A program made the translations under genes and the position numbers. Source: Synechococcus sp. PCC 7502 (lineage in GTDB: Bacteria > Cyanobacteriota > Cyanobacteriia > Pseudanabaenales > Pseudanabaenaceae). Taken from it: a stretch of DNA of 64,000 nucleotides. Under the pieces are notes generated by a model. The model made no database searches, had not been told where the DNA came from, and worked only from the letters and a program-made list of their open reading frames with translations. The stretch spans positions 588,394-652,393 of the forward strand of contig NC_019702.1 of the NCBI RefSeq assembly GCF_000317085.1. The letters are read 5' to 3'. Below are positions 1 to 64,000 of this stretch, one piece after another (positions within the stretch are counted from its first letter, which is position 1; each line of letters starts with the position of its first letter).

Positions 1-410
1 CTCAGTTGCCAAGGATAGGAAATATTACTATCTAAGCCTCGCAACCTGATCCAATAACTGGGTAAGTAGCCACCATAGAATAATCCCAAAACCGAAGCAG
101 AAATATCGGCGATCGTGGCAAATTTAGGTTGAAATAATAAATAAAAGCAGATAAATGTACCAGCTATGGGCAGAACCGCATCAGCAAATTCGGGCTTACT
201 CTGGCAGACTATTAATAAAACTTGACTGACAAATAGGGTGGTTTTAACCGCAGGCTCTGACCCTTTTGAGCGAGCTAATTGAAAATATTCCTGCTGCCCT
301 AGGAAAATGAGCAAACTAAAGGCGATCGTAAAACCCCATCCTCCAAACATAATCGCCATTAAAGCTAGAGGAATAGCAATAAGAGCACTGATGATCCGAA
401 CCCAAGGCAT
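1..410 (-). CDS. cdsA: Phosphatidate cytidylyltransferase CdsA, N-terminal part (runs off window)
   Basis: Reading from the ATG at 410 down to base 1 gives an open frame of 136 codons starting MPWVRIISALIAIPLALMAI and rich in hydrophobic segments, with GGYLPSYWIRLRGLD near the window edge. This matches the N-terminal half of cyanobacterial CdsA, the integral membrane enzyme that makes CDP-diacylglycerol from phosphatidic acid and CTP for phosphatidylglycerol synthesis. The catalytic C-terminal signature lies outside the window, so the assignment rests on the membrane-helix pattern and the N-terminal sequence. It diverges from the J-domain gene with about 110 bases between them. Confidence 0.72.
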   Translation of the reverse strand, partial: MPWVRIISALIAIPLALMAIMFGGWGFTIAFSLLIFLGQQEYFQLARSKGSEPAVKTTLFVSQVLLIVCQSKPEFADAVLPIAGTFICFYLLFQPKFATIADISASVLGLFYGGYLPSYWIRLRGLDSNISYPWQL

Positions 411-520
411 CTCTTAACTCAACTTTAAGATGATTGTAGCAAGCTTATACATGAAATCAGTCCTCTATAATCTAAATAATTTAGTTTTAATGTTCTGTTT
501 AGAATTGCTTTTTAGAATTA

Positions 521-943
521 ATGGCTATCAATAATAATTACTATGAAATTTTAGGAATTACGCCTTGGGCTAATGAGCGGCAAATTCGATCAGCCTATCG
601 TGATTTGAGTAAACTTTATCATCCTGATACCACAAAGCTGAGCCCCGAGGTTTCCTTAGAAAAATTCAAAGAACTAAATCAGGCGTATGCGACCTTGAGC
701 AATCCCGATCGCCGTAAATCCTATGATCAATCTATTCAGTTTACTCGCTCCTATACGTTTACAGTTAAAACTCAAGCCCATCAACCTCTCAGCTATGATA
801 ATGGACTTCCAAGCGAACGACCACTATCGGCAGGGGAATTATTTGCCCTATTTATAATTGGCTTAAGTTTACTAGTTTGTTTAGGCTTGGCGATCGCTGT
901 AAGTATTTTAAGAGGAGATCAGTTACTATTTGCTGTTCCTTAA
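521..943 (+). CDS. J-domain (DnaJ-like) protein with C-terminal membrane anchor
   Basis: This 140-residue protein begins with a complete J-domain at residues 6-70, with YYEILGI, the HPD motif in YHPDTTK that stimulates DnaK ATPase, and the terminal NPDRRKSYD helix. There is no Gly/Phe region, zinc finger or substrate-binding domain, so it is a class III J-protein. Residues about 106-130 form one strong hydrophobic helix (LFALFIIGLSLLVCLGLAIA), which suggests it recruits DnaK to a membrane. Its stop codon overlaps the stop of convergent phoU by four bases. The client is unknown. Confidence 0.85.
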   Translation: MAINNNYYEILGITPWANERQIRSAYRDLSKLYHPDTTKLSPEVSLEKFKELNQAYATLSNPDRRKSYDQSIQFTRSYTFTVKTQAHQPLSYDNGLPSERPLSAGELFALFIIGLSLLVCLGLAIAVSILRGDQLLFAVP

Positions 944-1611
944 TGGCGTTTACCAGTGATGATATAGGCGACTCTTTGTCCCACATTAGCGGCATGATCT
1001 GCCATGCGTTCAAGATGATGAATTGCTAAAACTAAAAGCATGATTGGCTCTAAGCTGGTTTCAGAATTTTTTTGCTGGGCAATCAGGTTATAAAGATTAG
1101 CATAGTCGGAATCGACCGCATCATCCTTTTGCTTAATTTGCAAGCCCAAGTCTGCATCTAGGTTAGATAAAGCACTTAAACTTAAAGCTAACATTGCTCG
1201 ACAACGATTAGACATAACTTCAACTTCCGCCATGCAGTTTGGGGCGGGATAGGAGAAGAGTTTTATGGCAATTTCGCCTAGGTTTTCGGCATAGTCACCA
1301 ATGCGTTCTAAATCTCGAACTAAATGAATCAAAGCCGTTAACAATCTTAAATCACGGGCAACTGGGGATTGCAAAGCTATTAAGTCCATACAATCCACTT
1401 CAATTTGGCGGTAATATTGATCAATGCGTTTATCCTGGGCATCAATTTCCATAGCAGCTTCCAGATTGCGATCAAATAAAGCGGTATGTGCCAGCCATGA
1501 GGACTGTTCAACTAAGGCTCCCATGCGTAGAGCATCCTGTTCTAGCCGTCGCATTTGCCGCTCGAAGTGAGGTTTAGAATATTTCTGCCCTGAGGCTGGT
1601 AGTTCTAGCAT
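940..1611 (-). CDS. phoU: PhoU phosphate-signalling protein
   Basis: This is a 223-residue all-helical protein with two PhoU repeats. The first spans residues about 20-110 and includes the RDLRLLTALIHLVRDLERIGDYAENLGE signature region; the second spans about 120-215 and ends in HHLERMADHAANVGQR. PhoU damps the SphS/PhoR phosphate two-component response and the Pst transporter. Length and both metal-binding E/DxxxD patterns are normal for the family. No pst or sph gene is nearby, so it is a stand-alone copy. A 14-bp perfect palindrome lies about 85 bases upstream (1693-1706). Confidence 0.93.
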   Translation of the reverse strand: MLELPASGQKYSKPHFERQMRRLEQDALRMGALVEQSSWLAHTALFDRNLEAAMEIDAQDKRIDQYYRQIEVDCMDLIALQSPVARDLRLLTALIHLVRDLERIGDYAENLGEIAIKLFSYPAPNCMAEVEVMSNRCRAMLALSLSALSNLDADLGLQIKQKDDAVDSDYANLYNLIAQQKNSETSLEPIMLLVLAIHHLERMADHAANVGQRVAYIITGKRH

Positions 1612-1692
1612 TAGACTATCAATACAATCCCAAACATGAATTAAAGTGAACCTGCCTACATATCAATATATAGAATATACAGACCTTTCTAT

Positions 1693-1706
1693 AATTGGTA
1701 CCAATT
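1693..1706. promoter_or_regulatory. Perfect 14-bp palindrome upstream of phoU
   Basis: AATTGGTACCAATT is its own reverse complement and lies in the 217-base spacer between phoU and the pilin-like gene. A TATAAT hexamer (1690-1695, plus strand) overlaps its left edge. It could be an operator for phoU, but no known Pho-box pattern is visible. Nothing else recognisable was seen in this spacer. Confidence 0.35.
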
Positions 1707-1828
1707 TTAAGGCAAGTTTATGATTTTAGCGATTAAGGTTGGGATAAGAAGTGATTTAGATAACTTTATTACCCCGTTTTCCTCCTGGTAGTGGGCAGAG
1801 TTAATAGTGATAATTCCGAATTTTGGAG

Positions 1829-2584
1829 CTATTGGGAAACCGGATTAAAACCATCAGGGCATCTGATTTCTTTGATCAATTCACCAATTTTAATAAATCT
1901 AACTTTAGGGATCAGTTGTTGTGAGTTTTGTTTACCTTGGCAAGTCAGAGAGGCAATGGTGTTGATGCCTGAGGGTAATTGATTGAGGTAGGAAATCCCA
2001 ATAAAGATGGAACTTTGATCCTTAGCCTGATCTGGATTCTGGTTTTTGAAAATAGCTAGAGCCTGAACAATAAATTTCGGCACAATTGGTTCAATTTTGT
2101 AGCTAAATACTTCACTACTAATTTCCGCACCAAAGCCTAGGTCTTCTAATTTGGTAGCAAATTGATTATTTTTAGCAAAATATTCGCTCTGGGCAGCATG
2201 AATGGTACTTAATACGGTTTGAGCTTCGGTTTGGAGTCGGCGATTTTGGCGGGCGATCGCTTCGGCTTTTGCCTGAGCCTGAATGTCAATAATTTTAATA
2301 TTGTCGGGGATTGTTGCCTGATCAGATACCTTTTCGATTAAGGTCATGATTTCGATCGCTTGTCCTTTGACCTTATCTATGTAAAACACTCTGCCATCGG
2401 CAGTAATTGCCACTTCAATATCAGCATTAGCATCGGTGGTGGGGAACTTAACTTGCCATCTGCCCACGGGAGTTTGATCTGGGAATGGTTGGGCGATCGC
2501 ACTCAAATTGACACTTAAACCACAAACTACGCCAATTATGCTCACTTTTAACTGCCTTAATATGTTCACGATCTTAGGTTTCAC
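1829..2584 (-). CDS. Secreted type IV pilin-like G/H family protein
   Basis: This 251-residue protein has a Sec-type signal peptide (hydrophobic VSIIGVVCGLSVNLSAIA, likely cut after AIAQ) instead of a class III prepilin leader. Residues about 115-250 resemble the cyanobacterial pilin-like G/H domain, recognisable by AQSEYFAKNNQFATKLEDLG and by the C-terminal Cys pair (SLTCQGKQ, EIRCPDG). The start is GTG. It lies 22 bases after the LpxB-like gene on the same strand and is probably co-transcribed. The domain is known from cyanobacteria but its function is not; with no prepilin cleavage site it is unlikely to be a pilus subunit. Confidence 0.65.
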   Translation of the reverse strand: MKPKIVNILRQLKVSIIGVVCGLSVNLSAIAQPFPDQTPVGRWQVKFPTTDANADIEVAITADGRVFYIDKVKGQAIEIMTLIEKVSDQATIPDNIKIIDIQAQAKAEAIARQNRRLQTEAQTVLSTIHAAQSEYFAKNNQFATKLEDLGFGAEISSEVFSYKIEPIVPKFIVQALAIFKNQNPDQAKDQSSIFIGISYLNQLPSGINTIASLTCQGKQNSQQLIPKVRFIKIGELIKEIRCPDGFNPVSQ

Positions 2585-2606
2585 AAGCTTAGGATTTAAC
2601 TACATC

Positions 2607-3842
2607 TCAGACTATATCAACAACTATATCGACAATTTTGCTGGCTGCCCCCCGTTGTCCACAAATTGCTTGCAGGCGATCTCGCATAATCTCTAATTTT
2701 TCTGGTTGCTGTAATAATTCTAGTAAAGCCGATCCTACTGTAGCTGCGGTTAAATGCCCAAAGAGTTCAGGAACAATTTCCTCCCCTGCCCAAATATTTG
2801 CCCATGCAAACAATTTTTTGCGTCCATCTTTAGGATTCAGAAAGGACTTGATCACAAAATAATTAATTAACTTGGCAAAGCCTGTACCAATGATCGGTAA
2901 ATTCGCTAAAATTCCCCCAATTCCATCCCAACTTCGCATGGCATCTAGTTGATTTGTGGGTAAAACAATCAGCATTGGTACGCCAAAGGCAGCCAGTTCC
3001 GCCGTATTTGCCCCTACGGTGGTTAAACAAAGTTCACAGTCTTGCCATAGATCGTGGGCGGGGAACTTAGTATAGATTTCCACATTGGTACCTGATGCGG
3101 TTTTGAGGTAAGGCTGGGGCTGATCAATTAGCGTGGCAGTAGCTCCTGCAACTAAATCAACTACGGGATTCGGTTCCGCATATTTAGCTAGTTTTTCTGG
3201 TGTGAGCGTGGGAGCAAGGGCGATCGCAAATTTCAGATTAGGTAACTTAGATTGCAAATAATCGGCGGCTCCCAACATTAAAGGTACTCCCTGCATCAGT
3301 TTCATGGCTTTAGAACCGGGCATAAGTACGATCTTGGATGCTTGGTGGTTCTGAATTTGAGGAGAAACTTCTTGATCCACCATCAAATCCCCAACTACGG
3401 AGACTTTTGAGGCATACTTAATGGGAATTTTAATACTGGCATTTCTGACGGCATAGCGATCGCCCCAATTTAGCCACCGCGCCTCCCATTCCGCATAAAT
3501 TATGGTTTTATATCCCAAGCGTTTGCCAATTATGATCGGAAATACTTGATCGCCACCCAAGAAAATCACCACACCATCCTGAGACCAATCCCAATCAGGA
3601 GTTCGATTCCAAAGTAAAAAATTAAAGAATTGTTCGGGTGGCAAAACTCGATCTACATTGGGAAAATTCTGAGCAATACTGGACTCATTACCACTGGCAT
3701 GGGCGCAGGGTGATAGGACTATGGATATACGGAAATTAGAGTTTTCGGGTCTCTGTGCTAACTCTCTCAACACAGGATATACCCAAGTTGTCAGTTCCCC
3801 AGGAGCATTGGAAAGAATTAGAATATCTGTAATTTCGCTCAT
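2607..3842 (-). CDS. LpxB-like (lipid-A-disaccharide synthase related) glycosyltransferase
   Basis: This 411-residue protein has a GT-B-like layout similar to LpxB. The N-terminal ILSNAPGELTTWVYPVLREL corresponds to the LpxB start; VMLMPGSKAMKLMQG is at the interdomain region, and CELCLTTVGANTAELAAFGVPMLIV is the C-terminal nucleotide-sugar binding region. Cyanobacteria carry this as a second, LpxB-related protein whose substrate is not established, so I do not assign lpxB. It is followed at 22 bases by the pilin-like gene. Its exact reaction remains open; transfer of a UDP-activated sugar in the inner membrane is inferred from the fold. Confidence 0.7.
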   Translation of the reverse strand: MSEITDILILSNAPGELTTWVYPVLRELAQRPENSNFRISIVLSPCAHASGNESSIAQNFPNVDRVLPPEQFFNFLLWNRTPDWDWSQDGVVIFLGGDQVFPIIIGKRLGYKTIIYAEWEARWLNWGDRYAVRNASIKIPIKYASKVSVVGDLMVDQEVSPQIQNHQASKIVLMPGSKAMKLMQGVPLMLGAADYLQSKLPNLKFAIALAPTLTPEKLAKYAEPNPVVDLVAGATATLIDQPQPYLKTASGTNVEIYTKFPAHDLWQDCELCLTTVGANTAELAAFGVPMLIVLPTNQLDAMRSWDGIGGILANLPIIGTGFAKLINYFVIKSFLNPKDGRKKLFAWANIWAGEEIVPELFGHLTAATVGSALLELLQQPEKLEIMRDRLQAICGQRGAASKIVDIVVDIV

Positions 3843-3899
3843 TAATTCATTTCGTTAATTTCATTGGTTGAGATGAAAAATCGAGATATAAAGAAGACT

Positions 3900-4298
3900 T
3901 CAAGGTTGAAAGCGCAAATGTTGCAGCGATCTTACTTGGGCAATAGTCTCAAAGTCACGATCATTATGGATTAAGAGTAAATTTTTTTCGAGAGCGATTT
4001 GAGCTATACAGCAATCGATTGGACTACGAACAGTAAGCCCTTGTCGGCGTAAGTCATAGTAAATACGGGCAGCCGCTTTCCATGCTTGAGCTGTGATCTC
4101 AACGTAATCTTGTGTTTCGAGGTAAATAGAGAGGATAGACCATTCTTGTTCATTTAGGCTTCCTTGCAGTAACTCAAGTTGAGTAAATCGGGTGAGTAAA
4201 ATTTGCCGATCAGAAATCAATGTTTCAAGCTGCTGGCGAACTTGCCCCGTCTGATCCCGAAAGAGACTAATCCAAACTGATGTGTCAATCAGTAGCAT
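3900..4298 (-). CDS. vapC: PIN-domain toxin, VapC family
   Basis: This 132-residue PIN nuclease has the expected acidic residues: Asp5 in LLIDTSVWISLF, a Glu in FTQLELLQG, an Asp in SPIDCCIAQIAL and an Asp in HNDRDFETIA. VapC toxins cut tRNA or rRNA when freed from the antitoxin. The gene starts inside the end of the preceding antitoxin gene (14-base overlap), the usual coupling of vapBC operons. The length is normal and no active-site residue is missing, so the toxin should be functional. Confidence 0.87.
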   Translation of the reverse strand: MLLIDTSVWISLFRDQTGQVRQQLETLISDRQILLTRFTQLELLQGSLNEQEWSILSIYLETQDYVEITAQAWKAAARIYYDLRRQGLTVRSPIDCCIAQIALEKNLLLIHNDRDFETIAQVRSLQHLRFQP

Positions 4299-4521
4299 GA
4301 TTAATTTCTCTCAGTATCTTATAGTTGAAATCTGGAGAAAATTGAATTTTTCCTGCAAGGTCAAGTAAATTCCTCTGGTGTCCTGATGAGTCAGAGTCAA
4401 CACTTCTGGAAATTACCAGCTCTTGGAGGGCTAGATTTATCAACTCTAGCTCAGTGTTAAGTTTAGTCAGTCTTAATGCCTCATTGAGAAGAGATTCATC
4501 AAGGGTAAGGGTAATTTGCAT
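4285..4521 (-). CDS. vapB: VapB-type antitoxin
   Basis: This 78-residue protein starts with a ribbon-helix-helix-like segment, MQITLTLDESLLNEALRL, followed by a helix and a polar tail that would wrap the toxin. Its position directly upstream of, and overlapping, the PIN-domain gene identifies it as the antitoxin. It is expected to bind its own promoter in the roughly 165-base spacer before the MnmC-like gene. The pair sits between housekeeping genes with no other mobile feature. Confidence 0.8.
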   Translation of the reverse strand: MQITLTLDESLLNEALRLTKLNTELELINLALQELVISRSVDSDSSGHQRNLLDLAGKIQFSPDFNYKILREINHATD

Positions 4522-4688
4522 AGGATAAAATAATCACAATAAGAACGTCAGATTTTTCAGCCCGTAAGGAATCGCTAGGAATTATCATACTGTCTAAGGT
4601 GGTTGTTCTAGCTCCGCCCTATTATTCCACCATACAAGAAATGTAGCGATAGAATTAAATGCTCTACCTACCAATTTAACTCAAATCT

Positions 4689-5558
4689 ATGAGTGGCGAT
4701 CGCCTTACCATCCATCCCACTGCTGATGGGTCTAGTACATTTTTCTCGGAACAGTGGCAAGAAGCTTTTCACAGTGTGCATGGGGCTAAACAGGAAGCGA
4801 TCGCCAAGTTTGTTTTACCTTCAGGGATTTTAGAGAAACCACAGGATTGTATTCGCATTTTAGATGTTTGCTATGGCTTGGGCTACAACTCGGCAGCCGC
4901 AATTGAACTTCTAGCTGAAAAAGGAATTGCTAATCAGGTGGAAATCATTGCCCTTGAGCTTGATCGGTCAGTTCCCCAGCAGGCGATCGCCTCGAATTTA
5001 CTAAATATCTGGACAGATGAAGTAGCTACAGCCCTAACAAATTTAGGTAGAGACCTTAAACTCCAAACTCAAATTAGTGGCAAAAGCTTAAATATGAATT
5101 TGATCATCGGTGATGCCCGCCAAACTCTCTTCCAAGTGGCGATCGCTTGGGCAGATGTAATTTTTCTTGATCCTTTTTCACCCGCCCATTGTCCCCAGTT
5201 ATGGACAGTAGAATTTATGCAGCTTCTTGCTAATTGCCTTAAGTCCGATGGTTGTCTAGTCACCTATTCCTGTGCATCGGCGATCAGAACAGCTTTGATT
5301 ATGGCAGGTTTAAATATCGGTAATACTGTTCCTGTGGGTAGGCGATCGCCCGGAACCATTGCCGCTTTTTCCCCCTACCCATTACCACCTATATCTTTAG
5401 CAGAACAAGAACTGCTCCAAACCCGTGCCAGCATTCCCTATCGTGACCCTAATTTAACTGCAATTAAGGAAGATATTCTTGCGGATCGGCAACAGGCACA
5501 GCAGATGTCTTCCCTAGAATCCACATCCAGATGGAAGAAACGCTGGTACAGTATCTAA
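4689..5558 (+). CDS. MnmC-type (DUF752) tRNA methyltransferase, stand-alone
   Basis: This 289-residue SAM-dependent methyltransferase has the MnmC N-terminal signature: ADGSSTFFSEQWQEAFHS, the SAM loop LDVCYGLGYNSAA, and the catalytic DVIFLDPFSPAHCPQLW. In E. coli MnmC this domain methylates nm5U34 to mnm5U34 in tRNA. The FAD oxidoreductase half of MnmC is absent, which is common outside gamma-proteobacteria. The stop codon overlaps the stop of the convergent universal stress gene by four bases. Confidence 0.85.
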   Translation: MSGDRLTIHPTADGSSTFFSEQWQEAFHSVHGAKQEAIAKFVLPSGILEKPQDCIRILDVCYGLGYNSAAAIELLAEKGIANQVEIIALELDRSVPQQAIASNLLNIWTDEVATALTNLGRDLKLQTQISGKSLNMNLIIGDARQTLFQVAIAWADVIFLDPFSPAHCPQLWTVEFMQLLANCLKSDGCLVTYSCASAIRTALIMAGLNIGNTVPVGRRSPGTIAAFSPYPLPPISLAEQELLQTRASIPYRDPNLTAIKEDILADRQQAQQMSSLESTSRWKKRWYSI

Positions 5559-6379
5559 CTTTCCTGCAATCTAGTTAAGATCAATGGACAAGGTGCATTA
5601 ACCCTTACATAGTCAGATACAGAAGTTCCTAATAACCGATCTAAATCTGGAATTCCTTTAGCGATCGAAGGGCGGCGATCGGGTGAACCCAAAACTAAGA
5701 GACTAGTATTACTCTCATCGGCAGCCTTGCAGATTTCTTTGCCAGTTTCTCCTGTTCCTAGAAATAGCTTGTAGGGAATATTTAAGCGTTTAAGTTTTTC
5801 GATCGCCTTATCAACCACTGGATCGGAATCATCTTTTTTCTTGCTTACTCTTGTTAAATAGATCGCAGCATCCTTAAGTCCACTAATAATAGCGATCGCC
5901 TGATCTAAAGCGTGCTGACCAGAGGGAGAACCATCCAAAGCCACCATCACATTGCGAATACTTTTAATATAGACATCATCCTTAACTAAAAGCATTGGTA
6001 CCGAAGCAAGCTGAAATACATAGGTACTGACAGAATTATTCAAGATCGATTGCAATCTCCCCATCCCCCTCGAACCCATAATCAAGAGATTAGGTTTAAG
6101 TTGATCGGCAATTTGACAGACAATATCCTTCGCATCCCCCTCTTTCAGGATAGCCACTGAACTATTATTAACCCCTAGTTTTAATTCAGCCCTTTCTTTT
6201 TCTAGGATTTTCTCCCCCGCCAACCGATATTCTGTCACTCCCTCCACCGTTGCTTGCATGGGAATAACATGGAGAATTGTAATTTGCGTACGTTGCATAC
6301 TAGGGAGTTGCAGCAACATATTCATCATTTCCCGCGATCGCCCAGAACCATCTACAGTTAATAAAATACTTTCAAACAT
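5555..6379 (-). CDS. Tandem-domain universal stress protein (UspA x2)
   Basis: Two UspA domains lie in tandem in about 274 residues. The first, MFESILLTVDGSGRSREM onward, ends with the ATP-binding pattern LIMGSRGMGRLQSILNNSVS. The second starts IRNVMVALDGSPSGQHALDQ and ends with LVLGSPDRRPS and LLGTSVSDYV. I start at the ATG at 6379 because the family begins MFxSILLTVDGS; the frame is open 24 codons further upstream to 6451, but that stretch is Lys-rich and unlike the family. It is probably a soluble ATP-binding stress protein. The second domain has a longer loop between its glycines. Confidence 0.88.
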   Translation of the reverse strand: MFESILLTVDGSGRSREMMNMLLQLPSMQRTQITILHVIPMQATVEGVTEYRLAGEKILEKERAELKLGVNNSSVAILKEGDAKDIVCQIADQLKPNLLIMGSRGMGRLQSILNNSVSTYVFQLASVPMLLVKDDVYIKSIRNVMVALDGSPSGQHALDQAIAIISGLKDAAIYLTRVSKKKDDSDPVVDKAIEKLKRLNIPYKLFLGTGETGKEICKAADESNTSLLVLGSPDRRPSIAKGIPDLDRLLGTSVSDYVRVNAPCPLILTRLQES

Positions 6380-6552
6380 ATTATTTAGAGGAATTTTCTT
6401 ACTAAGTTTTTTGCAAATTTTTTGGTAATTTAAAAAGCGGACTAAGATCATCTTAATTAATCAACTGCGATCGCCTAGGTAAAAGACTTAAAATGTTGCG
6501 TATCTTAAAATATTGAATAAATATTCAGTAATATTCCGTAAGCACATAAGTA

Positions 6553-8340
6553 ATGAGTATTTTTACCCTCCAATCCATCAAAAAAGACTTTGGCATCAAA
6601 GAAATCCTCAAGGAAGCCAGCTTCAGCCTTGGCACTACCGATAAAATTGGCTTAATTGGTACCAACGGTTCAGGTAAATCTACCCTCTTAAAAATGATTG
6701 CAGGGCTAGAATCAATCGATGGCGGACAGTTAATCGTTAACTCGGGAACCAAAATTGTTTACTTACCCCAACAGCCCAACTTAGATGAAAGTCTCACCGT
6801 CCTTGAGCAAATATTTCATGTTAAATCCAGTCAAATCAATGACCATTGGGAAACGGAAACCAATGCCAAAATTATCCTCACTAAGTTAGGTGTCACTGAC
6901 TTTAAAGCAAAAATTGGACATCTATCGGGCGGCTATCGCAAACGCATTGCCCTAGCTACAGCTTTACTCGATGATCCAGATGTTTTACTCATGGATGAGC
7001 CGACCAACCACCTAGATGCTCAGTCCGTGGAATGGCTCCAAGGTTATCTGAATCGGTTCCGAGGCGCAATTCTGCTAATTACCCACGATCGCTACTTCTT
7101 AGATAAAGTCACAAATCGGATTTTAGAAATTGACCGAGGTGATCTGTTTACCTATAGCGGCAATTATTCCTACTACCTGGAAAAAAAAGCGATGGCAGAG
7201 GAATCAAATCTCAATACCCAACGCAAACACAAAGGCTTACTCCGCCGTGAATTAGAATGGCTGGCAAAAGGACCCAAAGCTCGCAGCACCAAACAAAAGG
7301 CAAGAATTGAACGGGCTTATGCTCTTAAAAATACGGAATTTAAGCAGGCTCAAGGCAAGGTTGATATATCCACCGTGGGAAGACGGATTGGCAAAAAAGT
7401 TGTAGAAGTGCAAAATATTTCTAAAGGCTATGGCGATCGCACTTTAATTAAAGACTTTAGTTACGAATTTTCCCCCGAAGATCGCATTGGTATTATTGGT
7501 GCTAATGGCGCAGGTAAATCCACCCTGTTGGAAATGATTATTGGCAGACTTACCCCTGATACAGGTAAAGTAGAAATTGGCTCCACCATCCACATCGGCT
7601 ATTTTGATCAACACTCCGAACCCCTCGATACTGCCCAACAACAACGGGTAATCGACTATCTTAAAGAAGAAGGGGAATTTATTAAAATCTCCGATGGCAC
7701 CGAAATTAGTGCTTCGCAAATGTTAGAGCGATTTCTATTCCCTGGGAATCAACAATATGCGCCCATTGCCAAACTATCAGGCGGCGAAAAACGGCGGTTA
7801 TTTTTGTTGCGAATTTTAATGAGTGCGCCTAATCTCCTGATTTTAGATGAACCCACCAATGATTTAGATGTCCAAACCTTAGCTGTTTTAGAAGAATATC
7901 TTGAAGATTTTAATGGTTGCGTGATTACCGTATCCCACGATCGCTATTTTCTAGATCGAGTTGTAGATACTATCCTAGAGATCGAACCCACTGGCGATAT
8001 TCGTTCCTATCCTGGTAATTATTCTACTTATTTAGACTATAAAAAACAGGAAGAAGTCGAGAAAAATCCTAAAGCTCAAATAAAAATAGAGGATACTAAG
8101 TCCAAATCAAGCTCTGTCAAGCCTAGAAAATTATCCTTCAAGCAAGCCCGTGAACTAGAAATGTGGGAAACTAAAATTCCTGAACTAGAAGCTGAAAAAC
8201 AGGCGATCGAAAAAACTCTTTATTACTCCCCACCTGCAGGCTTTACTGAAATCCAAAAATTATCCCAACGCCTATCCGACCTAAACCATGAAATCGAAAC
8301 GGGTACAGAACGCTGGCTGGAATTATCTGAATTAACTTAG
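6553..8340 (+). CDS. uup: ABC-F family ATPase (Uup-like)
   Basis: This 595-residue soluble protein carries two ABC cassettes and no membrane segments. Walker A motifs are GTNGSGKST (residues about 37-45) and GANGAGKST (about 317-325); signature motifs are LSGGYRKRIAL and LSGGEKRRLFLL; Walker B motifs are VLLMDEPTNHLD and LLILDEPTNDLD. The linker after cassette 1 carries the basic GPKARSTKQKARIER stretch, and the C-terminus is a coiled coil of the Uup type. ABC-F proteins act on ribosomes. Cassette 1 looks shortened between its Q-loop and signature, and the protein is about 40 residues shorter than usual Uup. Confidence 0.92.
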   Translation: MSIFTLQSIKKDFGIKEILKEASFSLGTTDKIGLIGTNGSGKSTLLKMIAGLESIDGGQLIVNSGTKIVYLPQQPNLDESLTVLEQIFHVKSSQINDHWETETNAKIILTKLGVTDFKAKIGHLSGGYRKRIALATALLDDPDVLLMDEPTNHLDAQSVEWLQGYLNRFRGAILLITHDRYFLDKVTNRILEIDRGDLFTYSGNYSYYLEKKAMAEESNLNTQRKHKGLLRRELEWLAKGPKARSTKQKARIERAYALKNTEFKQAQGKVDISTVGRRIGKKVVEVQNISKGYGDRTLIKDFSYEFSPEDRIGIIGANGAGKSTLLEMIIGRLTPDTGKVEIGSTIHIGYFDQHSEPLDTAQQQRVIDYLKEEGEFIKISDGTEISASQMLERFLFPGNQQYAPIAKLSGGEKRRLFLLRILMSAPNLLILDEPTNDLDVQTLAVLEEYLEDFNGCVITVSHDRYFLDRVVDTILEIEPTGDIRSYPGNYSTYLDYKKQEEVEKNPKAQIKIEDTKSKSSSVKPRKLSFKQARELEMWETKIPELEAEKQAIEKTLYYSPPAGFTEIQKLSQRLSDLNHEIETGTERWLELSELT

Positions 8341-8434
8341 AGGTAATTGAGGAAATATATCTATCTCTAAATATCATCGCTTCTGGCACCATCTTAATTT
8401 GATAAGCTATTAGGGTAATCTATCAACCTCAAAT

Positions 8435-8773
8435 ATGTATATTGCTTTGAAAGTAGCATGGGCAGTAATTGCCGCTTCTTTAATCTTTTTAATTTTATTA
8501 CACAGCCCCAAAGGTGACGGACTAGGTGGTATTGGTGGACAGGCACAGCTATTTGCCAGCACCAAAAGTGCAGAAACCAGCTTAAATCGCCTAACTTGGA
8601 TTCTCACAGTTTTATTTCTAGGATTAACCATAGTCCTAAGTGCAGGCTGGATTCCCAATAATGTCAGCAAGCCCACACCATCAGCATTAGTATCACCCAT
8701 AGACCAACCTCAATCCTCAATTCCCCTGAATCTTGAGGCACAAACTGAGTCAATCCCTCAACCTGGAACCTAG
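8435..8773 (+). CDS. secG: Protein-export membrane protein SecG
   Basis: This 112-residue protein has the SecG pattern: a first transmembrane helix (LKVAWAVIAASLIFLILLHS), the conserved KGDGLGGIGGQAQLFAS loop, and a second helix (LTWILTVLFLGLTIVLSAGW). SecG is the small accessory subunit of the SecYEG translocon. The roughly 35-residue Pro/Ser/Gln tail is longer than in many bacteria. A strong bidirectional hairpin follows, separating it from convergent pilQ. Confidence 0.93.
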   Translation: MYIALKVAWAVIAASLIFLILLHSPKGDGLGGIGGQAQLFASTKSAETSLNRLTWILTVLFLGLTIVLSAGWIPNNVSKPTPSALVSPIDQPQSSIPLNLEAQTESIPQPGT

Positions 8774-8797
8774 GCTTAAGCGAAATATAGAGTAAAT

Positions 8798-8836
8798 AAA
8801 AAAAGCCCCAATCAATAATTTGAAAGGGGTTTAATA
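8798..8836. terminator. Bidirectional rho-independent terminator between secG and pilQ
   Basis: GCCCC (8805-8809) pairs with GGGG (8826-8829), extended by A-T and G-T pairs on the flanks. The loop is about 16 bases. On the plus strand it is followed by TTTAATATTTT; on the minus strand it is followed by a run of seven T. It can end secG transcription and also the pilMNOQ transcript. Confidence 0.65.
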
Positions 8837-8851
8837 TTTTATGCAATCTAG

Positions 8852-10939
8852 TTAGTTCTGTGGCGGATTGGCAGGAACTCGATTATTTTCTAGGATTTTT
8901 GTAACCTCGGCACCTGGTTGATAGGTATAACCAAATTGAGAGCGATCGCTATCATCCAGAATCCTCGGAGTTACTACAATTACCACTTCATTACGAGTTT
9001 TTTCCGTTTGTTGACTGCGGAATAAAGCCCCAATAATTGGTAAATCTCCCAAGAAAGGCACCTTAGAAACTGTCTCTCGATCAAGGTCTTGAATTACTCC
9101 AGAGATGATCAAAGTTTGATTATCCCTTAAGCGAATTTGTCCCGAAGTCAAAGTTCTGCGAGATAATAGTGATGCTGTATCCCCATTACCCAAGCGCACA
9201 ATTTGGGATGGAGCTGTTACTGAAGGCGAAATCGACAGATTAATGAAACCATTATCATCAACACGGGCAATATTAATATTTAAAGTTAATCCTGCCTGTT
9301 GAATATTAGGTTGGACGGTGGTGGTTGTCACCTGATTAATTGTGGTTTGATTTTGCACAGTTCCCACCAATACATCCTGGGTCAAGCTCACCTGAGCAGT
9401 TTCACCTTCCTGTACAGTTAAAATTGGGTCAGTCAGGATTTTAGCTGTACCATTTTGGATATTAGATTGCAATCTCGCTAAAAACTGGCTGGGATACTGG
9501 AACAAAGTCGGCAAACTAAAAGTCACAGTAGTTGGGGTACCACTAGTGTTGCCAGAGGGAGGAGTACCAGGGGTAACATTAGTAATACCTGGCTGGAGAG
9601 GATTTCCTGAACCCAATGGGGAGATAGCTGAGTTAAGTACACTAGTAAGTAAACCAGTAGTTGGATCAATAGTAGCAGGATTAATAAAGGGAGTACCTGT
9701 AATCGGATTAGTAATTACTGGGCGACCAAATAGATTAGTACTGGCATCTCCAGCCGTAGAAGGACGATTTTGTCCAAAGTTGACAACCGCCGCTCCATTA
9801 TCAAAGGTAAAGAATGTATCATTTATCCCAAACGAAGAACTAGCAGTCTGGATTTGATTTCCTTGAAGGGTTACGTCCACAATTCGGACATTAACTGAAA
9901 CTTGACGCTTTCTGGCATCTAACCTACCCAGTTGAGCAGCAGCATAGTCAACCAAGCTAGGCGCACCTATTAGAGTGATCGAGTTATTTCGCTCTTCCGC
10001 CGCAATTTGTAATCCCCGCAGAGGTAGGATTGAATTAGCAGATGGGGTCAAGCTTTCTAAAGTAGGTATCGTCTCAGTAGGAATGGTTACGTTAGTTATT
10101 CCACCCGCAGTACCAACCTGTGCTGTCGTCACCCCTGGCACTGGTCTTTGACGGTTAACTGTTCTTTCTGCCCCTAACCCCAACAGGAACCCTGAAGCCT
10201 CACCCACGCTCACTTGGTTCAAACGATAACTACGGGTAACAATATTCTTTAGGTTGATTGGTAGCTTAGCAGCCACAAAAATTGTCTTGCCAATTCTACT
10301 AGCATCAAGATTACTCAAACGCAGAACGCTGTTAAAAACATCCTGAGCAGTTTCGTTCTCAATATCTAAGGATACCCGAGGACCACCTGAAGTTGCGGCA
10401 GTTGTGGTAGTACCGGGAGCAGAGTCATCGGCAAACGCAACATTCAAACCTGCCACACGGGCAATTAAAGTTAAAACATCCCTGACTGGAGCCTCCCTAA
10501 GGGAAATACGAGGAACTCTTTCTGCGCTACCTAAATCAATAGTGTCTGGTTTAATACTAAAGGTGCCAATGGAAATATCCCCTGATGGAGCAGGAATTGG
10601 TCTTCTTTGAAATGGAGGAACTATACCTTGAACTGCCCCAGGCAAAGGTTTTGAGTTTATAGAGGGAGAAGTTAAAGTTGGGGTAGTGGTTGGTTTTGCT
10701 TGAGCAATTTTAGGTTTGCCATTAGCATCCGTAATTGTTACCTTAGATTCAAATAATGGTTTAATTATTGGTGAATTTTTGGAATCAGGGGTAGTAGCTT
10801 GAGCTACTCTAACTGGAAGAGACAAGCTACTTATATCAGCTTGCACCTCATTACTTGCCTCAGACGGTAAGGCAGCTAATAAAATTTGCGGGCATACTGA
10901 TGTCAGCGCAAGGGAACAAAATAACAATTTAGTATTCAT
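8852..10939 (-). CDS. pilQ: Type IV pilus outer-membrane secretin PilQ
   Basis: From the ATG at 10939 this is a 695-residue precursor with a signal peptide (MNTKLLFCSLALTSVCPQIL). It has an N0/STN domain at about 130-230 (PRISLREAPVRDVLTLIARV), secretin N-type modules up to about 370, and the secretin beta-barrel domain at about 500-680 with RLRDNQTLIISGVIQD and VPFLGDLPIIGALFRS. The long Pro/Thr/Gly-rich insert at about 400-480 is probably a flexible loop. It forms the gated outer-membrane pore for the pilus. An AGAGGAG ribosome site eight bases before this ATG favours it over the frame start at 10966. It is last in pilM-N-O-Q. Confidence 0.95.
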   Translation of the reverse strand: MNTKLLFCSLALTSVCPQILLAALPSEASNEVQADISSLSLPVRVAQATTPDSKNSPIIKPLFESKVTITDANGKPKIAQAKPTTTPTLTSPSINSKPLPGAVQGIVPPFQRRPIPAPSGDISIGTFSIKPDTIDLGSAERVPRISLREAPVRDVLTLIARVAGLNVAFADDSAPGTTTTAATSGGPRVSLDIENETAQDVFNSVLRLSNLDASRIGKTIFVAAKLPINLKNIVTRSYRLNQVSVGEASGFLLGLGAERTVNRQRPVPGVTTAQVGTAGGITNVTIPTETIPTLESLTPSANSILPLRGLQIAAEERNNSITLIGAPSLVDYAAAQLGRLDARKRQVSVNVRIVDVTLQGNQIQTASSSFGINDTFFTFDNGAAVVNFGQNRPSTAGDASTNLFGRPVITNPITGTPFINPATIDPTTGLLTSVLNSAISPLGSGNPLQPGITNVTPGTPPSGNTSGTPTTVTFSLPTLFQYPSQFLARLQSNIQNGTAKILTDPILTVQEGETAQVSLTQDVLVGTVQNQTTINQVTTTTVQPNIQQAGLTLNINIARVDDNGFINLSISPSVTAPSQIVRLGNGDTASLLSRRTLTSGQIRLRDNQTLIISGVIQDLDRETVSKVPFLGDLPIIGALFRSQQTEKTRNEVVIVVTPRILDDSDRSQFGYTYQPGAEVTKILENNRVPANPPQN

Positions 10940-10947
10940 ATACATAA

Positions 10948-10954
10948 CTCCTCT
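10948..10954 (-). promoter_or_regulatory. Ribosome binding site that decides the pilQ start
   Basis: On the minus strand AGAGGAG lies eight bases before the ATG at 10939 and only two bases before the in-frame ATG at 10945. The spacing supports translation from 10939, which also places the signal peptide at the very N-terminus. Confidence 0.6.
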
Positions 10955-11020
10955 AAACCACTCCATAAATCATAAACTTACAAATAGAAATCTAACTAAT
11001 TACTAATTAAACCTTGAAAA

Positions 11021-11758
11021 TTATTTCTTGGTAGCTGCTGCTGCCTGAGCTAATGTCTTAATTTCTTCATCACTTGCGGGTATATAGGCAACTAATCTAA
11101 AAGTTACGCTAAGAACTGGCGGCAGTCTAGCAATTTGAGCCTTTTGTTGTTCTGGGGTAAGGTTACCAGGATTACGTATGGTTACATTCTGTCTTTTTGT
11201 TAGTTGAATATCCTGCACCACAATTAAGGTTTTAAGAGACTCAATACTTCTAAGAATTGTGATTAGGTCACTATAAGCTGCGGCAAACTGGATATTGAGT
11301 GTTTGAGTTCTATACTGTCCCTCGGGTACAATTGGACCAGGCGGAGTGGGAGAAAATGACTCCAGAAGATTCCCACTCAATTGAATTGGACTCACATTAC
11401 TAGATTTAATTAATTTATTGAGATCAATTAACAAAGTATCCATAGAGTCCTGACTTGGGAGTAGAGATAATACGGTTTCACTCCGCTCCTTGGCTGCAGC
11501 AACTTTTTGGGGCAAGTCAGCTTTTTGTTTAATTTGCGTATCTTTATCAGCTATGCTTGCTTTCTTGCTATCAATTCCCGACTTAGTTGTATCTATCGTT
11601 GTCCAGAGCGGCTGAACAAAATTAAAGAATATATAACCTGCAGTGGCGATGCCAATTACACCTAGAGCTATGCCCAAGGTTTTAGCTGAGAGGGTCTGAC
11701 CGAATAGTACCACTCCACCTGCATTTTCTTCAAAATCAGCACCAATGTTAGCTGTCAT
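11021..11758 (-). CDS. pilO: Type IV pilus inner-membrane protein PilO
   Basis: This 245-residue bitopic protein has a transmembrane helix at residues about 27-47 (LGIALGVIGIATAGYIFFNF) after a short cytoplasmic tail. A coiled-coil stretch follows (about 55-95, SGIDSKKASIADKDTQIKQK), then a periplasmic ferredoxin-like domain. PilO pairs with PilN to connect cytoplasmic PilM to the secretin. The start ATG overlaps the pilN stop by four bases (ATGA). No pilP follows before pilQ, as is usual in cyanobacteria. The spacer to pilQ is 81 bases. Confidence 0.9.
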   Translation of the reverse strand: MTANIGADFEENAGGVVLFGQTLSAKTLGIALGVIGIATAGYIFFNFVQPLWTTIDTTKSGIDSKKASIADKDTQIKQKADLPQKVAAAKERSETVLSLLPSQDSMDTLLIDLNKLIKSSNVSPIQLSGNLLESFSPTPPGPIVPEGQYRTQTLNIQFAAAYSDLITILRSIESLKTLIVVQDIQLTKRQNVTIRNPGNLTPEQQKAQIARLPPVLSVTFRLVAYIPASDEEIKTLAQAAAATKK

Positions 11759-12435
11759 TGTGCAACTACTCCTTTTTCTTGTAGTAATTTAACTCGCGAA
11801 ACTGCACCTTGAGCATCAGACTTTTGCAAATCCGCAACTAGTTTATCTGTAGTGGTGTCAGTTAGAGATGTTGTAATCTGATAGTCGACTAAAGTAATAT
11901 TGACACCCTTAACTGGAGGTTTTTGCTTTGCTGAAACCAACTTAGTTTTGGTTGGGTCTAGATATGGCGATTTTTGTAAAACCAGAAGAAAATCATTAGC
12001 CTCATCAAACCCAGTAGATTGTCCTGTTATAGTAAGATTTTTCCCCGATTCAGCTATTGTAAACACTTGAATGGTTTCTGGTGTCCTGACTCTGATGTCT
12101 TGAAGAACAACGGAGGTGGGTATATCTTTTGTAATTAGGCTTGCTAAGGTCTGTGTACGGGCTTCCGCAGCTTTAACCTCCGCCTCCGAACCAGCTAGTA
12201 CTTTCAGCTGGGCATCCAAAGCACTCTCCTTAGTAGTTAGCTGTCCAAGTTCTGCTTGTAAGGAATTAACTTGAGATTGGAGATAAAAGTAAATACCACC
12301 AACGATCGCCAATGCAACTAAAGCTACTGCCCCACCTCCAATGAGGAACTGAGAATCAGCAATAGGTGCGGACACTCCTTGATCTAGAGTCTCTGGCTCT
12401 CGATCTTTTAAAAAATTTATATCAAGCTTATACAT
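11755..12435 (-). CDS. pilN: Type IV pilus inner-membrane protein PilN
   Basis: This 226-residue bitopic protein begins MYKLDINFLKDREPE. The cytoplasmic INFL motif is the part known to insert into the PilM groove. A single transmembrane helix (about 32-52, IGGGAVALVALAIVGGIYFY), a coiled coil (SQVNSLQAELGQLTTKESAL) and a periplasmic domain follow. It sits four bases from pilM and overlaps pilO, so the three are translationally coupled. Length and layout are normal. Confidence 0.91.
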   Translation of the reverse strand: MYKLDINFLKDREPETLDQGVSAPIADSQFLIGGGAVALVALAIVGGIYFYLQSQVNSLQAELGQLTTKESALDAQLKVLAGSEAEVKAAEARTQTLASLITKDIPTSVVLQDIRVRTPETIQVFTIAESGKNLTITGQSTGFDEANDFLLVLQKSPYLDPTKTKLVSAKQKPPVKGVNITLVDYQITTSLTDTTTDKLVADLQKSDAQGAVSRVKLLQEKGVVAQ

Positions 12436-12438
12436 AAC

Positions 12439-13569
12439 TTAAGGCTCCCTCACACTTAAACCCAACACGACTGACATTCCCATTCTTTCTTGCTTGGGAA
12501 TTTCGACATCACTACTTATTGACAATGCTTCAAGGGGATCAACTTGGGATGCGGCAATTCCAAGTCTTTGACTGAAAAACTCACTGAGTTCACCAATACA
12601 TGCTCCAGGTCCAACAATTAATAGTTGGATTACATCCGAACCAGCATTTTGACTAGTATGAAAGTCAATGGAACGCCTTAGTTCATCAGCTAGATCACCT
12701 AAAACTCGAAATATGGCGGCATCACCGGGACTACTACCTTGACCAGAAAGTCCTACGGTATCGCTATTTTGAAATGGTACACTCATTGCTGCGAGCATAT
12801 CCATATCGGTGTTACGCCTAGGAGGAAGGTTAATTGCCCGTAGCTGAGCATTTTGAATTTGAGCAGTACCTATGGCTACAGTCCGAGAAAACTGGGGTAC
12901 TCCATCTACAGCTATGGTAATTTCTGTGGATTCATACTCAATGTCAACGATCGCCACTGCCTCTGCTGCTGAAGCAAACCCCGACAAACGATCTTTTAAG
13001 GCTCTAATCAAAGCAAAGCTCGTAACTTCTACCACCTCTGTATTAAGTTCAGCCGTCTGCATAGCCTGTAAATACATATCTGTCACTTCTTTGGGTGTGG
13101 CAACCATTAAAATCTCTAGTCGTTCTACCCCATCATCATCTAAGGTAGTGCCAAGTTTTTGATAGTCAACATCAGCATCCTCTCTAGGAAAAGGTAAATA
13201 TAGGCTGGCTTCTTGGTTAAGAACCATTTCCCGTAGTTCGCTATCGGATATCTCAGCAGGCAATCGAATCAACCTACTTACTGTTTCTCGCCCGGGGATG
13301 GCAGTGACAACTTTTTTTTCTTTAATTTTCTTTTCGGCGATTAGAGAGCGAATAATCTCTCCTAATACAACTGGATCATTTATACGTCCTTCCTCGACCA
13401 CTCCTTCGGGCAGAATAGTACTAGCATGACTTACTAGTTTAAAGCCAGATTTCCCCTTGCGGCGGACTTGAACAATGTTAACTCTTTCTGAGTTGATTTC
13501 AATGCCAATCCCCTGAGCTTTTACATTGAAGAGCTTGCTTAGACTACCAAAACTTAACTGAGATAACAT
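12439..13569 (-). CDS. pilM: Type IV pilus assembly ATPase-fold protein PilM
   Basis: This 376-residue actin/FtsA-fold protein has phosphate-binding and adenosine-binding loops typical of PilM: GIGIEINSERVNIVQVRRKG at the N-terminus, VVTAIPGRETVSRLIRLPAE, AVAIVDIEYESTEITIAVDG in the middle and LLIVGPGACIGELSEFFSQR near the end. It is cytoplasmic and docks to the PilN N-terminus. It is the first gene of the pilMNOQ operon; the 249-base leader upstream carries a 14-bp direct repeat. Confidence 0.94.
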   Translation of the reverse strand: MLSQLSFGSLSKLFNVKAQGIGIEINSERVNIVQVRRKGKSGFKLVSHASTILPEGVVEEGRINDPVVLGEIIRSLIAEKKIKEKKVVTAIPGRETVSRLIRLPAEISDSELREMVLNQEASLYLPFPREDADVDYQKLGTTLDDDGVERLEILMVATPKEVTDMYLQAMQTAELNTEVVEVTSFALIRALKDRLSGFASAAEAVAIVDIEYESTEITIAVDGVPQFSRTVAIGTAQIQNAQLRAINLPPRRNTDMDMLAAMSVPFQNSDTVGLSGQGSSPGDAAIFRVLGDLADELRRSIDFHTSQNAGSDVIQLLIVGPGACIGELSEFFSQRLGIAASQVDPLEALSISSDVEIPKQERMGMSVVLGLSVREP

Positions 13570-13693
13570 AAGTTTTTAGATATTTACACTTTGACTCACA
13601 CCAACCTAACTGTGATTTCAAGAATTGAAATTTCAATATTTAAGTCCAAGATTAAATTTGTTAGTTGGATTAGAACAGCACTTAATTTAACTA

Positions 13694-13789
13694 TTTGGGT
13701 AAATTTAAATATTGATAGTCAATCCTAAATTACACAAGACAATATTACACAATTTAAGCTAAATGAACTATAAATTTTGGGTAAATTTA
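13694..13789. repeat. 14-bp direct repeat pair upstream of pilM
   Basis: TTTGGGTAAATTTA occurs exactly twice, at 13694-13707 and 13776-13789, 82 bases apart, in the spacer between pilM and pilD. The spacing is close to eight DNA turns. It could be a pair of regulator sites for the pilMNOQ operon. No other element was recognised in this 249-base AT-rich spacer. Confidence 0.45.
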
Positions 13790-13818
13790 TTTTTATTTGG
13801 CTAAGTTTGTTGAAAAGT

Positions 13819-14628
13819 TTAAGCTAATCCAAACCAATTCAGGTAACTCCTTAGAAATTGTTCACCATAGACTAGAGAAAATGTGGCAGCGATCGCTAAA
13901 AAAGGTCCGAAGGCAAAGGGTTGTGTTTTAGCCAAGTTAATTAATCTAAGTATAAATACTCCCACTAAAGAACCAATCACCGCCGCTAGGAATAAAGTTA
14001 ATAAAACCTGTTGCCACCCTAACCAAGCTCCAATCATCGCCGCAAGTTTGGCATCTCCTGCTCCCATTGCTTCTCTCTGTAACAGCCAAGTACCTAAAAA
14101 TCTAACTGCATCAACCAGCCAAATGCCTACAACTGCACCTAGGACACTAAAAATTAATTGATCTAGTAATGACTTGCCTGACGATATGCCAATACAAATA
14201 TGAAAACAAATTCCTGAAAATAGCCCCAATTGGGTTAATGGATTAGGTAGGGTCATGGTGTCAATGTCAATTACTGCTAAGGCAATTAAACAACTGACAA
14301 ATAGGCAATAACCTACTATAACTAGGGGAGGTTTAGTAATGAAATTAACTGTAACTAGCCAAAATATTAGTGCTGTTAAGAATTCAATCAATGGATAACG
14401 CCAAGCTACTTTTTGATGACAATAGCGACATTTGCCTTTAATTAAAAACCAGCCAATAATGGGAATGTTATCTATGGGCTTTAGTCGGTTAAAGCAACTT
14501 GGACATCTTGAGGGTGGATAGAGAATAGAAATGCCAGCAGGCAGCCTATAGATCACCACATTGAGAAAGCTACCAATGCTAGCACCAAAAATAATTGCTA
14601 GGGCTTGAAATATTAGGCTCTCTAACAT
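13819..14628 (-). CDS. pilD: Prepilin peptidase / N-methyltransferase PilD
   Basis: This 269-residue polytopic membrane aspartyl protease removes prepilin leaders and methylates the new N-terminus. The zinc-binding Cys tetrad is present as CPSC and CRYC (residues about 41-75). The two catalytic aspartates lie in AVIDIDTMTLPNPLTQLG and in the GxGD-type motif MGAGDAKLAAMIG. Eight hydrophobic helices are recognisable. It lies on the same strand as pilMNOQ but about 250 bases upstream of pilM, so it is probably a separate unit. It diverges from the kinase gene. Confidence 0.95.
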   Translation of the reverse strand: MLESLIFQALAIIFGASIGSFLNVVIYRLPAGISILYPPSRCPSCFNRLKPIDNIPIIGWFLIKGKCRYCHQKVAWRYPLIEFLTALIFWLVTVNFITKPPLVIVGYCLFVSCLIALAVIDIDTMTLPNPLTQLGLFSGICFHICIGISSGKSLLDQLIFSVLGAVVGIWLVDAVRFLGTWLLQREAMGAGDAKLAAMIGAWLGWQQVLLTLFLAAVIGSLVGVFILRLINLAKTQPFAFGPFLAIAATFSLVYGEQFLRSYLNWFGLA

Positions 14629-14758
14629 TTAGGCTGAGGATATTTAGATATCTAACTAAAGTGAATAACTCTAAAGTAAATAAAGTTTATTAGCAATCTT
14701 AAAGCAACTGAGGCGATCGCCCAAGAAATTAGCGCAGAAATTTAAGCCGTAGATAATC

Positions 14759-16606
14759 ATGACAAAAAGTTCTCAAGCAAAGTATCGAATTATAGGACTA
14801 GTAGGGCGGGGGCAGTTTGGTCGAGTATTTTGTGCGCGCGATCGCTTAGCTCATAACCAATTAGTCGCTCTTAAGGAATTGGAACCACGCCGATTTCCCA
14901 CTAATCAATTTTTGCGAGAGTTAAGATTTTTATTATCTTTACGCCATCCCCATATTGTTAGCTGTATTTCTGTGGATTACAGTCAGAATCGCCGTTATTT
15001 GGTGATGGAGTATTGCGAGGCTGGCACCTTAAGAAATTTAATTGACGGGAATTTAGAGCGATCGCCTAGCTGGCAAAACAACTTACCCCAACATAATTTA
15101 CAGCAATATCTTAGGTTGGTGATCGAAATTTTAGCAGGCTTAAAATATGCCCATAGCTTGAATATTGTCCACTGTGATATTAAACCTGAAAATGTTTTAT
15201 TGAAGCTGACAAAAACAGGATGGCAAGCTAAGATTTCTGATTTTGGCATTGCCCGCTTAGCACAGGAAAACGATAAGCCTGATAATAATGGCTCACCCGG
15301 CTATATGGCACCAGAAAGATTTTATGGACAGTATTCCCATGCTTCCGATCTCTATGCTGTGGGTGTAATTTTGTATGAATTATTAACTAAAGAACGTCCC
15401 TTTAGCGGCAACCCCATAGAATTAATGTATGCCCATTTAAATCAAAGGGTTAAGGTGCCAGATTATGTGCCAGATGTATTAAAAACTTTTTTGTATAAAG
15501 CCTTAGAAAAATTACCTGCTCGTCGCTTTAAAAGTGCAGACCAAATGCAAGAGCAATTAGAGCCAATTTTGTCGGCATCACTGACTTTGCCAATTGGCGA
15601 AAATCCAATTTGTGAAAATCAAGCCTTAATATCTAATAAACCTGATCCGAACACCTTAAGTTTTGCGATCGTGGAAAAAAGTTTGACTGAACCTATCATT
15701 GCCCTAGGCGTATTTGCACATTCTAACCTTAGCTTAAGTTTTTATAGTGCCAGTCAATTCCTATTAACAAGGAGGAACCTATCATCAATTTTAAATTTTA
15801 GAAATTCCTTTACTTTTACGGCAAAAATTACCGATTTGGCAATTACCCAAGATCATGAATTCGTAATTACGAGCGAATCCATAGGTATGATGATTAATAA
15901 CTTTCAAGATTATCAAGTTTTATACACTGCCGATTACAATGCTAATCAAAAATTTTACTGGGCGATCGCTAATCAATGGCTGGGCGTGTTGACTGCAACT
16001 CCAAATTCTGGGCAATTTCAACTGCAAATTCAGAGACTTGCAAAAACATTTATAAAACCAAATTGGAAGTCATTAATAATATCGAGTTTATTAAAAAATT
16101 CGGAAATTGTCGCTCTCTTAGCAATTGATCATAACCATTTAACAGCCATCATCAGTAATTCTACTGCTAGTAATATTCACGTTATTTCTCGGCGGGGTAA
16201 TCTGATAGCAACCTATGCTTTACCTGTGGGAGTTGTAATGGCGATCGCCAGTGACCAAGTTGGAAGAATCTTAGTTGTGACGGAATTAAATTATCTACTG
16301 CTCATAGATTGGCGACCCTATCGATTGCAACGGGTGGAATTAGGCTATCGACCACAGATGATCAAAGCTACAAAGTGGGGCTATATAACCACTCAAGGGG
16401 AAACTAATTCTCTATTAAGTTTTATGGACGAACAGGGTAATTATGTAGGGGAATATGCAGTTACAGGTCATGTAGAGGCGATCGCCTGTATTAGTAATAA
16501 TGTCTTAGCAATTGCGGTTAAATTCTTAACTAGTGAGATGAATGATGGCGGTGGCAAGCTTTTACTTTTAGACCTAAGGCAACTGAATTTAGATTTAGTG
16601 TTCTAA
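14759..16606 (+). CDS. Ser/Thr protein kinase (PknB-like) with C-terminal sensory region
   Basis: Residues about 9-270 form a Hanks-type kinase: Gly loop LVGRGQFGRVFCARD, ATP lysine in LVALKELE, catalytic loop NIVHCDIKPENVLL (HCD in place of HRD), ISDFGIARL, and GSPGYMAPERFYGQYSH in the activation segment. All catalytic residues are present. Residues about 285-615 show repeated hydrophobic beta-strand blocks resembling a degenerate beta-propeller (for example VVMAIASDQVGRILVVTELN). No transmembrane helix is seen, so the kinase is cytosolic. The target is unknown. Confidence 0.88.
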   Translation: MTKSSQAKYRIIGLVGRGQFGRVFCARDRLAHNQLVALKELEPRRFPTNQFLRELRFLLSLRHPHIVSCISVDYSQNRRYLVMEYCEAGTLRNLIDGNLERSPSWQNNLPQHNLQQYLRLVIEILAGLKYAHSLNIVHCDIKPENVLLKLTKTGWQAKISDFGIARLAQENDKPDNNGSPGYMAPERFYGQYSHASDLYAVGVILYELLTKERPFSGNPIELMYAHLNQRVKVPDYVPDVLKTFLYKALEKLPARRFKSADQMQEQLEPILSASLTLPIGENPICENQALISNKPDPNTLSFAIVEKSLTEPIIALGVFAHSNLSLSFYSASQFLLTRRNLSSILNFRNSFTFTAKITDLAITQDHEFVITSESIGMMINNFQDYQVLYTADYNANQKFYWAIANQWLGVLTATPNSGQFQLQIQRLAKTFIKPNWKSLIISSLLKNSEIVALLAIDHNHLTAIISNSTASNIHVISRRGNLIATYALPVGVVMAIASDQVGRILVVTELNYLLLIDWRPYRLQRVELGYRPQMIKATKWGYITTQGETNSLLSFMDEQGNYVGEYAVTGHVEAIACISNNVLAIAVKFLTSEMNDGGGKLLLLDLRQLNLDLVF

Positions 16607-16773
16607 CCCTCTTTGTTCCCTTTGCATTGATGGCTTTAATAAGATTGCTATGATTAGCTATTAGACTTTACATTGATTACCTAACAATATTCTTAAAGTA
16701 GTCTTAAACTAGAAAGAGAGTTGCCAAAATTCCATTACTTCAAAACCCTTAATTAAAATCCTCAAAATTTAAT

Positions 16774-17853
16774 ATGTCCATTGCCGTTGTCATCGCTGTT
16801 CTTGCAGTTTTAGTTATAGTTCATGAGTTAGGACATTTCCTTGCGGCAAGGTTGCAGGGGATTCATGTTAATCGATTTTCCATTGGGTTTGGACCAGCAT
16901 TATGGAAATATCAAGGGAGTCAAACTGAATATGCCTTGCGATTATTTCCCCTCGGTGGATTTGTGGGCTTTCCAGATAATGACGAAGAAAGTACAATTCC
17001 TGATGATGATCCTAATTTACTTAAAAATCGACCCATTGGCGATCGGGCAATTGTGATCAGTGCGGGCGTGGCAGCTAATTTAATTTTTGCCTATTTAGTT
17101 TTAGTATTAATGACCGTCAGTGTGGGTGTGGGCAGTGTTGATCAACCAGGGGTAAAAATTTCAGTTAATAATCCAGATTCTCCAGCAGCGATCGCAGGCT
17201 TGCAAGAGGGGGATGTAGTTTTAAGTGCAGACAGCATAAATTTTGGGAAAAGTCTTAAAACCCTAGATCAGTTTCAAACTCTAATTGCCTCTAAAGCTAA
17301 TCAGCCTTTGGATTTAAAAGTAAAGCGATCAGAGCAAATTCTTGATCTCAGCGTTACCCCCCTCGGGGACAAGGGTAAAAGTAAAATCGGAGTCAGGCTG
17401 AGTTTTGTAGGTAAACCCTATCGTCGTCCCGTGGCTAATTTCGGTGAAGCATTAGCGATCGCTGCTGAGGATTTCCAGAATTTAGTAGTTTTAACCGTAA
17501 AGGGACTGGTGCAGTTGGCAACTAATTTTGAAAATACCGCATCTCAAGTGGCTGGTCCTGTGGCGATCGTGGCAATGGGTTCGGAGCTAGTGAAATCAGA
17601 CTTTAAAAGCATCTTTGACTTTACGGCAATTATTAGTATTAATCTTGCCATTATTAATATTCTGCCGTTACCTGCCCTTGATGGTGGACAGTTAGCTTTT
17701 CTCTTAATTGAGGCTGTGCGTGGTGGCAAACCTTTACCAGAAAAATTCCAAGAAACTGTAATGCAAGGTGGATTAGTCTTGCTACTAGGTTTAGGTGTTG
17801 TGATGATCTTTAAGGACTCTTTTAATTTGATCAAACAAAGTTTATCGATGTAA
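16774..17853 (+). CDS. rseP: Site-2 metalloprotease RseP (RIP family)
   Basis: This 359-residue membrane protease has the zinc site HELGH in VLVIVHELGHFLAARLQG (residues about 10-28) on the first membrane helix. One PDZ domain follows (about 120-200, SPAAIAGLQEGDVVLSADS), and the third metal ligand lies in INILPLPALDGGQLAFLL. It cleaves membrane-bound anti-sigma factors or signal-peptide remnants inside the bilayer. It has one PDZ domain, versus two in E. coli RseP, typical of cyanobacteria. Uma2 follows after seven bases. Confidence 0.94.
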   Translation: MSIAVVIAVLAVLVIVHELGHFLAARLQGIHVNRFSIGFGPALWKYQGSQTEYALRLFPLGGFVGFPDNDEESTIPDDDPNLLKNRPIGDRAIVISAGVAANLIFAYLVLVLMTVSVGVGSVDQPGVKISVNNPDSPAAIAGLQEGDVVLSADSINFGKSLKTLDQFQTLIASKANQPLDLKVKRSEQILDLSVTPLGDKGKSKIGVRLSFVGKPYRRPVANFGEALAIAAEDFQNLVVLTVKGLVQLATNFENTASQVAGPVAIVAMGSELVKSDFKSIFDFTAIISINLAIINILPLPALDGGQLAFLLIEAVRGGKPLPEKFQETVMQGGLVLLLGLGVVMIFKDSFNLIKQSLSM

Positions 17854-17860
17854 AAAGTCT

Positions 17861-18439
17861 ATGACCTTAACTAAATCAAAAATTTATACTGCCACAGAAT
17901 ATCTGGAGTTTGAGGTAAATGCTGAAGGTCGCCATGAGTATATTAATGGGGAAATTATACCAATGACTGGGGGAACACCAAATCATAATGATATTGCCAG
18001 CAACCTCCTAATTATCATCAAACTTGCCCTTAGGGGAAAACTTTATCGCACTTTTATTACGGATCAAAGACTGTGGATTCCACAATTAAACAAGTTTACC
18101 TATCCTGACGTGATGGTTGTGTCTGAACCTATCCAATTACAGGCAGGGCGAACTGATAGTATTACCAATCCCTTACTGATTGCCGAGGTATTATCTCAAG
18201 GAACAAGAAGTTATGATAAGGATGAAAAGTTTACAGCTTATCGCACAATCGCCAGTTTTCAGGAATATTTGCTAATTGATCAGTATGCCCCCAGTGTTGA
18301 ACAATATACAAAAATCAGCAATCATCAATGGATTTTTCGAGAATATAATAATATAGGTGAAATAGTGGCTTTGGAATCAATTCCTGTGGAAATTGCGCTG
18401 ACAGATTTATATCAAAATATTCAGTTTGAAGCTCCTTAA
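17861..18439 (+). CDS. Uma2 family (DUF820) PD-(D/E)XK nuclease-fold protein
   Basis: This 192-residue protein has the Uma2 pattern: YTATEYLEFEVNAEGRHEYI with the conserved Glu in the helix, NGEIIPMTGGTPNHNDIASN, LNKFTYPDVMVVSEP with the catalytic-type Asp, and PLLIAEVLSQGTRSYDKDEKF with Glu and Lys of the nuclease fold. Cyanobacteria encode dozens of these; their physiological role is not settled. It begins seven bases after rseP and may be co-transcribed with it, which is likely incidental. Confidence 0.87.
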   Translation: MTLTKSKIYTATEYLEFEVNAEGRHEYINGEIIPMTGGTPNHNDIASNLLIIIKLALRGKLYRTFITDQRLWIPQLNKFTYPDVMVVSEPIQLQAGRTDSITNPLLIAEVLSQGTRSYDKDEKFTAYRTIASFQEYLLIDQYAPSVEQYTKISNHQWIFREYNNIGEIVALESIPVEIALTDLYQNIQFEAP

Positions 18440-18473
18440 CTAAGGGAAAATATGAGCATCGGATAGAAATCAC

Positions 18474-20720
18474 CTAACCAATTTTAACGAATTTTAGACT
18501 TAAAGAACTAACTACTACACTAATTGAACTAAGTGCCATAGCTAAACCAGCGATCGCAGGATTCATGGAAATACCAAAGTTGGGATACAGCACACCCGCA
18601 GCGATGGGAATACTCAGGGTATTATAGGCAAATGCCCAAAATAGGTTCTGGCGAATTTTATGAAAAGTAGCTCGACTCAATTTGATGGCAGCTAAGACAT
18701 CGCTAATATCATTTCGCATCAATACCATATCTGCTGTTTCCATTGCCACATCCGTACCTGATCGCAACGCAATTCCCACTTCCGCCTGAGCTAATGCTGG
18801 AGCATCATTCACCCCATCTCCGACCATTGCCACTTTATAGCCTTGATTTTGTAATTGAGCGATCGCCTGTGCTTTACCATCGGGTTTAACTTCAGCAATC
18901 ACCCGCTCCGAATTTATATTTAAGCTTTGGGCAATTACTTGAGCAGTTTCAGAGCGATCGCCAGTAAGCATCCATACCTGTAACCCTAAATCTTGTAAAG
19001 ACTTAATCAGTTGAGGAGCTTCGGGTTTAATGGGGTCTTGAATGGCAATAATGCCCATAAACTCAGAATTAACAGATACAAATACAGGGGTTTTACCTTG
19101 ATCAGCCAGATGTTTCGCCTTTACTAGCCACACCTCAGGAATATGCACATGGCGATCTCTTAACCAATCTTGATTTCCTACTAAAATTACTTTACTGGCA
19201 ACTTTGGCTTGCACCCCTGATCCAGTTTCAGAGATTTCTGCTGATTCTATAACTAAGTTATCGCTCTGGGCTTTGGCAATAATTGCCGTCCCTAAAATAT
19301 GGTTTGCTCCAGTTTCAGCATTAGCAGCAATTTGAATCAGATTAATATGGTCGTTAATTGGTAACACGTCAGTAACTTGCGGTTGTCCAAGGGTTAAGGT
19401 ACCTGTTTTATCAAAGGCGATCGCTGAAAGGTCATAGATTTTTTCTAAACTAGCCCCACCTTTAATTAAAATACCCTGCTCTGCTCCAATACCTGTTCCG
19501 ACCATAATGGCACTGGGAGTAGCTAAGCCCAAAGCACAGGGACAAGCCACTACTAAAACCGTAATTGCCTGTTTGAGGCTAAACAAAATTTCTGCCTGTA
19601 TTAATCCCCACCATACTAGAAAAGTCAAAGTAGCGATCGCCATGACTCCATAGGTAAAATAGCCTGCTACGGTATCAGCTAAATGTTGAATGGGAGCTTT
19701 ACTTGCCTGTGCTGCTTCGACCAAGGATACAATGCGGGCTAAAGTTGTATGCTCTGAGGTTTGCATAACTTCTAGGGTAATTACCCCCGATAGATTGAGG
19801 GTGGCACCTGTAACCCTAGAGTTTACTTGCTTAATTACAGGCATTGACTCCCCAGTAATCATGGACTCATCCACACTGGTAATACCTTTAATAATGGCAC
19901 CATCAATGGGAATTTTTTCACCGGGGAGGACGATTAGGCGATCTCCAATTTGTAAATCCTCCACAGCAGTTTGGACTTCTAATTCCCCGATTATTAACCT
20001 TGCCCTCTGAGGTTGTAAGCTCATAAGTGTGCGCATAGACTGAGATGCTTGGTTTGTAGCTATGGACAAAAGCGATCGCCCCAACAATACAAACCCCAAC
20101 AACATGACTGGCTCTTCAAAAAAACAATCCCAGCCCAATTCTGGTTTAACTAAGGCAACAACACTGGCAAAATAGGAGGAAATTACACCTAAGCTTACCA
20201 AGGAATTCATATTTGGCACTCGAAACCATAGCCCCCTAAAGCCATCTCGCCAAATCTCCCAACCTGAAGTAATTAAAGCCACCGTAGCGATCGCTGCATG
20301 GGCAGACATATTCCCCAAAATTGTCATGGAGCCTAAATGTCCAACAATTGCCAGTAAAATTAATCCAATCGCCAGTAAAAGTTCTAACTTAATTGGTTTA
20401 ATTGTCGAGTTGCCAGAATTTTTGTGATTCTGACCATTAATATCGGCTAAGTGCTTACTTGGATGCTTACTTGAAATGGGCGACACCGTAAATCCCAACT
20501 GAGAGATTGCACTAGTAACCTCAGCCAAAACAAGGTCTAATTTAGTTTCAGGATCATAGGCGATCGCCACCCGCTCTGTAATTAAATTCACACTGACTGC
20601 CCGCACCCCCGCACAAGTTAGTAGCTTTTTCTCTACCGCAGCCACACAACCTGCACATTTCATCCCCTTAACCTCTAGGAATAACTGAGTAGAGATCGCA
20701 GAGACCGTAGTATTAGTCAT
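18474..20720 (-). CDS. Copper-transporting P1B-type ATPase (PacS/CtaA type)
   Basis: This 748-residue pump starts with an HMA metal-binding domain containing [15 protein letters not shown] (CxxC). It then has eight membrane segments with the CPC metal site ([17 protein letters not shown]), the phosphorylation motif [12 protein letters not shown], the TGES-type loop ([10 protein letters not shown]), and the hinge [16 protein letters not shown]. These features define a copper(I) exporter or importer. PacS (thylakoid) and CtaA (plasma membrane) cannot be told apart without alignment. No copper chaperone or regulator gene is adjacent. It diverges from ccmK2 with a 519-base spacer. Confidence 0.93.
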
Positions 20721-21239
20721 GAAATTTCAAAATTACTCTTTAAAAATTATCTATCTCACTATCTTACAGATTTTCTATCCTACAAAAATTATAGGTATCT
20801 CTATAACTAAGCGATCGTCATTTCGCTATCATTTTTCCACTTAAATACCACCTACGACTAAGTATATAGTACCTATCCATAGATAGATACACTGACCACT
20901 GCAGGTATATGTATAAATTGTCAATAGTAGATGGTACACACTCAGCTATATTCTGATATATGGGAATTAAGCTACCAAATCTGATTTCTCAAAACAGTAT
21001 TTATAACAATCTGGGTATTAGTTTTCCTAATATTAAGAATATAAAACTATAATCCTACTTTATTGCAAAAGCTCCGCCGTAGCGATATTCTGGATCATAG
21101 GATCGTAAAGTCTGTTACATATTCAATAATGACTATACCCGTCGCGATTAAACATCTAGCAGGATTTATAGTTGCTATTGACTAAACCAACGTCCCAACA
21201 CAAATACAAAATTCATAGGAGAATTTCGGAGAACCCGAT
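20721..21239. promoter_or_regulatory. Spacer between the copper ATPase and the ccm operon; likely ccm promoter
   Basis: No convincing gene was seen in these 519 bases. A TATAAT hexamer at 21048-21053 is the best -10 candidate for the ccm operon but has no good -35 partner, and it leaves a leader of about 180 bases. CTATC-cata-GATAG (20873-20886) is a short inverted repeat that might be an operator. GGAG-type ribosome sites precede the ccmK2 ATG at 21240. No riboswitch was recognised. Confidence 0.4.
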
Positions 21240-21548
21240 ATGGCGATCGCTGTAGGAATGATAGAAACTCAAGGCTTCCCCGCCGTTGTAGAAGCAGCCG
21301 ATGCAATGGTAAAAGCAGCCCGTGTGACCCTCGTGGGTTATGAAAAAATTGGAACTGGACGTGTCACTGTAATCGTGCGCGGAGATGTTTCCGAAGTGCA
21401 GGCTTCTGTTGCTGCTGGAGTTGATGCGGCAAGGCGTGTAAATGGAGGTGAAGTTTTATCTACTCACATCATTGCTCGTCCCCATGAAAACCTGGAATAT
21501 GTTTTACCCATTCGCTATACCGAAGATGTAGAAATGTTCCGTGTTTAA
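21240..21548 (+). CDS. ccmK2: Carboxysome shell hexamer protein CcmK2
   Basis: This 102-residue single BMC domain ([20 protein letters not shown]; pore-proximal [34 protein letters not shown]) forms the hexameric facets of the beta-carboxysome shell. The short tail (DVEMFRV) matches CcmK2. It differs from the next gene product at about nine of the first hundred residues, marking an old tandem duplication. It is the first gene of ccmK2-K1-L-M-N; a 96-base spacer precedes ccmK1. Confidence 0.95.
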
Positions 21549-21644
21549 TCACTTGTTTAGATCAGACTCACAATCTTAATTTCACACTCTTTCACTTTCA
21601 CTCTCAATAATTTAACGAAAACGCATAATTAAGGATAAATACTC

Positions 21645-21992
21645 ATGGCAATTGCAGTTGGAATGATTGAAACCCTAGGTTTTCCCGCCGTTGTAGAAGC
21701 AGCCGATGCGATGGTAAAGGCAGCCCGCGTCACCCTAGTTGGTTACGAAAAAATTGGTACTGGTCGAGTGACTGTAATCGTCCGTGGCGATGTATCAGAA
21801 GTTCAAGCATCCGTAGCGGCTGGTGTTGAATCAGTCAAGCGTGTTAATGGCGGACAAGTTCTTTCTACCCACATCATCGCTCGTCCCCACGAAAACCTGG
21901 AATACGTTCTACCCATTCGCTACACCGAAGCAGTGGAACCATTCCGTGAAAATGTTAGCGGCATCCGTCCTCTTCCCGTTTCTAGACCATAA
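21645..21992 (+). CDS. ccmK1: Carboxysome shell hexamer protein CcmK1
   Basis: This 115-residue BMC-domain paralogue is nearly identical to CcmK2 through residue 97 but has a longer tail ([14 protein letters not shown]) that is typical of CcmK1. It forms shell hexamers and can mix with CcmK2. An AAGGA ribosome site lies a few bases before the ATG. Its stop overlaps the ccmL start (TAATG), which couples hexamer and pentamer translation. Confidence 0.95.
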
Positions 21993-22294
21993 TGCAAATA
22001 GCTAGAGTCCTGGGTACAATCGTCAGCACCCAGAAAGAACCTAGTTTAACCGGGGTAAAGTTCCTCCTTTTACAAATATTGGATCAGGAGGGACAGCCAT
22101 TACCGTTATATGAGGTTGCAGCCGATAGCATTGGTGCAGGCATTGATGAGTGGGTATTAGTAAGCCGGGGTAGTGCTGCCCGCCAAATTCCTAGAGGCGA
22201 ACAACGCCCTGTTGATGCCGCGGTTATAGCAATTATTGATTCTATTAATGTCAGCGATCGCCTGATTTATAGCAAAAGAGAACAATATCGTTAA
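21992..22294 (+). CDS. ccmL: Carboxysome vertex pentamer protein CcmL
   Basis: This 100-residue EutN/CcmL-fold protein ([60 protein letters not shown]) forms the pentamers that close the icosahedral shell vertices. It is translationally coupled to ccmK1 through a one-base overlap. The length is normal and a 72-base spacer separates it from ccmM. Confidence 0.96.
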   Translation: MQIARVLGTIVSTQKEPSLTGVKFLLLQILDQEGQPLPLYEVAADSIGAGIDEWVLVSRGSAARQIPRGEQRPVDAAVIAIIDSINVSDRLIYSKREQYR

Positions 22295-22366
22295 AGCCTG
22301 TTAATAACTTAAACGTAACTTCAATTTAATATTTTTACTTTCTGATTTAGTTAGGAGAATTTCCCT

Positions 22367-24325
22367 ATGGCAGTCCGTAGTTATGCGGCTCCTCCCACGC
22401 CTTGGTCAAAAGGATTAGCTGAACCCAAAATCGATAAATCCACCTATATTCACCCTTCCGCTAATATTATTGGGGATGTCCGCATTGGCGCTAACGTTTT
22501 AATCGCCCCTGGAACTTCGATTCGTGCCGATGAAGGTAAGCCTTTTTATATAGGCGAAGGCACAAATGTCCAAGATGGTGTAGTAATTCACGGGTTAGAG
22601 CAGGGTAGAGTTACAGGGGATGATCAAAGTTCCTACTCAGTTTGGATTGGTAATGATACATCCATTACCCACATGGCACTGATTCATGGACCTGCCTACG
22701 TTGGCGATCATTGCTTTATTGGCTTTCGCTCCACAGTTTTTAACTCCAGAGTTGGTGATGGTTGTATCGTGATGATGCACTGTCTGATTGAAGATGTGGA
22801 AATTCCACCGGGTAAGTATGTCCCATCTGGTTCTATTATTACCTCCCAAGAGCAAGCAGATCGTCTATCGGATGTACAGGCAGGAGATACTAAGTTTGCT
22901 GAACATGTAATTGGTATTAATGATGCGTTACGAACGGGCTATCGCTGTGCCGATGACATTGCCTGTATTACTCCAATTCGCGTCCAAAATAATCCCAAAA
23001 CTTCTTCTAATTCACCTTCTAATTCACCTATAAATGTAGAAATAGTTACTGGCATGAATTCAACTATTAGTTCAACCACTTCAGGTAATATCTCAGGTAA
23101 TCAAATTGTAGAGCAGGTAAGACAACTCTTGTCTCAAGGCTATAAGATCGGCACCGAGCATGCTGATGATCGACGGTTTCGTACCAGTTCATGGACAAGC
23201 TGCGCTCCTTTTCAATCTATTCGAGAGGCAGAGGTAATTGCTGAATTAGAATCCTGTCTGAACGAACATAGCGGCGAATATATTCGACTGATTGGCATCG
23301 ATACTAAGGCAAAGCGCAGAGTTTTAGAGCAAATCATTCAACGTCCCCATGAAAAGGTCGTATTTAATGCCTCTGCTCTTAATTCTTACACAGCCCCCAG
23401 TTCTCGTAATAGTTCCTCTGGATTTCCCCCCAGTGGAGTGATCGCTTCTGACGTAAAAACAACTATAAATCAACTTCTAGCCCAAGGTAATCGAGTGACA
23501 GTGGAATGGGTGGATGAGCGCAGATTCAAAACTGGTTCTTGGCAGACTGCTGGTGCTATTACCTCCCTATCCCAATTAGATCAAATCACCAACGAACATC
23601 AAGGGCATTATGTCAAGGTCATTGGTACTGATCCTAAATCCAAGCGTCGTCTGGTGGAAGCGATCGTGCAGCGTCCTAATGGTAAGTATGTAGCCAATGC
23701 AGCTAGTCCTAGCAAGAGTAGTTCTAATACTGCGACTGTAGTTGGCTCTGACGTAACAACAACCATAAATCAACTTCTAGCCCAAGGTAATCGGGTGACA
23801 GTGGAGTGGGTAGATGAGCGCAGATTCAAGACCGGTTCTTGGCAGACTGCTGGTGCTATTACCTCCCTATCCCAATTAGATCAAATCACCAACGAGCATC
23901 AAGGACATTATGTCAAGGTCATTGGCACTGACCCTAAATCTAAGCGTCGTTTGGTGGAAGCGATCGTACAGCGTCCTAATGGAAAAGTCCTTAGCGTTCC
24001 CCCTAAAGCTGTAGGTTTTGGTACAGTGGCTACTTCTACGAAGGCTAACTCTTACTCTTCCAGCTCATCTCCAAGTAGTCTTAATTCTGATGTAGCAAGC
24101 CAAGTTAGCCAACTTTTTGGTCAAGGACATCGGGTGACAGTGGAAGCAGTGGATAGCCGTAGATTTAAGACTGGTTCTTGGCAGACTGCTGGTACTATTA
24201 CTACCCTTTCTCAACTGGAACAAATTATTCAAGAGCATAGCGGTGAATACGTACGAGTCATCGGGACTGACACTAAAACCAAGCGCCGAGTTTTAGAACT
24301 AATGGTGCAACGCCCCACTAAGTAA
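22367..24325 (+). CDS. ccmM: Carboxysome scaffold CcmM with gamma-carbonic anhydrase domain and four RbcS-like repeats
   Basis: This 652-residue protein starts with a left-handed beta-helix gamma-CA domain (residues about 1-200). It keeps the Arg/Asp of SIRADEGK, Gln and His of [10 protein letters not shown], and the His pair of ITHMALIHG, plus a Cys-x6-step pair in RCADDIAC, so it is probably an active, redox-gated enzyme. Four RbcS-like modules follow at about 244-328, 361-440, 461-540 and 573-652, each ending TKxKRRxLE/VxxxxQRP. These cross-link Rubisco in the carboxysome core. Repeats 2 and 3 are almost identical. A shorter form may arise by internal initiation near residue 210-240. AGGAGAA precedes the ATG. 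Confidence 0.96.
23447..23986 (+). repeat. Near-identical 240-bp tandem repeat units inside ccmM (period 300 bp)
   Basis: Bases 23447-23686 and 23747-23986 encode the second and third RbcS-like modules. By eye they differ at about 16 of 240 positions, and only one difference changes the protein (Lys to Thr at the fourth codon). The offset is exactly 300 bases. The first and fourth modules are clearly more diverged. This indicates a relatively recent duplication or gene conversion within ccmM. Confidence 0.85.
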
Positions 24326-24329
24326 AGAC

Positions 24330-25043
24330 ATGCTCTTACAGCCACTACATTCAGTCAATTATTCTGATTTTCATGTCAGTGGTGATGTCACTATCCAACC
24401 CAATGTAGCGATCGCCCCTGGAGTGTTAATTCAAGCTGATCCCGATAGCCAAATCATCATTGAGTCTGGAACCTGTATTGGCATGGGTACCATTATTCAT
24501 GCCTTTAAGGGTAAAATCGAGATTAAAGCTGGCGTGACTATCGGTACTGGAGTTTTAATTGTGGGAGCAGTCAAAATTGGGGCAAACGCGTGTGTTGGCT
24601 CAATGACAACTGTATTTAATACATCTATCCCTAATGCCGACTTGGTAATAGCGGGGTCTTTACTCGGAATAGATATATCTAACCGTTTAGAAAAAAAATC
24701 AGAAAAACCTCAAGTATTGGTAAATTCAGCTAAGGTAGAGCCTGATATTTCCCAGATTTCAACCCAGACTATAAATCAACCTCTCCCATCCTTTGAGAAT
24801 AATCAATACCAAGAACCCCAAGCCTATAAAACAACTCTAGTTATTGAGTCATCCTCTGAGGTGCAACTAACTGAATCATCGAGCGATCGCTCTGAGACTT
24901 CTATTGTAATTAAGGAATCGATCAAAGGCACTGAATCCACTCCCCAAGTCTATGGACAGGAAAATCTAAATCGATTGCTGGCAAAGCTCTTACCCCATCG
25001 GCAGTCTTTAAATCGTCCTCTTAACGATAATAAAACCTCTTAA
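24330..25043 (+). CDS. ccmN: Carboxysome assembly protein CcmN
   Basis: This 237-residue protein has an N-terminal beta-helix of hexapeptide repeats (residues about 10-115, VTIQPNVAIAPGVLIQADPD). A long polar low-complexity linker follows (about 125-205), then a short C-terminal amphipathic helix (QENLNRLLAKLLPHRQSL), the encapsulation peptide that recruits the shell to the CcmM core. It starts four bases after ccmM and is last in the ccm operon. No ccmO, ccaA or rbc gene is in the window. Confidence 0.93.
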   Translation: MLLQPLHSVNYSDFHVSGDVTIQPNVAIAPGVLIQADPDSQIIIESGTCIGMGTIIHAFKGKIEIKAGVTIGTGVLIVGAVKIGANACVGSMTTVFNTSIPNADLVIAGSLLGIDISNRLEKKSEKPQVLVNSAKVEPDISQISTQTINQPLPSFENNQYQEPQAYKTTLVIESSSEVQLTESSSDRSETSIVIKESIKGTESTPQVYGQENLNRLLAKLLPHRQSLNRPLNDNKTS

Positions 25044-25057
25044 CTACTGAAATTAAC

Positions 25058-25969
25058 TTGAATAAAGGCTTAATTGTTGTTTTAGGAGCTACTGCCACTG
25101 GTAAAACCAGTCTAGCCATTAAGCTAGCTCAAAAATTTAATGCTCCCATTCTTAGTGCAGATTCTCGGCAGGTATATAAACATTTTGATATTGGTACATC
25201 TAAGCCTAACCTTACGGAACGGCAGGGAATTTCCCACTATTTAATTGATATTGCTGAACCCAACACCACTCTGACCCTAGCGGAATATCAAGGACAAGCA
25301 CAAAAATTAATTGCTGAGTTCCATGCCCAAGGAATTACGCCAATTTTGGTTGGAGGTACAGGTTTGTATATCAAATCTATAGTTGCGGGTATGCAAATTC
25401 CTAGAGTTGCACCTAATTATTACTTGCGATCGCAGTTGTTAGAGCTAGGACAAAGCCAATGTCACCAAATCCTGCAACAAGTTGATCCCCGATCTAAAAT
25501 TCATGCCAACGATCAAGCTAGAACCATTAGGGCTTTAGAAGTATTTTATGTAACTGGAAAACCCCTAACTGAGCAACAGGGTGAACATCCGCCCACCTAT
25601 CCTATCTGCCAAATTGGTATATCCAGTCCTCCCCTAGAAATCTATAAAAAAATTGTGAGCGATCGCATCGAACACATGCTCAAGCAAGGATGGCTCGAAG
25701 AAATTAAATTTATCCAAAATCAGTATGGCAGCGGTTTACCTTTACTATCCACATTAGGCTATAAGGAAATGGGAACATACCTATCAGGACAAATCAATCT
25801 TGAACTGGCAAAAGAATTAACTGTTAAGCATACCCTGCAATTTGCTAAACACCAGAGAACTTGGTTTAACTCAAAAAGTTACGGGGAGGTAAATTGGATT
25901 AATAACCCCCAAAATTTTGACTCAAGTTTTAACAATATTGAAGACTTACTTAATTTTATCCATAATTGA
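25058..25969 (+). CDS. miaA: tRNA dimethylallyltransferase MiaA
   Basis: This 303-residue enzyme adds the isopentenyl group to A37 of tRNAs reading UNN codons. Walker A is VVLGATATGKTSLA (residues about 6-19), DSRQVYKHFDIGTSKP is the substrate-binding region, and TPILVGGTGLYIKSI and LSTLGYKEMG are diagnostic. The start is TTG: the Walker A motif is only nine residues from it, so no later start is possible. It starts 14 bases after ccmN and may be read from the ccm operon. Its 3' end overlaps convergent pilC by 24 bases. Confidence 0.95.
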   Translation: MNKGLIVVLGATATGKTSLAIKLAQKFNAPILSADSRQVYKHFDIGTSKPNLTERQGISHYLIDIAEPNTTLTLAEYQGQAQKLIAEFHAQGITPILVGGTGLYIKSIVAGMQIPRVAPNYYLRSQLLELGQSQCHQILQQVDPRSKIHANDQARTIRALEVFYVTGKPLTEQQGEHPPTYPICQIGISSPPLEIYKKIVSDRIEHMLKQGWLEEIKFIQNQYGSGLPLLSTLGYKEMGTYLSGQINLELAKELTVKHTLQFAKHQRTWFNSKSYGEVNWINNPQNFDSSFNNIEDLLNFIHN

Positions 25970-27160
25970 GAAGATCGGAAGATACATGCCCACAAGGATT
26001 GAACCTACCATACCCCCCAATACTACAATCATCAGAGGCTCCATAATACTAGTTAAAGCTTTGACTGCCTCTTCCACTTCATTTTCGTAGAAGTCAGCCA
26101 CCTTCATCAACATTTTATCCAGTTCCCCAGTTTCCTCACCGATTGTGATCATCTGAATTGCCATCGCTGGAAAAACCTCTTCTTTCTCAATAGCTGGAGC
26201 AATTTGCCCTCCCTCTCTTACCACTTGCCTTGCCGTAGCTAAAGCATTGGTTAAAACTTGGTTGCCAGCCGTTTCACCCGTAATTTCCAAGGCACCTAGA
26301 ATTGGTACACCTGCTCTCGAAAGGGAGCCAAAAGTACGAGAAAATCTAGCTACAGCAGTTTTTCTAAGCAAATCACCAAATAGAGGTAATTTAAGGTAGA
26401 GTCCATCTAAATATAATTTGCCAGGGGGAGTACTGTAAATATAACCATAGATAGCACCGATGATGACAATTACGATTGGAATAAGGAGAACTTGAGGGCT
26501 TCTTAAAAATAAGCTGATATTTACTAATATTTGCGTAAAAGTTGGCAATTCTCCACCCAACTGCTTAAATACACCTTCAAAGGTGGGTAGTATAAATACA
26601 CACATCCCTACAAAAATTAAAACTGCAAGAATTGATACTGTAACTGGATAGGTCATAGCTGACTTAATTTGGTTATTGAGCCGTGCTGAATCTTCTAGCA
26701 ATTTTGCCAAGCGACCTAATACATCATCCAACACCCCCCCTGCTTCACCTGCTTCAACCATGGCACAGTAAAGTTTATCAAAACATTCAGGTTGTTTACG
26801 CATGGCATCAGAAAGATTGGCTCCCTGCTGCACATCCGCAAGAATGTCTTTAAGAGATACTTTAAGCTTAGGATTCTCACATTGATCTGTTAAAACACCT
26901 AAGCCTCTTACTATTGATACGCCAGCATTTACAAGGGTTGCTAACTGACGGGAAAAAATTGCCTTATCCTTGACAGTAACTTTCTTTATAGACATGGATA
27001 GTTTTTCAAGGCTAAAACCATCAGCTACTTCCTTAATTTCTACAATCGAGAAACCTTGCTCACGCATTTTATCCCGAGCTTCTTTGATGGATTCGGCAAT
27101 AATAGTTTGTTTTACCGAGATGCCTTGGGCATTTTTAAGATCGCATTTAAATTTGGGCAT
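25946..27160 (-). CDS. pilC: Type IV pilus inner-membrane platform protein PilC
   Basis: This 404-residue protein has an N-terminal cytoplasmic segment (KFKCDLKNAQGISVKQTIIA) and two T2SSF domains (about 70-195 and 270-395) with Q-L-A-T-L-V-N-A-G-V-type helices and SIMEPLMIVVLGGMVGSILV at the end. Three transmembrane helices are recognisable. It couples the PilB and PilT motors to the pilin pool. It is the last gene of pilB-pilT-pilC; 27 bases separate it from the broken pilT. Confidence 0.95.
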   Translation of the reverse strand: MPKFKCDLKNAQGISVKQTIIAESIKEARDKMREQGFSIVEIKEVADGFSLEKLSMSIKKVTVKDKAIFSRQLATLVNAGVSIVRGLGVLTDQCENPKLKVSLKDILADVQQGANLSDAMRKQPECFDKLYCAMVEAGEAGGVLDDVLGRLAKLLEDSARLNNQIKSAMTYPVTVSILAVLIFVGMCVFILPTFEGVFKQLGGELPTFTQILVNISLFLRSPQVLLIPIVIVIIGAIYGYIYSTPPGKLYLDGLYLKLPLFGDLLRKTAVARFSRTFGSLSRAGVPILGALEITGETAGNQVLTNALATARQVVREGGQIAPAIEKEEVFPAMAIQMITIGEETGELDKMLMKVADFYENEVEEAVKALTSIMEPLMIVVLGGMVGSILVGMYLPIFSIMDKIK

Positions 27161-27187
27161 ACTTTTACCTATTTTAGAGACCTATGG

Positions 27188-28316
27188 TTAACCACTAATG
27201 GAGCGGGACTTAATAAGAGATTGATCCTTGGGATCGTACACAGCCTTTTTACGAACTACAGAAGCTGGATTTGGACCAACCAAACGATGTAATTCCTCAG
27301 GACGAGAAGTTTTAGAAATTGCAGCTTCAAAGCTAATCTCACCTTCTTTGTATAAATCTGCTAAAACTGACTCTAGGGTCTGCATGGACTCTTTACCTCC
27401 CGTTTGGATAAACCCATACATCTGTGCCGTTTTACCTTCCCGAATCAGGTTAGAAATTGCTGGAGTTACGATCATAATTTCCTGTGCCATGACTCGACCA
27501 AACTGCCCAGGTTGGGGATTCGCCCGTGGAATTAAAGTTTGGCTTAGGACAGCAACGAGAGAGTTAGATAATTGCACCCGAATTTGTCCCTGTTGACTAG
27601 GTGGGAATACATCTACCATTCTATCTACGGTTTGGGCTGCCGAACTAGTATGCAATGTGCCGAATACCAAGTGCCCTGTTTCTGCTGCCGATACTGCTAA
27701 TTGAATTGTTTCTAAGTCTCTCATTTAGGGCAGCTTTGAGCGCAAAAGCAAAACTTTTAGTATCTTCACCAACCTGTCTTTGATTAATGACACTTTTGAC
27801 AGATTCGTAGACAAATTCAATGGGGTCTTCAACCGTCAGAATATGCTCGGCTCTAGTTTTATTAATGGTTTGGATCATTGCTGCTAGGGTTGTCGTTTTA
27901 CCTGATCCAGTCGGACCTGTTACTAGTACTAATCCCCTAGGTTTCTCCGATAATTCCTTCACAATTGGGGGTAGCTTCAAATCATCCATGTCGGGAATTT
28001 TAGAAGATAATGCCCTTAAACAAGCAGCAACTGTTCCTCGATCTTTATAAACATTGACCCGAAATCTAGCTAAGCCCTTAACTCCGTAGGAGCAGTCTAG
28101 TTCCCAATTTTGCTCAAATATTTTACGCTGATTATTGTTTAACATCGCAAAGATCAGCCTTTGGGTTTCCTCAGGGGTAAGTGGATCGCGATCGGTAGGT
28201 GTGAGATGTCCACTAATCCGAATATAAGGAGGTAAACCAGCCGAGATATGAAGGTCAGAAGCTTTGCGCTCCACTACCTCTTCCATTAAGTCCTCAATAA
28301 TATAGTCCATTACCAT
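27188..28316 (-). pseudogene. pilT: pilT retraction ATPase, disrupted by an internal 32-nt deletion
   Basis: The first part (from ATG 28316) encodes a normal PilT start and Walker A (VLVTGPTGSGKTTTLAAM) down to FALKAAL. Family members continue there with about eleven residues of the type REDPDxILVGE and then MRDLETIQLA. Here GCCCTA is followed by a single A and then ATGAGAGAC (junction at 27725). About 32 bases are missing, the frame shifts, and translation ends at 27645. The downstream half (from 27724, MRDLETIQLAVSAAETGHL to the end) is intact, with no other lesion. The missing piece includes Walker B, so neither part can hydrolyse ATP. PilT retracts pili; loss normally gives non-retracting pili. 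Confidence 0.9.
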
Positions 28317-28346
28317 AGTTGTATTCTCCTCTATTCTTCTATAAGT

Positions 28347-30356
28347 TTAAATATCTCTAACCGTAGTACAGTAAGGGCACTCGATCATTTCTGGTTTTAA
28401 GATGGCATGGCAAGTTGTACATTCTAGGCTGGTTTTACGTTTTGCCCGTTCTTCCGCTTCTCGCCCTTTATCTGTGTAGGTAACACGCAAGACTTCTTCA
28501 AGGGTGGTTCTACCTTCACGCACTAGATCAAAGCTGTAAGCCATAAGAGTTTTCATCCCTTCTGCTACCGCAATTTCTTTGATCGCATCAGTGGTTGCAC
28601 CTTTATTAATCGCACTTTGTAGCCGCTCGGTCATTTTCATGATTTCATAGCAGCCAACTCTACCTTTATAGCCGTTGCCTCCACATTTGGGACAGACTCG
28701 ACCTCTACCTGCTTTAGCCGCCGCAATTTCAACGTGACCAATAGTATTAGCTTTATAGAAGGTTAGTTCCATATCGCTTTTTGGTAGTCCAAACTGCTCA
28801 ATTTCCTCTTTAGAAGGGTTATAGGGAATGCGGCAATTATCACAGACTTTACGCAGTAGCCTTTGTGCTAAAACCCCAATTAAGGCTGTACTGGTCATAA
28901 ACGGTTCTACCCCCATCTCATCAAGACGGGCGATCGCACTGGGAGCATCGTTGGTATGCAGAGTTGTTAATACTAAGTGTCCAGTTAAAGCAGCTTCAAT
29001 GGCAGTTTTCGCAGTTTCTTTATCTCTAGTTTCTCCCACAAGGATCACATCAGGGTCTTGACGAAGGAATGCCCGTAAAATCATGGGAAAATCCATACCC
29101 TTATCTCGAATCACTTGGCACTGGGTTAAACCGGGCAAGCTATATTCAATGGGGTCTTCGGCGGTACTAATATTAATACCAGGATCATTTGCTTCAGCTA
29201 GAGTTGAGTAAAGAGTTGTGGTTTTACCTGAGCCAGTTGGTCCTGTAACCAAAATCAGCCCGAATGGTCGCCGTGCCATGTCTTGCATAATTTTTAAGCT
29301 TTCAGGATCAGTAATTAGTTTATCTAAACCAAGCTGAGTATTGGAGTTGTCTAGAATCCGTAGTACGATCTTTTCACCGTAGGGAGTAGGTAATGTACTG
29401 ACCCGAAAATCTACCCTGCGCCCTTGGAAGTTACGCTTAAGTTTGCCATCTTGAGGTTTACGGCGTTCAGCAATATTCAGGTCAGAGATAATTTTGAATC
29501 TTGAGGTAACAGCGTTAACAATCTTACGTGGCAGTTGCTTATCTTCATCGGTAATCATGGGTCTGAGTACCCCATCTTTGCGGAATCTAATTCTTAACTC
29601 CTTTTCTTGAGGTTCAATGTGAATATCTGATACTCCCTCTTTAAGGGCACGGACAAGAATTTGATCAACAAGCTTAATAATCGGAGCGGAATTTTCACCT
29701 ACGGATTTGTCGAGATCGTCATCGGGATCGGAAACATCTGATAATGAAGCTCCTTCATCAAAATCTGCTATTTCTAGGTCTTTTTCACTGACCGAATCAT
29801 TACTTTTACTTTTTGTAACTTGCAGATCAATAATTTGGTCAAAAATTGTGAGGAAATCTTCTTGGGAAATCACCCTCCTCTTAAGACTGAGCTTTTGAGC
29901 ATCTGCTATGCGTTTAAGTTCAGTATCTGCTTTGGAGTTAGCAGGTGAGACTAGTGCTACGAGTAGGGATGATTCGTCCTTTGACAGGGGGAGAACTTGA
30001 TATTCTCGACATGTGGCAATTGGAACTACGTTAGCTTCGATCAGTTCACTTAGTTTGGCGGGGTTAAACTTTTCAATTTCAATGGCGGGATCTATGCTTT
30101 CCAGCCCATAGAGTATTTTAAGCTCAAATAGGTTAACTTGCTTATAAAAGCGAACAATACCAGGAGCAAGTGCTTGACCAATAATGTCTTCTAGGGCGGC
30201 AACAAGTGTTATTCCTGATTCTTGGCTTTTTTTACGAGCTTGGTCAAACTGTTCTTGCGTGGCTTGCCCATCTGCAATCAATTTTGCTTCAAAGGGAGTT
30301 CTGCCACTTCTAATGGCAAGGGCATTAACTCTATTGGTGGGAGTAGATGGGGGCAT
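28347..30356 (-). CDS. pilB: Type IV pilus extension ATPase PilB
   Basis: This 669-residue secretion-ATPase has an N-terminal MshEN domain (about 15-165), an N2 region (ISDLNIAERRKPQDGKLKRN), Walker A (LVTGPTGSGKTTTLYS), an Asp box, and an intact Walker B (RQDPDVILVGETRD). A zinc tetracysteine is formed by VCDNC and VCPKCGGNGYKGR. PilB powers pilus extension. An extra C-terminal zinc ribbon (CTTC and CPYC, residues about 649-665) extends beyond the usual end. It is first in pilB-pilT-pilC, with a 30-base gap to pilT. The intact Walker B here contrasts with its loss in pilT. Confidence 0.95.
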   Translation of the reverse strand: MPPSTPTNRVNALAIRSGRTPFEAKLIADGQATQEQFDQARKKSQESGITLVAALEDIIGQALAPGIVRFYKQVNLFELKILYGLESIDPAIEIEKFNPAKLSELIEANVVPIATCREYQVLPLSKDESSLLVALVSPANSKADTELKRIADAQKLSLKRRVISQEDFLTIFDQIIDLQVTKSKSNDSVSEKDLEIADFDEGASLSDVSDPDDDLDKSVGENSAPIIKLVDQILVRALKEGVSDIHIEPQEKELRIRFRKDGVLRPMITDEDKQLPRKIVNAVTSRFKIISDLNIAERRKPQDGKLKRNFQGRRVDFRVSTLPTPYGEKIVLRILDNSNTQLGLDKLITDPESLKIMQDMARRPFGLILVTGPTGSGKTTTLYSTLAEANDPGINISTAEDPIEYSLPGLTQCQVIRDKGMDFPMILRAFLRQDPDVILVGETRDKETAKTAIEAALTGHLVLTTLHTNDAPSAIARLDEMGVEPFMTSTALIGVLAQRLLRKVCDNCRIPYNPSKEEIEQFGLPKSDMELTFYKANTIGHVEIAAAKAGRGRVCPKCGGNGYKGRVGCYEIMKMTERLQSAINKGATTDAIKEIAVAEGMKTLMAYSFDLVREGRTTLEEVLRVTYTDKGREAEERAKRKTSLECTTCHAILKPEMIECPYCTTVRDI

Positions 30357-30552
30357 AGCTATTTTGAAATCAGGTGAGCAAAACTATTATTTAGATACTT
30401 AATCAGATACTAAGATATTAGCGTTGATATTAGCGTTTTAATTAACTTTTAGAGGTTAAAGATTGAGATAAAAATAATTTTTGTTTTAACTCAGCCCTTA
30501 TTTCTTCATAAATAAATCATCATTTCTCTTAAATTGCTAGTCTTAATTCCTA

Positions 30553-31464
30553 TTAAATATTTCTAAATTCACCTAGAGATTGACTAAGGTGACCTTGGTG
30601 CGAATTTAGTAGGCGATCGCTTGCCTCGGAATCTAACCCTGTCCAGTGCATTAGTAATGCTAATTTGACTCGATTTCCAGATTTTTGTAATAGGTCTGTG
30701 GCAGTTGAACGGTCGAGACCGGTTAAGTCCATGATGATTCTGGTGGCGCGATCGCCCAGTTTAGAATTAGTAACAGCCACATCTACCATGCGATTACCAA
30801 AAACTTTACCCAACTGCACCATTACCCCTGTGGAGATTGTATTTAGTACGAGTTTGGTGGCGGTACCAGCTTTGAGCCTTGTTGATCCTGCTAAAACTTC
30901 GGCGCCAACCAAGGGGCGAATTTCTAAATCATAATTTGTGGGTACTTGATCGGCTGGGACGCAGGTAAAAAATATGGTCTTGGCTCCGATCGCCTGTGCT
31001 GTTTTTAAAGCTCCATGGACATAGGGAGTTGTTCCTCCTGCGGTGATTCCGAAAACCACATCATTTTTAGTTACCTTTGCCTGGGCGATCGCTTCAGCTC
31101 CGTCCTGTTCTCGATCTTCTAAAGCCTCTGAACTTCTAACTAAAGCGGGTAATCCCCCTGCAATAATCCCTTGAATTAGATCAGGGTCTGTACAAAAAGT
31201 AGGTGGACATTCGGCGGCATCTAGGACTCCTAAACGTCCACTGGTACCAGCCCCCACATAAAATAAGCGCCCACCTGATTGGATGGCTTGGGTAATTAGG
31301 GCGATCGCCTGAGCAATATGTTCATTTTCTTTACCCACGGCAGCAACAGCATAGGTATCTTCTTGGTTAAATAACTCTACTAATTCAGCAATGGAGAGGC
31401 GATCAAGATTTGCACTTTTAGGATTTGCCTGTTCGGTGAGCAGATGTCCACGTTCTATGGTCAT
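30553..31464 (-). CDS. murQ: N-acetylmuramic acid 6-phosphate etherase MurQ
   Basis: This 303-residue SIS-domain enzyme cleaves the D-lactyl ether of MurNAc-6-phosphate to give GlcNAc-6-phosphate in cell-wall recycling. Diagnostic stretches are LFYVGAGTSGRLGVLDAAEC, VFGITAGGTTPYVHGAL and AGTATKLVLNTISTGVMVQL. The N-terminal TEQANPKSANLDRLS is typical. Length is normal. It stands alone, upstream of pilB on the same strand with a 196-base AT-rich spacer, and diverges from rpiA. No murP or nagZ is adjacent. Confidence 0.95.
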   Translation of the reverse strand: MTIERGHLLTEQANPKSANLDRLSIAELVELFNQEDTYAVAAVGKENEHIAQAIALITQAIQSGGRLFYVGAGTSGRLGVLDAAECPPTFCTDPDLIQGIIAGGLPALVRSSEALEDREQDGAEAIAQAKVTKNDVVFGITAGGTTPYVHGALKTAQAIGAKTIFFTCVPADQVPTNYDLEIRPLVGAEVLAGSTRLKAGTATKLVLNTISTGVMVQLGKVFGNRMVDVAVTNSKLGDRATRIIMDLTGLDRSTATDLLQKSGNRVKLALLMHWTGLDSEASDRLLNSHQGHLSQSLGEFRNI

Positions 31465-31611
31465 AGGTTAGGGATGGTAATTTGGGTTCAATTAGTTTCA
31501 ACTTTGAGGATAAAGTTTAGGGATCAAGTTTGAGTAGAGGGATGCCAATTAAGCTAATATAATTTGGCTCGGGTTTTATCAAAAATTAATTAACTAACAT
31601 AACTTTTTATC

Positions 31612-32322
31612 ATGACTCCATCCCCTGAAGTAATCAAGCAAATGAAGCAAATGGTGGGAATTGCCGCCGCTCAACGGGTAAAGTCGGGCATGGTAGTAGG
31701 ACTCGGTACTGGTTCCACCGCTGCTTTTATGATCGAAGAATTGGGTTCCTTGCTGGCTTCGGGTGCATTGACAGATATTATCGGAATTCCCACTTCCTTT
31801 GAGTCGATTGTGTTAGGAAAGAAGTATGGAGTTCCCATTCGCTCTTTGGATGATGTGAGCAAAATTGATATAGCGATCGATGGTGCCGATGAAGTTGATC
31901 CACGTAAAAATTTGATTAAGGGTGGTGGTGCTGCCCATACCCGTGAAAAGGTTGTGGATACGATCGCTGATACTTTTATTGTTGTAGTTGATAGTTCTAA
32001 ATTAGTAGATAAATTAGGTTCTACCTTTGCTGTGCCTGTGGAAGTAATTCCGATGGCGATCGCTCCTGTCACTAGGGCAATTGAGAAATTGGGCGGTGTG
32101 CCTGCTTTACGTATGGGTGTGAGAAAAGCTGGTCCAGTGATTACCGATCAGGGCAATATGGTTATAGATGTGAGATTTGCGGATATTCCCGATCCCTTGG
32201 GGCTGGAGCAGGCATTAAATAATATTCCAGGAGTGCTAGAAAATGGTTTATTTGTGAATGTGACTGATGTAGTTCTGGTGGGAGAGGTTAAGGATGGAGT
32301 GCCTTTAGTCCGAGAATTTTAA
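31612..32322 (+). CDS. rpiA: Ribose-5-phosphate isomerase A
   Basis: This 236-residue enzyme interconverts ribose 5-phosphate and ribulose 5-phosphate in the Calvin and pentose phosphate cycles. Motifs are [18 protein letters not shown] (phosphate loop), [20 protein letters not shown] and [15 protein letters not shown], containing the catalytic Asp, Glu and Lys. Length is normal. It is a single gene between murQ and the SNF2 helicase. Confidence 0.96.
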
Positions 32323-32465
32323 CGACGTTTCCAAAATACATCCAAATATACCCAATCAAGACTACTAACAGCTATAGAGATAGTTGTCGATCAACCTAGT
32401 TCCTGAATATTTAGGTTGAAGATAGTATCATGGGTTAAATATTCTGGAATACTGAGTGGCTGGGC

Positions 32466-35400
32466 ATGGTTGATTCTGTTGATTTAGTAAAATTGCGATC
32501 GCAACTGATGGAAACCTACCGCAAGGTAACGCCCTTAGAGCGAGTGATCATTCAACTAGCATCTGTGATCTATGCCCCAACTAACAGAACTGATTTTTTA
32601 GACTGTCTGCGTACCGTCGTCAAAGAGGAATACCTAAAACAATTAATCCCAGCCAGTTTTAGAACGATTGTTGAGCGGCTTGTTAAATTTGAACTATTAG
32701 TACAGTCTAATCTAGGTATTGCTTGCCATCCTGCTTTTGTGGAAATTGCTACCCGTGAAGCGATAAAATCGGGAACCTTTGAGCCAATGGTGCTGAAGGT
32801 AGAATCGGAATTACCCATTGCTACCTCCTATAGGCAGGATGTGCGGCGTTTTACTAGTTTTGCCCATCTAGTGCGAGAGGCAAGGATTGGTATTTATCGG
32901 CAGGATATGCCCTTTGTCAAAAAGCAGATTCAAGATTTTCTGTCCTACTCCTACACTAAAGAAAAAGTTGAAGTTATCGACCTCCTGCACCTCGTGTGTG
33001 ATAACCCCTTTGCCCCCGAGTGGTTTAGCACCTTATCACAGGATTTCTACGAACAGGGAATGGCAGCAATCTTAGAGGCTTCAGAGTGGAAATTAACTAA
33101 TGCCGATGGTGCGATCGCTTTACTAGAAAAAGAATTAACTAATAAGGGTAACCATGCGTCTCCTAAACTCTATGGGCTATGGATTCAGCAATTATTACTC
33201 AGGGGCTATGTGGAAACGGCGCAAATTCATTTACAAAAGTTAGAGCAAAACCTAGAACAAACCCCTGAACAAAAGACAAACCTGAAACCAGAAAACTATC
33301 AAATTCTGTGGGGTTGGTCAAAATTTCTAGTCGGAGATAATGCGGGGGCGATCGCCGATCTAAGCAAAACCTTGGGTAAAAAAACTAAACAAGAGCAATC
33401 ATTAGCAGTATTAATTCTAATTTTGGCATTAATTAAAGATGGAAACTATGATAATGCCGCCACATTTGCCAACTCCCGATCATTTAATCTAGCAGTTCCC
33501 AGTATTAGTAATCGCCTTAAGGCTCTCATTCAATTCCAGCAGGGGGATCAATCTCAAAAAAGCCTACTGAGCAATCCCATTGCCCTCGATCGCCTAAATT
33601 ACCAAGTTGAACACCATGATTTTAATAATTGCCTAGATGTTTTAATTTCCAGCCTATGTATATATTGGGTGGATCAGGCAACAGCCAAGGCTAAATTACC
33701 AAATATTTTATTTAAGTTTTGTCGGCAGGCTGAAGCTGCAGGATATAACTGGATTGCCCTCCAAGCTGAACGGTTGTTAGATAAAACTCATCCGCTTAAA
33801 AGTTCCGTTAGACTTAAAACTCTTCCCCAAGAAGCACAGCTAATTTCTTTAGTTGATCTTATTCAAATTCAAGAACCCTGGGAAATTTCCCTCAATGCCC
33901 TGACTCGATTACAGTCCATCCCGATCGCTCTGCCCAAATCTGGAAGCGGGTTTCGGTTGGCATGGTTTATTACTCTGCGTCAGCAAAATTGGACAATTCA
34001 ACCTAAGGAACAAAAAATTAGTGCTAAAGGGGTATGGAGTGCAGGACGAAATATTGCCCTTAAACGCCTGAAAAAATCGGGAGAAGTGGAATATCTTTCC
34101 GACCATGATTTAAAAGTTTGCGCTCACATTGAAGTGGAGTCAGACTATTACTATGGCAGTGGAGAATATGAATTTAATGAACGGGCAATCGCCGCTTTAG
34201 TTGGACATCCTTTGGTATTTTGGGAGGATTCACCTACGACCCGTGTGGAAATTGTCAAAGGGGAGCCAGAGCTATTAGTAAGGCAGGGAACCAAGGATCG
34301 ATTAATTTTAGAATTTTCTCCCCCCATTGTTGAGGATCAAGAAATTACCGTAATTAAGGAATCACCCACCAAAATTAAAGTCATCGAAGTTTCCCCTGAA
34401 CATCAAAAAATTGCCGCAATTTTAGGGAATAAACATCGACTTGAAGTGCCTGCGATCGCCAAAGATAAAGTACTAAATGCCATAAATTCCATTGCTAGCA
34501 TTGTGACGGTACATTCGGATATTGGTGGGGGTACTGAAGTGGAACAGGTTGAGGCTCTAGCTACGCCCCATTTTCATTTATTACCTGCAGGCAGTGGGTT
34601 GAAAATTGCTGTCTTAAGCCGTCCTTTTGCCACTGGTGGCTCCTACTATCAACCGGGTAAAGGTGGCGAAACTGTAATTGCCGAAATTGAAGGTAAACGT
34701 TTGCAAACCACCCGCAATCTTAAACTAGAGCAGAAATTAGCAACCTCGGCGATCGCTGACTGTCCCACCCTATCTGCCCAAATTGCCACCGATGTCGAAT
34801 ACATCATAGATGACCCTGAAACCTGTTTAGAAATACTTTTAGAACTGCAACAATTAGGCGATCGGGCAATTATTGAATGGCTACAGGGGCAGAAGTTTAA
34901 GATCAGACAACAATCTGGTTTAGGGGATTTACGCTTAACAATTCAACGCCAAAATGATTGGTTTGCCGCAGGCGGTGAGTTAAAGCTGAGCGAAGAAGAA
35001 GTGATGGATATGCAGCGACTGATGGAACTGCTCGGACAAACATCCAGTCGGTTTATTCCTTTGGGTGATGGCGAATTTCTGGCATTAACCCAAGCTCTGC
35101 GGCAACAATTAGATACCCTGCGTGCCTATTCGGAAAAGCATGGTAAGGGGCAACGGTTCCATCCCTTAGCAGCTATGGCTTTAGAGGATTTTGTTGATGC
35201 CGCAGGGGAGGTCAAAGCCGATCGCCATTGGCAGTCACACCTCAAACGCCTAAAGGAAATGAAAGACCTGCAACCACAGGTACCCAAAAACCTAAAAGCA
35301 GAACTGCGGGATTATCAAATTGATGGCTTTAACTGGATGGCAAAGCTGGCGCACTGGGGTGTAGGTGCTTGTTTGGCGGATGATATGGGCTTAGGTAAAA

Positions 35401-36689
35401 CTCTACAGGCATTAGCTCTAATTCTCAGTCGAGCAGCAGCAGGAGCGACTTTAGTGGTTGCCCCCACTTCGGTATGCTTGAACTGGGTCAGTGAGGCGGA
35501 ACGGTTTGCCCCTGATCTAAATATTATTCAGTTTGCCAATTTAGATAAAAATCGCCAAGAGACAGTCGATCATCTCAAGCCCTTTGACCTGTTAATTTGT
35601 AGCTATGGGTTACTGCAACAAGAATCTGTCGCGACTATGTTGGCGCAAGTTCAATGGCAGACGGTGGTTTTAGATGAGGCACAGTGGATTAAGAATTTTG
35701 CCACCAAGCGATCGCAGGGCGCAATGCAACTGCAAGCAGGATTTAAGCTCATTACCACTGGAACTCCCATTGAGAATCACTTGGGCGAACTATGGAATCT
35801 CTTTCGATTTATTAACCCCGGTTTATTGGGTTCCCTTGAACGGTTTAATCAAGACTTTGCGAATCCAATCGAGCGATCGCAGGATCAACAGGCAAGGGAA
35901 AGATTACGCAAACTGATCCAACCCTTTATGCTCCGCCGCACCAAATCCCAAGTTTTGCAAGAATTACCCCCGCGTACCGAGATTCTGCTCCATGTGGATT
36001 TAAGTCGAGATGAAATTGCCATGTATGAGGCTCTGCGACGGCAGGCGATCGATCGCTTAACTAATAGTGATGCCACGGGTGGGGCAAAACATCTGCAAAT
36101 GCTCGCGGAAATTATGAAACTACGGCGGATGTGCTGTAATCCTCAGTTGGTAATGCCAGAGCAGCCGATTCCTAGTTCTAAATTGCAATTATTTGGTGAA
36201 GTCATAGGTGAACTGTTGGAAAATAACCATAAGGCTTTAGTATTTAGCCAATTTGTTGATCATCTCCAAATTATTCGGGCATACCTAGATCAGCAAAACA
36301 TTAGCTATCAGTACCTAGATGGCAGTACTCCTGCCAAGGAACGCAAAAAACGCGTTGATGCCTTTCAGTTGGGGCAGGGCGATGTATTTTTAATTAGTCT
36401 TAAGGCAGGAGGTACAGGCTTAAATCTTACGGAAGCGGACTATGTAATTCACATGGATCCTTGGTGGAATCCTGCTGTTGAAGATCAAGCTAGCGATCGC
36501 GCCCATCGCATCGGACAACAACGACCTGTTACCATCTATCGTCTGGTTGCAAAAAACACTATTGAAGAAAAAATTGTTGACCTGCACCACCATAAACGGG
36601 AACTGGCGGATAGCTTGCTAGAAGGTACTGACAGCAGTGGCAAAATTTCTACCGATGACTTACTTAACCTAATCACCAGTAATACCTAA
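32466..36689 (+). CDS. SNF2-family helicase-like ATPase
   Basis: This 1407-residue protein has a SNF2 ATPase core in its last third (about 945-1400): LRDYQIDGFNWMAKL, Walker A region CLADDMGLGKTLQALALI, DEAQWIKNFATKRSQ (motif II, DEAQ), TGTPIENHLGELWNLFRFIN, and the C-lobe VFLISLKAGGTGLNLTEADY with DRAHRIGQQRPV. The N-terminal 900 residues hold helical, TPR-like segments and a SNF2_N-associated region, with no zinc finger. Family members move on double-stranded DNA or remodel protein-DNA complexes; the target in cyanobacteria is unknown. The next gene is an NACHT protein on the same strand, 133 bases on. Confidence 0.92.
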   Translation: MVDSVDLVKLRSQLMETYRKVTPLERVIIQLASVIYAPTNRTDFLDCLRTVVKEEYLKQLIPASFRTIVERLVKFELLVQSNLGIACHPAFVEIATREAIKSGTFEPMVLKVESELPIATSYRQDVRRFTSFAHLVREARIGIYRQDMPFVKKQIQDFLSYSYTKEKVEVIDLLHLVCDNPFAPEWFSTLSQDFYEQGMAAILEASEWKLTNADGAIALLEKELTNKGNHASPKLYGLWIQQLLLRGYVETAQIHLQKLEQNLEQTPEQKTNLKPENYQILWGWSKFLVGDNAGAIADLSKTLGKKTKQEQSLAVLILILALIKDGNYDNAATFANSRSFNLAVPSISNRLKALIQFQQGDQSQKSLLSNPIALDRLNYQVEHHDFNNCLDVLISSLCIYWVDQATAKAKLPNILFKFCRQAEAAGYNWIALQAERLLDKTHPLKSSVRLKTLPQEAQLISLVDLIQIQEPWEISLNALTRLQSIPIALPKSGSGFRLAWFITLRQQNWTIQPKEQKISAKGVWSAGRNIALKRLKKSGEVEYLSDHDLKVCAHIEVESDYYYGSGEYEFNERAIAALVGHPLVFWEDSPTTRVEIVKGEPELLVRQGTKDRLILEFSPPIVEDQEITVIKESPTKIKVIEVSPEHQKIAAILGNKHRLEVPAIAKDKVLNAINSIASIVTVHSDIGGGTEVEQVEALATPHFHLLPAGSGLKIAVLSRPFATGGSYYQPGKGGETVIAEIEGKRLQTTRNLKLEQKLATSAIADCPTLSAQIATDVEYIIDDPETCLEILLELQQLGDRAIIEWLQGQKFKIRQQSGLGDLRLTIQRQNDWFAAGGELKLSEEEVMDMQRLMELLGQTSSRFIPLGDGEFLALTQALRQQLDTLRAYSEKHGKGQRFHPLAAMALEDFVDAAGEVKADRHWQSHLKRLKEMKDLQPQVPKNLKAELRDYQIDGFNWMAKLAHWGVGACLADDMGLGKTLQALALILSRAAAGATLVVAPTSVCLNWVSEAERFAPDLNIIQFANLDKNRQETVDHLKPFDLLICSYGLLQQESVATMLAQVQWQTVVLDEAQWIKNFATKRSQGAMQLQAGFKLITTGTPIENHLGELWNLFRFINPGLLGSLERFNQDFANPIERSQDQQARERLRKLIQPFMLRRTKSQVLQELPPRTEILLHVDLSRDEIAMYEALRRQAIDRLTNSDATGGAKHLQMLAEIMKLRRMCCNPQLVMPEQPIPSSKLQLFGEVIGELLENNHKALVFSQFVDHLQIIRAYLDQQNISYQYLDGSTPAKERKKRVDAFQLGQGDVFLISLKAGGTGLNLTEADYVIHMDPWWNPAVEDQASDRAHRIGQQRPVTIYRLVAKNTIEEKIVDLHHHKRELADSLLEGTDSSGKISTDDLLNLITSNT

Positions 36690-36822
36690 ATTTAGATTTT
36701 AATTTAGACTCTAAAGCGGGGTTGAAGATTATTCCAAACAAAGCCTTAGGTTATGGTAACTTCAATTTACCTCTGGTAAAACATCGAATTAGAAATCGAG
36801 TTCAAAATCGAATTAAATATAT

Positions 36823-39066
36823 ATGAATGAGCGATCGCTGCATTTGTCACCCGAAGGCATTAAAAAAGTAAATCTGGCTCTAGCTGCTAAAACCATGACC
36901 ACCGAGCGGTTAGCTATAGAGTTAAAGTTGGCGAGCTTATATGTGAATAAATTTTTCCGAGGTGAAGCGATTCCCACCCAACTATTTGCCCAAATTTGTG
37001 ATGGACTAAGCTTAAATTGGCAGGAATTATTTGATAAATCTGCACCACCTCCCGCCACCTTGAGCATTGACAGCACCGTGCAGGAAATCCGCCAAAAGTG
37101 TCACGAAAATCTAACCAAACGCTGTAATCGCATTAGAATCCCTGACATGACCGAACCTAGGGAGCTAAAAGAGGTTTATACCAGTATCAATATTGTTGAG
37201 GAAATCGGACAACTACGGGAAAGACTGAGTTTTATCAACGATCGCTCTGGCATTTTGACTAAGATTGGCGATCGCCTGAAACGAGATGGGAATGCCGAAG
37301 ATTTAGATCGATACCTGAGCCGAGTTGCGGTGAAATCTGTACCCGCCCTCAATGCCATCAAAGAATACAGTAAATTAATCATCCTCGGTGGTGCGGGCAG
37401 TGGTAAAACTACTTTTTTAAAGTATTTAGTCCTGCAATGCCTCAATAGTAACTTTCACGGTGAACTGGTTCCCCTATTAATCTATCTTAAGGATTTTGCC
37501 GAAAGTTCTAAAACCCTACCAGAATATATCCTAGCCACATTTTTAAGCTATGGCATTAAAGACTTGCACCATATTGAGCAATTTTTAAATCAAGGCAATT
37601 TACTAATTCTCCTAGATGGCTTGGATGAAGTCGATCAACCGAAACAAAGACAGGTAATTACGGAAGTTAAAAATCTCGCCGATCAGTTTCATCGCAATCA
37701 TATTTTTGTGACCTGTCGGGTTTGTGACTATCGGTTTGAGCAATTTTCAGAGGTACAGATTGCTAGATTTAATGATGAACAAATTCAAACATTTATTCGC
37801 CAATGGTTTAATAATCGGGATATTACCAAAAACTTTATGGCAGCGATCGCTGAAAATCCAACCATCAGAGAATTTGCCGAAAATCCCTTACTTTTAACTT
37901 TTTTATGCTTAATCTTTGAGTCGAAAAGTAGTTTTAATTACCTTGAAATTATTGATAAGTGTCTAGGTTTATACTTAAAGAAATGGGATCAAGAACGAGA
38001 TATTACGACTAGAAACTTACCCATAGAACTTAATGCTTGGAGTCGTCTTGCTCTTCTAGGCATGGATGCTGGTAAGTATATATTTAAGGAAAATTATCTG
38101 ATAGCATCTCTTTTTTCTCCTACTCAATCTAATCAAGAGCTAGATTTAAAAGCCATCCTCAAAAATGGCATCCTTACTCAGAGACACGAAGATACCTATG
38201 CTTTCTCCTACAGTCCATTTCAAGAATATTTAACAGCCAAGAAAATTGCCGAAAGTTCTAATCCCCAGGCATTAAATTATTTAATATCTCGATTTGAACA
38301 ACCAAGGTGGCAAAATGTAATTCTGCTAACATCAGGAATGCTAGAAAATGCCGACGAATTAGTGATTAAACTACATAAAAAAGCTAATCAAATACTAGAA
38401 AAGCAACAAAATATTCAAGAATTCTTAGACTGGATTAATAAAAACTCCAACTACCTAAGAGTTTCCTATCAGCCTAGTACCTTACGCGCCTTTTATTTAG
38501 ATATTGACCTGAATAACTTTCGGATTCAAGATCGGAATCGCGCGATCGAAATTACCCGCAATCGTACCATTGACAGACTAAAGGAACGCTCTGGTGATAC
38601 CACTGGCTCTGCCATAAAAAAGCCTCTAGATGAAGATACTAGCGGCATCTCTGTTACTTCCTTAAATCCAGATTACGACCTCGCAATCGCCCTTAATCAT
38701 CACCTTGCAATATATGTGGCTAATCATTCTATACTCTACCTAGCAGGATTATTGGAACCGCAACTAAGGCGATCGCTGCAAGTGCTGAAGGAGCAACTAC
38801 CCGACCCCTCAACTGAAGCAGATAAGTTTAATAGTTGGTGGCAAAGCTATGGCATGAACTGGTCGAAGGACTGTCGCAGTCTTTTAATTCAGCATCGTAA
38901 GGGTACGCAAGACTGGAGCTTTAGTGCTACTGAAGAAGCTTTACTCAGGCGTTACCATGATGCCCATGTACTTTTAGTGAACTGCCTGAATACCAGTGCG
39001 ATCTCTCTATCTGTGAAGCAGGCTGTTTTAGATACGATGTTTTTACCAATTTGGCAGCAACCTTAA
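36823..39066 (+). CDS. HTH-NACHT STAND NTPase
   Basis: This 747-residue protein has an N-terminal HTH-like module (about 1-70, LSPEGIKKVNLALAAKTMTT) and a linker. A NACHT NTPase follows with Walker A LIILGGAGSGKTTFLKYL (about 184-200), Walker B NLLILLDGLDEVDQPKQ (about 257-273) and a helical wing (FAENPLLLTFLCLIF). The C-terminal region (about 480-747) is mostly helical, with no WD40, TPR or leucine-rich repeats and no recognised effector. NACHT proteins are signalling switches; some bacterial ones defend against phage. The same HTH module starts the cyclase at 54202-56190. Function here is inferred only from fold. Confidence 0.85.
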   Translation: MNERSLHLSPEGIKKVNLALAAKTMTTERLAIELKLASLYVNKFFRGEAIPTQLFAQICDGLSLNWQELFDKSAPPPATLSIDSTVQEIRQKCHENLTKRCNRIRIPDMTEPRELKEVYTSINIVEEIGQLRERLSFINDRSGILTKIGDRLKRDGNAEDLDRYLSRVAVKSVPALNAIKEYSKLIILGGAGSGKTTFLKYLVLQCLNSNFHGELVPLLIYLKDFAESSKTLPEYILATFLSYGIKDLHHIEQFLNQGNLLILLDGLDEVDQPKQRQVITEVKNLADQFHRNHIFVTCRVCDYRFEQFSEVQIARFNDEQIQTFIRQWFNNRDITKNFMAAIAENPTIREFAENPLLLTFLCLIFESKSSFNYLEIIDKCLGLYLKKWDQERDITTRNLPIELNAWSRLALLGMDAGKYIFKENYLIASLFSPTQSNQELDLKAILKNGILTQRHEDTYAFSYSPFQEYLTAKKIAESSNPQALNYLISRFEQPRWQNVILLTSGMLENADELVIKLHKKANQILEKQQNIQEFLDWINKNSNYLRVSYQPSTLRAFYLDIDLNNFRIQDRNRAIEITRNRTIDRLKERSGDTTGSAIKKPLDEDTSGISVTSLNPDYDLAIALNHHLAIYVANHSILYLAGLLEPQLRRSLQVLKEQLPDPSTEADKFNSWWQSYGMNWSKDCRSLLIQHRKGTQDWSFSATEEALLRRYHDAHVLLVNCLNTSAISLSVKQAVLDTMFLPIWQQP

Positions 39067-39373
39067 ATTAATTACCAGATCGGGGCTATTTCAGAAATAT
39101 TAGCAACACCGTGATTAGGAACTAAATCTCAATTCTAGGTATTTGATCAACCGCCATAAATTGCCTATAAATCTATGACTCTCAATGTAGATTCAGTGGT
39201 TCTTTGCGTTTATAATCTGATCGCTAGCTCCATAGTCTATCTATAGTCAATAGATTAATCTATCGGTAAAGTTTTAGTTTAAGAATATAAAATTATTAAA
39301 GTACTAAATTATCTTTTTGTAACTTTAGGGATTTTAGGGCTACATTGATAGGTCTTATACAAATCATGTGTTT
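39067..39373. promoter_or_regulatory. Spacer with a perfect 14-bp palindrome before the PP2C-WD40 gene
   Basis: No gene was seen here. TATAAT at 39211-39216 is a -10 candidate. ATAGATTAATCTAT (39250-39263) is a perfect palindrome about 35 bases downstream of it, well placed for an operator. No terminator hairpin for the NACHT gene was recognised. Confidence 0.4.
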
Positions 39374-42300
39374 ATGCCGTCCAGTGACGAATTAAGTAGT
39401 GGTAGATTACTACAAAGGAGTTTGCTCCCTCAAGCTATCCCTAGTTATCTGGGGCTAGATATTGCTGCGGATGTATGGACAGCGGTGGATTTAGGTGGTG
39501 ACTATTATCAATTTTTAGAGCAACCAGGAATTTTGGGTGTAGCGATCGCTGACTCTTCGGGAAAGTCTGTGGCTGGTGCCATTCATGCTGCTTTATTTAA
39601 AGGACAATTAGACGCTTTTGCGACCCAAGGAAGACTGCGGAACCCTACCACGGTGATGACATCGCTGAATCAATTACTATGTGCCACTAATACCGATGAT
39701 GCTGTAGCTCTAGCCTATGGAGTTTTAGACCTAGAAACCTATGAATTTCAAATTGGGAATGCGGGAATTCCTGGTCCAGTTATCTATCGTGCTGCCACAA
39801 AAAGCTGTGAAGAAACAGTCAATCCCTCTATGGCACTGGGTCGATACGAAGGCATCCCCTACAGAACCCTAACCAAGCCTTTTAATGAAGGTGACATCGC
39901 CATTTTCTTTAGTGATGGATTATACGAAGCGAGCAATGCCAATGGAGATGAGTTTGGTACTGCTAATGATAAAGGTATTAGCCCGTTAAAGTTTGTCATT
40001 AGTAGTTTGGCTCACCTCCCCGCCGCAAAAATTTTGGTTGGCTTAAAACTGGCACTAGATAAATTTACGGGACGGGAAATTCCCGAAGATGACGTATCCA
40101 TTGTGGTGATTAAGCTGAACCAAAAGGTGGCGATGACCAAAACTCGGGACTGCCCCTACCAAGAAGCATTACAGGCATGGATGCGCTCTGATGAAAAGGA
40201 TGATTCCGCTTTACTGCGTGGTACCAGATTAGTTGAAGCTTTAGGCTGGGCAAAGGCGCAACCAAGTTTAAGTAGACTGGATACAGAATTTTTAGAAGCC
40301 AGTGAACGGGTCAATGAGCGCGAACAAATGCAGGCTCAATTACTAGAGGCCGCTACTAGTAGGGCTGCGGCTGCCGATCGCCTCGAAAAACTGAGTCAAG
40401 ACCTTGCCAAAAGCCTAGAAAGTGAAAAGCAGCAACGCATTCAAGCGGAAATGGGAGAAATTAGTGAGCGAATTGTAGCTCTGACCATGTCCTCTGAGGC
40501 ATTATTTCTTTCCCATAATCACATTGAAGCTTTAATTTCTAGCGTGATAGCTGGGGTTAAAATTCGCCAACTCACTTCCCAAGTTACCAATGGCATTGCC
40601 CACCTGAAAGCAAATACGCAAATTCGCACGATCACCGCCCTAGAACAAGTAATTTACGGAATCCATGAATACAACCGCTATGAAGGACATGGTTTTTGGG
40701 TAAATAAAGTCTGCTTCAGTGCCGATGGTAAGTTTTTGGTTTCCGCTAGTAGCGATCGCACGATCAAAGTTTGGAATATCAATGGCACATTACTACAAAC
40801 CCTCTACGGACATACTAATTGGGTTACAAGTGTTGCTATTAGTCCCAACGGGAAAATGATCGCCTCTGCTAGTCGGGACAATATGATTAGGCTGTGGAAT
40901 TGGGATCAAACCATTGGTGCCTTCAAAGAAACTGGCTCCACTATGCTTAAAGGACATGATGGTCCAGTCCTAGATGTCTGTTTTAGCTCTGATGGTGAAT
41001 ACATTGCCTCGGCGGGAGAAGATACAACCGTAAGGCTATGGAAAGCCAATGGTACCTTAATTAAAACTTTTCGAGGTGGACATGAACGCTGGGTTACCTG
41101 TGTTGCTTTTAACCCCAATGGGAAAGAGGTGGTTTCAGGAAGTGCTGATCGCACCCTAATTATTTGGAATATCAATGGGGCTGTGGTTAAGACTCTCAAA
41201 GGACATGATAGCTTTGTGGAAGCTGTGGCATACGAGCCCCACGGACAGGCAATTATTTCTGGTAGCCGCGATCGCACCATGAAGCTTTGGGGTAGTGATG
41301 GAGTACTTTTACGCACTTTCCACGGACATACGGATAAACTTTGGAGTGTTGCCTATTCCCCTGATGGTAAAACCATTGCCTCCGCAGGTAGCGATCGCAC
41401 GATCAAAGTCTGGGATACCGATGGCACCTTACTCAGAGACCTAGCTGGACATGGCGATGCCGTTAATAGTATAGCTTTTAGCCCTGATGGCAAAAGTCTA
41501 GCTTCTGCCAGTCGGGATACAACCGTAAAATTATGGAATATTCGCGGTAATCCCCTGCGGAAACTCTTAGCACAAGATGATGTTTGGGCAGCAGCCTTTA
41601 GTCCGAACGGTAAATTTATTGCCACTGGTGGTAAAGACAAAAATGTAAATATTTGGAATATGGCGGGAAATTTAGTAGCGAGTTTGTCTGGACATAATGA
41701 TGCCATCAATAGCATTTGTATTAGCCCTGATAGCTCCGTGATTCTATCGGCAAGCACTGACAGTAGTATTAAATCCTGGAGTCCTGATGGTAGGGCGATC
41801 GACACCCTCAATGGTCACAGATCAGAGGTTTATTGCCTGAGTTTTAGATCCGATGGACAGGTATTTGCCTCTGCCAGTGCTGATAACAGCGTAAGGCTAT
41901 GGAGCGCAGATGGAGTATGGTTACAAACCTTAAATGGGCATACCGCAGAGGTCTATGCCGTTTGCTTTAGTCCCGATGGCAGTATGTTAGTTACAGCAGG
42001 CAAAGATAAAATCATTAATCTCTGGAGTTGGGATGGCAGACTGGTTTACAGCTTTGAGGGACATAGTGCTGAAGTTTTGACCCTCTGCTTTAGTTCAGAT
42101 AATAGTACCTTTGCCTCGGGTAGCATGGATCAAAGTGTAAAAATTTGGAGCGTAGATGGTTCCCTCCTTAAAACCCTGAATGGTCATAGTGCCGAAGTTC
42201 GCAGTATTTGTTTTAGTCCCGATGGCAAAACCATAGCCTCCGCTAGTGAAGATACTCTGGTACAACTTTGGAGCCTAGATGGTACTTTACTAAGAACCTT

Positions 42301-42547
42301 TAACGGACATAAAAGCGCAGTCAAGAGTATTTCTTTTTCAGCCAATGGCAAAATCTTGATGTCTGCAAGTGCGGATAAATCCGTAATTCTCTGGAACTTG
42401 GATTTAGATAATTTGCTCATGCGGGGTTGCAGTTGGCTACAGGAATATCTAAAAACCAATACAAATGTATCCGAAGAAGATCGCCGTAATTGTTTAGGTG
42501 GCTGTAGTTGGCTGTATAAGCACCTTAAATCTAATGCTGCCAGCTAG
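39374..42547 (+). CDS. SpoIIE/RsbU-type PP2C phosphatase fused to 14 WD40 repeats
   Basis: Residues about 8-250 form a SpoIIE-like phosphatase: LLQRSLLPQAIPSYLGLDIA, DLGGDYYQF, VAIADSSGKSVAGA, FFSDGLYEASNANGDEFG and EIPEDDVSIVVIKL. The metal-binding Asp residues are all present. A helical, coiled-coil linker follows (about 290-390), then 14 WD40 repeats (about 435-1010), enough for two seven-bladed propellers. The tail repeats a GCSWL motif twice (GCSWLQEYLK, GCSWLYKHLK), a motif common at the end of cyanobacterial NTPase-WD40 proteins. RsbU-type phosphatases dephosphorylate STAS anti-sigma antagonists. I start at ATG 39374; a GTG at 39368 is also in frame. Confidence 0.9.
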   Translation: MPSSDELSSGRLLQRSLLPQAIPSYLGLDIAADVWTAVDLGGDYYQFLEQPGILGVAIADSSGKSVAGAIHAALFKGQLDAFATQGRLRNPTTVMTSLNQLLCATNTDDAVALAYGVLDLETYEFQIGNAGIPGPVIYRAATKSCEETVNPSMALGRYEGIPYRTLTKPFNEGDIAIFFSDGLYEASNANGDEFGTANDKGISPLKFVISSLAHLPAAKILVGLKLALDKFTGREIPEDDVSIVVIKLNQKVAMTKTRDCPYQEALQAWMRSDEKDDSALLRGTRLVEALGWAKAQPSLSRLDTEFLEASERVNEREQMQAQLLEAATSRAAAADRLEKLSQDLAKSLESEKQQRIQAEMGEISERIVALTMSSEALFLSHNHIEALISSVIAGVKIRQLTSQVTNGIAHLKANTQIRTITALEQVIYGIHEYNRYEGHGFWVNKVCFSADGKFLVSASSDRTIKVWNINGTLLQTLYGHTNWVTSVAISPNGKMIASASRDNMIRLWNWDQTIGAFKETGSTMLKGHDGPVLDVCFSSDGEYIASAGEDTTVRLWKANGTLIKTFRGGHERWVTCVAFNPNGKEVVSGSADRTLIIWNINGAVVKTLKGHDSFVEAVAYEPHGQAIISGSRDRTMKLWGSDGVLLRTFHGHTDKLWSVAYSPDGKTIASAGSDRTIKVWDTDGTLLRDLAGHGDAVNSIAFSPDGKSLASASRDTTVKLWNIRGNPLRKLLAQDDVWAAAFSPNGKFIATGGKDKNVNIWNMAGNLVASLSGHNDAINSICISPDSSVILSASTDSSIKSWSPDGRAIDTLNGHRSEVYCLSFRSDGQVFASASADNSVRLWSADGVWLQTLNGHTAEVYAVCFSPDGSMLVTAGKDKIINLWSWDGRLVYSFEGHSAEVLTLCFSSDNSTFASGSMDQSVKIWSVDGSLLKTLNGHSAEVRSICFSPDGKTIASASEDTLVQLWSLDGTLLRTFNGHKSAVKSISFSANGKILMSASADKSVILWNLDLDNLLMRGCSWLQEYLKTNTNVSEEDRRNCLGGCSWLYKHLKSNAAS

Positions 42548-42562
42548 GGAAACCTTTTCTTT

Positions 42563-42982
42563 TTAGAATGGAATATCATCTTCCTTGGCAATAACTGATG
42601 CCGCAGGAGGAGCATACTTAGCAGGAGATGGGGCAATTGGACGGTTTAAATCACCAGTTTTAGCTGGAGTAGAAATCTCTTTATCTATGGGGTGGATACG
42701 CTGGGCAGTTAGTTCGGTAACTTTTTCCTTGTAACCATTGCGTTCTATTACATTAATGCGAAGACGACCTTCAATAATCAAGAGATCGCCCTTTTGATAT
42801 TTTTTTTCTATGATCTCTTTAGCTAAGTTATTCCAGCCTGTAACCTTGAGTCGAGCGGGAGTATCTTCAGCATTTTTGCCGGGAAACTGTACCAAGAAAC
42901 TGGAAACCTCATTTTGGTTGTCTGGGGTGGATCGCAGTTCTGGCTCTGTAAAAACTTCAGCCATTAGAATAAAGGTATTCAT
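42563..42982 (-). CDS. ssb: Single-stranded DNA-binding protein SSB
   Basis: This 139-residue protein has one OB fold (residues about 1-98, MNTFILMAEVFTEPELRSTP; LKVTGWNNLAKEII; GDLLIIEGRLRINVIERNG). A Pro/Ala-rich linker follows, ending in the acidic tip EDDIPF that binds partner proteins. It coats ssDNA in replication, recombination and repair. The form is shorter than E. coli SSB, as in other cyanobacteria. Its promoter region contains 13-bp direct repeats and a 9-bp inverted repeat. Confidence 0.93.
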   Translation of the reverse strand: MNTFILMAEVFTEPELRSTPDNQNEVSSFLVQFPGKNAEDTPARLKVTGWNNLAKEIIEKKYQKGDLLIIEGRLRINVIERNGYKEKVTELTAQRIHPIDKEISTPAKTGDLNRPIAPSPAKYAPPAASVIAKEDDIPF

Positions 42983-43282
42983 AACTTAAACCTGCTCTAT
43001 ATTTTTACTTTAGCTTTATCTTGAATCTCTGCACAGTTAAATTAACTAAATAAATTAACTAAATGAGTTAACTAATGAATTAAACCAATTAATCATTAAA
43101 CTGGTTTAATCCTACCTTCAATCATTACCAATTCATCCTCAAAATTCAGACAAATTTGCAGATAATGACAAAATATCCTAGTTCTGAAAACACATAAAAC
43201 TTACCCTACTAACACCATCTCATCTTTAGCAATTCTTTAGCGATCGCATTTACGCTAATATCAACTTGGAAATTTAACTTTA
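42983..43282. promoter_or_regulatory. Divergent ssb spacer with tandem 13-bp repeats and an inverted repeat
   Basis: Two identical 13-bp units AAATTAACTAAAT (43039-43051 and 43052-43064) are followed by a third, diverged unit (43065-43077) on the same period. Directly after, ATTAAACCA (43079-43087) and TGGTTTAAT (43102-43110) form a perfect 9-bp inverted repeat around 14 bases. A HIP1 octamer sits at 43240-43247. No gene is visible. The layout looks like a regulator-binding region for ssb or for the rightward gene pair. Confidence 0.45.
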
Positions 43283-43585
43283 ATGATGAGTAATATTATG
43301 TCAAATTTAACAAGCACAACTGGGGCAGATGCCATTGATGAAGCGATCGCCAGAGGTATAGACTTTGATGGTTCTCAAATTCCCGATGCTCCCCTAGCTC
43401 TGTATCACAAGGTCATGGCATTAGAGGCAGGTCGGCAACGCAGTGGGGTAATTAATACGATGCGATCGCGGATTGTCAGAATTGGGGCAAAACATATTCC
43501 GCAAGCTGAACTAAATCAACTCCTCATAGATGCCAATTTCAAACCCCTCAAGGATAAAGAAATCGCTTTTTATTACGGTACTTAA
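43283..43585 (+). CDS. Conserved small protein of unknown function
   Basis: I cannot name this 100-residue soluble protein. It has no signal peptide or membrane segment. Its second half (VINTMRSRIVRIGAKHIPQA, ELNQLLIDANFKPLKDKEIA) looks conserved and basic, which suggests a small folded domain that may bind nucleic acid or protein. Several ATGs lie close together (43283, 43286, 43298), so the start is uncertain by up to five codons. The next gene starts seven bases downstream, so the two are probably co-transcribed. Confidence 0.7.
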   Translation: MMSNIMSNLTSTTGADAIDEAIARGIDFDGSQIPDAPLALYHKVMALEAGRQRSGVINTMRSRIVRIGAKHIPQAELNQLLIDANFKPLKDKEIAFYYGT

Positions 43586-43592
43586 TTAGGTA

Positions 43593-44153
43593 GTGACAAT
43601 GGAACTGCCGCAGCTATATCAGATTAAGGCACATCTGGATTTGATCCTTTTAGCACTAGAGGCATTAACTGAGATTAGTTCGGAAACGATGCTCCAAGCG
43701 GCAGTAGAGTTAAAGTTACATAATATTCTGAGCGATCGCCTAGTTTTATGGAGATTGAGGCAAGCTAATCCTTTCCGCAAGGGCAGCAGTGGTAAGACTA
43801 CAAGTGGTAGAAAAAAGTTAGATGTGGATGAGGCAAAAGCGATCGCCCTAATTACCTCTCATATTGCCAGTAAAGAACAAAGGACTATTCGTGAGGCGGT
43901 CGCAGAATTAGAAAAATGTACACTTAAAAAGGCTTCTCCCCATCAACAAAGGATTTTAGGTGATTACCTAGATCGGTTTTATTCCTTGTACGAAGAAAGA
44001 ATGGCGGAAGCAACTTCCAATCAAAATTTGGAAAATCTAGCACTAAAGCTATTAATAGATTTATTGTTTTATAGCTCCGTTACAGGCTCACGACGATTAT
44101 GGATGTCTTTATTAGAAATGAGTTTAGTTGAGTCAAAAAACTCACTGAATTAA
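43593..44153 (+). CDS. DUF3038-like cyanobacterial protein
   Basis: This 186-residue mostly helical protein opens with LPQLYQIKAHLDLILLALEALTEIS. It contains a basic stretch (RKGSSGKTTSGRKKLDVDEA) and an LWMSLLEMSLVE end. This matches my memory of the cyanobacteria-specific DUF3038 family, whose role is unknown. The likely start is ATG at 43599; the frame opens with GTG at 43593. It is coupled to the small protein seven bases upstream. A possible terminator follows the stop. Confidence 0.68.
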   Translation: MTMELPQLYQIKAHLDLILLALEALTEISSETMLQAAVELKLHNILSDRLVLWRLRQANPFRKGSSGKTTSGRKKLDVDEAKAIALITSHIASKEQRTIREAVAELEKCTLKKASPHQQRILGDYLDRFYSLYEERMAEATSNQNLENLALKLLIDLLFYSSVTGSRRLWMSLLEMSLVESKNSLN

Positions 44154-44154
44154 C

Positions 44155-44206
44155 CTTCAGCTTTTTAGGTAGTGTATGGATAAGCTTGAAGATTTTTAAT
44201 TTTTTA
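44155..44206 (+). terminator. Possible rho-independent terminator after the DUF3038-like gene
   Basis: CTTCAGCTT (44155-44163) pairs with AAGCTTGAAG (44182-44191) with one bulged base, followed by ATTTTTAATTTTTT. The 18-base loop and the bulge make it a moderate candidate. Confidence 0.4.
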
Positions 44207-44293
44207 GTTTAGAATCATTATCATATTATTTAGCTAAGGTGTACATAATCGCAACTGCTAGAACCCCAAAAATTTAGTAGTTAAAGTAGTTAC

Positions 44294-44298
44294 GGAGG
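44294..44298 (+). promoter_or_regulatory. Strong ribosome binding site fixing a TTG start
   Basis: GGAGG ends seven bases before TTG 44306, and the frame from that TTG gives a signal peptide. No ATG in this frame is equally well placed, so the TPR gene very likely starts with TTG. Confidence 0.6.
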
Positions 44299-44305
44299 AT
44301 GCCCG

Positions 44306-45418
44306 TTGTCTTATTCTTTCTTTAATTTCATATCTCCAGTTGCTAAAGCCAGCCTCGGATTAGTGACGGCAATCTTAATAGTAAATATTAATGAGCCAGC
44401 GATCGCCCAGACTCGTTTTCCCAAGGCTGACCCCACAGAATTAATTAGCCGAGGTAAAAAACTTTGGGATGCCCAAGATATAGCAGGAGCATTGGATGCC
44501 TATACTCAAGCAGCAGCCCTAGTACCAAATAATGCACGAATTCAAACTAGTATTGGATTTCTTTTAACTCAGCAGCAAAAATACCCCGAAGCGATCGCTG
44601 CCTTTGAGCGTGCCACAACCTTAGATAAAAATGATCCAAGACCATTGATAGCCTTAGGCTATGTATATACACAACAGCAAAGATTACCTGATGCTTTAAC
44701 AGCATACCGTAGAGCTATTAGACTTGATCCTCGTAACGCTGATGCCTATTTAAGTATTGGCTATGTTTTAACCCAGCAGCAGGACTTTTTAGGAGCGGTG
44801 GCAATTTATCGACAAATTATTACCCTTCTTCCTAACAATATTAAGGCATATCTCAGCTTAGGCTACTTACTCCAACAAAAGGGCAACTTAGATGAGGCAT
44901 TTAATACTTATATGAATGCTAATCGCCTTGATCCCAACAATCTTGATGTATTGGTAGCTTTAGCTAGTGTCAGTGAAAGTAAAAATGATCCCCAAGAAAC
45001 CCTGGAAATATATCGCCGAGTTTTAGCGATCAATCCCCGTCACTTTAAAGCCAATATGGCGATCGCCCAATACTATCGAAATCAAGGCAACTACGATGAG
45101 GCGATAGCAACCTACAGACGTATGACAATGGGACAATTAGACGCTGACACTTCTGCCCAAGTTCAAAAAGCGATCGCAGCAACCTATCTTAGACAAAATA
45201 ATATTGCAGGCGCAATTGTTGCCTATCGAGATATTTTAGCTCAAAACCCTGAAGATGGATCTGCCTACCTTGCCCTTGGTAAACTACTAATGGATCAAGA
45301 TCGTAAACCTGAAGCTAATCAGGCACTAAAGCAAGCAGAACGATTATTTAGTGCCAAGGGAGACCTAAAATCCCTTACGGAAGTCAGAAAAATTTTAGAC
45401 CCAAACTATGGCAACTAA
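44306..45418 (+). CDS. Secreted TPR-repeat protein
   Basis: This 370-residue protein has a signal peptide (ASLGLVTAILIVNINEPAIA, likely cut near AIAQ) and about eight tetratricopeptide repeats (about 50-355), for example PRPLIALGYVYTQQQRLPDA and ADAYLSIGYVLTQQQDFLGA. It is exported to the periplasm or lumen and should act as a protein-interaction scaffold. The partner is unknown. Its stop overlaps the stop of the convergent DUF3685-like gene by four bases. Confidence 0.85.
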   Translation: MSYSFFNFISPVAKASLGLVTAILIVNINEPAIAQTRFPKADPTELISRGKKLWDAQDIAGALDAYTQAAALVPNNARIQTSIGFLLTQQQKYPEAIAAFERATTLDKNDPRPLIALGYVYTQQQRLPDALTAYRRAIRLDPRNADAYLSIGYVLTQQQDFLGAVAIYRQIITLLPNNIKAYLSLGYLLQQKGNLDEAFNTYMNANRLDPNNLDVLVALASVSESKNDPQETLEIYRRVLAINPRHFKANMAIAQYYRNQGNYDEAIATYRRMTMGQLDADTSAQVQKAIAATYLRQNNIAGAIVAYRDILAQNPEDGSAYLALGKLLMDQDRKPEANQALKQAERLFSAKGDLKSLTEVRKILDPNYGN

Positions 45419-46692
45419 AAGCGATCGCCTCTGCGTCCAACCTTACCCATATTCAGGGAGTCCCCAATTCCTTGGATAATCCCCTTACCAATTAGACCAA
45501 TTCCCCTACCTAGGACATTTTTAAGTACATAAACTAACGCAGTACCAATAAATCCTGTAAGCGTACGCAGTCGGGGAGTAACAGCATCTTGTAATTCCAG
45601 TAAAAGCGTTACTAATAAAGACACACCAGTCAACTGGGCAAGTTCACGACTACGGGGGGCATAGACATCAATTTTATTAATCCCAGATTCAGTAAAAGTA
45701 AAGAGATGAAATTGACTCTCATAAATTGCCTGTGCCTCTCCCCACCAACTCTCAAGCCGATAATGCCAAGAAAGATCATTGCGAAACCTTTCAATTTCAC
45801 GGCTAGCAATTAGATGGTAACTGTAAAACTTTTGCTTAATTTCCTCCACATCCGCAAAATGATTAAGTAATGGCTGCATTACTGCATTGGCTACTTGAAT
45901 GAGCAAATTATTTAAAATTGCCTCAGACCTAGCGATCGCCTCTGGGGTATTAAACTCATACAAGCTATTATTAATTATTAGATCTGACTTAAAGAGTAAA
46001 TAGTTATAGAGATCAAATACAAAGGGAATTTTTGCTAAAATTGCCTCCTCCACAATTTTTTGATCCTCTAGGAGAATGCTGACCACTTCTACAGGCTGGT
46101 CATTATTATATAAGGTGTAATATTTACCAAGAAACTTAGTGGTTGCCGATCGCCACAAATCAGTTGAAATCAGAGGCATTTTTTCTACTAACTGCCCAGT
46201 AGATAGCTGTGAGTTTTGCAACTCTTCCAGTAAAAGCTCAAATTCCTGCAAAACTATCTGCAAAAGTAGTCGTTTTTTATCTTCTTTCAGAATATCAATT
46301 TCTAATGGGGTAGAAGTCTGATTTTCTAAGCTCAGTTGTATGCTTTGTAAAGCAGATTGAGAGAGTTTTTTCCACGCGGATTGATAAATATTGAAGCCCA
46401 AGCCCGTAACTCCATTACTTTTAGAATTAGACTTGCTTTTAAACTTGCCCTTAAATTTAAGGCTGGAGTTTTTGTCAGATACCAGTTGTTGTGGATAAAG
46501 CGGGTAAAGTACCTGATCAACTAGCCACCTTGCTGCCCTTAACTCTCGACATCTCCCCTGAAGCACCAATATCTCTATTAAATTTAAGCGAGAACTAATT
46601 AACTGCTGCTCAATTCCTTGTAGGGTACTATCAATTTGTTTAAGCCCAGCATTGCGCAAAGTGAGCCGAATTTTAACCAGAGCTTCATCCAT
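45415..46692 (-). CDS. DUF3685-like cyanobacterial/plastid protein
   Basis: This 425-residue protein is largely helical. Its second half (about 195-400) has LLNHFADVEEIKQKFYSYHL and RNDLSWHYRLESWWGEAQAI and a hydrophobic end (TGVSLLVTLLLELQDAVTPR, TLTGFIGTALVYVLKNVLGR). This resembles DUF3685, known in cyanobacteria and plastids, with no established function. It starts one base after the Na+/H+ antiporter stop, so the two form an operon and may both act at a membrane. Confidence 0.6.
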   Translation of the reverse strand: MDEALVKIRLTLRNAGLKQIDSTLQGIEQQLISSRLNLIEILVLQGRCRELRAARWLVDQVLYPLYPQQLVSDKNSSLKFKGKFKSKSNSKSNGVTGLGFNIYQSAWKKLSQSALQSIQLSLENQTSTPLEIDILKEDKKRLLLQIVLQEFELLLEELQNSQLSTGQLVEKMPLISTDLWRSATTKFLGKYYTLYNNDQPVEVVSILLEDQKIVEEAILAKIPFVFDLYNYLLFKSDLIINNSLYEFNTPEAIARSEAILNNLLIQVANAVMQPLLNHFADVEEIKQKFYSYHLIASREIERFRNDLSWHYRLESWWGEAQAIYESQFHLFTFTESGINKIDVYAPRSRELAQLTGVSLLVTLLLELQDAVTPRLRTLTGFIGTALVYVLKNVLGRGIGLIGKGIIQGIGDSLNMGKVGRRGDRF

Positions 46693-46693
46693 C

Positions 46694-48061
46694 CTAAGAC
46701 TCCTTAGTTACCTCAGTTTTTAATTCTTTAGATTCCAAATCAGGACTAATTCCAAATGCTACTCTTAATAGAGGTGGGGCAATGAAAGTAGTAATAATAA
46801 CCATAATAACGATCGCAGCATTCAACGATTCCGATAAAACCCCACTGGATGAACCAATGCCCGCAAATACTAACCCCACTTCGCCACGGGGAATCATGCC
46901 CACACCGATCGCCCAACGATTAATCCCCGGTTGCCCAAATGCGCCTAGACCAGTTGCTACCTTACCGACAATTGCCACCACAATTAAAAATGCTGCAATG
47001 ATCAACCCTTCACGATTAACTGGAATTAAAGGATTCAAGACCCCGATATTAGTTTTTGCCCCCACGGTCACAAAGAAAATTGGTACTAATAAATCCGCCA
47101 CAGGTACTACTTGTTTTTGCAGTTCGTTGCGTTCATCGGATTCATCTAAAATTAGTCCTGCCGTGAATGAGCCTAAAATTGCCTCTAAATGAATTGCATT
47201 CCCCAGATAAGCCATGGCAAAGGCAAAAATAAAAGCAGGCGTAATAATTTCACCTCTGGTTTTGAGATTAGTTGCCACTGATACATACAATTTATTTACT
47301 AATTGTCCCAGCAGCAAAGCCCCAACTAAAAAGCTCGCAGCACTAATAATTAGGATGATCACATTCCCCAAGTCCACCGTTCCCGTCTTAGCTAAACTGG
47401 CTACTATTGCCAACACAATAATCCCTAAAACATCATCGGTGACTGCTGCACCCAAAATAATCTGCCCTTCCTTGGAGGTTAATTTACCCAACTCAGACAG
47501 AACTCTCGAAGTTATGCCAATGCTAGTTGCAGTTAGTGCTGCCCCAGCAAAAATAGCAGGAATCGGTGCCATCCCAAATAAAAATATTAATCCAGCAGTA
47601 CCCGCCGCAAATGGAAGTACTACGCCAATTACAGCCACTACTACAGCCTGAGCCCCAACTCCCAGTAGTTGCTTTAGATCGGATTCTAGCCCAATTTCAA
47701 ACAGTAAGATAATGACACCTAACTCAGATAACAGTAAAACCACATCACTAACTTGAGTAAATACAGCTGACACCTCAGAAGCTGGTAAGCCTAAGGTTGT
47801 TTGCAATAGCCACATAATTACTGAGTCGGAACCATCACTGCCACTTTCGGGAAATGTTAACAGTTTTAAAGCTGAAACCCCAACTATAACTCCCGCTAAA
47901 AGCTCACCTAAAACTGGGGGAAGACCTAGCCTATTTGAAATTTCACCACCAATTTTACTAGCAAGATAGATGACAACTAGACTGAGTAGCACTCCTGATA
48001 GGATAAACGGTGCATGATCAATACTTGGTTCACTACTCACACTCGCAATCAAAAAATTCAT
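46694..48061 (-). CDS. CPA2-family Na+(K+)/H+ antiporter (NapA/NhaS3-like)
   Basis: This 455-residue transporter has about twelve membrane helices. The CPA2 signatures are NRLGLPPVLGELLAGVIVGV at the N-terminus, ALTATSIGITSRVLSELGKL, GAAVTDDVLGIIVLAIVASL with the paired Asp of the ion site, and IGVGMIPRGEVGLVFAGIGS near the end. There is no C-terminal TrkA-N domain. It resembles the cyanobacterial NhaS3 group that balances sodium and pH across membranes. The start is ATG 48061, five bases after GAGAGG; a GTG at 48067 is less well placed. It is coupled to the DUF3685-like gene. Confidence 0.9.
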   Translation of the reverse strand: MNFLIASVSSEPSIDHAPFILSGVLLSLVVIYLASKIGGEISNRLGLPPVLGELLAGVIVGVSALKLLTFPESGSDGSDSVIMWLLQTTLGLPASEVSAVFTQVSDVVLLLSELGVIILLFEIGLESDLKQLLGVGAQAVVVAVIGVVLPFAAGTAGLIFLFGMAPIPAIFAGAALTATSIGITSRVLSELGKLTSKEGQIILGAAVTDDVLGIIVLAIVASLAKTGTVDLGNVIILIISAASFLVGALLLGQLVNKLYVSVATNLKTRGEIITPAFIFAFAMAYLGNAIHLEAILGSFTAGLILDESDERNELQKQVVPVADLLVPIFFVTVGAKTNIGVLNPLIPVNREGLIIAAFLIVVAIVGKVATGLGAFGQPGINRWAIGVGMIPRGEVGLVFAGIGSSSGVLSESLNAAIVIMVIITTFIAPPLLRVAFGISPDLESKELKTEVTKES

Positions 48062-48259
48062 TAACACCTCTCAGCTTTAGAGCACTTCATGACTTACTCC
48101 CTTCCCAGTGCAAGATTAAGGTATTAGGGTGTAGGAAAGGAATATCTGACCTAAAAAGTATAAGTGAATATGCCCAAAAATTTTGTAGCCAATCAAGCTA
48201 TAGTTTTTCTTCTATTTCAGAATCGGCTAGAATAATTGCCATGCTCAGAGCGGAAATTC

Positions 48260-48589
48260 ATGCAAAATACTCGCCTTACAGTAATTACCAATACTAGCCT
48301 ATCAAGATTAGAACGCTGGTTCTCAAATCCTTGGCGACGTATATCTTTGTACATTATTTCTCCTCTATTGGGCTTTTTTTTAGCTTCGATCATTTCCACA
48401 GTTTCGGGTGCTAAATCAGCTTTTGATCCCTATGTTGCTGCGGCATTATTATTGGTAACGGAATTAATTAGCTTTGTTGCCTACAGAAGAACTAAAGAGA
48501 AGCGATCTTTATATTTAGAAATCTTAAATCTCTTAAAAATTGGTTTGATTTATGGCATGTTTTTGGAGGCATTCAAGCTTGGTTCTTAG
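48260..48589 (+). CDS. ycf20: Ycf20-family membrane protein
   Basis: This 109-residue protein begins MQNTRLTVITNTSLSRLERW and has RWFSNPWRRISLYIISPLLG, two or three hydrophobic helices and the conserved end IGLIYGMFLEAFKLGS. These match Ycf20 (DUF565), conserved in cyanobacteria and chloroplasts and linked in plants to photoprotection. I start at ATG 48260, where the family begins; the frame is open to an earlier ATG at 48236. It diverges from the antiporter gene. Confidence 0.9.
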   Translation: MQNTRLTVITNTSLSRLERWFSNPWRRISLYIISPLLGFFLASIISTVSGAKSAFDPYVAAALLLVTELISFVAYRRTKEKRSLYLEILNLLKIGLIYGMFLEAFKLGS

Positions 48590-48615
48590 ATACTATTATT
48601 AAAAATAAAAAATAA

Positions 48616-48641
48616 AGAGGCGATTAGAAGCTAATGCCCCT
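48616..48641 (-). terminator. Rho-independent terminator for glsF
   Basis: On the minus strand AGGGGCATTAG pairs with CTAATCGCCTCT around a CTT loop, with one bulge and one mismatch. A TTATTTTTTATTTTT tail follows. It lies 29 bases after the glsF stop. Confidence 0.6.
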
Positions 48642-48669
48642 CGATTATATTCAGTTGAATGATGACTAT

Positions 48670-51600
48670 TTAGGCATTTACCTTAACTTCACTAATTACA
48701 GCATCCACTGCTTCAGGACTGTTTGCCTCAGAGGGTGGAACTAACTGCCAGAACTTGGGAAGATAGGTTGACCAGTTTTCCAGAATAGTTTTTGCCTTAG
48801 GGCTACCTGTGCGATCGCCTGTCAATTGAATTAACTCTTTTAACTGCGCTTCGCCTGCTTGGGTAGCGACTCGTTGCACTTTTAGGCTTTCTTTGCTGAG
48901 ATATTCCTTAAAACGGTCGTCTTCATCCAAGAAGTACGCAATTCCCCCCGTCATCCCCGCACCAACATTTCTACCAGTTTTACCCAGTACGACAATTACG
49001 CCACCAGTCATGTATTCACAGCAGTGATCGCCTGCCCCTTCAATGACTGCCTTTGCCCCAGAGTTCCGTACCCCAAACCGTTCTCCAGCCTTGCCATTGG
49101 CGAATAGATAACCACCCGTAGCTCCATATAGACAGGTATTCCCAATAATGACGTTTTCGGCGGGATCGATCACGGCATCTGGCTTAGGTTTGATCGTAAT
49201 TTCTCCGCCATGCATACCTTTACCGATATAATCATTCCCTTCGCCAATGAGAATTAAGTTCATGCCTCTGGAATTAAATGCCCCAAAGCTTTGTCCTGCA
49301 CTGCCGATAAATTCCAGATTTAAGCTACTAGCTAAACCAGAATTACCATAGAGTCTAGCAATTACCCCTGATACTCTTGCGCCAATGGAGCGATCGGTAT
49401 TCACGATTTTATAGGACTTAGTTAGATCAGTTTGGTTGTGAATAGCAGATTGAATTTCTGCATCCAACAGCATTTCATCATCTAAAACATATCCGTTAGT
49501 GTGGGGTTCCTCGTCATGGATTAACCAACTGCGATCGCTTCTGGTATCAGGTAGTTTAGTTAAGCAGTCTAGGTTGAGATTTTCTAGTTTTGCCAGTTTT
49601 ACATTTTGGCGCTGGGATAAAAGATCGGAACGTCCAATCACATCGGTTAAGGATTTATAACCTAACTTTGCCAGAATTGTCCGAATTTCTTCAGCAACAA
49701 AATAGAGGAAGTTAACTACATGTTCAGGGGTACCAGGGAAGCGTTTGCGTAAAGATTCTAGCTGTGAAGTGACACCGACAGGGCATTTATTGGTATGACA
49801 TACCCTTGCCATAATGCAACCTTCAGCAATCATTACAGCTGTACCAAAGCCATACTCTTCTGCACCCATCATTGCTGCCATGACCACATCCCAGCCTGTT
49901 TTGAATCCACCATCAGCCCTGAGTAAAACTCGATCGCGCAGTTGATTTTCTAATAGGACTGTATGTACTTCGGTTAAACCTAACTCCCAAGGTGCACCCG
50001 CATGTTTAATAGAACTCAGAGGTGAAGCACCCGTGCCGCCATCATGTCCAGAGATCTGGATAATATCCGCATTTGCCTTTGCTACCCCTGCGGCGATCGT
50101 GCCAATACCAATTTCGGCAACTAACTTTACGGACACCTTAGCTTGATCATTAATTTGGTGCAGGTCATAAATTAGTTGAGCTAAATCCTCAATGGAGTAA
50201 ATATCATGGTGAGGTGGTGGCGAAATTAGAGATACTCCGGGCTTCGAGTTCCGCAGCATGGCAATATATTCGCTCACCTTGGGACCAGGTAATTGTCCGC
50301 CTTCGCCGGGTTTTGCCCCTTGAGCGACTTTAATTTCTAATTGATTAGAGCTAACTAAATAAGCGGGGGTAACGCCAAACCGACCCGAAGCAATTTGTTT
50401 AATGGCAGAATTAGCGGTATCGCCATTTTTTAACCCCTTAAGGTGGGGGAAAGAGGTGGAAATTCCCGTTTCAGGGTTCACGTCTTCAATGGGTTGATAG
50501 CGGGCTGGGTCTTCACCACCTTCACCACAGTTAGATTTACCGCCGATACGATTCATGGCGATCGCTAAAACCTCATGAGCTTCACGACTTAATGCGCCTA
50601 GGGACATTGCCCCTGTACAAAACCGTTTAAATATTTCACTGGCAGGTTCAACTTCAGAAATATCAATGGCGGGGCGATCGCTGGTAAATTCCAATAAATC
50701 TCTTAAAGCTGTCGGAGTACGACTTTGTAATTGTTTGCGATAAACTTCATAGTGATCGTATCCCTCTCCTGTCACCGCCTTATGCAATGCCTTTGCCATT
50801 TCAGGACTATTCATGTGGTATTCGCCACCATTTTTGTACTGAACAAAGCCATAGTTTTCCAGTTTCTTAGCGTGTAGTTCGGGAAAAGCTTGGTGATGCA
50901 AACTGATAACTTCTGAGGCAATATCTTTGGCTTGCATGCCACCCACACGAGAAACAGTACCCCTAAAGCACAGGTCGATTACTTCCGAACTCAGCCCGAT
51001 TGCTTCAAAAATTTGGGCACCGTTATAGCTAGCTAAAAGCGAAATTCCCATCTTAGAGAGAATCTTTAATAATCCATCTTCCACTGCCTTGCGGTAAGCC
51101 CCTTGAACTTGGGTAATCGATAACTGTTTGATTTTGCCCTGCGACATTTGCATTTGGGTTTTGGGCTTACCAAACCACTGCCGCACAGTTTCAAACGCTA
51201 AGTAAGGACAAATGGCACTGGCTCCATAGCCAATTAAGCAAGCAAAGTGATGGGTACTCCAACATTGGGCTGTTTCGACAATAATCGAAGCTCTCATTCT
51301 TAAACCTTCAGCAATTAAGCGGTGATGCACTGCCCCTACTGCCATTAACGGAGGAATAAAAGCATTTTCGGCATTGAGAAGGCGATCGCTCAAAATCAGA
51401 ATCTTACTACCAGCATTCACCGCTGCAACAGCTTGATCGCAGAGGTTAATAATCACCTGCTGTAATCCTTCTGCCCCTGCGCTTAAAGGGAAAGTAATAT
51501 CTAACTTATGATTGTTAAAGTTCGTACCTTGAATTTCTGCTAGTTCAGCCTCATTCAAAACCGGACTCTTAATTTTTAGTTGACGGGCATGTTCGGGTTT

Positions 51601-53283
51601 AGCTTCTAGTAAATTACCGCGATCGCCTAAATTCATCGCCAAAGACATTACCATCCCTTCCCTAAGAGGATCAATGGGAGGATTTGTTACCTGAGCAAAG
51701 CGTTGCTTAAAGTAATCGTAAAGCAAATGGGGATTATTAGACAAAACTGCTAAAGGCGTATCATCACCCATGCAGAAAGTCGGTTCCTTCCCTTCCTGAG
51801 CCATTGCCTCGATTATCATATCCACATCTTCAAAGGTATAACCAAAGGCGGTTTGGAAGGTAAGAATAACTTTGTCGTCCAGTTGAGGCTGATCTAAAAA
51901 TGACTGAGGTGATAGAGTCTGCTGGTATTCCTGAAGCCATGTGCCGTAGGGATTTGCCGCGGCAATGCGTTGTTTAATATCCCAATTTCTGAGAATTTCA
52001 TGGTTAACCAAATCCACAGCAATTACCTGTCCAGGTCCCAGCCTGCCTCGTTCGAGGATTTCCGATTCATCCACATCCACAGAACCAGCTTCGGAACCAA
52101 CCACCACCAAACCAGTAGTGGTAATTAAATAACGGGCGGGGCGTAACCCATTACGATCTAGGGCTGCTCCTACGGTTTTACCATCACTAAAAGCTAACAG
52201 GGCGGGTCCATCCCAAGCTTCTTGCAATCCACTGTAATATTCGTAGAAATCTACAATCTCTTGATGATCCTTGAGATCGGGCTGACTATCATACGCTTCT
52301 GGCACTAAAATCATTAGGCTTTCTAAGGGACTGCGACCACTTTCGACTAAAAGCTCTAAAACGTGATCTAAAGAAGCTGAATCGCTTTCTCCATCTTTGA
52401 TTACGGGCAGAATTTCACTGATGCGATTACCCCAGTTAATATGAGCTAAATCCTGTTCCCTTGCCTTAAACCAGTTAATGTTACCCAAGAGTGTATTAAT
52501 TTCGCCATTATGCCCCAAAAAACGCATGGGCTGTGCTAGGTTCCACTTGGGCATGGTATTAGTGCTAAAGCGACGATGGTAAAGGGCAAAGGGAGTAATA
52601 TAATCTGGATTTTTCAGGTCTTCATAAAACTCGCCTAGGACTTCCGATCGCACTAAACCCTTATAGACAATGGTGGAATTAGATAGAGAAACAATGTAAA
52701 AATCTTGCTGCCACTGGGGATAAAGCCTTTCGATTTCTAGCTTAATACGACGACGGGTAATATACAAACACCGTTCTAGGGAAGCTCTACCATCTTTACC
52801 ATCGGCAAAAATCACCTGCTCAATCTGGGGTTGATTTGCTTTAGCTTGACTACCTAAAACCTGTGATCGCACGGGGACAGTCCGCCATCCTAAAATTTCC
52901 AGACCCTCTTCTGTGGCAATTTTGGCAATAACTTCACGGGCTAAAGCTTGATATTCAGCTTCTTGGGGTAAAAAGATCATACCGACGGCATTGCGATCGC
53001 CATTTAATTTAGGTACAGACCCTATACTACTTACTAAATCTTTGGCAATTAAATCCCAAGGTACAGCCGTCATGATCCCTGCACCGTCACCTGACTCTTT
53101 ATCAGCACTGCAACCACCCCTATGCTCCATACAGTCAACAGCTCTTAAAGCTTTAACGATCAAATCATGGCGGGCATGACCCTCAACATCGGCAATAAAG
53201 CCTACACCACAAGCATCACGCTCTTCAACAAGCCAAGATTGACCAGGGATGGATAAATGATTTTTCACAACGGGTACAGCCAT
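48670..53283 (-). CDS. glsF: Ferredoxin-dependent glutamate synthase (Fd-GOGAT)
   Basis: This 1537-residue enzyme converts glutamine plus 2-oxoglutarate to two glutamates with reduced ferredoxin. A 24-residue propeptide precedes the catalytic Cys in [17 protein letters not shown], the N-terminal amidotransferase nucleophile. [20 protein letters not shown] follows. The synthase domain contains [20 protein letters not shown] and [20 protein letters not shown]. The 3Fe-4S cysteines lie in [14 protein letters not shown], and the GXGXG beta-helix ends the protein. [11 protein letters not shown] and the overall sequence match the ferredoxin form, not the NADH form. The ATG at 53283 is preferred over TTG 53286. 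Confidence 0.93.
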
Positions 53284-53477
53284 CAAAAGTTTATATATAT
53301 GTCTAGTCTAATTATTTTAGTCCCACTTAGTTCATGTTGTGGCTTAAGATACTAAGTTACTACGGGTTTGATCCACTGACTCCTATTCTATAACTTAAAT
53401 AAAGATTTTTGGCGTTGCATAATTGAGTATGAGTTCAAGCAAGAGAAAAGGTGTATCTCAATGATACGGAAATACTG

Positions 53478-53497
53478 TACCGATCATTTGGTATAAT
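53478..53497 (+). promoter_or_regulatory. tetR promoter with overlapping operator-like inverted repeat
   Basis: TATAAT (53492-53497) is a consensus -10 box about 50 bases before the regulator start. TACC-GATCATTT-GGTA (53478-53493) is an inverted repeat overlapping it, placed as an autorepressor site would be. Confidence 0.45.
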
Positions 53498-53547
53498 TTC
53501 AACAATTTACTTATAACTTCATTACTTTATTAAAGGATTAGAAAATC

Positions 53548-54090
53548 TTGTCTCGCAATACTTATATTCCCTGTTTACTTAACCTACTTTGCCAATATGG
53601 CTATGACGGTGCCACCCTTAGTAAAATCTCTGAAGCCACCGGACTTGGTAAAGCCAGTCTTTATCATCATTTCCCCAATGGTAAGGATGAAATGGTAACA
53701 ACGGTATTAAACTTTTTGGCGGATTGGATGGAGCAGAATATTTTGCCTGCACTCAAAACCGAGGGAAGTATATTAATCAAAATGGAACGTATGTGCGATC
53801 GCCTTAATGAAGTCTATGCAGGTGGAGAAAAGCCCTGTCTATTTGCGATTTTGCTGATGGGTTCATCCCGAGATATTTTCCATGATCAGGTGAAAGTAAT
53901 TCTGCTTAAATGGATCAATGAGATGACAGAAGTTTTAAGTGCATCAGGTTTAGATACAGCTATAGCTAGGGGAAAAGCAGAAGATGTAGCGATCGCTATT
54001 CAAGGTGCTTTAATTTTAAGTCATGGGTTAGATGATGTTTCCTTGTTTCAAAGGATAATTAGACAGTTGCCGCAAAGGGTATGTGGCTAA
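53548..54090 (+). CDS. TetR/AcrR-family transcriptional regulator
   Basis: This 180-residue repressor has an N-terminal helix-turn-helix (about 8-55, GYDGATLSKISEATGLGKAS, then LYHHFPNGKDEM) and a helical ligand-binding domain. The YHHFPNGKDEM sequence places it near the LmrA/YxaF group. The start is TTG at 53548, with AAGGA about ten bases upstream; no nearer ATG would keep the first helix. An operator-like inverted repeat overlaps its own -10 box, which suggests autoregulation. The adjacent glsF is divergent and could also be a target. Confidence 0.88.
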   Translation: MSRNTYIPCLLNLLCQYGYDGATLSKISEATGLGKASLYHHFPNGKDEMVTTVLNFLADWMEQNILPALKTEGSILIKMERMCDRLNEVYAGGEKPCLFAILLMGSSRDIFHDQVKVILLKWINEMTEVLSASGLDTAIARGKAEDVAIAIQGALILSHGLDDVSLFQRIIRQLPQRVCG

Positions 54091-54201
54091 GATTAAGAAT
54101 GAAGTTGTAATTATGATTTGTTGAGACTTTTACATGGCAACCGATCCATCAAGCTGAGGAAGATTTCATCACTTCTAATTCATTGCTATCTAAATTTATT
54201 T

Positions 54202-56190
54202 TTAAGTATTTTTACTGATTAACCAATAGGTGGTCATGTTACCTTTACCCTTGATCGGAATTTCACCCCTTTTCTCAAAGGTATATCGATCCTTAAGTTG
54301 AAGATAGGTTGCCTCGGATACTTGAATTCTTTGTGGCTCTCCGTGGGACTCCATGCGACTGGCAATATTAACCGCATCTCCCCAAATATCATAAACGAAC
54401 TTATTGGAACCAATTACACCTGCAACCACAGCCCCAGAATTAATCCCGATGCGGAGGCTCATGGGTTGGTTAAGATGATTTTTAAATTTAGTAATTTCTG
54501 TCAGCATACTTAACGCCATATCAGCAATGATTTCGGCATGATCTGGTCTAGGGTTGGGCATACCACTGACAACCATATATTGATCACCAATGGTTTTAAT
54601 TTTCTCTAAGCCATAGTCGTTGCTTAAATGATCAAAATTGGAAAAAATATGATTAAGGAGTTCTACGGTTTCGCTGGCAGAAAAATGAGAACACACCTGC
54701 GTAAACCCAACTATGTCGGCAAATAGTACAGAAACTGCATCATAGGCACAGGCGATCGGTTTGCGAGTTTGTTTAAGGTGTTGGGCAATTTCTTGGGGGA
54801 ATATACTTTGTAGTAATTCTTCTGATTGTCTATAGTCAATTTCCATAGATTCTAAAAGCAGTTCATAGGCTATTTCCATATTTTTCTGCTGGGAAATATC
54901 AATGATTACTCCATCCCAAACAATGTCTTTATTAATTGATTGATGGGGCTGTGCTAAGATTCTGACCCACCTAGCTGCACCAAGCTCTTGCACAAGTCGA
55001 TATTCGTAGTCGAGATTGCTAAGTTGGCGTTTTGATTCCTCTAAGGCTCGATATAGCTCCATCCGATCTTCAGGGTGAACCACATCAAAAATCCATTCAA
55101 AGGTTTCCGTAAATTCTTGAACAGTTATGCCAAGGAGTTGTTTGATCCTAGGGCTAAGATATGGCATTGTGACTCGACCATCTTGATGGGATATGGCTCG
55201 GTAAACTACACCGGGGATATTGGCAATGAGGGCAGCTAATTGTTGTTCTTTTTCTTTGATCTGATTGGTGAGAATTAGCCGATCGCCTGATTCCTTTTGT
55301 AGTTGGATATTTTTTTCTTGCAGGTGACGTTCTATATTTTGACGAGTTTGAATTTCCGCTTGGAGAATTAGGTTTTGTTCCTTCAGCAGTTTTTCCGTTT
55401 TGAGCCTACTCTGAATCTCTTTTTGGAGCAGAATATTTTGTTCTTGCAGGACTTGATCTACTTCTACCCGATGTTCAACTTCTTGTTCGAGAAGGTGATT
55501 TTGCTGTTTTAGTTGATTTTTAAGATGGCAAATAGTCAATTGGTTTTCGACTCGGGCAATGACTTCTTCCACCTGAAATGGTTTCGTAATATAATCAACG
55601 CCGCCAAGGTTAAAAGCCCTCACTTTATCCAGAACTTCATCAAGGGCACTAATAAAAATAATGGGAATATCTTTGGTTTTAGGACTGGACTTTAGCCTTT
55701 GGCAGACTTCATAGCCATCCATTTGCGGCATCGTAATATCCAATAAAATTAGATCGGGAGCAGATGTTTGTACGGCAGTTAGAGTCATCATGCCATTGAC
55801 AGCCTTACGCACTTTATACCCTCTTTCACTGAGCATACTTGATAAAAGCCGAATATTATCAGGGCGATCGTCAACTACGAGAATGTCAGGAATGGTAGTT
55901 CGAGGTGAAAAATTACTATCTATAGTTCTTATGTCTAAAGTATTTATGTCTAAATCAGTGGTACCATCTATATGCTTAGCGGCGATCGCCTGCCAGTCTA
56001 AGTTTAATTTTTGAGAAATTTCGACAAAATTCAAATAATCAATGGGCTTGCCGTTGAAGAAACTATTTACGGTCGGACGGGTTAAGCCCACATCAATCGC
56101 CAGCGCACTTTGACTAGGGTAAGAGCTTTGTCGTAGCGCAAGCTGTACCCTTTCTATATGTTCTGGAGCTACTCGGATCGACCTACCCAT
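54202..56190 (-). CDS. HTH-REC-PAS-adenylate cyclase
   Basis: This 662-residue soluble protein begins with an HTH-like module (1-70, VAPEHIERVQLALRQSSYPS). A receiver domain follows (about 102-220, phosphoacceptor Asp151 in LLDITMPQMDGYE, Lys203 in ITKPF), then a long coiled coil (about 215-320), a PAS fold (about 320-440, DYEYRLVQELGAARWVRILA) and a class III cyclase (about 475-660). The cyclase has both metal Asp residues (LFADIVGF, TIGDQYMV), and the adenine-selecting Lys (KIKTIGD) and Asp (VYDIWGDAVN) favour cAMP over cGMP. A partner histidine kinase is expected but none is adjacent. Confidence 0.92.
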   Translation of the reverse strand: MGRSIRVAPEHIERVQLALRQSSYPSQSALAIDVGLTRPTVNSFFNGKPIDYLNFVEISQKLNLDWQAIAAKHIDGTTDLDINTLDIRTIDSNFSPRTTIPDILVVDDRPDNIRLLSSMLSERGYKVRKAVNGMMTLTAVQTSAPDLILLDITMPQMDGYEVCQRLKSSPKTKDIPIIFISALDEVLDKVRAFNLGGVDYITKPFQVEEVIARVENQLTICHLKNQLKQQNHLLEQEVEHRVEVDQVLQEQNILLQKEIQSRLKTEKLLKEQNLILQAEIQTRQNIERHLQEKNIQLQKESGDRLILTNQIKEKEQQLAALIANIPGVVYRAISHQDGRVTMPYLSPRIKQLLGITVQEFTETFEWIFDVVHPEDRMELYRALEESKRQLSNLDYEYRLVQELGAARWVRILAQPHQSINKDIVWDGVIIDISQQKNMEIAYELLLESMEIDYRQSEELLQSIFPQEIAQHLKQTRKPIACAYDAVSVLFADIVGFTQVCSHFSASETVELLNHIFSNFDHLSNDYGLEKIKTIGDQYMVVSGMPNPRPDHAEIIADMALSMLTEITKFKNHLNQPMSLRIGINSGAVVAGVIGSNKFVYDIWGDAVNIASRMESHGEPQRIQVSEATYLQLKDRYTFEKRGEIPIKGKGNMTTYWLISKNT

Positions 56191-56403
56191 AGCTTGAAGA
56201 ATTACTTAAGAACTCTTTTAATCTTACAACTTTTACGGAAGTTTTACACCTATGACTTTTATCTTTAGATAGATGTTAGACAGTCATGGCTTTCAATAGT
56301 ATTAGTAACAAAGATTACATTGTTATTCCCTTCTGACTTTAAAGATTCAAGAAAGATTCAAGAGTCTAGGGAGTATGGCAATAGAGTCTGAATCGTTAAA
56401 AAT

Positions 56404-56754
56404 GTGCTGAAAGTCATGATTACTAAATGTTTGGAGCTATTGCAATTGTCTAAAAAAGTAGTAATATTTAAGCCCAATGGTCGGCTGGATGCTGAGTCTT
56501 ATGCACAGATAAGAACTGAGGCAATGGCGATCGCTAATACAAATCCCGATATATTAGTGGTGGACTTAGAAAATATTGCATTTGTAGACAGTAGGGGTTT
56601 AGGGCTATTAATTACCCTATTAAAGTTAATGCGGAGTAGAGAAGGACAATTGGTTCTGTGTTCAGTCCGTCAAGAAGTTCAGGCTTTATTGGAGTTAACG
56701 AATACTGATCGCTTGTTTGAAATTTCTGAACATTATCCTAGTAACTTAAATTAG
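56404..56754 (+). CDS. STAS-domain anti-sigma factor antagonist
   Basis: This is a single STAS domain of about 112 residues. GRLDAESYAQIRTEAMAIAN and DILVVDLENIAFVDSRGLGL contain the family core; the Ser in VDSRGLG is the site usually phosphorylated by an anti-sigma kinase and cleared by RsbU-type phosphatases. The frame opens with GTG 56404 and the ATG at 56416 is an alternative. It diverges from the cyclase gene. The PP2C-WD40 protein in this window is a possible partner, but they are 14 kb apart. Confidence 0.88.
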   Translation: MLKVMITKCLELLQLSKKVVIFKPNGRLDAESYAQIRTEAMAIANTNPDILVVDLENIAFVDSRGLGLLITLLKLMRSREGQLVLCSVRQEVQALLELTNTDRLFEISEHYPSNLN

Positions 56755-56761
56755 GAGTAGT

Positions 56762-57292
56762 TCACGAAGGTGGGTACCAAAACATTCCTTTGATTCCTTC
56801 TGGATCGGGACTAAAGCCTAATTGTTGATAAAAAGTAACCACATGACCATCTGCAAATAAACTAATGTTACTAATATCTTCTTTGCGGAGTAAATAGATC
56901 ACCTCACGCATTAGCTCTTTACCCAAACCTCGCCCTTGGAACTCTGGATGCACAACCACATCCCACACCGTGGCATTAAAAGCATGATCGGAAGTAGCAC
57001 GGGCAAAGCCAATTAGACGCTTAAAGCTTCCTTTTTTGTGCCACATCGTTACAACTACAAAACTATGCTCGATCGCAATCCGCACCTTCCGAATAGGACG
57101 ACGAGACCAGCCGACAGAATCACATAGCTCCTCTAACTCGTATAGATCAAGATCGCGATCGCTACTAAATAAAATTTCCCCATCACAGTTAGGTACTGAG
57201 TTATGTATGGAATTAGATACAGATCGAAACTTGGATCTTTGGTCAGACACACTAGAGTCATTACCGCTAAATAAGTTTTTCCAGAAGCCCAT
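56762..57292 (-). CDS. GNAT acetyltransferase (Ycf52/NSI-like)
   Basis: The GNAT fold occupies residues about 70-170 of 176: [20 protein letters not shown] and [20 protein letters not shown], with the QGRGLG acetyl-CoA pyrophosphate loop, then [16 protein letters not shown]. The N-terminal 60 residues are polar and poorly conserved. The sequence resembles the Ycf52/NSI group in cyanobacteria and plastids, which includes serotonin- and protein-acetylating enzymes. Substrate is not certain. It is convergent with the STAS gene, seven bases apart. Confidence 0.85.
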
Positions 57293-57466
57293 TGGTAATT
57301 AAATTCAAGCTTAAGCGGCTACAAAATATTTCTAAGAATTGTATCATGCTCAAAAATTTTACCTTATTTCTGCCTATGGCTACTTGTCTCCCCGTGAAAA
57401 ATTAAGTTATCGGTGGACTGAGCTCCGTTTAATTAGCTAAGTAATTTCCAAAGCTACTACCTACTT

Positions 57467-58759
57467 TTATAGAACTAAGGATTGAGCATCGGTTTCCAGT
57501 AATTTAGCAAGGTCTTGTAAAAACTTGGCGGCATCAGCACCATAGATAATGCGGTGATCGGCAGTCAGGTTAACTTGCATTTGATTGCGCACTGCGATCG
57601 CTCCGTCTTTGGTAGCAACCACTTGGGGATGAGATGCACCGATAGCTAAGATCGCACCTGTATTTGGTGGCAAGATAGCATCAAATCGATCTACTCCAAA
57701 CATACCTAAATTGGAAATAGTGAAAGTTCCCGAATTATATTCTTCTGGTTGCAGTTGTTTGGCTCTTGCCCTTTCCACAAGGGATTTCCAGTGACGGGAT
57801 AGGCTGTAAATATCACTTTCGTTTGCCTTAGGTAGCACGGGTGTAATTAAACCACCATCTTCCATGGCTACGGCGATCGCCACATTAATATCGGATTTAT
57901 AAACGATACCCTGATCACTAAAACTAGCATTAACTATGGGATGCCTTTGGAGGGTCACTGCTACCGCCTTTGCTAACAGAGCTGTTATGGTTACACCTTT
58001 AGATTTAATCTGCTTGTAAAGTTCATCTAAACCAGTGGTGGTGATGGTATAGCCCACATGAAAAGTCGGAACACTTAAACTGGCATTCATGTTACGCACT
58101 ACAGCATTTTGCAGAGTTGTGAGGGGTTTAGTAGTTCCCAGTTGAGGCGTATAGGTGACTTTGGGAGTGGTGGAAACTGGGGCAGAGGGAATTGACGCAG
58201 CGATCGGTTCAGGTGCCTTTACTGATACTTTAGCAGGGGTGGCTTGAACTGGAACTTGCAACAGGGCAGTAACATCTTGCTCAGTAATTCTGCCATTGGG
58301 TCCAGAACCGTTAATTTTAGCTAGGTCTAGGTTATTTTCTTTAGCAATGCGTTTTGCTCTAGGAGTGGCAATTAGACGATCGCTTTTGGCTATAGCTGGG
58401 GTTTCAACCTTAGTAACCACTACTTCAGGAATAGCTGTGCCAGTACTAGTGCCGTTAGTAGAAGCCGCAACTGGCTCAGAGGTTTGGCTTAGTTTGGACT
58501 TAATATCAGCAATTTCGGCAACTGTTTCTGCCACATAGCCTAGGGTACTACCTACGGGTGCAGTTTCTCCCGCAGGTACGGCGATCGCCCCTAAATAGCC
58601 TTCATAGAAGCTTTCCACATCCATATCTGCCTTATCAGATTCCACAACTAAGACGGTTTCACCCTTTTCTACTTTGTCGCCAATGGATTTAACCCAAGCC
58701 GTGATTTTACCCTCGGTCATCGTGGAACTTAAAGCGGGCATGAAAATTTCGTAGATCAT
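57467..58759 (-). CDS. pdhC: Pyruvate dehydrogenase E2 (dihydrolipoamide acetyltransferase)
   Basis: This 430-residue E2 has one lipoyl domain (about 1-80, lipoylated Lys in VVESDKADMDVESF), an Ala/Pro-rich linker and an E1/E3-binding domain (about 133-167, ATPRAKRIAKENNLDLAKIN). The catalytic domain (about 205-430) has NLTADHRIIYGADAAKFLQD carrying the active His and Asp. A second Ala/Thr/Pro linker follows the peripheral subunit-binding domain. It makes acetyl-CoA from pyruvate-derived acetyl units. The linker and single lipoyl domain are typical of cyanobacteria. No E1 or E3 genes are adjacent. Confidence 0.93.
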   Translation of the reverse strand: MIYEIFMPALSSTMTEGKITAWVKSIGDKVEKGETVLVVESDKADMDVESFYEGYLGAIAVPAGETAPVGSTLGYVAETVAEIADIKSKLSQTSEPVAASTNGTSTGTAIPEVVVTKVETPAIAKSDRLIATPRAKRIAKENNLDLAKINGSGPNGRITEQDVTALLQVPVQATPAKVSVKAPEPIAASIPSAPVSTTPKVTYTPQLGTTKPLTTLQNAVVRNMNASLSVPTFHVGYTITTTGLDELYKQIKSKGVTITALLAKAVAVTLQRHPIVNASFSDQGIVYKSDINVAIAVAMEDGGLITPVLPKANESDIYSLSRHWKSLVERARAKQLQPEEYNSGTFTISNLGMFGVDRFDAILPPNTGAILAIGASHPQVVATKDGAIAVRNQMQVNLTADHRIIYGADAAKFLQDLAKLLETDAQSLVL

Positions 58760-58841
58760 GGAAAACTTGCTATGTATTTGATGTAACTAGTTAATTTTAC
58801 ATACCTAAGCAAGGATTAAAACATGGAATTGATCGAGAATT

Positions 58842-59075
58842 TTAGATTTGCATTTCCTTTGGTACTGATGTCCATAGTCTGTGGGTGTTTGGTTCTTCCA
58901 CTACCATCGATATTAATCCCATATCAAGGTCTCGGCGGCAAGCAGGTACTAGTTTTTGGACTTCACCTGCAAGATTTGTCGGGAGAAATGCCTTTCCTAA
59001 ATAGCTGATCGCCTGCATTTTCTGCCCTAAAACTGATATTTCAATATTGTTTGTATCTGATAACTTCACAATCAT
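58842..59075 (-). CDS. Small protein of unknown function
   Basis: From ATG 59075 this gives a 77-residue soluble protein (MIVKLSDTNNIEISVLGQKM), ending EPNTHRLWTSVPKEMQI. The composition is protein-like and hydrophobic residues alternate as in small beta folds. A TTG at 59093 is also in frame. I cannot name it. The opposite strand also has an open frame here, but its composition looks less natural. It lies between the E2 gene and the FAD oxidoreductase, all on the minus strand. Confidence 0.55.
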   Translation of the reverse strand: MIVKLSDTNNIEISVLGQKMQAISYLGKAFLPTNLAGEVQKLVPACRRDLDMGLISMVVEEPNTHRLWTSVPKEMQI

Positions 59076-59285
59076 TGGTTTAAATATTTCCAATATTCAG
59101 GTAAATAATTACCCTCTTACTATCTCGGAATTATTGGTTCTGTTCTGTGAGCGATCGCTAATGGTATTTGTAATTCCTATGTCAATAATCTGTGCGGAGA
59201 ATCACACAGTAATCATAAAGTTAGAAATTATCCAAGAGTCATATTGGTCTCTATAAATTTCAGCGTTTGGTTGATCTGATGTTGA

Positions 59286-60977
59286 TTATTTCAACGTTTT
59301 TAGGGTTTTTTCCAAGAAAAAGACGGAATTAAAGCTTTCCGTGGGACGACCGTAAATTATAGGGGTATAACCTAAAGCCCGCCGCACTTCTCGATTTTTA
59401 ATACTGTGTAGAGAACGATTTTCGGTAATTGCCTTGGCTATGGCGATCGCCAATCCTTCACCTACAGATACATTAAATTCCACAATCCTCCCCGCCGCCG
59501 TTCCTAGTCCCCCAAATCCAGAGGTTGGACCTAAAACCGCTAAATTTTGACGCTCTTGGGGCAGAGTATGGCGAAATCCATAGTTAAATGTGGGCATATT
59601 TAATAGGTCTAAGTTTTTTACCCCTTCACTAGTTGCCCTTGCTCTTAATCCCTTAATCCCTCCGCGCACATCTAAGTGATAAGTAAATGTACCTAAAGCC
59701 TCATCGGCTGGTATGCCCCCCTCGGTCATCACCGTGGCAGATAGCTCCTCAATCGGATTAGCAATTTGGGCTGTAGTGCGGATATATAACTCTTTCATAA
59801 TTTCCACCTTAGTAGCCCCAAGACTGAGATAAAATCGCTTGACTTTCTCAGCAAATGCCTGCATATAAGGCTCAGGTTTGGCACCACTATTACTCAATTT
59901 GAGGGCTGTTTCGGCAGTGGTATAAAACAACATAGCGTTGTAACTAAGTCGGTCATCTAAAACCGCAATATTGGCACGATCCAGAATTCCTTCTGGGTTT
60001 TGGATACTGAGATTATTTTGTCCATGAAAGGCTGTTGTAAATGCCAGCGATCGCACATCCGCAGAATCATTAGTACCTTGATAAAGAGTTCTGGGATTAC
60101 CTTCACTGGTGAGTAGAGTCACTAAAATTGCTTTTTCCTGTTTGGGATTATTGCCACTAGCTACTTTTAACCATGTCTGTGCCTCTTGATCCCGTGTATC
60201 TAAGAAGCGACGAATTAGTTTTAATTCAATTCTGCGGAGTTGTTTAATAGTTAAGCCATAGGTTTCAAATGCTAATCCTATCCCTAAGCTACTATCGGGC
60301 AGTCCCAAAGCACCAAACCCCGTCAACATTTTTACACCCGCCATTTCTGCAAATTTACCGCCTTGACTCGCATCAATAAATTGTTGGGCTGTGTATTGTT
60401 GAATAGTATCCTTTGGAGGATCAGAGGAGACAGTGACCGTAAAACTACATACAGAGTTTCCCGCCGACAATACCGACTTCAGTTTTACGTTACCAATTAC
60501 ATCAATTTTGGCTTGGGCAAGAACCTGCTTAAACGCTGCTGCTGCTTTAAATCGATCAAGGGCAATGGTTTCTGTTTTAGTTATGTCTAAAAACTCTTGA
60601 TATAGTCTGCTAGTGGGTGCGAATTTCCCCAACCTAGAGCGCATATCCCGAGGAATTTGATTACGATCCAGATATGCTAATCCCCCTCGGACTAAATGTC
60701 CACCAATGCCATGCTTAATATTTCCCTCAGTAATTAACCCAACTTTTGCAGATTGGTTACGTTGCTTTAGTTCCCGTTGTACTTGGATGGCAGTCATGAC
60801 CCCGGGGACTTCATCACCAAATACGATTACGTCATAGCTCTTAGCCTTAGGATCAATGTTAGGACAAGTAATTGCGGCTAGGACTGGATTACCAGAAAAC
60901 TGAGCGATCAGAACACTGAGAAGGAGGATATGTCTACGGATTTTCATATTGTGGCTTAATTCTGAGCGATCGCCCAT
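59286..60977 (-). CDS. Exported FAD-dependent oxidoreductase-like protein
   Basis: This protein of about 550 residues has a signal peptide (KIRRHILLLSVLIAQFSGNP, ending VLAA) and a Rossmann start (YDVIVFGDEVPGVMTAIQVQ) in which the usual GxGxxG is altered to GDEVPG. The pattern LGPTSGFGGLGTAAGRIVEF near the end is typical of the FAD-dependent oxidoreductase family. It is exported to the periplasm or lumen. Substrate is unknown. Two starts are possible: ATG 60977 with an AAGGAGAG site upstream, and ATG 60947, which gives a cleaner signal peptide. Confidence 0.72.
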   Translation of the reverse strand: MGDRSELSHNMKIRRHILLLSVLIAQFSGNPVLAAITCPNIDPKAKSYDVIVFGDEVPGVMTAIQVQRELKQRNQSAKVGLITEGNIKHGIGGHLVRGGLAYLDRNQIPRDMRSRLGKFAPTSRLYQEFLDITKTETIALDRFKAAAAFKQVLAQAKIDVIGNVKLKSVLSAGNSVCSFTVTVSSDPPKDTIQQYTAQQFIDASQGGKFAEMAGVKMLTGFGALGLPDSSLGIGLAFETYGLTIKQLRRIELKLIRRFLDTRDQEAQTWLKVASGNNPKQEKAILVTLLTSEGNPRTLYQGTNDSADVRSLAFTTAFHGQNNLSIQNPEGILDRANIAVLDDRLSYNAMLFYTTAETALKLSNSGAKPEPYMQAFAEKVKRFYLSLGATKVEIMKELYIRTTAQIANPIEELSATVMTEGGIPADEALGTFTYHLDVRGGIKGLRARATSEGVKNLDLLNMPTFNYGFRHTLPQERQNLAVLGPTSGFGGLGTAAGRIVEFNVSVGEGLAIAIAKAITENRSLHSIKNREVRRALGYTPIIYGRPTESFNSVFFLEKTLKTLK

Positions 60978-61257
60978 TGTCGTAACGCTCTCCTTAAATC
61001 CGTAGGGACTCTAACTGTTACTTTAACCCATGACGAATAATCCACTGTAGGTATAGATAATAGATAAGTTATAGATAATATAGAAATATCGACTAAGCCA
61101 ACGGGGAATCGGTGATTAACTCAAAGCAAGCTCCTATTAAGCTCTGCAACTTTAACATTAATTTCAATTGGAATTCAAGGGCTTACCTTTTTGATGGCTC
61201 TGCCAAAATGAGGCTTTGGGGTAAGTATCTTTGTCAAGATGTCTTAAAGTTTGTTTT
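60978..61257. other. Spacer with three TAGATAA copies; no gene seen
   Basis: These 280 bases separate the FAD oxidoreductase from the chorismate enzyme. TAGATAA occurs at 61054, 61061 and 61072. An open frame entering from 61112 continues antisense into the downstream gene and has no recognisable protein features, so I do not call it. The promoter of the oxidoreductase should lie here. Confidence 0.4.
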
Positions 61258-62601
61258 TTATGACTGTCTCTTAGTAAGAACCGAAAAAGCTGCCTTTGCC
61301 TTTTGTAAAGATTCTAGCCATTCCGTTTCTGCCATACTATCAGCAACAATTCCTGCTCCCACTTGTCCCCACAGGCGATTATTGCACTTGAGTAAAGTCC
61401 GAATTAAGATATTCAAGTCCAAATTACCTCGACTATCTATGTAGCCACAGGAACCATAGAAAAGACTACGACGCACGGGTTCTAGACTCTCAATTATTTC
61501 CATACATCGTACTTTGGGACAGCCTGTAATTGTGCCACCGGGGAATACTGCCCGAATTAAATCAACATTATTAAAATTAGGACTAAGTGTGCCGATGACA
61601 TTACTAACTAAGTGCATAACATGACTATAGTTTTCGATCGCTAGCAATTCATTAACCTGCACCGTACCCCAATTAGAAACTCTACCTAAATCATTACGTT
61701 CCAAATCTACCAGCATGATATGTTCTGCCTGCTCTTTGGTTGATGCCATTAGTTCTTGGGCATAGAGGCGATCCAATTCAGGGGTGACTCCACGGGGACG
61801 GGTACCAGCAATCGGTCGAGATTCAATGCGATCGCCTTGTAAACTCACTAATCTTTCAGGAGAAACACTAATTACTTCTCCCCAGGGGCTGCGCCAATAA
61901 CTAGCAAAGGGGGAAGGATTAAGTTGGTGTAATTGCTTATATATATCCCAACCATCGGTAGTAGTATCAAAGAAAAATCGTAAAGATAAATTTGCCTGAA
62001 AAATATCACCTGCTTGGATGTGCTGCTGTGCCTGTTCTACCATCGCTATATAGTCGCTTTGATCCGTACAGAACTGAATAGATGATTGAATAGATGAGGC
62101 TGTAGAAACCAGATTTTTATTAGATATTTGATAATTAGATAGGCGATCGCCCATTGCCTCTAAATCACCTTTAGAATCTGCCCCTAGCCACACCGCATTA
62201 GTTAAATGATCGATTACGGCAAAATTACCAGGTTGGTACCAAAAAGCCACAGGAAACGGTAGAGTATCTGCTCTGAGATGAGGTAATTTCTCAATTTCCC
62301 ATGCTAAGTCGTAGCCAAGCCAGCCTAAATAACCGCCGATAAAAGGTAAATCATCGGGATTACTTGAGTATGTACTCTCTGTTTGTATTTCCTGTTGTAT
62401 TTTCTCTACGCAACTGAGAATTTTACCCAAGGGTGGAGTCCAGATGCTTTGTGGTTTTGCCCCTAGGATGGAATAGCGAGACGTTTTAGATAGAACCTGT
62501 GATGGGCTTTCTAGCAGGGTTGTAACTGATTCATGAGCAAATAATGCTTGCCATACGTCAGAACCAGTGAGCTTGGATATTTGCTTTTGCCAATAGATCA
62601 A
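61258..62601 (-). CDS. Chorismate-utilising synthase component I (PabB/TrpE family)
   Basis: This 447-residue chorismate-binding enzyme has LLESPSQVLSKTSRYSILGA at the N-terminus and SVSPERLVSLQGDRIESRPI. PIAGTRPRG follows, then EHIMLVDLERNDLGRVSNWG, and AVFPGGTITGCPKVRCMEII, the conserved catalytic core. It makes aminodeoxychorismate (folate) or anthranilate (tryptophan). The length and PIAGTRPRG fit the PabB-like group better, but TrpE cannot be excluded by eye. The start at 62601 is TTG. No glutamine amidotransferase partner is adjacent. The antitoxin-like gene ends 20 bases upstream. Confidence 0.88.
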   Translation of the reverse strand: MIYWQKQISKLTGSDVWQALFAHESVTTLLESPSQVLSKTSRYSILGAKPQSIWTPPLGKILSCVEKIQQEIQTESTYSSNPDDLPFIGGYLGWLGYDLAWEIEKLPHLRADTLPFPVAFWYQPGNFAVIDHLTNAVWLGADSKGDLEAMGDRLSNYQISNKNLVSTASSIQSSIQFCTDQSDYIAMVEQAQQHIQAGDIFQANLSLRFFFDTTTDGWDIYKQLHQLNPSPFASYWRSPWGEVISVSPERLVSLQGDRIESRPIAGTRPRGVTPELDRLYAQELMASTKEQAEHIMLVDLERNDLGRVSNWGTVQVNELLAIENYSHVMHLVSNVIGTLSPNFNNVDLIRAVFPGGTITGCPKVRCMEIIESLEPVRRSLFYGSCGYIDSRGNLDLNILIRTLLKCNNRLWGQVGAGIVADSMAETEWLESLQKAKAAFSVLTKRQS

Positions 62602-62621
62602 TGTATCAAGTACCTGCTTAT

Positions 62622-62852
62622 TTAGTCCTCTAAAAAATGGAGAGCTTCGGTGCGCTCATGGGTAGGACTTTGCTTTCCTTTGTCCATAGCTTTATTTAAG
62701 TAATAACTTAAGTAATAGTCCTTGATCGCATTACTGACCTTATCTAGATCGGCATTTTCGTTGGGTAAAAGTTGTCGCCAAAGCTCTATAGGTATTGCTA
62801 CCGCAGTTAGTTTGCCTTCACTATGAGTTAAATATTCCAAATCTGTAATCAT
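62622..62852 (-). CDS. Small antitoxin-like protein, no toxin adjacent
   Basis: This 76-residue protein starts MITDLEYLTHSEGKLTAVAI and continues PIELWRQLLP. It resembles short cyanobacterial antitoxins that pair with a small toxin. Its C-terminal half is acidic and helical (HERTEALHFLED). The downstream gene is the chorismate enzyme, 20 bases away, and no toxin gene flanks it. It is either an orphan antitoxin or an unrelated small regulator. Confidence 0.55.
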   Translation of the reverse strand: MITDLEYLTHSEGKLTAVAIPIELWRQLLPNENADLDKVSNAIKDYYLSYYLNKAMDKGKQSPTHERTEALHFLED

Positions 62853-62889
62853 AATTTTAATAGTTTATTTGACAGTTAAATTTGACAGT

Positions 62890-63276
62890 TTAAATTAGTG
62901 AGAAAATTCCTGAAAAAAAACGCATGGATTGATTAAATAAATTTTCAAAGCGATCGCTCCAAGTCGCAATAGGTTTCTGTGGTTGCCATTTTGCCAAGAT
63001 TTCATAACCGAGGGGGGTTAGGCGAAAGCTATCCGTAATACCTTGACCATCGACTTCTCGCCGTAATACACCCACATCAATTAGCCACAGCAGGGAATTT
63101 TCTACGGTAATTAAATTAGCAAATTTGGTTAGGTAGCCATTTTTTAAGCCTTCTTCGGCAGCGATCGCTTTTAATGACACCCCTTGATTGGATAAATCAC
63201 TTAATAGTTTTAGGGTAAATGGCGAAGACACTATAGCTTTTTCTGCCCTGACGATACTAGCTGGGGAATACTTCAT
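62890..63276 (-). CDS. Winged-helix-like conserved cyanobacterial protein
   Basis: From ATG 63276 this is a 128-residue protein: MKYSPASIVRAEKAIVSSPF, then LLSDLSNQGVSLKAIAAEEG, NSLLWLIDVGVLRREVDGQG and ITDSFRLTPLGYEILAKWQ. The pattern helix-turn-helix followed by a wing (LRREVDGQGITDSFRLTPLG) suggests DNA binding. Similar short proteins are conserved in cyanobacteria (I recall the Npun_F0494 family), but the function is unknown. The frame is open to an ATG at 63336, which adds a non-conserved N-terminus. Confidence 0.62.
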   Translation of the reverse strand: MKYSPASIVRAEKAIVSSPFTLKLLSDLSNQGVSLKAIAAEEGLKNGYLTKFANLITVENSLLWLIDVGVLRREVDGQGITDSFRLTPLGYEILAKWQPQKPIATWSDRFENLFNQSMRFFSGIFSLI

Positions 63277-63365
63277 TACAAATTGTTGGTTATTAATGCT
63301 AATTATCCCAGATTTTCTTGAATTTCTGAGAAGCAACTAATGCTAAACTCAAGTTCTATCCATCG

Positions 63366-63450
63366 GGAGAGGTGGCAGAGTGGTTGAATGCGGCAGTCTC
63401 GAAAACTGTTATGGTGAAAGCTATCGAGGGTTCAAATCCCTCCCTCTCCG
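63366..63450 (+). tRNA. tRNA-Ser (anticodon CGA)
   Basis: The acceptor stem GGAGAGG (63366-63372) pairs with CCTCTCC (63443-63449), with discriminator G. The D-arm is GGCAGAGTGGTTGAATGC-like and the anticodon loop CTCGAAA gives CGA (63400-63402). A long variable arm (about 63409-63425) marks a class II tRNA, and the T-loop is GGTTCAAATCC. It reads UCG serine codons. The CCA end is not encoded. A short T-run follows. Confidence 0.95.
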
Positions 63451-63495
63451 TTTTTACTTTTTATTATTGCGCCTTGTAGCATCATCCTCATCATC

Positions 63496-64000
63496 ATGAT
63501 CTCCGATTTCGTCGCATCTTCCGAGCAAACTTCTCAACAACTGTCTCAACAACCGTCTCAACAAGAAGTACAAGAGCTTTTTAATCAAATTGCCCCCATG
63601 TATGACCGCCTCAATGACTGGTTGAGTTTAGGGCAGCATCGAGTTTGGAAGAAAATGGCGATCGCTTGGACAAATCCCAAAGCAGGAGATACATACCTAG
63701 ACCTTTGTTGTGGTAGTGGGGATGTGGCAATGATGTTGGCACGCAAAATAGCCAATAAAAATCACACTGGACAGGTATTTGGGGTGGACTTTTCCGAATC
63801 TCAACTAGCGATCGCCTGCCACCGTACCCAATCTTTACCCCATCTGCAACCCTACTTAACTTGGCAACAGGGAGATGCTTTACATTTAGAATTTCCAGAT
63901 CAGACCTTTGATGGTGCTACCCTATCCTATGGCTTACGCAATGTCCTTGATATTCCCAAATGTTTAGCTGAATTATATCGAGTTCTTAAGCCTAAGGCTG
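63496..64000 (+). CDS. menG: UbiE/MenG-type methyltransferase, N-terminal part (runs off window)
   Basis: The ATG at 63496 opens a frame to the window end (168 codons). After a Gln/Ser-rich N-terminus it reads EVQELFNQIAPMYDRLNDWL, the SAM motif YLDLCCGSGDVAMMLARKI, GVDFSESQLAIACHR, and GATLSYGLRNVLDIPKCL. These identify the UbiE family; in cyanobacteria the member is MenG, the last methylation of phylloquinone for photosystem I. A second quinone methyltransferase cannot be ruled out. The tRNA-Ser gene ends 45 bases upstream. Confidence 0.9.
   Translation, partial: MISDFVASSEQTSQQLSQQPSQQEVQELFNQIAPMYDRLNDWLSLGQHRVWKKMAIAWTNPKAGDTYLDLCCGSGDVAMMLARKIANKNHTGQVFGVDFSESQLAIACHRTQSLPHLQPYLTWQQGDALHLEFPDQTFDGATLSYGLRNVLDIPKCLAELYRVLKPKA

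Follow-up and report, generated by a model that had tools for sequence, protein, structure and literature searches.

In the pilB-pilT-pilC locus of Synechococcus sp. PCC 7502 the gene encoding the retraction ATPase of the type IV pilus is not continuous, which raises the question whether PilT has been lost, and if so, when and with what consequence. The strain, a Sphagnum bog isolate of 1972 now included in Pseudanabaenococcus habilitatus (PMC12961181), provides a reference genome for a cyanobacterial lineage that branched early and is secondarily unicellular, and was among those scored for natural-competence genes. The window studied here is a 64-kb stretch (G000:C3:588394-652393) of its genome of 3,583,735 bases; unless a contig is named, coordinates refer to this window. 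The gene order pilB-pilT-pilC, read on the minus strand, is the same in the sister species G001:

28347 to 30356, minus strand: pilB, extension ATPase, intact, 669 aa (open reading frame, profile search, comparison with the sister species)
27645 to 28316, minus strand: pilT1 5′ fragment, 199 PilT residues up to KAAL followed by 24 out-of-frame residues (TIGR01420 positions 2-194)
27188 to 27724, minus strand: pilT1 3′ fragment, 178 aa, starting at the native internal Met of GEMRD (TIGR01420 positions 204-343)
25946 to 27160, minus strand: pilC, platform protein, intact, 404 aa (open reading frame, profile search, comparison with the sister species)

The pilC gene overlaps miaA of the plus strand tail to tail by 24 bases (25946-25969).

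On the minus strand PilT can be read from position 28316 to FAFALKAAL, where the frame changes, and then from MRDLETIQ to position 27188. The resulting open reading frames of 223 and 178 aa are in different frames. The first-pass annotation of this DNA had described PilT as conserved up to KAAL and again from MRDLETIQ, between intact pilB and pilC genes, and the reading frames and profile matches bear this out. The fragments scored 273.3 bits (5′) and 180.5 bits (3′) with TIGR01420 (NCBIfam; PilT/PilU family type 4a pilus ATPase), and neither reached the curated full-length cut-off of 319.1 bits. The split gene lies between pilB and pilC and its closest relatives are PilT1 proteins. Besides the fragments the genome has PilT2 and PilB-like genes only, with no other intact PilT1 copy, and we classify the locus as a pilT1 pseudogene.

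The lesion was defined by aligning the DNA with pilT of 30 relatives:

27726 to 27727, minus strand: deletion junction, located to within about 1 nt (DNA alignment with 30 relatives)

Exactly 32 nt, the size given in the first-pass annotation, are missing between ...GCTGCCCT and AAATGAGAGAC. PCC 7502 is the sole carrier of this gap among the 31 aligned genomes (0/30 relatives share it). The junction sequence occurs once in the 64-kb window, with 0 occurrences expected by chance. The deletion takes out the codons of REDPDVILVG together with two bases of the Glu codon that follows. The stretch REDPDxILVGE had been reported as missing with a shift of frame, which is correct, and as replaced by a single base, which is not: a plain 32-nt deletion needs no foreign base, because the codons GAA ATG, cut short by it, leave 'A ATG'. 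What is established about secretion ATPases identifies the missing stretch as the Walker B strand, which carries the catalytic Glu. The lost residues align with REDPDVI(F/L)VGE of the solved PilT structures 2ewv and 2gsz, and correspond to REDPDVIFVGEMRD of 2ewv.

The 5′ fragment holds the N-terminal domain, the Walker A motif (GPTGSGKTTT) and the Asp box (EDPIEF), and REDPDxILVGE, the Walker B motif with the catalytic Glu, is deleted. Judged from the residues lost and from what is established about catalysis, ATP hydrolysis is beyond either fragment and any frameshifted fusion, because the Walker B strand with its Glu is deleted and the frame is shifted. The two reading frames are uninterrupted and highly conserved, as would be expected if they were translated and cooperated, or if recoding restored PilT. 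Such a rescue is scarcely credible: the catalytic Glu is in neither fragment, no Shine-Dalgarno-like sequence was found upstream of the ATG of the 3′ fragment, and this ATG is an internal Met codon of ancestral PilT. With Walker B gone we ruled out a two-part protein or recoding, in agreement with the earlier claim that neither could restore ATPase activity.

A second change was found close to the junction:

27744 to 27746, minus strand: TTT (Phe) in place of the Asn codon (AAT/AAC) of family relatives (DNA alignment, homologue comparison)

This two-base change, AAT to TTT, is located 17 nt before the deletion junction and yields a perfect TTTTGCTTTTGC tandem. PCC 7502 reads FAFAL and the aligned family members FANAL, except G011 (FQAAL); Phe occurs at this site in 0/76 PilT homologues. 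The statement of the first-pass annotation that neither half carries another lesion missed this substitution, but beyond the one site no decay was seen. The substitution may belong to the same mutational event as the 32-nt deletion. Deletion between direct repeats was also considered and rejected, as reading by eye revealed no suitably spaced flanking repeats in the sister sequence, whose bases are those of a sister and not of the ancestor.

The age of the lesion was assessed by comparison with G001. The pilT1 DNA of the two species is 82.5% identical, and both fragments have 97% amino acid identity to the PilT of G001. The dN/dS values of the fragments (0.006 and 0.012), which are rough because dS is near saturation, lie below those of pilB (0.035) and pilC (0.029). 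At alignment columns on which three outgroups agree, two changes are specific to the PCC 7502 fragments and two to G001. The high identity, the low dN/dS and the equal numbers of lineage-specific changes indicate that pilT1 was under normal constraint until very recently; on these comparisons the lesion is very recent, as had been proposed.

If the living strain had an intact pilT1 and the deletion came from faulty assembly or consensus calling, one would likewise expect a gap that is isolated and unique, with purifying selection extending right to the break; the odd TTTTGC doubling beside the gap might be a consensus artefact. We consider such an error improbable. The sister sequence, read by eye, shows no direct repeats flanking the site at a spacing that would let them collapse, a 32-nt loss is unlike a homopolymer error, and the chromosome was assembled as one contig of 3.51 Mb at 99.9% completeness. 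The best explanation, in which we have high confidence, is that PCC 7502 recently acquired a null mutation in pilT1, the gene of the main retraction ATPase.

The distribution of PilT1 was surveyed in 193 sampled genomes of the class, using the PilT1 of the sister species as query. A full-length match was present in 175 of the 193 genomes (174/192 in the high-quality subset). Fifteen of the 18 genomes without a match belong to one family with small genomes (1.6-2.3 Mb); the other three are G037, in which a contig end cuts pilT, G099 and PCC 7502. G099 is a 98%-complete cyanobacterial draft in 250 contigs from outside the small-genome family. In G011, a draft of 320 contigs from another genus of the family of PCC 7502, pilT is split by a 1-nt loss in the same codons (GCGGC-CTCC, in a C run; G011:C248:1500-6500, around 2735). 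A single base lost from a C run, in a draft this fragmented, may be a sequencing error.

The G011 frameshift bears on the possibility that the PCC 7502 allele is natural, that is, already present in the 1972 bog isolate, with non-retracting, sticky pili tolerated or favoured there. Cells of P. habilitatus, according to its description, live singly or form irregular agglomerations (PMC12961181), and ΔpilT1 cells flocculate more (PMC6755745), both of which fit such an origin. However, pilT1 is intact in G001 and nearly all of the family, the G011 break may be an error as noted, and PCC 7502 pilT1 shows no decay beyond the one site. The allele may thus be natural rather than laboratory-derived, but we regard this as unlikely. 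Highly improbable is a broader scenario in which pilT1 of Pseudanabaenaceae is repeatedly broken at the Walker B stretch, the breaks of PCC 7502 and G011 lying within a few bases of each other, natural populations gain from locked-out sticky pili, and a compound template-switch event in PCC 7502 combined the 32-nt deletion with TTTTGC copying 17 nt away.

The first-pass annotation had recommended searching the genome for a second intact pilT. One other full PilT-family gene turned up, intact, at G000:C3:2824032-2825054. It keeps all motifs (GPTGSGKST, EDPIEF, REDPDIILIGEMRD), and its product, whose N-terminus is rich in proline, shares 40% identity with PilT1; by these sequence features it is PilT2 as defined in PMC12288463. 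The hypothesis of a redundant PilT1 elsewhere in the genome was rejected, since only PilT2 was found. PilT2 (sll1533 type) resembles PilT1 as a PilT/PilU family ATPase with all motifs, but differs in its sequence, N-terminus and distinct locus, and did not functionally replace PilT1 in published mutants. Disruption of pilT1 leads to hyperpiliation and loss of function, pilT2 mutants retain pili, and PilT1 was not replaced by other retraction ATPases in the tested cyanobacteria (PMC12288463). An intact paralogue had been named as a finding that would abolish the functional consequence of the lesion. PilT2 only weakens the prediction, because in published work it is no replacement for PilT1. Residual function through PilT2 or motor-independent retraction could exist.

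The remaining pilus genes in the window include:

8852 to 13569, minus strand: pilM-pilN-pilO-pilQ, all open reading frames uninterrupted (secretin identified by PF00263; M, N and O by gene order and sequence)
13819 to 14628, minus strand: pilD, prepilin peptidase, 269 aa, intact (open reading frame)

Six pilin-like genes and comEC are uninterrupted in the genome. No wider decay of the type IV pilus (T4P) system was seen among pilB, pilC, pilMNOQ, pilD, the pilin-like genes and comEC.

The 32-nt deletion takes away Walker B and its Glu and shifts the frame. In the mechanism that we propose for the null mutation, pili would still be assembled by the intact PilB, PilC, PilMNOQ and PilD, and PilT1 retraction would be absent. 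From Synechocystis and S. elongatus mutants, the cells would be expected to be hyperpiliated and unable to twitch, to transform poorly or not at all, and to clump readily. PCC 7502 is probably unable to twitch or to take up DNA, and the earlier prediction of a piliated, non-retracting phenotype is supported by analogy with these mutants. The closest counterpart is disruption of pilT1 (slr0161) in Synechocystis sp. PCC 6803, in which the PilT1 of the pilBTC locus is likewise lost and PilT2 kept (PMC12288463, PMC6755745); hyperpiliation and loss of T4P function would be expected in both. The PCC 6803 mutant was engineered, whereas PCC 7502 is another species with a spontaneous 32-nt deletion and a predicted phenotype.

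Culture, where non-motile cells would be tolerated, is the most likely setting in which the mutation arose or became fixed; domestication of this culture-collection strain, isolated in 1972, is plausible to likely. Spontaneous T4P mutations are frequent in the laboratory (PMC12288463). Laboratory substrains of Synechocystis carry spontaneous frameshifts, in pilC in GT-Kazusa and in spkA in GT strains (PMC10068330). Like PCC 7502 they are culture-collection strains with small indels breaking motility or competence genes; in PCC 7502, however, pilT1 is struck within the catalytic motif and the laboratory origin is only putative. Loss of pilT1 by a small deletion is of an ordinary kind, well known from cyanobacterial laboratory strains, and its interest is strain-specific. 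The 32-nt lesion of PCC 7502 was not described in the literature searched.

In a survey of competence genes the PilT quotient of PCC 7502 was 0.5, that of nearly all other strains 1.0-1.5, and quotients of 0.2-1.0 were interpreted as a gene that is present but of lower homology (PMC7292380). The broken pilT1 explains the value better than lower homology does. If the deletion is real, the low score reflects a broken gene and not divergence, a lack of motility or competence in PCC 7502 is uninformative about its lineage, and the strain is a natural test of pilus retraction by PilT2 alone.

Elsewhere in the window, a repeat search revealed three SSU-like repeats of 239 nt in a ccmM-like carboxysome gene (22367-24325). 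Two adjoining copies (23447-23685 and 23747-23985) have 94% DNA identity, which suggests recent duplication or gene conversion.

Follow-up and report, generated by a model that had tools for sequence, protein, structure and literature searches.

The gene under study lies at 39374..42547 on the + strand of the window, which here means the whole stretch of 64,000 nucleotides of Synechococcus sp. PCC 7502 DNA that was analyzed. Its open reading frame starts with ATG at 39374 and ends with the stop at 42547. An in-frame GTG two codons 5' of this ATG is an alternative opening of the frame. The locus has the following features:

39374..42547, + strand: phosphatase-WD40 gene, 1057 amino acids; SpoIIE phosphatase, linker, 14 WD40 repeats and doubled GCxWL tail
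39374..40123, + strand: N-terminal SpoIIE-type PP2C domain, residues 1-250; aspartates D43, D60, D181 and D239/D240 conserved
40151..40693, + strand: linker, residues 260-440; shares homology with AAA_35-WD40 protein linkers
40664..41548, + strand: WD40 propeller 1, residues 431-725; blades 1-7
41549..42403, + strand: WD40 propeller 2, residues 726-1010; blades 8-14
42404..42544, + strand: tail, residues 1011-1057; two predicted helices with one GCSWL in each

The linker contains an LLRG segment, a predicted long helix (about residues 301-379) and helices up to EGHG, and its end overlaps the first strand of propeller 1.

An earlier note on this DNA had described a SpoIIE-type phosphatase joined to 14 WD40 repeats. 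Both parts were confirmed with Pfam. The SpoIIE profile PF07228 matched residues 53-248 (E 9.4e-29; 101.2 bits against a cut-off of 25), and the WD40 profile PF00400 matched 14 stretches (E 1.3e-161). At E 1, the N-terminal 425 residues matched SpoIIE only; an NTPase domain was not found in this Pfam search. The aspartates D43 (GGDYY), D60 (ADSSGK), D181 (SDGL) and D239/D240 (EDD) are invariant in a full-length alignment of 22 rows. We take them to be the four metal-binding sites of the PP2C family, and on this assignment the statement of the earlier note that all metal residues are present holds. In alignments with solved PP2C domains, which stop by residue 197, D43, D60 and D181 also fall on the same motifs. 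The PP2C part of the structure models, which is of modest confidence, resembled the folds 3ke6 (Z 22.4, 215 residues, rmsd 2.7), 5ucg (SpoIIE; Z 21.1, 212 residues, rmsd 3.0) and 6k4e (SiaA; Z 20.6); the arrangement of the domains is not predicted by these models (pTM 0.42 and 0.54). Judged by profile and modeled fold, the N-terminal domain is SpoIIE-type rather than eukaryote-type PP2C.

The WD40 repeats start at residue 438 and are spaced by 40-48, mostly 41, amino acids. Structure prediction yielded separate seven-blade matches and no single irregular propeller: the model of residues 431-725 superimposed on 7big (Z 50.0, 286 residues, rmsd 1.2) and that of residues 726-1010 on 5yzv (PkwA; Z 46.9, 282 residues, rmsd 1.2; both VIA-align). 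This bore out the two seven-blade propellers suggested before. The 14-blade crystal structure 2ymu was matched over 558 residues (438-1008). When the window protein was compared with its relative L105, the same blades were 57% identical and different blades 40%, and the same blade was the best match for 11 of the 14. The GCSWL motif does occur twice, as the earlier note had stated, namely at residues 1018 and 1043. Two GCxW[LF] motifs are found in 33 of 35 C-termini (frames of more than 800 amino acids, window included). Exact doubling of GCSWL was seen in the window protein and its nearest relative, most orthologs carrying GCQWL followed by GCGWL.

Linker, propellers and tail relate the protein to the STAND-like AAA_35-linker-WD40 proteins of cyanobacteria, with which it shares a linker of about 180 amino acids, WD40 propellers and the tail motif. 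The window protein differs from them in the NTPase domain, which was not found and whose place is taken by the phosphatase, and in the tail motif, which is doubled instead of single. Within the family of the window genome the linker matches AAA_35-linker-WD40 proteins at 30-41% identity, and AAA_35 was present in all five N-termini of linker-matching proteins that were tested. A profile built from 8 phosphatase and 7 AAA_35 rows was used to search a sample of 244 genomes; among the best linker matches, 29 of 30 loci had an AAA_35 N-terminus, and the remaining one was the phosphatase described here. Complete AAA_35 proteins from outside the family contain a single, loosely defined tail motif (18/18) and never a doubled one (0/18); the strict GCxW form is present in 8 of the 18. 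The occurrence of the linker and one tail copy on AAA_35 NTPase-WD40 proteins supports a sensor architecture shared with the phosphatase protein. The idea that an NTPase was exchanged for a phosphatase on this shared sensor is upheld as regards the place of the phosphatase and the common linker and tail, but not as regards direction. In the linker tree the phosphatase sequences grouped together (100/100), with a long branch leading to them. The direction of the swap would be apparent if the phosphatase linker nested among the AAA_35 proteins, but no such nesting was found; the tree gave a clean split, and its bootstrap had not settled. WD40 propellers on bacterial STAND-type proteins generally count as sensors, for which few ligands are known.

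The fusion gene was detected in all 38 genomes of the family that were searched, intact in 29, broken in 6 and cut by contig ends or gaps in 3. Thus, it is a family-wide fusion and not an oddity of one genome. Split open reading frames of other genomes result from frameshifts, a stop codon or insertions and are not separate genes. Some of the breaks in the 6 broken copies may be sequencing errors. An in-frame insertion in the phosphatase of genome G034 (open reading frame of 1211 amino acids) was considered as an intein and rejected, being a stretch of N. Full-length relatives are 60-68% identical to the window protein, and 90% within the genus. These conserved relatives, together with the doubled motif, indicate that the architecture is more than chance. 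Each of the four genera represented by at least two rows formed one group in the phosphatase protein tree, as expected for vertical descent, and the gene is apparently vertically inherited. Outside the family the fusion had no match in 382 other Cyanobacteriota genomes at the thresholds used and none in samples of 386 genomes at E 1e-40. A profile search of a 386-genome sample at E 1e-22 likewise gave no fusion outside the family; 31 other genomes matched in the phosphatase part alone. Both fusion searches scored at most four candidates per genome and can miss divergent cases, and a contig scan of all bacteria and archaea with two narrow peptide patterns reaches close relatives only. No description of a SpoIIE-WD40 fusion was found in the literature searched, a partial body of text with most subscription journals outside its scope.

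The broken copies could be taken as a sign that the phosphatase is degenerate or inactive and serves as a scaffold. We consider this very improbable, since every intact copy in the alignment retains the metal-site aspartates and conservation of the phosphatase domain equals that of the linker (62-71% versus 61-73% identity outside the genus, partial copies aside).

The gene neighborhood was compared by means of the 25 largest gene clusters spanning at least 4 loci. One of these clusters is a pentapeptide-repeat gene located upstream in 21 loci; the window shares none of them except for the gene itself and antisense open reading frames. Genes recognized by eye near those loci, unlike the pentapeptide-repeat gene, presumably encode a YraN-like protein, EF-Tu, EF-G, S7 and S12. 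In the window a NACHT gene (36823-39066) lies directly upstream of the phosphatase gene, and a relative with 78% identity over the C-terminal part is directly upstream in the sister genome G006 as well. Along with the linker, propellers and tail of AAA_35-WD40 proteins, this would suit a conflict or cell-suicide protein of the STAND/WD40 kind, in which the propellers would detect an invader and the phosphatase would act as effector. Such a role is improbable. The gene is present in 38/38 genomes, is apparently vertical and has kept its individual blades, in contrast to defence genes, which are patchy and change fast. Of the phosphatase loci searched, G006 alone shared the NACHT neighbor. PADLOC gave one match, HEAT-ARM_XIII, on the WD40 repeats alone; no defence family matched most of the protein in PADLOC or came near the cut-off in NCBIfam.

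The earlier note had proposed the STAS protein encoded at 56404-56754 as phosphatase substrate. This protein has a match at E 1e-8 in 38/38 family genomes, but in other genomes the best matches show only 31-49% identity, as expected for paralogues. Consequently, it was rejected as a conserved partner and cognate substrate. The best match in G036 and G037 is a STAS protein encoded near the phosphatase gene (31-33%), but that protein is more similar to a different STAS protein of the window genome (C3:2603922-2604227, 61%).

A different STAS protein is encoded in an operon with an RsbW-like kinase. It was found in 38/38 family genomes (72-100% identity to the copy of G005). In a phylum sample it occurred in 3 of 292 genomes, all three family members, and the 289 sampled genomes outside the family gave no match at E 1e-10. 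The kinase gene adjoins the STAS gene in 35 of the 36 genomes with loci fetched, the remaining one being cut by a contig end. HATPase_c_2 and STAS scored above the Pfam cut-off, and the NCBIfam models for RsbW and its antagonist matched below theirs. Three ATP-site motifs are present in 35/35, 34/35 and 33/35 kinases, respectively. The operon STAS protein has the motif TK[IV]VSRGVGAAID, and the VSRG serine, the putative phosphorylation site, is present in all 36 proteins fetched. In G005 and G033, which belong to genera on separate branches of the phosphatase tree, the operon and the phosphatase gene are divergent neighbors, about 0.37 kb and about 0.89 kb apart, respectively. G001 is suggestive of the same linkage: the two genes each begin less than 500 nt from a contig start, in the orientation of a divergent pair. 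The pair was not found next to the gene in the other phosphatase loci of the 38 genomes, several of which are short. In the window genome the operon (C3:3319.5-3320.3 kb) is 2.7 Mb away in contig coordinates, or about 0.8 Mb the other way if the contig is circular. Fusion and operon are both limited to one clade, so their shared distribution is weak evidence. The linkage in G005 and G033 together with the conservation in 38/38 genomes makes the operon a better substrate candidate than the STAS protein at 56404-56754.

In one genus (G036 and G037) there is a second conserved STAS gene, of the DSSGLG type, at a distance of 1.6 kb on the upstream side of the phosphatase gene, with Mrp-like and pentapeptide-repeat genes in between. 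Its relatives occur in 38/38 genomes, mostly at 52-61% identity. The window genome also contains nine other SpoIIE-type matches, as well as 13 HATPase_c_2 matches that surely include some histidine kinases. The phosphatase might instead act on another STAS protein, such as this second one, on targets of eukaryote-like Ser/Thr kinases or on proteins docked to the propellers, a less likely reading than action on the operon STAS protein; in that case the kinase-STAS operon would serve a different SpoIIE phosphatase. Cyanobacteria are known to have Ser/Thr kinases fused to WD repeats (PMC1262709), and a phosphatase counterpart is plausible. Against another substrate speak the SpoIIE-type rather than eukaryote-type domain and the operon as direct divergent neighbor in two separately branching genera. 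Moreover, the second-STAS relative of the window genome (C3:2603922-2604227, 61%) sits right by another SpoIIE match (C3:2604 kb).

The fusion and the kinase-STAS operon may well form a lineage-specific partner-switching switch with a STAND-type propeller sensor. Against this speak the linkage in just 2 of 38 genomes, the rival STAS gene of G036 and G037, the further SpoIIE-type and HATPase_c_2 matches, the gene breaks in 6 of 38 genomes and the modest confidence of the modeled PP2C part. More tentatively, the family would have put a SpoIIE phosphatase in the NTPase place of a STAND architecture, so that the propellers feed a partner-switching cascade of its own, served by a dedicated kinase-STAS operon that the sampled relatives lack; equally tentatively, the phosphatase would then be governed by the propellers from its C-terminal side and not by an N-terminal sensor. 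In the proposed relay, propellers and tail would sense a ligand, probably a protein, and the long helical linker would transmit the change to the phosphatase, acting on its switch helices or its dimer state. The active enzyme would strip phosphate off the serine of the small STAS protein, which could then hold the RsbW-like kinase and free the kinase target, a sigma factor or another regulator. With no signal the kinase would phosphorylate the STAS protein and bind its own target instead. Phosphatase activity, substrate, ligand, dimer control and target are what we infer here.

Sensor phosphatases of the SpoIIE/RsbU/SiaA type share with the fusion protein the PF07228 domain, the best folds (3ke6, the RsbU and RsbW domains of Rv1364c; 5ucg; 6k4e) and an RsbW-like kinase and STAS protein in the same genomes. 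However, in SpoIIE (PMC5468089) and, according to profile positions, in SiaA and RssB the phosphatase follows the regulatory part, whereas in the fusion protein it comes first and the two propellers, as the sensor, come after it. The WRAP propeller of Npun_R6612 (PDB 2YMU; 48% identity over 558 residues) likewise has 14 blades in two seven-blade propellers, but its blades are described in PMC6805158 as nearly identical and recently amplified, whereas the blades of the fusion protein average 40% identity to one another and are conserved one by one. The Slr1861/Ssr1600/SigC partner switch of Synechocystis (PMC12329169) also combines an RsbW-like kinase and a STAS antagonist, although the operon STAS described here had no match in the 289 outside genomes at E 1e-10. 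HmpU-W of Nostoc punctiforme hormogonia is a further cyanobacterial Rsb-like phosphatase/STAS/kinase set; PMC6495340 describes its STAS protein HmpV as being the output in its own right, unlike the antagonist proposed here. Ser/Thr kinase-WD repeat proteins of cyanobacteria join a phosphorylation enzyme to 4-14 WD repeats, but this enzyme is a kinase and not a phosphatase (PMC1262709).

The family provides a possible phosphatase-kinase-STAS set for cyanobacteria; the classical partner switch that has been shown to work in Synechocystis is still without its phosphatase (PMC12329169). The propeller sensor sits on an enzyme with an output that could be assayed on a small STAS protein, which would make the ligand question testable. 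If the proposed relay is true, it would be a case of one sensor reused by STAND NTPases and partner switching alike.

The phosphatase-WD40 gene and its catalytic domain were located as follows.

39374-42547, + strand, phosphatase-WD40 gene, one open frame of 1057 codons
residues 53-248 of the encoded protein, SpoIIE-type PP2C domain, Pfam match

Pfam also detected 14 WD40 repeats, which start at residue 438 and are mostly spaced by 41 residues, and the tail carries GCSWL at residues 1018 and 1043. An earlier note had described this gene correctly in both coordinates and content (SpoIIE domain, 14 WD40 repeats, two GCSWL copies). Those aspartates of the phosphatase domain that are the expected metal ligands were invariant in an alignment of 22 full-length sequences.

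An AlphaFold2 model of the protein was calculated with 22 family sequences as input. The propellers were predicted confidently, with a drop in confidence at residues 724-728. Using VIA-align, residues 431-725 of the model matched the seven-blade propeller 7big (Z 50.0, rmsd 1.2, 286 residues) and residues 726-1010 the seven-blade propeller 5yzv (Z 46.9, rmsd 1.2, 282 residues). Structure prediction thus bears out two separately matched seven-blade propellers, as anticipated in the note, and a single irregular propeller was not seen. The top-ranked Foldseek structure was 2ymu, which is described as having two seven-blade propellers with 14 blades in total (PMC6805158). Residues 438-1008 matched 2ymu over 558 residues (VIA-align; Z 48.1) with an rmsd of 15.2, which probably reflects a different orientation of the modelled propellers relative to each other. 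A second model of modest confidence, covering residues 1-440 only, resembled 3ke6 (Z 22.4, 215 residues, rmsd 2.7), SpoIIE (5ucg; Z 21.1, 212 residues, rmsd 3.0) and SiaA (6k4e; Z 20.6, 217 residues, rmsd 3.1). In this model the linker was predicted as a long helix (residues 301-379) followed by shorter helices. We consider the fusion of a SpoIIE-type phosphatase domain to a double propeller highly probable.

The host belongs to the Pseudanabaena group. The gene was present in 38 of 38 genomes of its family, which represents the entire order in the genome collection used. Reading of the fetched loci revealed a full-length open frame in 29 genomes including that of the window, although the match of locus L052 begins only at residue 27 and the tail in genome G029 is cut short. 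The gene is broken by frameshifts, one stop or insertions in six genomes (G002, G008, G011, G020, G033, G035) and incomplete at contig ends or an N gap in three (G009, G028, G034). In G033 a DDE transposase gene separates two parts of the propeller region. In Pseudanabaena biceps O153 (G008) approximately 0.77 kb of DNA, in which there is no long frame, splits the gene just past the DSSGK active-site region (L057:5500-6700, L109), and a few codons were matched both before and after it. A split gene was also observed elsewhere in the window. The pilT-like gene at 27188-28316 (- strand) consists of the overlapping frames 27645-28316 and 27188-27724; the frame shifts around 27724, where a short stretch seems to be absent, presumably one normally found there in PilT proteins.

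A scan of genome contigs yielded 27 loci labelled Pseudanabaena, Pseudanabaenaceae, a Phormidium tenue, Oscillatoriales or unclassified cyanobacteria. In two samples of 386 Cyanobacteriota genomes, with at most four candidates scored per genome, the fusion was seen in the four family members included and in no genome outside the family; in one of the samples 31 non-family genomes matched the phosphatase part only. A quick tree was built from 34 rows covering residues 1-440; in it, each of the four genera represented by at least two rows formed one group, as expected under vertical inheritance. Between the window protein and its distant ortholog L105, same-blade identity was 57% versus 40% for different blades, and the same blade was the best match in 11 of 14 cases. 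By this sequence comparison the blades are individually conserved.

The linker has a homologue in AAA_35-WD40 proteins, which are STAND-like NTPases. Identity to those of the family is 30-41%, and an AAA_35 match was found in all five of their N-termini tested. A linker profile built from eight phosphatase and seven AAA_35 rows matched in 73 of 244 sampled genomes at a cut-off of E 1e-12. Thirty loci taken from the best linker matches comprised 29 AAA_35 proteins, recognized by BLAST to those N-termini, and the phosphatase of the window. Two GCxW[LF] motifs occur in 33 of 35 phosphatase C-termini; one exception is truncated, the other carries SC instead of GC in the first copy. Of the 19 complete AAA_35 proteins in the tail check, L189 comes from the family genome G026 and the other 18 from non-family genomes. 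Each of the 18 has one copy and none has two copies of a loose motif ([GAS]C or, once, GR, then ..[LIVM]..Y[LF] or similar), while strict GCxW is found in eight. L189 has no copy, and its C-terminus does not consist of WD40 repeats. GCxW was absent from the seven family AAA_35 proteins examined, of which six have a GN/AN-type variant without cysteine and one (L076) has GCNKL. In the linker tree a split with 100/100 support divided the 38 phosphatase rows from every AAA_35 row. The phosphatase branch is 1.88 changes per site long and does not nest among the AAA_35 rows; the tree is no proof of the direction of a swap. The shared sensor in the proposed exchange of an NTPase for a phosphatase is supported by the homologous linker and the AAA_35 proteins at the best-linker loci. 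Distribution breadth speaks in favour of a phosphatase having acquired an AAA_35-type sensor.

In G005 (~0.37 kb) and G033 (~0.89 kb) the upstream neighbours of the phosphatase gene are divergently oriented genes encoding a STAS protein and an RsbW-like kinase (HATPase_c_2). In G001 the phosphatase and kinase frames begin 216 nt and 496 nt, respectively, from contig starts, in an orientation that would fit a divergent pair. No further such pair was found beside the phosphatase in the remaining loci searched, several of them short. The STAS gene of this operon, which often shares a 4-base overlap with the kinase gene, was detected in all 38 family genomes (72-100% identity to the G005 copy; two pieces in G035) and, in a sample of 292 genomes from the phylum, in three, each a family member. 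The kinase gene adjoins it in 35 of 36 genomes with fetched loci, the exception (G006) stopping at a contig end, and also, judged from match coordinates, in the other two genomes, G029 and G037. The kinases contain the N-box (35/35), DxGxGF (34/35) and GGFGIH (33/35), and TK[IV]VSRGVGAAID is present in 36 of 36 STAS proteins. Both proteins exceed the Pfam cut-offs (HATPase_c_2, STAS); the NCBIfam RsbW and antagonist models match with scores below theirs. In the genome of the window the operon (C3:3319.5-3320.3 kb) and the phosphatase gene are 2.7 Mb apart by contig coordinates, or ~0.8 Mb by the other route if the contig is circular. A C-terminal part of DnaE adjoins the operon in G036 (L226:4461-5792) and G013 (L227:6634-8019); its start resembles a split-intein C fragment by eye, and Pfam detected HHH_6 and an OB fold in L227.

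In SpoIIE, dimerisation and the movement of two switch helices are reported to be brought about by a regulatory region that precedes the phosphatase and contains a long helix (PMC5468089). In contrast, nothing sizeable precedes the phosphatase here, and a long helix, two propellers and a helical tail come after it. Domains, conserved residues, distribution and linkage come directly from this analysis, whereas enzyme activity, the substrate, the ligand, the target and control through dimerisation are inferred. The propellers would bind a ligand, and the linker helix would govern the phosphatase switch from the C-terminal side. The active phosphatase would remove the phosphate from the conserved STAS serine, and the dephosphorylated STAS protein would bind the kinase and free the kinase's target. 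We give this chain as a whole an even chance.

Against this reading, the kinase-STAS pair is rarely linked to the phosphatase gene, phosphatase copies are broken in six genomes, and the co-distribution is confounded by shared descent within one clade. Furthermore, G036 and G037, which belong to one genus, have a rival STAS gene with a DSSGLG motif at a distance of 1.6 kb upstream of the phosphatase (L045:3171-3500, L046:1538-1870), with an Mrp-like and a pentapeptide-repeat gene in between. Its relatives occur in all 38 family genomes (E 1e-20), with 52-61% identity outside its genus except in G030 and G031 (39-42%). In the genome of the window the closest relative (C3:2603922-2604227) shares an overlap with the end of a different SpoIIE match (C3:2604187-2604984), suggesting that it has its own partner. 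For the STAS protein encoded in the window (56404-56754), the best matches elsewhere in the family are no more than 31-49% identical. Nine further SpoIIE-like and 13 HATPase_c_2 matches in this genome make other pairings possible. SpoIIE, HATPase_c_2 and two STAS matches within ~5 kb at C3:306-310 kb are perhaps another partner-switching cluster, and a 754-aa frame with SpoIIE and HATPase_c_2 matches (C3:2729193-2730338) is apparently a phosphatase-kinase fusion reminiscent of Rv1364c.

A conflict role, as supposed for other WD40 STAND proteins, would agree with a NACHT gene that both genomes of the window's genus carry upstream of the phosphatase. However, the distribution, universal and apparently vertical, agrees poorly with it, and no match to the protein outside its WD40 repeats was obtained from defence libraries; we regard it as improbable. 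The NACHT and NCH2 protein (36823-39066, + strand) is encoded immediately upstream, shows a weak PADLOC match (PDC-S60) and has a relative at the equivalent place in G006. By eye, its N-terminus looks similar to that of a response regulator-PAS-adenylate/guanylate cyclase (54202-56190, - strand), which lies beside the window STAS gene and possibly forms a separate signalling pair with it (54202-56754).

SpoIIE phosphatases and WD40 sensors are each already known separately, and cyanobacterial kinase-WD repeat fusions have been published (PMC1262709). We found no description of a SpoIIE-WD40 fusion in the open-access literature. The main text of a systematic study of prokaryotic WD40 proteins does not mention SpoIIE, PP2C or phosphatase (PMC5587647), and a conflict-system survey names PP2C a single time, for a linked gene (PMC7159879). 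In Synechocystis, the Slr1861/Ssr1600/SigC relay is reported to be the sole classical partner switch shown to be functional in cyanobacteria, its phosphatase being unknown (PMC12329169), and the output of the Nostoc HmpU-W system is reported to be a STAS protein (PMC6495340). The phosphatase-WD40 protein is a SpoIIE-type phosphatase with a STAND-type sensor and probably has a role in partner switching.
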